From contig NW_003129357.1 of assembly GCF_000003605.2 (NCBI RefSeq), positions 731,893-757,679 on the forward strand: a stretch of 25,787 bases of DNA, written 5' to 3'. The notes beneath the pieces are model-generated. The model was given only the letters and a program-made list of their open reading frames with translations. It was not told the origin of the DNA and searched no databases. The position numbers and the translations under genes were made by a program. The stretch's first letter is position 1, and every line of letters starts with the position of its first letter. Positions 1-25,787 of the stretch are shown here, in pieces. Source of the DNA: Saccoglossus kowalevskii. Lineage: Eukaryota; Hemichordata; Enteropneusta; Harrimaniidae.

Positions 1-260
1 TCGCAGCCTAATCGCAAGTTTTTCGAAAAACGTCGAAAAAGCACAATAATTAGTAGAAATGTTCCTGTTTTGGGCGGATTATTGATAAACTGCGAACTCG
101 GCAAATTTGGTTGCACAACTTCCCTCTATTATATACACCCAGCGACACCGATGCCAGCTGACTGTGGTCGACACCACCTACAACATTGGCGGCAAATATG
201 ATTCACATACTAAACTGTACGAGTCATTGGTTAACATTGTATTCACATTTTGCATTGTAG

Positions 261-410
261 AACAACATACCCATCAGGATCTGTCACCGTGTATATGCTA
301 TCAGTAAACAATAATCAGTCTACAATAGTGTCTCTTAGTGCTGGATCACTCCGCCTTGGTGTAGATCAATATTTATTGACATACCCACCTGCAGAGGGCG
401 TTACATCTAG
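261..410 (+). CDS. penultimate coding exon of the plus-strand heparanase-like gene
   Basis: The exon is bounded by acceptor TGCATTGTAG and donor TCTAG|GTAAAC and is 150 bp long, in phase with the next exon. It encodes the beta-sandwich stretch TTYPSGSVTVYMLSVNNN followed by QSTIVSLSAGSLRLGVDQYL and a TYPPAEGVTSR end. It matches minus-strand exon 6053-6202 at 146 of 150 bases. The alignment fades about 20 bases upstream and 15 bases downstream of the exon. Confidence 0.88.
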
Positions 411-1172
411 GTAAACAAATAGTTGAGTCATTTGCCCTGATTATTTGCCTGTACTTGATGAATACATTGATATAGCATATAGCATACCAGAGGCCAAACC
501 TGCATCGCGTCATTGCATAAGTAGCCTGGCAAACCACTTACACACCGAGACATAACCTGACTAACTAATAATGTAAAAACAATACTGCACGGGTCCCTTA
601 CCATTTAAATTCGAAACTAAACTACGTCAATGCTAGGACAAAAGCACATATCGGTTAAACCCCCCCCCCTCAAGTACAGGGGCTTGCTGGTGTATTGGGT
701 GATTATGGAAATATATCGGGCATATTCTATCACGGAAAATAACCTCCAGATGTCGTAAAGTGGTTGACATGTCATTTAATTTGCCACACACTGTGGCGTA
801 TTTCTGGTGTATTACGATATGTACCATTAACATTACCCACAAAACTACATCTCATACGTCCCATATATGCTACTTTCTGTGTGTATTAACAGTGTATTAA
901 GTTCTCAAAAGTAAACTTAAGCCATCTGAACTCAACAACATTCTTCTGTATCGAACAATACATGTTTTCTATACATGATGCAATGTTTACTCATTATTCA
1001 TTGTCATTACAGTCATGTGGAATTGAATGGAAAGAAACTGAAAATGATGGATGATCACACCTTGCCAGATTTCCCACCTCAAACGATCGCAGCTGGATCT
1101 CCTATCAACATGCCACCTCTGTCATTTGGATTTTACGTTATACCTGGAGCCATGGCTGATGCATGCATGTAG
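261..1172 (+). CDS. HPSE-like: heparanase-like gene, 3' end only (last two coding exons; gene continues left of the window)
   Basis: The spliced exons 261-410 and 1013-1172 encode the C-terminal ~102 residues of a GH79 heparanase, an endo-beta-glucuronidase that cleaves heparan sulfate at the cell surface, in the matrix and in lysosomes. The reading frame enters exon 261-410 needing one base to finish a codon, leaves it with AG, and continues with T to a serine. The end ...VIPGAMADACM-stop matches the heparanase C terminus, including the cysteine two residues from the end that in human heparanase is disulfide-bonded. The catalytic exons lie outside the window. The gene faces the complete minus-strand paralog tail to tail, and the two visible exons are 98% identical to it. 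Its protein differs at three positions: Ser for Pro, Met for Ile and Met for Val. Whether the upstream part is intact cannot be seen. Confidence 0.88.
411..1012 (+). other. intron of the plus-strand heparanase-like gene
   Basis: A GT-AG intron of 602 bp. Only the first ~15 and the last ~12 bases resemble the corresponding minus-strand intron (5047-6052, 1006 bp). It contains a C-tract near 661-669 and no other recognised feature. Confidence 0.8.
1013..1172 (+). CDS. last coding exon of the plus-strand heparanase-like gene
   Basis: The exon starts after acceptor GTCATTACAG and ends with TAG at 1170-1172. It encodes HVELNGKKLKMMDDHTLPDF, then PPQTIAAGSPINMPPLSFGF and YVIPGAMADACM. This matches the conserved heparanase C-terminal pattern (V-LNG--LKM-DD-TLP ... 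F-VI--A---C). It is identical to minus-strand exon 4887-5046 at 158 of 160 bases. Confidence 0.9.
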
Positions 1173-4100
1173 TTCTGTGTTTCATTTTAGTACAGACTGA
1201 AGAACTCACTAATAAGCAAACGCTTTAGTTCAATGGTCTAAAATATTATATTAAGAGTTTGTTGCATCTTAGATAGACACGTGTTTCGCACTAAGGCAAA
1301 TTTTGTTCCGAAAAACACGGCCTTGAATCTTAGTGATACCTTGTTTAATGGACAGACACCTTATATATCCTGATACAGAAAAGGGCAGAAAATTGGATAC
1401 ACTGTAAATGTGTTATAAATGTATATTTTTATCAATCAAAATGTCTATTAGATTTCAAAATGGTCAGTCCAGAAATGGCAATATAACATCATCATGAGCT
1501 CGTTTTGTATATGTAGGCGGTCGCAGTTTGCTATGTCACGTGAAGAAATGCGCGTGCACTATGCACACGGACAGTGTTGAATATTTTTCGCAAATCCCCT
1601 TTAAATATTTTAATAAAATCTGTAGACGGTATTTACAAATGTATACCGTGTACTGTTTAATCATATTTGTCAACACCATGTTACGTGTTAAAATAAAGAG
1701 TGGGTAAAAATGTTCAACCCCCCCAATCATCAATAGTATGATACGCGCTAATACAGTAGGCATAATAGCAACATTGTTTCAAATATGTATAATTGTGAAA
1801 TAAAAGTTAAAATATGTTGTTTTTAATGTTATTTTTCGTTTTTCTCCAGATAATTCAAGGTACAATTATTGAAAAAGTATTGTTGCAGTGTATATATCAT
1901 TTCATATTTTGTGCGATGCATGTTTCGTGGATGAGGAGTAAACGTTTTGCGCTGTTATGGATTCCCACTAACTTGGTAAAATATCGAGTATATGTTTAGA
2001 AATACGCCTGTTCACAGTACCACTGTCCAATCAGTCAAGTTAGTTAATGCTGGTTTTGGCAAAGAAATGCGCATACCTGGTAACAACCAATATCTCTGAA
2101 ATCGTTTGTTTTATTTGTCTCGATGCGCACTCTTACCAAGAAGATCAAATGCGTGTCGTGGCAAACGTGCATAATGCTTGAAAACCATTCGCAATTAATT
2201 TGGCTAGAAAGGTGTTAATTTTCGCAATAAATGGTGTCCTTTTGATGACGAAATGCTCAAACATCGTTCGAAGTCATGACTGAATTTCACCTGTGGGTAT
2301 CTGTGAAAACGATTTTCATCTGCATGCTCAAATAGTTAACGATTTCGAACGGTTTTGCAATTCAGCACGGTTTAAAGAACCGTGTCGATTTCTACAGACT
2401 TGGCAAATTAGAAGATAATGAACACATTGCATGTCATAATAACAAAGTAATGTCCCAAAGTGTTTGCTGTAACGGGGTTGCAGTGTATTTCTGATATAAT
2501 TGTAAAACTGAACAAATCATAGTCATATGTTGTTAGGAAAAAATAAACCTCTCTCGCAAAAGTTTTTGCTGATCATCATTTTGATGTTCAACATAGTACA
2601 GTTTACATTAACTAGCTCGCAATGTTATGTGCTGCATGTACCTTCTCGGGATTGATTTTGCCCAGCATGGTCTGTAACCATTGTGGTTAAAGTTTGATAA
2701 TTCAACTCGTGTACCATTGCCCACAATTGAAGTAGATAATTTTGCACTGACAACTGATTTCATTTTGATTTCACACGACACGGAGAAGATTCATAACGTC
2801 TATGAACATTTCGTGGATCATAAATCGTTGTTGTAATCATCCCAATTAATTTGCATAGTTAGCAAGTATTTAACACACGAGGCACATTAAGTTCATGACA
2901 TATACAAAGCAGCAAATATTTAGAAAACAAGAGATTTCATTCAAAATAGGTAAATTTCAATGTTGTTCATTAACTTATAGCCATTGGCTGTTAAAGAGCA
3001 AGATATCAGACTAGTTTTTCTGATGGAGAGAAAGCCCTTGTACAACACTAGCAGAAGAGTTCCTAAGCGCTATTGGGCAAAGATACATGAGAAAGGGTGA
3101 TACACTTTGAATGAAGACTGAACCGATGGCTTAGAAAGAGAAACTTATCGCGACACTGCGAGTGCAGGTTTTTGGCGAGCCTCCCCAAGACAGAAGGTCA
3201 CATCGATTGGCAAGTCTGTGTCCATAACATATAGTGCATTGTGACAGTGGTGACATACCTCAAATGCGATGGAGAACCAGATAAACAATTTTGAATAATT
3301 TGGCACCGAACAGATCATATCACTATCTTGGCGCAACAATTTTCATTACCAGACTTGTTTTTTTCCTTGGCATGGAGTGGTAGATAAATCAGTCACTAGA
3401 ATACCACGTGTTAAACCTATGGCCAACGCCAATCATATTTTCGTTTACCAATTATCAAAATCAGTCAGTCTATGTGTCATGGACCTTATGTAACTAAGCT
3501 TTCATGTGGTATGCCATATCAATGATATTATATGTGCAGAAGTTCCCACCTCTGAATTCAGTACTGCATAAATTACAGCTGGTGAGCAATGCTGTGATAC
3601 AACACTGACAGAATCAGATTGGCTGAACGGGGCATGGTTTACCCTGCCCCCAAGTCTACATGTAGATCATTCAAGGAAGCTACCATAATACCAAATATTA
3701 TTGATAAAACTGCATAGATGTACTCCAACATACCCACAATCGCATATTGAGATGTGCTTGAGAAATGTTGTCATGTAAAATGTTTTTCAAAGCCTATGAC
3801 GAAATCTGCAGTAAACAAACTTAAAAAACAGTCACCCTCTATCAGAGTCTCTGGAGAGGCTACTGAGACTGTTGAATTGCAACAGGTAATCATCCACTCT
3901 ATCCCAGTCGTGATAACGTTTTTATTACATTTTATTAGAGAGGTTCCCTGGAACAGCCAGTTCACAATCAACTGGTGAATCGGTCGCTGTACTTACTGTT
4001 CCACTTTTTATGAGCCATGGAAAAACACTGCTATTTCATCGTAACGGTATTTTACCGGTCCTAGCTTCAGGCACAATCTGTAGGTAATTATTTTTTCTTT

Positions 4101-4886
4101 TTTACAGAAAATCGAATATATATTAGTAGCAAATATAGTAGCAAACTGTTATAACATTCTATATAAGTATAGTGTTGGGAGTCAAAAGCATGAACATTTC
4201 CTGAATTGTCCAGTCAGGGCATAAAATTTTACTTTGAAGAAACGTATGACATTAGCCTCTACAACATTTACCATTTATACTAATCAATATTTGATACGAT
4301 GATTCGAACATGTTGCTGTTTTATACATAAAATGTACTCATGTTGCATCCTTTTTATTGGGTATAAAAACTGTCGTTAAAGTTGTCTAAACTTCATTTAT
4401 ACAGAAGAACACTTTATAATAATTTGCAAAACTCGAACAGTTGCCTAAAAAATTGAAAAAAAAGCAAGCGAAAGAAGATAATAAAATCGCTCACCCACAA
4501 TATTGGCCGATGTGAGTGTTAGAATATTAGTGTAAGAACAAATCCATTCCCACACTCATGTATTCATGCGCATGCATAAAATGGTTTTGTAAAACGTTTT
4601 CTGATTTGATAATATCAGTAGATCGGCACAAAGGGACTCGCAAAATACTGTCCAGTGGTGCGATGCGTAACATAAGAACCGGAACTACAAAGTGCGCAGG
4701 ATCTATGGTATGTAACCCTTGTCATGATAATGATGCAAAAACATACAAAAAGTAACTCTTGAAATCGGGATACAATAAATATCTCAGCTTGTATAAAACA
4801 CATCGTGTTCGATATGGGTTTCATGCGATGTATACGACACGTGTAAAATGTCTGTTTACTCGAAATTCGACTGCATAAAAAGAGAA
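1173..4886. other. convergent intergenic region between the two heparanase genes
   Basis: This 3.7-kb AT-rich stretch between the two stop codons should hold both 3' UTRs. Possible AATAAA signals for the plus gene lie at 1612-1617 and 1692-1697. The nearest clear one for the minus gene is near 4350 (reverse complement), about 530 bases past its stop. A small hairpin (CACGGTT...AACCGTG) lies at 2366-2384. The open frames here are short, lack family similarity and are likely chance. Confidence 0.6.
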
Positions 4887-5046
4887 CTACATGCATGCAT
4901 CAGCCATGGCTCCAGGTATAACGTAAAATCCAAATGACAGAGGTGGCATGTTGATAGGAGATCCAGCTGCGATCGTTTGAGGTGGGAAATCGGGCAAGGT
5001 GTGATCATCCACCATTTTCAGTTTCTTTCCATTCAATTCCACATGA
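4887..5046 (-). CDS. heparanase exon 9 (C terminus)
   Basis: Starts after acceptor GTCATTACAG and ends with TAG at 4889-4887. It encodes HVELNGKKLKMVDDHTLPDF and ends VIPGAMADACM, matching human VQLNGLTLKMVDDQTLPP and FVIRNAKVAACI. It is 158/160 identical to plus-strand exon 1013-1172. Confidence 0.94.
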
Positions 5047-8000
5047 CTGTAATGACAAATAAAAATATTGTATCACATATAGTATCAACTTGTCAAAATA
5101 ATAAGTAGTAGTTAGTGATCGCATTTTGTTACTAGTACCATACGAGTGTATGAGCTTGTATCATGTGGGCGTATGGCATAATTTTCATATAAGTGTATTC
5201 CATATTGTGTCATGTGGGCGTATGGTATATTGGTATAATGTGGGCATATTTGTGCCACGGTAGCGTGCAACACATTCATATTAGGTGATTCAAATTTAAA
5301 ACAAACTGACAAAGCAATTCTGGTTAAACAGGCAGGGAAACAGCTAAGTAGGGTGAATCTACCGGGTCGTAGTATTCTCGGATATTTAAAGACTATAATA
5401 TAACATGTGTATAGACTATGAATATGTTAGACAAAATATGTAGCGAATTATATAATTGAAATCAATGAAATGGGAATATATTCCAGACTAAAGTAAAATG
5501 TGCAGATGATATTTCAGACGTTAATCAGATGTTTTCCTCAGTTACACATACTATGAAATACCATTATTTCAAGCCACTACATCACTGTGGTAATAAGTAG
5601 AATATACTACGTGATAGAATAGGTGCATATGTACAGAACAGGATGATGTAGACTTGGTTGAACCATGCAGGTATTTGACCTCAGTTGTATCACATTTCGT
5701 CGACAGTGAACACAGGTTTATATTTGGAATTCTCGAAAGGAATAATGGTGAGGCGATAACAGAATAAGTAAACCTTAGAAACTTTCCGAATGACATAGTC
5801 AACTTTACTGAGTCTTGGAGTTCACTGAAATCCATCAAATGTTCAATCTGACAAACACATTCGATCTTGCTCAAACTTGATAGACTGCTCACACCAGCAC
5901 TCTAGTTAGGTGGAAAGATTGAACAAAAACCCCGTCCCACCATCGCCATAGTAACGGCCAACCAAATTATTGTTTGCAGCCTCCGGCGGATCGCCAGCTT
6001 ACCGGTTTATATGTAATGTGTGTAATTAACATATAAACAACAATTTGTTTACCTGGATGTAACGCCCTCTGCAGGTGGGTATGTCAATAAATATTGATCT
6101 ACACCAAGGCGGAGTGATCCAGCACTAAGAGACACTATTGTAGACTGATTGTTGTTTACTGATAGAATATACACGGTGACAGATCCTGGTGGGTATGTTG
6201 TTCTACAATGCAGAATGTGAATAAAATGCGTAAAACAACCACTGATTACGGCACACCTAATTATGCAGGGATTATATGCATGCGATTATTAGATCGTACA
6301 ATTATTGACGGTGAATTGGTTTGGACTGTTGTGTGCAAAATAAATCGCGTTCTCCTCAATTCGTTATGTTTATCGTTGTTATACATGAAATATACATGAG
6401 GACAATTAATTCAATTGTTTTATGATCTGTTATGTAAAAAAAATACAGTATATCAATCGATACTAACCCATTTGTGTTAGTGCAGTGTGCATATGCCCGG
6501 AGTGTATTGTCGTCATTCTGTTTAGACTGTTTACTCGTAAGTTTAACCGATAGAACTCGTTGTCCCACTAGACGTTTGTACAAAACAGACAACCAGTAAT
6601 CCTGTAGTGAAACATAAACATAGCAATTATTATAATTATACCCAAGATAAAGTAATTGTGCCCAAGCGATTCACGGCAGTGCAGACATGAAACATTTAGT
6701 AATGTTAATTAAATATATATTGATATTAATTAAATAGATATAATGACTATAACTCATCTTCTTCTTGTCTGTCATCAGATACATTATGTGATGTAGTATT
6801 TGTAGGTGAGAAAATGTTTTTTTTATAAAATGGCTGCAATCAAGTAGCCTTAAAAATAAAACAATGAAAGTACAATGACAGATATATTCAATCAACTATA
6901 TCGATATCTCATCTTTATGCATACTCTGATAAATATGTTTTTATTACACTATATATTCTGCATGTTGTATGCAAATAATTTGCGCCGCCAATAAAATGTA
7001 CACGGCCGCACGATGGCGCTATCAGCTTTAATTTCATTGATTTTTATAAAATGGCTGCAATCAAGTAGCCTTAAAAATGTAACAATGAAAGTACAATGAC
7101 AGATATATTCAATCAACTATATCGATATCTCATCTTTATGCATACTCTGATAAATATGTTTTTATTACACTATATATTCTGCATGTTGTATGCAAATAAT
7201 TTGCGCCGCCAATAAAATGTACACTGCCGCACGATGGCGCTATCAGCTTTAATTTCATTGATGCAATGATTAAGCGTAAAGTAGGAACTTGCCGGTAAAG
7301 GAATGACATCATCATCTATCAATCCCAAGTGTCCTCCAAAGAAGTTTTGTCTTATAACCACCTGCAGACCATACTTTGCTGCCACGCCGAGTTTATCGAG
7401 CCACCTGTGTATGAGACATAGTTTGACATGATTAATTAGAAAAAACAATGTGTTATTTGTTATCATTATAATATATTAATAAGGCAGATTATTTTGGTTT
7501 ACGTACAACTTATATCGTGATTTAATTAGTAGAAAGGTAGAAACACTAGTGACCTATATTGTATATTTAAAGAGCGGCAGTCGTCACGCCACGCATGCGC
7601 GAGATATGTGGGTCTTATATAAACAAAGATGGCGACTTTTACTGTTTCGCAGATCAACGAGTACAAACTGAGACGTAACCAAGCTTTAATGAGGTATTTT
7701 TAGGTGATTGAAAGTTATAAAAGGAGTCAAACCTCATACTTGTGATTTCTATTAAAAGAACGCATTGGATTATGGGAAAATCAATGTTTATCAACACAAA
7801 TATCGCACATGCGCAGCGTGACGACCACCGCCCTTTAACTGTAAAATGTGTTTTTCGGTGGGAATAAACAATAACGTTGTAATTGCTGCAACTTTCTAAA
7901 GTAATACATAATGTGACATAATTATGGTTGCCGCTACAGTGGTGAGTATATAATATTCGTTTGACCATTAGTCATTAGATTAATAATTTCTTTGCTGTGA

Positions 8001-11000
8001 CTATTTATCAAATTCAATTTAATTTATTCGTGACAAAGCAGTATTTATTAACACATTATGAACACATGCAACCGTGGGTTGAACACAATCTCAGAAATGT
8101 TCAATAATCGATCCCGTTGGATACATTCAGGACGAAGAGTGTGGTTCGTGTAATAAGTACAAGATGGTTGTATTTTGCAGTATGAAATGTACGTTGGTGT
8201 TGTTTAGTTTTATTATGATGTAATCATGTACTTACTTACAGGTATATGTAGAAGTAATGGCTAGGAGTGCTGTGAGGGCGCAGTCCAAAACAACTCCACG
8301 ATGCCCTATGGTGCCTACCTTCTAATGCACTGGTTGCTTTAATTTAAGCATGGAGTGGCCATAAAGTCAATAATTCAACAAATTAATCTCTAATGTTCAT
8401 TATCTGTTGACCACTCAGCAGTGTGGATTAAGCCTAATTTACGACTTCACTACTTAAAATAACTCTACCTTTCCAATAACAACAGTGAAACCGTGACTTT
8501 CGGATCATTTGCTTTAAAGTTTGCAGCGGTGAATTATGATCAGTAACATCATCAGCAGTGACGCTGTCGCTGATTGGCAAAATCGGAACTTCTTTTTTGT
8601 TTTACAATAAAATATAATTAATTGTCAATTTAGTCTTTTTAACGTGATCGCAAAAACTAGCGTGACTGCGAAAGAAATCCCGACTGGACACATCTGCGGG
8701 CATTTGACTGATACTAGTATTAATTATTCATGATGTCATTGTTTATTCACGAGTGGGTGTGTGAAAGTAAACGTGACGTTTTAAAGATTGATTCGATTCG
8801 ATCGCAGAGATGGATTCTTTTTTTTAAGCGCAACGGTGATACTTTCCTCCATGTTTACTGAAAACAAGTCGATTTAAATGTCCAATGTATATAAGTAGTC
8901 TTTCAAAATCACCGGGACCTCATAAGTTAAAGGTCACGTACATTAACATAGATAAGAGATGACGTATTCAGCTGCACTTTGATTCGTTGTCAATGCTAGT
9001 CAACATCTTTTAATTAGCCGGAGTGATTTCGCTCCGGTTTTCACTCCAACGCAGGGGGTCGCCTGCAGATGCGTCCAGTCGGGATTTCTTTAGCGGCCAG
9101 CTTAGTTTTCGCGCTCACACTAAAAGACTAACACAACAATTAATTATTTCTTTTTGTAAAACAAAAAAGAAGTCCAGACTTTGCCAGTCTAATTGGCTAC
9201 CCGCGCTGTCAATCACTTGGCCGGTGTATCAAATTACTAATACTATTATTAGTTTAGACACGGTTACTAAAAAAGATGAAAATGAAAAGAACATGGTTTG
9301 TTTCCTAACCGTCTTTTTTAGTAACCGTGGTTTAGATAACTACTCACATGAACCCTGCAACGTAAGTTTTCGATAAATCGGAGGAACCAACTGAACATGT
9401 TGAACCAGTTTCTCCTAGCCATATAGTTCTTCTCTCAGGTAGGTATTGCGTGACAGCATCTCGAACTTGCTCAACTTGTTTCACGAAGACATTGAGGTTG
9501 CCTACGTCGGTGAAACTTTCTGGAGTTGGAGGTTTTGAACACAGATAATACTGGTGGAACGTCGTGGAATTGGTTGCATCGCCTATTGACTTCAGAAATC
9601 TACAGAATCAATAAATACTCATGTCATATACATTTTATTATTAATATCGTATAATAGTTAATCGTCACAAATCAGCTTCTGGTTGCTCATAACAAGATTC
9701 ATTGGCTTTACTTTATTTCCTATGAAAGTCCTTTTTATGGGATCAGCGAAATCCAAGATTAAATTATTATCTCGTTGAGGATGTGTTCAGGTCGTCTATA
9801 TCCCAGCTTTCGTCATCTTTTAATTTGTGTGAAAATCATTAATTGAGTGGAAGCTCGGTAACTTGTATGTGTTGTTGTCGAATAACTGACCATGGCCCAC
9901 AAACTTAGTTGCCGTCTATATGACCATTTTATTGATGTAGAAATAAAACACTCACCCCTTTAGATATTCTAGCGAAATTGATGATGCCGATGGTTTGGTG
10001 ACGTCGGGACCAAAGAGAAGATTCGACTTGAATTCCTTTCTACTATTTAGATATTTACGCAAGGTAATAAAATCCTTTGCAAGTTGCGATGGTTCAATAC
10101 TGGTGTTTGCTTTATCCGGGAAAAGATTTGGTTCTGTTATTTAAAAAAAAAATATATTGAAGCATAACTAATGAGTATTGGGTTAAATTTCGTTTGACGG
10201 AACACCAATATAATCCAGCATTTCCTAGTATTACCAATAATACACAACATTAGTGACAACTTACCGTTTCCTAGTTCCCAGTTGACTTTATATCCTTTCT
10301 CTAATGTATAGTTGAATAGCTTAATAGCGTTGGTTGGATCCCATTCATCGCCTTTACGTATTAATACATTCAAACCAAATATCATACTCCAGCCGACTTT
10401 ATTGGCAAATTCATTGATGACATCCCAGTCATCCACTTAAAATAAAGTTAAACACATTGATTGATAAAAACGTTCACAAGGTGATTAATACTGACGTGAA
10501 TCCAAACGTGGTGGAAAATCCAATTTGTTTTTGTTTTATTTTATTGATGAGTTGAAGCACACAAAGAAAGTTAGTAATACCAACTGTATTCCAAAAGATT
10601 TTGGAATAGTTTTGTTGAATGTTATATCATGCTGAATAAATAGTGTGTTGTTTATCGTAAAATAAAACGCTGTTTTATCAGCAAATATTGCGAGACGTTT
10701 TCGTTAAAAGAAACAAACCGCACGTACGGGATATTCGAGGCGCAAATGCTACAGTTTTGTTATTTTAACAAACTCGTATTGCTGTGTTCACTGCCAAACA
10801 ACTGTATTGCCTCTGTAATGTAGCGACTCGGGTCGCGTGAGATTAACATATAACGTTTCTTCCATTTCGGTGTTGAGCTCACACACCTAATTAGCCGCAA
10901 TGCATATTAACTTTTATTACAAACCATGAACAACCTGCGTCAAGTAGACGAACAACCTTTAAAATTTGATATTATTTCGAGCGGATCGGGAAAAAATGTT

Positions 11001-12494
11001 CCTCGAGTATTTGGAGATATCAGGAGACCGTGACAAATTCATGTATTCGCTGCATTGCTATTTACGCCGCCTGGAATCTGCTTAGTTGAATGTTCTTTTC
11101 GCTTCTTGAAAAAAATGGCTTAAATCATGACTAAATCAGTCGTTGCATTCTAATTTGATAATGGTATCTACCTGTCATCGTGAATGGCCCTCCGTCTTCA
11201 TACTTTGCACCGCTTGGTGGTGGTACGCTTTCGTTGAAATATAAGAAGTCGGCAGCAGTGCCACTAACCCGCAGATGACATGGTTGAAGTCCTCGTGCTA
11301 ATGTCAGCAGTCGTGGTGAACTAAGATAAACAAAAATTCTAGTGATTAATTATACATGTATCTTTATCTTTTTTACCATCTTGCGTTGGGTACTTTGCGA
11401 TAGTTTGACAACTTCTGATAAAGTGACAACCTCTGTCACCATTCACTGCCATTCATATCAGTGGACAGATTTAGACCAGATTTATTGCGCGCCCTCACGC
11501 GACGCATTGGGTGAGTATTCATGTCAGGAAACTTCCGTGACTCAGCATACGAACTTGTATACAAGTAGATACAGCACTATTTTCGAATGGGCATAACCCC
11601 GCCCATTTTGACATGTGCCTTTGTGAGTATCAATGCAGACAACTGCGTCGTGACATCAAGATGAATGACTACACAATTATAATAGAAGTCCTTGGTAGAC
11701 TGAATAAAGATGTTTTCCCGTCTAGATACTTTAATTGGGCTGTACTCAGAGTCACATGCTTTTCACGCTGTGCTAAGGTCCAATGCATGACCTCTCATAT
11801 CGGGAAAAACATCTACACAGGCAAGTCTAGTTAATAAAGTAAGTAATTTATTAACCATTCATAAATCGTTATCTTGCATGACCAGACACTCGCAGTGTCA
11901 TAAAATGAAAGGTTAATAAAGTATTACAGTAATAAATAAAAACAAATATTGCGATTTATATTTTAAAAAAAAAACGTTTAAATAATATCTAGGGAAATGC
12001 ACTAATTTCTTCCGAAATCAACAACAGCAGGAGTAAACGCCCTGCAGTTATATAACATTATATCAAAAATCCGTCATAGTCCTACCAATAAATTAGTATA
12101 TATATAAAAACCAATTAAAACTTATCTTCAATACCAAAGTGACAGTTATCATGACACTTCCCATACATAACAGCTGTACTGTAAAACTCAGCTGATGTGC
12201 ACATACCTCAAGTCCGCTTCATTCATGCCCTACCCCAAACAAAAAACAACCTTCAGAACCACAAAGTATACATGTACAATGAACTAATCATGGTTATATA
12301 TTCACACGTGGCCTTTACCTGAGAGAGAAAATGTAAATGGAAAGTATCTCACCTGAAGTTAAGTGCGTGATAGACCCAATGTTTACGAATCATGAAGGCG
12401 TCGATCGCTACAGATAAGAATTTATCGCTGACTGTAGTTAGTGAAACATCAGTACTGACATCAACACTACTGTAAACAATCGTACTCTTCTTAA

Positions 12495-12539
<45 letters not shown>

Positions 12540-12672
12540 ACTGGTGAGACTCCTCAACGTCCACCGACGGTCTTAAAACTGTCGTTGATTGTATCCGATC
12601 GAATCGTAGACATGCATGAACAGTGACACACACGACTAAAACGATATAAGATCTGACAAAGACGTTAGCCAT
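4887..12672 (-). CDS. HPSE: heparanase (GH79 endo-beta-glucuronidase), complete nine-exon gene
   Basis: Coding exons, in transcript order, are 12672-12353, 11320-11172, 10435-10265, 10133-9956, 9599-9348, 7404-7293, 6601-6468, 6202-6053 and 5046-4887, giving 1626 bp and 541 residues. Residues 1-20 form a signal peptide, so the enzyme should be secreted or lysosomal and cut heparan sulfate. The TIM-barrel core carries the acid/base Glu214 in WELGNEPN and the nucleophile Glu336 in IWLGETG. The C-terminal beta-sandwich keeps the cysteine pair (Cys434 and Cys540) matching the human disulfide Cys437-Cys542. Sequons occur at Asn136, 198, 223, 283, 438 and 457. The start is ATG with G at -3 and +4. 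Oddities are a 14-Asn run, a very short linker region, loss of basic residues in both heparin-binding segments, and one GC-AG intron. A nearly identical 3' end lies on the opposite strand at 261-1172. A heparanase-2-type protein is less likely because both catalytic glutamates are kept. Confidence 0.93.
5047..6052 (-). other. heparanase intron 8
   Basis: A GT-AG intron of 1006 bp. It contains an imperfect direct repeat around TCATGTGGGCGTATGG (about 5162, 5210 and 5236) and nothing else recognised. It is not alignable with the plus-strand intron 411-1012 beyond the splice sites. Confidence 0.8.
6053..6202 (-). CDS. heparanase exon 8
   Basis: Runs from acceptor TGCATTGTAG to donor CATCCAG|GTAAAC and is 150 bp. 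It encodes TTYPPGSVTVYILSVNNN, QSTIVSLSAGSLRLGVDQYL and TYPPAEGVTS, part of the beta-sandwich domain (human GDLTLYAINLHN... and DKYLLRP). It is nearly identical to plus-strand exon 261-410. Confidence 0.92.
6468..6601 (-). CDS. heparanase exon 7
   Basis: Runs from acceptor CACTACAG to donor AATGG|GTTAGT and is 134 bp. It encodes DYWLSVLYKRLVGQRVLSVK and then ...NTLRAYAHCTNTN, matching human DYWLSLLFKKLVGTKVL and YLHCTNTDN. Cys434 is the conserved disulfide partner. Confidence 0.93.
6820..7262. repeat. 221-bp tandem duplication in heparanase intron 6
   Basis: The unit from TTTTATAAAATGGCTGCAAT to CTTTAATTTCATTGAT occurs at about 6820-7041 and again at about 7041-7262, offset exactly 221 bp. 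I see about three mismatches (for example ATAAAAC/ATGTAAC and CACGGCC/CACTGCC), so the duplication is recent. Confidence 0.95.
7287..7292 (-). other. non-canonical GC splice donor (GCAAGT)
   Basis: The intron begins GCAAGT immediately after the conserved PLP codons, and its acceptor is CACTACAG at 6609-6602. Positions +3 to +6 match the U1-complementary consensus, as is usual for GC-AG introns. No GT donor gives an in-frame join to exon 7 without adding unrelated residues. Confidence 0.85.
7293..7404 (-). CDS. heparanase exon 6 (GC donor)
   Basis: Runs from acceptor ATACACAG and is 112 bp, encoding WLDKLGVAAKYGLQVVIRQN then FFGGHLGLIDDDVIPLP, matching human [20 protein letters not shown]/FFG. 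Homology requires the exon to end at CCG (7293), because exon 7 resumes with DYWLS as in human PLPDYWLS. The next bases are GCAAGT, so the donor is GC rather than GT. Confidence 0.9.
7567..7838. mobile_element. TTAA-flanked MITE, copy 1 (in heparanase intron 5)
   Basis: Flanked by TTAA at 7567-7570 and 7835-7838. The terminal inverted repeats read AGAGCGGCAGTCGTCACGC at the left and AGGGCGGTGGTCGTCACGC at the right (reverse complement), followed by similar GCATGYGCGA-like sequence. The TTAA target suggests piggyBac-type mobilisation, but no transposase is present. The interior includes ATATAAACAAAGATGGCGAC, shared with the copy at 25497. A 24-codon frame starts at the ATG at 7629 and is not assigned a function. 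Confidence 0.8.
8556..9218. mobile_element. foldback / long-terminal-inverted-repeat element in heparanase intron 5
   Basis: The arm at about 8556-8701 is matched in reverse complement by the arm at about 9061-9218. The best stretch is AAAGAAATCCCGACTGGAC followed by an almost identical CATCTGC-GGC inner end. A TTCTTTTTTGTTTTACAA block and TTAATTGT also match. The interior of about 360 bp has no transposase frame but includes a small hairpin (CCGGAG...CTCCGG, 9018-9037). The exact ends and target-site duplication are not resolved, so the superfamily is unknown. Confidence 0.75.
9253..9336. mobile_element. small hairpin insertion with 6-bp flanking direct repeat
   Basis: An 18-base perfect inverted repeat (CACGGTTACTAAAAAAGA at 9259-9276 and its complement at 9312-9329) encloses a 35-base loop. 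It is flanked by TTTAGA at 9253-9258 and 9331-9336, which looks like a target-site duplication. In the heparanase transcript it begins 18 bases into intron 5. Confidence 0.6.
9348..9599 (-). CDS. heparanase exon 5 (nucleophile exon)
   Basis: Runs from acceptor GATTCTGTAG to donor TTCAT|GTGAGT and is 252 bp. It encodes FHQYYL (human HHYYL) and TIWLGETGST with the nucleophile Glu336, then SDLSKTYVAGFM (human LLSDTFAAGFM). Confidence 0.94.
9956..10133 (-). CDS. heparanase exon 4
   Basis: Runs from acceptor AAATAACAG to donor AAAGGG|GTGAGT and is 178 bp. It completes Glu214 of NEPN and encodes PNLFPDKANTS and NLLFGPDVTKPSASS. GPDV is conserved. The arginines that follow in the human second heparin-binding segment are replaced by KPSASS. 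Confidence 0.93.
10265..10435 (-). CDS. heparanase exon 3
   Basis: Runs from acceptor ATTTTAAG to donor GAAACG|GTAAGT and is 171 bp. It encodes DDWDVINEFANKVGW, SMIFGLNVLIR and KGYKVNWELGN. The last is the run-up to the acid/base glutamate, whose codon is split across the exon 3-4 junction. It aligns with human LIFGLNALLR and GYNISWELGN. Confidence 0.94.
10436..11171 (-). other. heparanase intron 2
   Basis: A GT-AG intron of 736 bp. I read part of it for a phase-compatible cassette exon that could encode the missing linker and found none without stops. No repeat is recognised. Confidence 0.7.
11172..11320 (-). CDS. heparanase exon 2
   Basis: Runs from acceptor TTTATCTTAG to donor GACAG|GTAGAT and is 149 bp. 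It encodes SPRLLTLARGLQPCHLRVSG followed by TAADFLYFNESV, matching human [28 protein letters not shown]. The exon ends GPFTMT only about 22 residues after the conserved ADFLYF, which is where the human linker would begin. Confidence 0.92.
11321..12352 (-). other. heparanase intron 1
   Basis: A GT-AG intron of 1032 bp, AT-rich. It holds two short plus-strand open frames without recognisable similarity and one possible small inverted-repeat element (11696-11829). Confidence 0.75.
11696..11829. repeat. possible small inverted-repeat element
   Basis: TAGACT...AGATGTTTTCCCG at the left is matched by CGGGAAAAACATCT...AGTCTA at the right, giving imperfect inverted ends about 130 bp apart. No target-site duplication is evident, so this may be chance or a decayed MITE. 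Confidence 0.3.
12353..12672 (-). CDS. heparanase exon 1 (signal peptide, poly-Asn tract, start of the 8-kDa-equivalent region)
   Basis: Starts with ATG (GCGATGG context) and encodes 106 codons plus AG before donor CTTCAG|GTGAGA. Residues 1-20 are hydrophobic (MANVFVRSYIVLVVCVTVHA). Residues 46-59 are asparagine. KFLSVAIDAFM aligns with the human FLSITIDASL segment. A possible 3' splice site (GTCTTTCAG) lies 9 bases before the ATG, so an upstream non-coding exon is possible. Confidence 0.88.
12496..12537 (-). repeat. (AAC)14 coding microsatellite, poly-asparagine
   Basis: Fourteen uninterrupted AAC codons (GTT on the plus strand) in exon 1 give Asn46-Asn59 between the signal peptide and the first conserved heparanase segment. 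A pure trinucleotide run is likely to vary in length between individuals without breaking the frame. Confidence 0.95.
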
Positions 12673-15600
12673 CGCAACAACCTGAAAGACTTGACGGTAA
12701 AAATTATTGCAAACAAACTTAACTGCCTCAGGGCGTCTGAAAATTTTGCAGCGTGAACACCTTTCAAGAAATTGAACTTTGGAACAACGCCCCCTGCGTT
12801 AAGTATGTGCGTGACTAGTATGTTAGTATTTTCGCCTGTCGTTTAATCCAGGGAGTCTTAGATGGGTGGGGTAATTAATGGTAATTGGGTTGCATTGTAT
12901 TTGCATTTAGGTACACTAAGGCAATTCGAAGCGCAAGTCATGTTTCATTAATTCATCTAACGAATATTTAGTTACGTTTTCATTATACGTAGAATCATAC
13001 TATGTGTTTTATCAAGATGTTATGTAAAGTAAAATTAATTTTAAAAAATCCAGAATATCAGAAGTTATCACCACTGCCCCTTTTAAGAGCGTACTTCGAA
13101 CAACAAAGCATTTATTTAAGGCATAAAAGTTACAGGTGAGAAGTCACTCTTAAATACTTTCATTCTTCTATTTTGTCGATTCTTTCATTGTCTGTAGCAA
13201 GCTAATTGTTATTACCTGTAGTCTATGGTGAATCTACTTCCGGTGTGAAACCTAAACTATTGATCATGTTGCTCGTTAATAGCGCCACCAAGACTTGTTC
13301 AACACTATTATTTGGTATATTTTATATCTAGTTCCCAGATATTTAACATGCAGCAGAGATTTTCCAAGATATCGAATTGTAACCGTCTAGTTACTAACAC
13401 ATATCAGTTTGTCACTTTATATGTATAATTTGTAACATACAATCGCACATGAACAAATGATCAAGCCCAACTTTTGTATTTTTGGAAATCGCCAGAGGTG
13501 GCGCTTTACGAAGAGCGAGAACTTGCAAGTATACATGTACGACAGAGAGACAGAATCCAACATTTTCAGTATGGACATACTTTTTTTTCAAATATTTTAG
13601 CGTCAGGCGACAGTTCCGGGCATCGAATGTCACTGTTCGCTCTTCTGACTTTATATGCATATTGCAAGTGAGAGTACTGACATATGGCGAATTTTCTTCA
13701 CAGAAACCGTGAGGACATTCCCTATAAATTGCTTGTAAGTATAGCAATGTATACATTTTCCGAAATAAAGAGAATGATTGTTCGAACGATACAATTATTG
13801 GAGTATGCCTTTCTAGTTTCTAGTCGTTCATTCATCTTCCATTACTGAGATACTCATTGACGCGGTATTGAAATAAAGAATCGTGTCTCAAGTGCTGTTT
13901 TGACGCATCACAAATCAGATCTCATCGAAGTGTGTAGACTAATGGCCTCCGAAATCTCGTTGAGAACGAGCGAGCCACGAGACTTTACTGTGACCTTCAA
14001 ATATAATCTCCCCGCAAGAAACTCCCGTCACGGCGTTTAATGTTCACCTGACCTATGTAACCATGGCAATCGGAACGATGGACACATTGACGTGACGGAG
14101 ATTTAATTTCTGTGTGTGTTTTTCAGAAATTAATATTGGGAAAAAAAAACTGCCGCGGCATGTATTTTTATATGTGGAATAAGAGACAAAACTGTGCAAA
14201 TATGTATTATTCGGAAAATTCAACAATCATGTGTTCAAACAGAGATATTAAAATAGCTCTCAGAAGATGCATACATGTACATTGCAAATCAGCTGTTCAC
14301 TCACGTGTTTATTGACTGAATGACAAGGATTTAAAACCGATTAATAATGTGAGCTGTCTCCAGTGCTACTTTTATCGTATGTAAATTGTTAATTTCCGGC
14401 CCTATATAGCAACTGAATTCTTAACCACTGAACAAAAGTACGCGTCGCTATATTTTGGGAGCAATGCTGTAAAACCCACAAAATGTAAAAGTGCCCCGGG
14501 TACATTTTCCTGTGTACACAGACACTAGTATTTGAATTGTAAATATAGTATCCAATCCGAGTCGTCATACAAGTGCCACGTTTCAGTTAGTCACCAATTC
14601 GCTAAGCAGGGACCACTGCAACATTTGGATACCATCTAATTGAGTCATTAAGAAAACAGTATTACATTATAGTCTAATAGGACACATCGGTGATAACGAC
14701 CTGTCGGACGTAGTTTTTGTAATGGGTATTTAGCAAATTGTTTAACAGTGAATTTTGCATTGTAGTGTGTTATGCATTGTATATGCTACCACAGTGTTTG
14801 TACATGTAGTAAATTCAATTATGTGGAATACTGGCATATTAAAGTAGTACAATGTATTATGTGGACAAAATAAAATGACGTAGCAGTATGTAAATACAGT
14901 AAAAGGTGACGTAATGTACATTACACAGGTCACGGATATTAAACGATAACTTTAGATAACCCTTCAAATTTTTATTTAATAAGTTGGCAATTAGATGCAA
15001 GCATATTTTTTTCAACATGTTGTCACTCATATTCAGTACGTATGGCGTCAGACTATGATACAATTACTTACGGATCACAATTATCTATGTATGTCGGAAA
15101 ATTGCTATCCTGGTATGACACCGTGCTGTGAATGACAAATACGTTTGTTGTATACGTAATTAGAAGCGCGAAGTAAAAAAAAACAGTTTAGAAAAGCACA
15201 TGCATTTTGTACTGCTAAAACCCCCCATTTCATGCGTCAGAGTCTTTCTCTTTCTTTGAATAAAGTTCAAAGTACGTGTTGTGTTTGTATTACTCCTGTG
15301 GGTAAACCCGACTAACTATATGCTGCGGGGACAGTCGATATGTACACATCTGAGTCTGCTACATAGATAACGCCTTCCCTCGTTGACGTGACAAGGTCGA
15401 CAGTCACGGTTGACATTTAACACTGGAGTGATAAGATTTCATGTTACCATGGTAATGAGGAAATGTTGCAGTTACGATGCTCGTTCCGGTGTGTATAACT
15501 GAGTTTTTACGTCATAGTCGATTGGCTATATTGTGAATCTTTATTGCTCTTTTTTTTTTTAAAATGATTCTGTTATTTTATCTCTTATTTTATTGCATTC

Positions 15601-15734
15601 CATCCTTTTGTATATGTGTGTAACGTAATGACAACGTTCCTGTGATTCATTTATTAGAACTCCGTAATTTACGGAAAATTAATGGATGCAATCAACTCAT
15701 AATACCGTCAAACAATTGAGACAATTTTCAAATT
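12673..15734. other. upstream region of the heparanase gene, no further gene recognised
   Basis: The first few hundred bases should include the 5' UTR and promoter of the minus-strand gene, but I see no convincing TATA box. A palindrome GTTACCATGGTAAT at 15443-15456 resembles an RFX X-box. The open frames, such as those around 13412-13756, show no family features. Confidence 0.55.
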
Positions 15735-15865
15735 TACGTGTAATACAATTAAAGATAATTATCGTGTTAAATCTACGTGTTACGTGTAATACAATTCACG
15801 GCGATAATCGTGTTTAGTTATACACGTTACGTGTAATACAATCCATCATAGTAATCAAGTAACAT
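15735..15865. repeat. degenerate outlier of the 33-bp minisatellite
   Basis: The motif TTACGTGTAATACAAT recurs near 15735, 15780 and 15830, the same core found in the array at 17041-18115. The three copies are irregularly spaced. Confidence 0.6.
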
Positions 15866-16400
15866 GTAAAGACTGTATTCAGTACATTGGACATACAATC
15901 AGGTAATTCTAAAGCAACTCTAAAATATTTGAAATATTTAAACACTTGCACGATTCTGAAAAAAAACTAACAGTACAGCGTCATGATTTTCTGTAACGGT
16001 TTGTTGTCTGTTGCCATTACGAGAACACATTTGATTTTCCGTATTTCCGATTCAAGGACATCATCAAGGGTTAAACTCGGTTGCAATGCAGTTCAGGCAA
16101 TGGTCGCAGTATTTCTGTGTGTGACCTATGTATAATGTCACCTGTCTGTTTCAATATGAAAGTTATGAACAGATATTCGTAATTTGCAAAATGTTCACAC
16201 AGACCGCCGAGCTACAATCATGTACAAAGGATATAAAAAGACTTTACACTTAATACTAATATAATACCTATTTATGCTAATAAAGTTTTGGTCGTAGTTA
16301 ACAAGGTATAGATACGTATTTTGCTGTTGCTCTAATGTTATATTTCGTTAAATTATACAGCTTTTCAGAGTCGTCATATGTAACAAAATTCAAGAAATAT
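15866..16400. other. AT-rich stretch, nothing recognised
   Basis: I see no exon, RNA gene or repeat structure here. Confidence 0.5.
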
Positions 16401-16565
16401 TTAAAGCGGGGGAGTCGTCACCTACGCATGCGTAAGGTGGCCATAGCGTGTCATTGTTTGCAAACAAGCGTCCACCCATGAGCCTTTGCGTAATTAGAAT
16501 ATGTTGCTATCGTCGCTTGCGTCTCAATTCCCGCGCGTGCGCAGGTGACGACCCTCCCGCTTTAA
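16401..16565. mobile_element. TTAA-flanked MITE, copy 2 (different interior)
   Basis: TTAA occurs at 16401-16404 and 16562-16565. The terminal inverted repeats AGCGGGGGAGTCGTCACCT and AGCGGGAGGGTCGTCACCT differ at two positions and continue into CGCAYGCG. The ends are related to the element at 7567-7838, but the roughly 100-bp interior is unrelated. It has no coding capacity. Confidence 0.8.
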
Positions 16566-17040
16566 TTTTGCTCAGTGTCCGTGTTTATCACGCAGATGTG
16601 TGAGACCGACTGACAACGTCATATACTCGTATGCAAAGCGGCATCCCAATTAACTGCCCAAAGTCCGGGCATACTTATGTACAACCATATTGTTAATGCA
16701 TTTTTACAAATCAGGGACGGTTATTCATTGTGCACTGACCATTTATATTCATCAATGTCTTTACAGCGTCGTTTGAAAATATTTGAAAATACAGTTTAAA
16801 CTATCAATTATTCTGACCCGGGAAAGCCACAAATGTCAGAACCATGCAAAAATATTGATAACTCAAATTATCAAACAATTCGGACGTGTCTTTTCTGAAA
16901 ATAGTTTTCTCAATTAGTTTGCAATTGTTTGTTGCGCTGGAAACCTCTCACCAATGTCCAAGAAAATAGTTATAAAATTGAACTATTTCAATGAGACTGT
17001 AAGCCGGAGCTACATAAAAAAAACAAAGTAATGTTAAACT

Positions 17041-18115
17041 ATTACATACGATACTCAGGTAACGTATCACACAATTCATTTTAGTAAACATTACATTACG
17101 ACATTCAGGTTACTTGTAATGCAATCCATCATAACGATTTATACAATTGATACGCAATTAATTACGTGTAACACAGCTCGTCACGTCAATCATGTGACAT
17201 ATAAAACATTGATCATATTATTGTTGTTACTCGTGAATGAAAACCACATTAGTTGTAATCCATTGCAAAACGATAAATCCAACACCAAGCTTCCACAATA
17301 CTGAACTTGATTTTGATACAACTAATTATATTAGGATTGCGAAACAAAATGTCTAATTCACAACGACAATGAAGTTACCTCTAACACAATTCACCGCAAC
17401 ACTGGGATTATGTATAATCTATCTCGTGACAATACGGAGATTACGTATGATATAATTCGTCTAGATACTAAGATTACGTGTAATAATACTAACCTCACAG
17501 CCAGGTTAGTTGTAATCCAGCACACAGCGGTAAATCGAACACGACAAGTCGACAGGATGCTGAAGTTGATTTTAATACAATTTACGGTGATGTTGAGATT
17601 GCGCCGAAATATAATTCGTAACGATAAAGAGTTTTCGTCTAATGCAATTCACCGCGACACTAAGATCGTGTCTATTACAATTCGTCACGTTAATGACCTT
17701 ACTTGTATTACAATTCGTCACATTACAATTTGACACGATACTAAGGTTACGTATAATACGGTTTGTCACATGCTGAGATATAGTGTAATGAACTATACCA
17801 ATATACCAATATTGCCAATATACTGAGGATAGGTGTAATACAGTTCATTACAATACTGGCGTTACGTGTAATACAGTTCGTTACAATACTGATGTTACGT
17901 GTAATACAGTTCATCACAATACTGACGTTAGGTATAATACACTTTGCTACTCTACTGAGGTTACGTAATACAGTTTGTTGCAAAACTGACGCTACGTGTA
18001 ATACAGTTTGTTGCAAAACTGACGTTACGTGTAATACAGTTTGTTGCAAAACTGACGTTACGTTACTGTACTGAGGTTATGTGTAATACAATTCGACACG
18101 ATACTGGGGACTACG
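17041..18115. repeat. 33-bp-period minisatellite with degenerate left flank
   Basis: From about 17830 to 18060 the unit AATACAGTTTGTTGCAAAAC + TGACGTTACGTGT (33 bp) repeats in tandem, three units near the right end being almost identical. To the left, variants of TTACGTGTAATACAATTCGT at looser spacing reach back to about 17041. Because 33 is a multiple of three, long open frames with an 11-residue period appear on both strands; these are repeat artefacts. Confidence 0.85.
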
Positions 18116-20700
18116 TCTACGACCAAATACCTAATTCCATGCTAACAACAGGATACTCTCAGACGAAAGACCCCCACAGACGCAGGAGGAAGTGTACTAT
18201 AGCTTTACTATATCACTTTTAGTTCTTTAAGTTCAAGTTTGTATTTAGTATACGTTGTCAACCATCTTGATGTTCTAGCAAGGAGTTGAGGGTCAAATAT
18301 AATATCACAACATCCGTTGCAAAAAAATATTTCATCCATAACTTGCGAATTAGTTCAAATTAGTTCAAATTAGTTCAAATTGTCATTGTGAATATTACTC
18401 ATGTATATAATTATAATAATGGAAATTAGAATATTGTAAAGAAACGACAAGAGGGTAAAACAATAACAAAAATATTTTGAACTGATATACTATTTTATTC
18501 AAATGTTTCGGTGAAAAAATAGATTAATGAGTCACGTGATCATCTGCATGAGGTATGCGAGTTCACTAATAACTCAAGGCTGTCCAGCTGCCCGGTGACT
18601 ATAACATTCATTCGTACACATGCCCCTGTTTCGAATACATCACTGTAGCTTGCGGAAATTGCTTCGGCTTGTGGGTCATTAATCTGCCCTTTTTTAGGCG
18701 ATCGATCTATTTTAACATAGGCGCCAGGAGAAGACAAACTGCGGTTTTTTTTTGCTATTGGTTTTTGGTTGTTATAGAGATCGTCTTCGGTTATTATTGT
18801 GCTACAGTGGCGACATTAGACATTAAATACGTAACGAAGCATACGGCATTGGTGAGCATGTTGTAGATTTGAACAGGGCTATTACTCTACCGGGGTTGCA
18901 ACTTTATTGCCACAACTTTTCCAAGAACAGCATAATCACACTCTCTATCAATGCTTGCAGGTGTTTTTTTCTCTTCAAAATAATTACATTGTCTTCCGAT
19001 TCGCTTCCAACCGCGCCCCTGACGAACGAGTAACCATACCACCTGTTTGCTTCATTATCTCGTTGAAAGCCCCTACCAAATGCACAAACCACGCGACATA
19101 CTCATGAGAAAAATCGAATCACACGTTCTTGCCAATTTTTGGAATTATATATATATAATAACCCAGCCAACAGAGCGGGGGGATATGAATTCCGTCATTT
19201 GCTCTGCACACAGGGGGTTAATTGTACGTACATCCAAGCGGAGATTACTATTATATTACCGCTTTTATGAATTAAACAGATATCCGTGCCGTAACTAAGC
19301 AGCAGCGCTATCTCAGGTGCATATATGTTTACCACAATGTACGCTAAAACGGTGCTTTTGTGTGTGTGTTTTTTCCAAAGCACAACATGGGGACACGCTT
19401 TATATGTTGAACGTGCACGTTTTTTTTGGAGAAGAAGTAAAATACAGTCAATTAACTTTTCCCATTTCAGTCACACGTCGCATCGACAATTTGAACCGTA
19501 TGGTATATATTACGCTGATGATGAAATTATAGGGCGCATACAATTTATATTAGTTGTCAAAGAAACGAGATTACAGGTAATCAAATCGCGACAGGATACG
19601 TTTGTCATTTTGTGACACCCATTCTCACACCCATAAAAATTCGCGCGTCGTGATGAGAATTTCACACAAAACGCTCATGTGAGTTTATTTGTGTTATATA
19701 ATCATTCGAAGTCACCAGAAATTGTGTCCAATGTCCAATTGTTACCCTAAGTACGCCACTAAAACAGGTCCGGTGCGGCGTATTCGTAATTATATTTTTT
19801 TTTTGCAGAAACATACATGATGACACATTTTAAGCTGTAGCAATTGTCATCGGTCATTATGGGGTGATATTTACATAAATCGACGTCACTGCCGTGTCAC
19901 AAACGCACGTGCTTCGTCTAGACACAACTGAAGGTGCCGCCAACTGACGTGTTTATAGTTTCATTCAAATTCGACTGCCGTTCTCGAAACTGTACATGTT
20001 ATTATTAATAGTGCGTAAAAACAACATTTTCAGAACATTGTCAATTCCAGGCACATTGCGGTTCATGGGTGCTTTGAAATCCACATGCTCTATATAATTT
20101 ACTATTAGAAACTGAAATCGTACACAGAGAAATGAAATCCAACTAATCCTGCGTTTGTAGAAGGATCGAATGTCACCAAACGATTGGTTGCTGGGAAACA
20201 CACTTTGTTTTTCCTCTACATCTTGAGTACATCTATTACCGATTGACCGGTTCATGCTTTAATTCAGGTCGTCTATATTCCGATCATGAAATTAGAAAAA
20301 AACGACCAATAGTTGATGCTAAGATCGTCATAGCTATGGTTTTAAATTAAAGAATTGAAATTGGTGGTGAGCATGTTTTATTCAATCGTTGAAAATGTAT
20401 GAGTTCACTGTTCTTTCTGCTTTTGACGTGACTATATTTAGTGCACGAGTAAACATAATGGTTTTACATTACGATTTCTCCATATGAGAGGCCAACAAAT
20501 CAAATGAAGGGAAATCGAAAATTTTGTAAAGAGATTCATTCACGTGAAATAGAAAATGGCAAGAACATATGTGATTTCATGCGATTGCGCTATTGTATGA
20601 TATTTCATAAATTGATCGATTATTAAAGACGATTTCCCGGCAACCGACAAGGGTGGGCAGCTGGTTGCAGGTCGTGGGAACGATTTGGTAATTCGCCGTC
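18116..20700. other. AT-rich stretch with no recognised gene
   Basis: It includes a 10-bp tandem repeat AATTAGTTCA (3.4 copies, 18349-18382). The minus-strand frame at 18540-18737 looks protein-like in composition but has no ATG at its start and no family I recognise. The other open frames appear to be chance. Confidence 0.5.
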
Positions 20701-20741
20701 GCTGTTATACCGGTAGTTCAGACAGTAAAAAGTAAACAATA

Positions 20742-20926
20742 TGTCGGATTCGGTTGGAAAAACATTGAGCCAGGAATCGGGGAGACTGCCACGGCGAAGT
20801 CAGTCGCGTTGTAATGAACAACACGACTGAGATTGCGGATTTACCATCGATCTATGAAGCTATTGATTTGTTTTCTTCTCGTGCGTTCCATTGGAATAAA
20901 GTCGCCTTGTTGCAAGCGATGACGAG
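20742..20926 (+). other. candidate first exon of an unidentified gene (low confidence)
   Basis: After a less AT-rich stretch (about 20640-20740), an ATG at 20742 opens a 28-codon frame that stops near 20828. An overlapping ATG at 20814 opens MNNTTEIADLPSIYEAIDLF followed by SSRAFHWNKVALLQAMTR. A potential donor ACGAG|GTATAT follows at about 20927, exactly where the 32-bp minisatellite begins. I do not recognise the peptide, and no downstream exon was found. It could be chance. Confidence 0.2.
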
Positions 20927-21321
20927 GTATATTTCCTTGTCTTGTATCACAGGGTGCGGTACGTGACCCTTGTTTTATATAATTTTATATATTTTTCATG
21001 AATGATGGCGAATATTTCACTGCAAAAGACTGTGTATAATCCTTGTCTCGTTAGGACAATATTCCTTCGCTGTTTGCCAGAGGGTGTGTACAAAAAGCGA
21101 TATTGTATACCTTGTGTAATATCAGAGGGTGGAGAATTATTCTTCGTGTGATATCACAGGAAAAAAGACAAATATTCCTCGTATGATATTAGAAGATTTA
21201 TACACATTCCTCGTGTGGTATGAGGATGAAGACAAAATTCCTCATGTGGTATCCGAAAGTGGAATCATATACCTTGTATGATATCAGAGGGTGGAAACAT
21301 ATTCTACGTGAGATATCAGAG

Positions 21322-21501
21322 AGTGAAGTCAGTGGCGGATCCGGAGGGGGGCCAGGGGGCATGCCCCCCCCCCAAACGCATGACGATTCGTATCATCTGG
21401 ATTACGCATAGCTTCTCTGCGATTTACGCTCCGTATATCTTAAGCGTAGCTTGGACCCCCCCCCCCCAATACATTTTGCTGGATCCGACACTGAGTGAAG
21501 T
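21322..21501. mobile_element. hAT-type MITE with 8-bp target-site duplication
   Basis: The element 21330-21493 (164 bp) begins CAGTGGCGGATCCGG and ends with the complement of CAGTGTCGGATCCAGC. It is flanked on both sides by AGTGAAGT (21322-21329 and 21494-21501). An 8-bp duplication and CAGTG-type ends are typical of the hAT superfamily. The interior has long G and C runs and no transposase. The flanking duplication consists of minisatellite sequence, so it inserted into the existing array. Confidence 0.92.
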
Positions 21502-21645
21502 CATAATTCTCGTATGATTGCAGAGGGTGGAGACATATTCCTTGTAGGATTTCAGAGGATGGGAACATATGCTTCGTATGACTTCGGAGAGTTGAGTCAT
21601 ATGCTTCCGAATCGCATGATATCGGAGAGTGGAGCCATAAGCCCC

Positions 21646-22270
21646 GTATGATATCGGAGAGTTGAGTCATATGCTTCGTATGATATCGGAGAGTGGATTC
21701 ATGTGCCACGTATAATATAGGAGAGTGGAGCCATAAGTCCCGTATGATATCAGAGAGTTGAGTCATATGCTTGGTCTGATATCGGAGAGTGGATTCATGT
21801 GCCAGGTATGATATCGGAGAGTGGAGCCATATGCTTCGTATGATATTGGAGAGTGGAGCCATAAGCCCCGTATGATATCGGAGAGTTGAGTCATATGCGT
21901 CGTATGATTTCAGAGGATGGGGACATATGCTTCGTATGATATCGGAGAGTTGAGTCATATGCTTCGTATGATATCGGAGAGTGGATTCATGTGCCACGTA
22001 TGATATAGGAGAGTGGAGCCATAAGTCCCGTATGATATCAGAGAGTTGAGTCATATGCTTGGTCTGATATCGGAGAGTGGATTCATGTGCCAGGTTTGAT
22101 ATCGGAGAGTGGAGCCATATGCTTCGTATGATATTGGAGAGTGGAGCCATAAGCCCCGTATGATATCGGAGAGTTGAGTCATATGCGTCGTATGATTTCA
22201 GAGGATGGGGACATATGCTTCGTATGATATCGGAGAGTTGAGTCATATGCTTCGTATGATATCGGAGAGT
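21646..22270. repeat. 288-bp higher-order repeat (9 x 32 bp), about 2.2 copies
   Basis: Copy one is 21646-21933, copy two is 21934-22221, and a third begins at 22222 and fades by about 22270. The same ordered series of nine variant 32-bp units recurs at an offset of exactly 288 bp with only a few differences that I can see (for example GTATAATATAG/GTATGATATAG and AGGTATG/AGGTTTG). Confidence 0.93.
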
Positions 22271-23105
22271 GAAACATATTCCTTGTGTGCATATGTTCTT
22301 CATGTAGTATTAGAGAGAAAAGTAATATTTGGCAACATATTCCTTGTGTGATATCAGACAGAGGAGTAATATTTCTCGTATGGTATCAAAGTGTAGAGAC
22401 AAGTTCCTCGTGAGATATCATAGTGTGTGGTTGTAATAAATATCAGAGGATTGAGACCGTGCATGATATAAGCGGGGTGGAGACGTATTCCTCATATGAT
22501 ATCGGAGTGTGGAGACATATCTTTCGTCAGGGGAGCCAGGTATCTCCTCGTATTATATTCGAGTATGACTTCCTAATCTTTGTGTGATATTGGAGGATAT
22601 AAACATATACCTTGTGTGATATCCGACGATATTATCTTGTGATAATAGAGGGTGGAGACATGTTCATTGTGTGGAGACACATTTATCGTATGATATTAAA
22701 GGAGGAAGATATATTTCTTGTGTGGTACTAGAGTGTGCAGTCATAATCCTTATATGATATCATAGGGTGGAGATATGTTCCTTGTGTGATATCAGAGATT
22801 GATTACATATTCCTAATGTGATATCAGAAAGTAGATACACATCTCTCGTGTGCTATCAGAAAGTGGAGACGTATTTCTTGAGTTCAATTGTCACGGTGGA
22901 GTCATGTTTCTCGGGTGATACAAAAGTTTGGAATGGATGCGTATTCGTCGTGTGATGTCGAAAGGTGAAGTAATAATTCTCGTGTGATATCAGAGGTAGT
23001 GGCATATTGCTAGAGTGATATCAGAGTGTAGATACATATACGTAGTTTGGTATCAGTAGATGAAGATATATATCTAGTATGATACCAAAGATGATATTAG
23101 AGTGT

Positions 23106-25496
23106 ACATGCATATAATCCTCATTCATTCATTCATTTATTTATTCAATGTTAGTATATTTACTGTGCGTTCACATATTTGGAAAATAGTTGTACACAAT
23201 TGCTATAATCGTTATGGCCATATATCCACATACTCATCGTGATACATTGAGGGCTGTTGTGATTATACTTCAAAGAGAGCAATAGGTCGCACATATTCCG
23301 TAATACAAATCGCATTAAGTACAGCGAGTAAAATACTCACAGCGGGAATAAACATGGCAATTATACATACTTAATATACTAGCGATACCATTTTTTTCTC
23401 CTATACATTACTATGACTGTGTATACAGACTTGGTTTCCGTTGCCATGGTTGTTATGGAAGATAATTTAAACTGTCACTTTGGCGTGAAGTCTCTTGTAA
23501 TATCCTCGAATTCATTGACAGATGAATTTAAAAGGGACACGTGCAAACTTCTTTCAATAAAGTATCTTAAATGAGCGCATTGAAATATCCCTAAGATAAC
23601 CCATTAGATATCAGTAGATCGTTAATGTGACATGGACAGATTCTGAGCCGATGCATCAAAACTCGACACGAGTCCCAGGCGCCGTATCACTGATGTTTTC
23701 GCCGTTGTCATGGCAGTAATTACGCTATAAGAGTTCAAATTGAACATGTTTAATTCTGCTGTTACACATCATTGCCATGTAGGTCATTTTTTAGTAAATA
23801 GTGCGCGCAATCAACGTTTGGATTATCGTAGCATATGTGATTATATTGGTGGTGAATAATTAATGTCTACGTGACCAAAAAAAGAAGTTTCGATTCATGT
23901 GAAATTTTACGTCTGCCACAACGAAATTCTGATCGAATTGTTTTTAACGTAACTGCTTGAAATAGTGAAAATATATACACATAAATTTGTGTTTGTTTCT
24001 TAATCGTATCAATATAATAGTTGCATATGTGATTGTGCAACGATGTCCATTCCCATTCGCTGTTGTTATATCGGAACTTGAATTATGAGCCATCTCGGAC
24101 TGTCGAATTAACAGGTGAAATATTTGTTTGAAACTTGGTTTGATGGAAGGGCCCATATTGTATTAAACTACACACTTCAATCACATGTGTTCGTAAGATT
24201 TACGAACAGAAACGTGATTTACATTTAACGGTTTAACAAAGATGGATGATGATCTCTAATCGCTCCTTTAAAGGAGAATTTTACGACACGGGGACGCCGA
24301 AAATAGTGTCGACCCGAGGCGCATAAATCCTATTCTAAGTGAACAGACTAGTAATAAATTACCTACCCGAAAAATAACCCCGATTTACATTATCAAAACT
24401 GTGTGTTCTACTTTTATCTTATCGGGAAATTTCTCGAAAGTAATAAATGGAATTACGTTGGATACATCGCCGTTAGCAATCACCCTTTAAACGTTGCGTG
24501 CCTCATGGTTGGCGGGTCAGTAGCAACAACTCCAATGTATTCCGCCTATGGCTCTGCACGCAGCTCTGCCGACGTAATCAAAATTGAAACCCTGAGAGCA
24601 AATGGCATTCTATTTGATTTAATATAACGTCAGCGAGGGAGTTGGTTAATGCTTTACTAACCGAGTCAGTTACAACTGGTATATCTTTAATGTTTCGCTG
24701 TGTTCCTGCGAGCTATCCCCTTGTGTTTACCGTGAGGTGAGTAGAGGGCGTTACATATATTGATATGATATACGATTACTCGTTTTTTGTTTTTTTGTTT
24801 TTACGGGCGTTGCTGGAAGTAAAAGGTAACTTGGCGTCCGAAAGACGCGCACTATTTGGACTTAATAGCGTATAGGTTACTAAGCATACTAGAAGTATAT
24901 TCGGACAGCAAACGCCGATTACGACTTGTCGCGTGTTGTTCATGTGTGATGGTTACCGATGAGGTGTTCTCCGCAAGGTGTGTATATCTGTTTTGACACT
25001 CTCACGCACGCGATGGCCAGGTTATGCAGGTTATCACGTCTCGGAGAATATAAATAAATGAAAGCAATCGATAATCGCTCGGCGACTCATGGAAATTCTG
25101 ACGATACGCTCTGTAATAGATAACGGGTAACAAGTAGAAAGAATACTGCAACGGATAGATCATTTGCATATCACGTTCTAATAGCAGAGATCTTTTGATC
25201 CATTCGAAGAATAGACGTTTATTTTGATCTCCTGATCGGGACATTGATACATCAATCGGAAAAGAAATTCGCATAACTCACACAAATAACGTTCGACTCA
25301 GGTGTGCTTGTAATCTTACTAACGCGATTTACTGCGGCTGCCGTGTCTCGTTTCATTGTGTCTCCAAAGTTCAGCTTAGAATGGCTCTGCATATCAATTG
25401 AGTAAATGGTTATTTATGTGTGACTTTGTGTTTATCATTTTCATCACGATGACTCAAATGCATGCGTTGACTCTGAGTGTAGCTATTAGCAACAAT
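23106..25496. other. AT-rich stretch with no recognised gene
   Basis: It begins with a short ATTC microsatellite (about 23124-23145) and includes a 14-bp palindrome CTCCTTTAAAGGAG at 24263-24276. Open frames at 24403-24627 and 25002-25274 have no recognisable domain, motif or splice context. Confidence 0.5.
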
Positions 25497-25787
25497 AGCG
25501 GTAGTCGTCGCGCTGCGCATGTGCGAGATATATGGGTCTCATATAAACAAAGATGGCGACTTTGACTGTTGCGCAGATCAACGAGTAAGAACTGAAGACG
25601 TTTTCAAGCTTTAATTATAATTTTCATGTTATTGGAAGGCATGGAAGGAGTCACCGGTGGTAAATCATGCATGTCGCGCCAAGGTCAAACCTCATACTTG
25701 TGATTTCCATTTGAAGAGCGCATTGGATTGTGGGAAAATCAATGTTTATCAAGCACAATGTGGCACATGCGCAGCGCGACGACTACC
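25497..25787. mobile_element. TTAA-family MITE, copy 3 (runs to the right window edge)
   Basis: The ends GGTAGTCGTCGCGCTGCGCA and the complement of TGCGCAGCGCGACGACTACC match over about 25 bases. The interior is closely similar to the element at 7567-7838, including ATATAAACAAAGATGGCGAC, CAGATCAACGAGTA and CTCATACTTGTGATTTC. It carries about 35 bp absent from copy 1. The right end and target site are cut off by the window edge. Confidence 0.85.

Follow-up and report, generated by a model that had tools for sequence, protein, structure and literature searches.

Patchy divergence between two adjacent, inverted heparanase-like genes of Saccoglossus kowalevskii suggests recent gene conversion between old paralogs

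How can two neighbouring genes carry exons that are nearly the same at synonymous sites as well as in protein, while the introns beside those exons cannot be aligned at all? The question is raised by a pair of heparanase paralogs in the stretch of 25,787 nucleotides analysed here (the window), which lie adjacent and inverted, tail to tail, with 3.7 kb between their stop codons. Their exons in the window are listed below; exon numbering for both genes follows the right gene.

261..410, plus strand: left gene e8, second-last exon
1013..1172, plus strand: left gene e9, last exon with stop codon
4887..5046, minus strand: right gene e9, last exon
6053..6202, minus strand: right gene e8
6468..6601, minus strand: right gene e7, no visible left counterpart (N run)
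7291-7292, minus strand: GC in place of GT donor, right intron 6
7293..7404, minus strand: right gene e6, GC-AG intron next, no visible left counterpart (N run)
9348..9599, minus strand: right gene e5 (WLGET motif), no visible left counterpart
9956..10133, minus strand: right gene e4, unconverted (see below)
10265..10435, minus strand: right gene e3
11172..11320, minus strand: right gene e2
12353..12672, minus strand: right gene e1 with start codon

The right gene, on the minus strand, is complete in the window, with nine exons (e1-e9), 541 codons plus a stop, a frame that is open throughout, and seven GT-AG introns and one GC-AG intron. Its protein matches the Pfam GH79 family (PF03662, E 4.9e-24) and heparanase 5la4 (E 4.1e-100), with WELGNEPN and WLGETG aligned to 5la4; the left gene also has NEP. 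We take the NEP and WLGET motifs to mark both catalytic glutamates of GH79 heparanase. Judged by its reading frame, the right copy is predicted to be intact and to encode a GH79 heparanase-like protein of 541 residues. Two peculiarities of this copy may be recorded here: intron 6 contains a 221-bp head-to-tail duplication (6820-7262, copies 99% identical), and within e1 a pure three-base repeat at 12495-12539, absent from the left gene, encodes 14 consecutive asparagines. The left gene, on the plus strand, starts left of the window, with e1-e4 at window positions -10817 to -6686. A 6.2-kb N run (-6240 to 0) interrupts it; e1-e4 and e8-e9 are joined across this run by scaffolding only, and e5-e7 presumably sit inside it. 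In all six of its visible exons the frame is open, and the exon borders match those of the right gene.

The contrast that first drew attention to the pair is in e8 and e9, both copies of which lie in one N-free stretch. The copies of e8 (261-410 plus, 6202-6053 minus) are identical at 146 of 150 positions and those of e9 (1013-1172 plus, 5046-4887 minus) at 158 of 160, with dS of 0.047 and 0.029; by codon the six differences divide into three synonymous and three non-synonymous. The first-pass annotation had given the same difference counts and the same split, and a recount found them exact. It had also described the introns and 3' flanks as unalignable, and here we agree: intron 8 is 602 bp in the left gene and 1006 bp in the right (GT-AG in both), and flanking identity stops within 4 to 26 bases, with 24 of 26 identical upstream and 14 of 15 downstream of e8, and 12 exact matches upstream of e9 and four past its stop. 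Aligned 3' flanks score no better than shuffled sequence (167 of 200 shuffles reach the score). Comparisons of the upstream intron and of the intron do beat all 200 shuffles, with best alignments that stop at the exon border.

Four further exon pairs (e1-e4) could be compared using neighbouring scaffold sequence, for six visible pairs in all, and they reveal a mosaic. Divergence is low at the end of e1 (dS 0.041), in the first 43 codons of e2 (0.029) and in e3 (0.031, one difference in 171 positions), and high at the start of e1 (0.63) and in e4 (0.81), while the last seven codons of e2 hold four synonymous changes on 5.3 synonymous sites; gapped codons were excluded from the dS calculation. 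Expressed as pS, the divergent portions stand at 0.43 (5' part of e1), 0.75 (last seven codons of e2) and 0.50 (e4). Coding indels occur in e1 and e4, that in e4 spanning three codons. Pooled dS is 0.036 over the five low-divergence tracts against 0.76 over the remainder of the same gene pair, with the limits of the e1 and e2 segments picked after the alignment was seen. Heterogeneity is also evident at the level of whole exons, where no choice of segment enters: synonymous differences among degenerate codons for the same residue number 13 of 67 in e1, 5 of 47 in e2, 1 of 52 in e3, 14 of 46 in e4, 2 of 49 in e8 and 1 of 47 in e9 (chi-square p 8e-6, Monte Carlo p 5e-5). A post hoc grouping of e3, e8 and e9 (4/148) against e4 (14/46) gives p 4.7e-7. 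Weaker tests on synonymous identity give p 0.034 for the longest run and p 0.0025 for the sum of squared runs, and a two-state model with rates set by us separates low from high blocks with a log likelihood of -314.5, compared with -373.5 for a single rate. Past their borders the introns are unalignable beside old and young exons alike, intron 3 excepted, as would be expected if the duplication is old.

In genomic coordinates the similarity falls into five low-divergence tracts among the six visible exon pairs, given here by position in the right copy.

T1, 12465-12353: to the end of e1, 3 of 113 bases differing
T2, about 11330-11189: from 10 bp before e2, 3 differences
T3, 10430-10153: e3 plus 112 bp of intron 3
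T4, about 6228-6038: e8 plus 26 bp of upstream intron, 24 of them identical
T5, about 5058-4883: e9

The tracts mostly track exons, though two stop within an exon, e4 is skipped, and the e3 tract enters an intron; breakpoints fall in e1 at 12466/12465, in e2 at about 11188 and in intron 3 at 10153. Some identity at splice sites is not proof of conversion, as unconverted e4 has 13 identical bases past its donor and only three before its acceptor. Measured against this control, the 14 of 15 identical bases after e8 are not in excess, whereas two stretches are: the one of 26 bp upstream of e8, with 24 identical, and the one of 112 bp past e3, with 111 identical.

When the last exon was searched as DNA against the 572-Mb assembly (4830 contigs), it returned two matches, both belonging to this pair on one contig (C2106, of which the window is 731893-757679), so far as the assembly goes supporting two real loci in one genome. 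A genome-wide search with a 435-residue protein query (e2-e9, without e1) returned at least 18 matches, at least 13 of them on C2106, all to this pair, and at least five on C1601, where a third, distant heparanase-like gene (C1601:171317-178045) matches e3-e7 exon by exon. Among the matches listed, e5-e7 are represented by the right gene and C1601 only, and the pair provides the only two close copies found by the e9 DNA search and the protein search without e1. No e8 or e9 of the C1601 paralog was found in the stretch examined, which enters an N run, and the 156 kb surrounding the pair, of which 104 kb is readable, yielded no further paralog that could have been a donor. The C1601 paralog has diverged too far for synonymous changes to be polarised with it; its WLGETSS stretch is nearer to the corresponding part of heparanase 5la4 than is that of the right gene.

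We consider it likely that these are old adjacent inverted heparanase paralogs that have lately been patched by ectopic (interlocus) gene conversion. The heparanase paralogs would have arisen by duplication long ago, and a break in one copy would have been repaired from the chromosomal DNA of the other. Introns and flanks had by then lost their homology, so that strand pairing could begin and re-anneal only in exons plus a few bases beyond, and most tracts would stop at or near exon borders. Gene conversion as such is well supported, and the mosaic of divergence with its breakpoints is seen directly; the repair pathway, a genomic template, and a right-to-left direction for the e3 patch are what we infer. 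For independent events, the five tracts are somewhat uniform in dS. Conversion restricted to exons had been proposed in the first-pass annotation, and its conversion half stands on the pooled dS contrast; the restriction holds in part only, given tract ends inside e1 and e2, the omission of e4 and the 112 bp of intron. High synonymous divergence in the remaining exon pairs had been named as evidence against the proposal, and it is indeed present in e4 and parts of e1 and e2, with low divergence elsewhere; this turns the claim into one of patchy conversion and does not remove it.

The e3 tract requires separate treatment, as its intronic part has an unusual structure:

10153..10264, minus strand: start of right intron 3, 112 bp common to the left gene with 1 mismatch

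Reading on from e3 in the left gene, one meets these 112 bp of right-type intron, next a second copy of 26 bp from the end of e3 and its donor (the two copies lie at -7857 and -7727), and after that unrelated intron. On the simplest biological reading, the right gene served as template for the repair of e3 and of a portion of intron 3, and the copied stretch was joined back to the left gene at the native end of e3, which would imply right-to-left direction and an unspliced template. On the simplest technical reading, a gap closer took reads from the right gene and left an overlap unmerged. A scan of the joined 76 kb for direct repeats (exact, at least 18 bp, within 1.5 kb) listed few others, namely simple or satellite arrays, a 20-bp satellite-motif copy at -17983/-17932, and the 221-bp duplication of right intron 6. 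Our main conclusion is not made to depend on this scar. If real, it preserves a single conversion event, showing which way the copying went and that it ended without homology within an intron.

The technical reading can be generalised to an assembly artefact in which left e3, or further exons as well, received reads of the right gene during short-read gap closing. We regard this as unlikely, though it is the alternative that survives best, and at e3 alone it can coexist with conversion elsewhere. The scar does resemble an unmerged overlap, with 26 bp repeated and about 105 bp of right-specific intron between the copies; a length of about 105 bp is close to a common read length. The scaffold contains large N runs, and the e3 tract is the most alike of the five (1 difference in 277-278 positions against 12 in 552 in the other tracts, Fisher p 0.07), a likeness that fits the biological and technical readings alike. 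Against an artefact, the e8 and e9 pairs, which carry six differences, share one N-free stretch, the e1 and e2 tracts carry three each, and few other close direct repeats are among those listed in the joined 76 kb. Moreover, sequence that confuses an assembler in this way must be near-identical anyway.

A second alternative, which we hold to be distinctly improbable, replaces the chromosomal template with reverse-transcribed RNA of the right gene, spliced or partly spliced, the introns of the recipient being looped out and retained. With the exon alignments joined as in the transcript, the two-state model does merge the tracts into two low blocks, as a transcript template would also give: one from the middle of e1 to the start of e4 (449 columns, 12 differences), the other e8-e9 (312 columns, six differences). 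The e1-e2 and e8-e9 tracts meet at splice junctions, and the tracts of e1, e2 and e9 are compatible with cDNA. However, the diverged end of e2 lies in the middle of the first spliced block; the e3 tract holds 112 bp of intron, provided that this part is correctly assembled, and a fully spliced cDNA would contain none of intron 3; and the 26 bp of intron before e8 seem to have been copied too. Of the eight right introns, the two with copied-looking stretches are the shortest (131 and 265 bp), and these could persist in a transcript that is only partly spliced. In this version, to which we give even less credence, right-gene transcripts that still contained introns 3 and 7 but had lost the long ones would have been copied into a left gene that kept its own introns. 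cDNA-templated recombination likewise would homogenise exons across splice junctions, but exact intron removal is expected of it, according to passages of one source (PMC3629103), whereas introns 1, 2, 3 and 8 are kept in both copies and the recipient shows no intron loss. A spliced cDNA template, which had been floated at the outset, is thus neither needed nor favoured, given that intron sequence lies in the e3 tract and ahead of e8 (26 bp) and that both copies retain introns. Our literature search found no case of exon-restricted or cDNA-mediated conversion, which is not to claim its absence from print; the phrase is used in another sense in the portion of PMC6563257 concerned.

It is very improbable that the near-identical exons are held in place by extreme nucleotide-level constraint, through splicing enhancers or RNA structure. 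Exon e3 is among the better-kept exons relative to the third paralog (protein identity 67%, like e6, compared with 49% for e4 and 38% for e5), and this much is in keeping with constraint. The comparison of right gene and third paralog nevertheless shows, for e3 only, that 17 of 35 degenerate codons for the same residue differ, against 1 of 52 between left and right, so the synonymous sites of e3 are free to change; boundaries also fall inside exons, and 112 bp of intron are kept as well. We give no more weight to a misjoin of divergent haplotypes of a single gene. The tail-to-tail order and the high identity of two exons had made a misjoin the main mundane alternative in the first-pass annotation, but it is contradicted by the divergence of e4 (dS 0.81) and of the start of e1 (0.63), which with the coding indels is far past usual allelic difference, and by the presence of both copies of e8 and e9 in one N-free stretch. 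Recent duplication followed by intron replacement in one copy, also suggested there, accounts for e8 and e9 taken alone but is scarcely credible for the pair, since it predicts uniformly low dS and meets highly diverged e4 and parts of e1 (its start included) and e2, as well as intron sequence common to both copies at e3.

Gene conversion between the paralogs, the reading we prefer, has ready parallels. Passages of a review of Caenorhabditis (PMC3966223) state that paralog conversion is usually reported for exons and that fast-diverging introns may impede it, and describe conversion in adjacent inverted pairs (the hsp16-48 modules, hsp70-7/hsp70-8). The heparanase pair resembles these in its near-identical patches and preference for exons, and the flanks of the hsp16 module are likewise fully diverged. 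Unlike the Caenorhabditis pairs as described there, the heparanase introns (0.1-2 kb) are unalignable and the tracts are split by exon, one of them extending into an intron and bearing a duplication scar. In some Caenorhabditis pairs conversion reaches introns (15% of events in one survey cited in the same passages), so tracts tend to respect exon limits but need not do so. Similarly, the primate class I alcohol dehydrogenases show mosaic divergence in a gene cluster, but there, as far as the relevant sections of PMC3409193 go, introns still align and join in conversion. The present pair looks like a clean instance of an already known process. It shows that conversion can persist between old duplicates by way of islands of exon homology, and it serves as a warning that near-identical exons may make an old duplication seem recent.

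Several repeats were noted in and around the pair. Related dispersed repeats at 7570-7829, inside right intron 5, and at 25494-25787 are 88% alike in parts; the latter has inverted ends, and both resemble a small non-autonomous DNA transposon. A stretch at about 16405-16560 was likened to them by eye, and within it 16415-16517 matches the neighbourhood of the left gene at 71%. Tandem arrays with 32-bp and 33-bp units occupy 21493-22271 and 17820-18063, and a satellite-like array lies just upstream of the left gene, at about -12960 to -11590, with spacings that are multiples of 26 bp.
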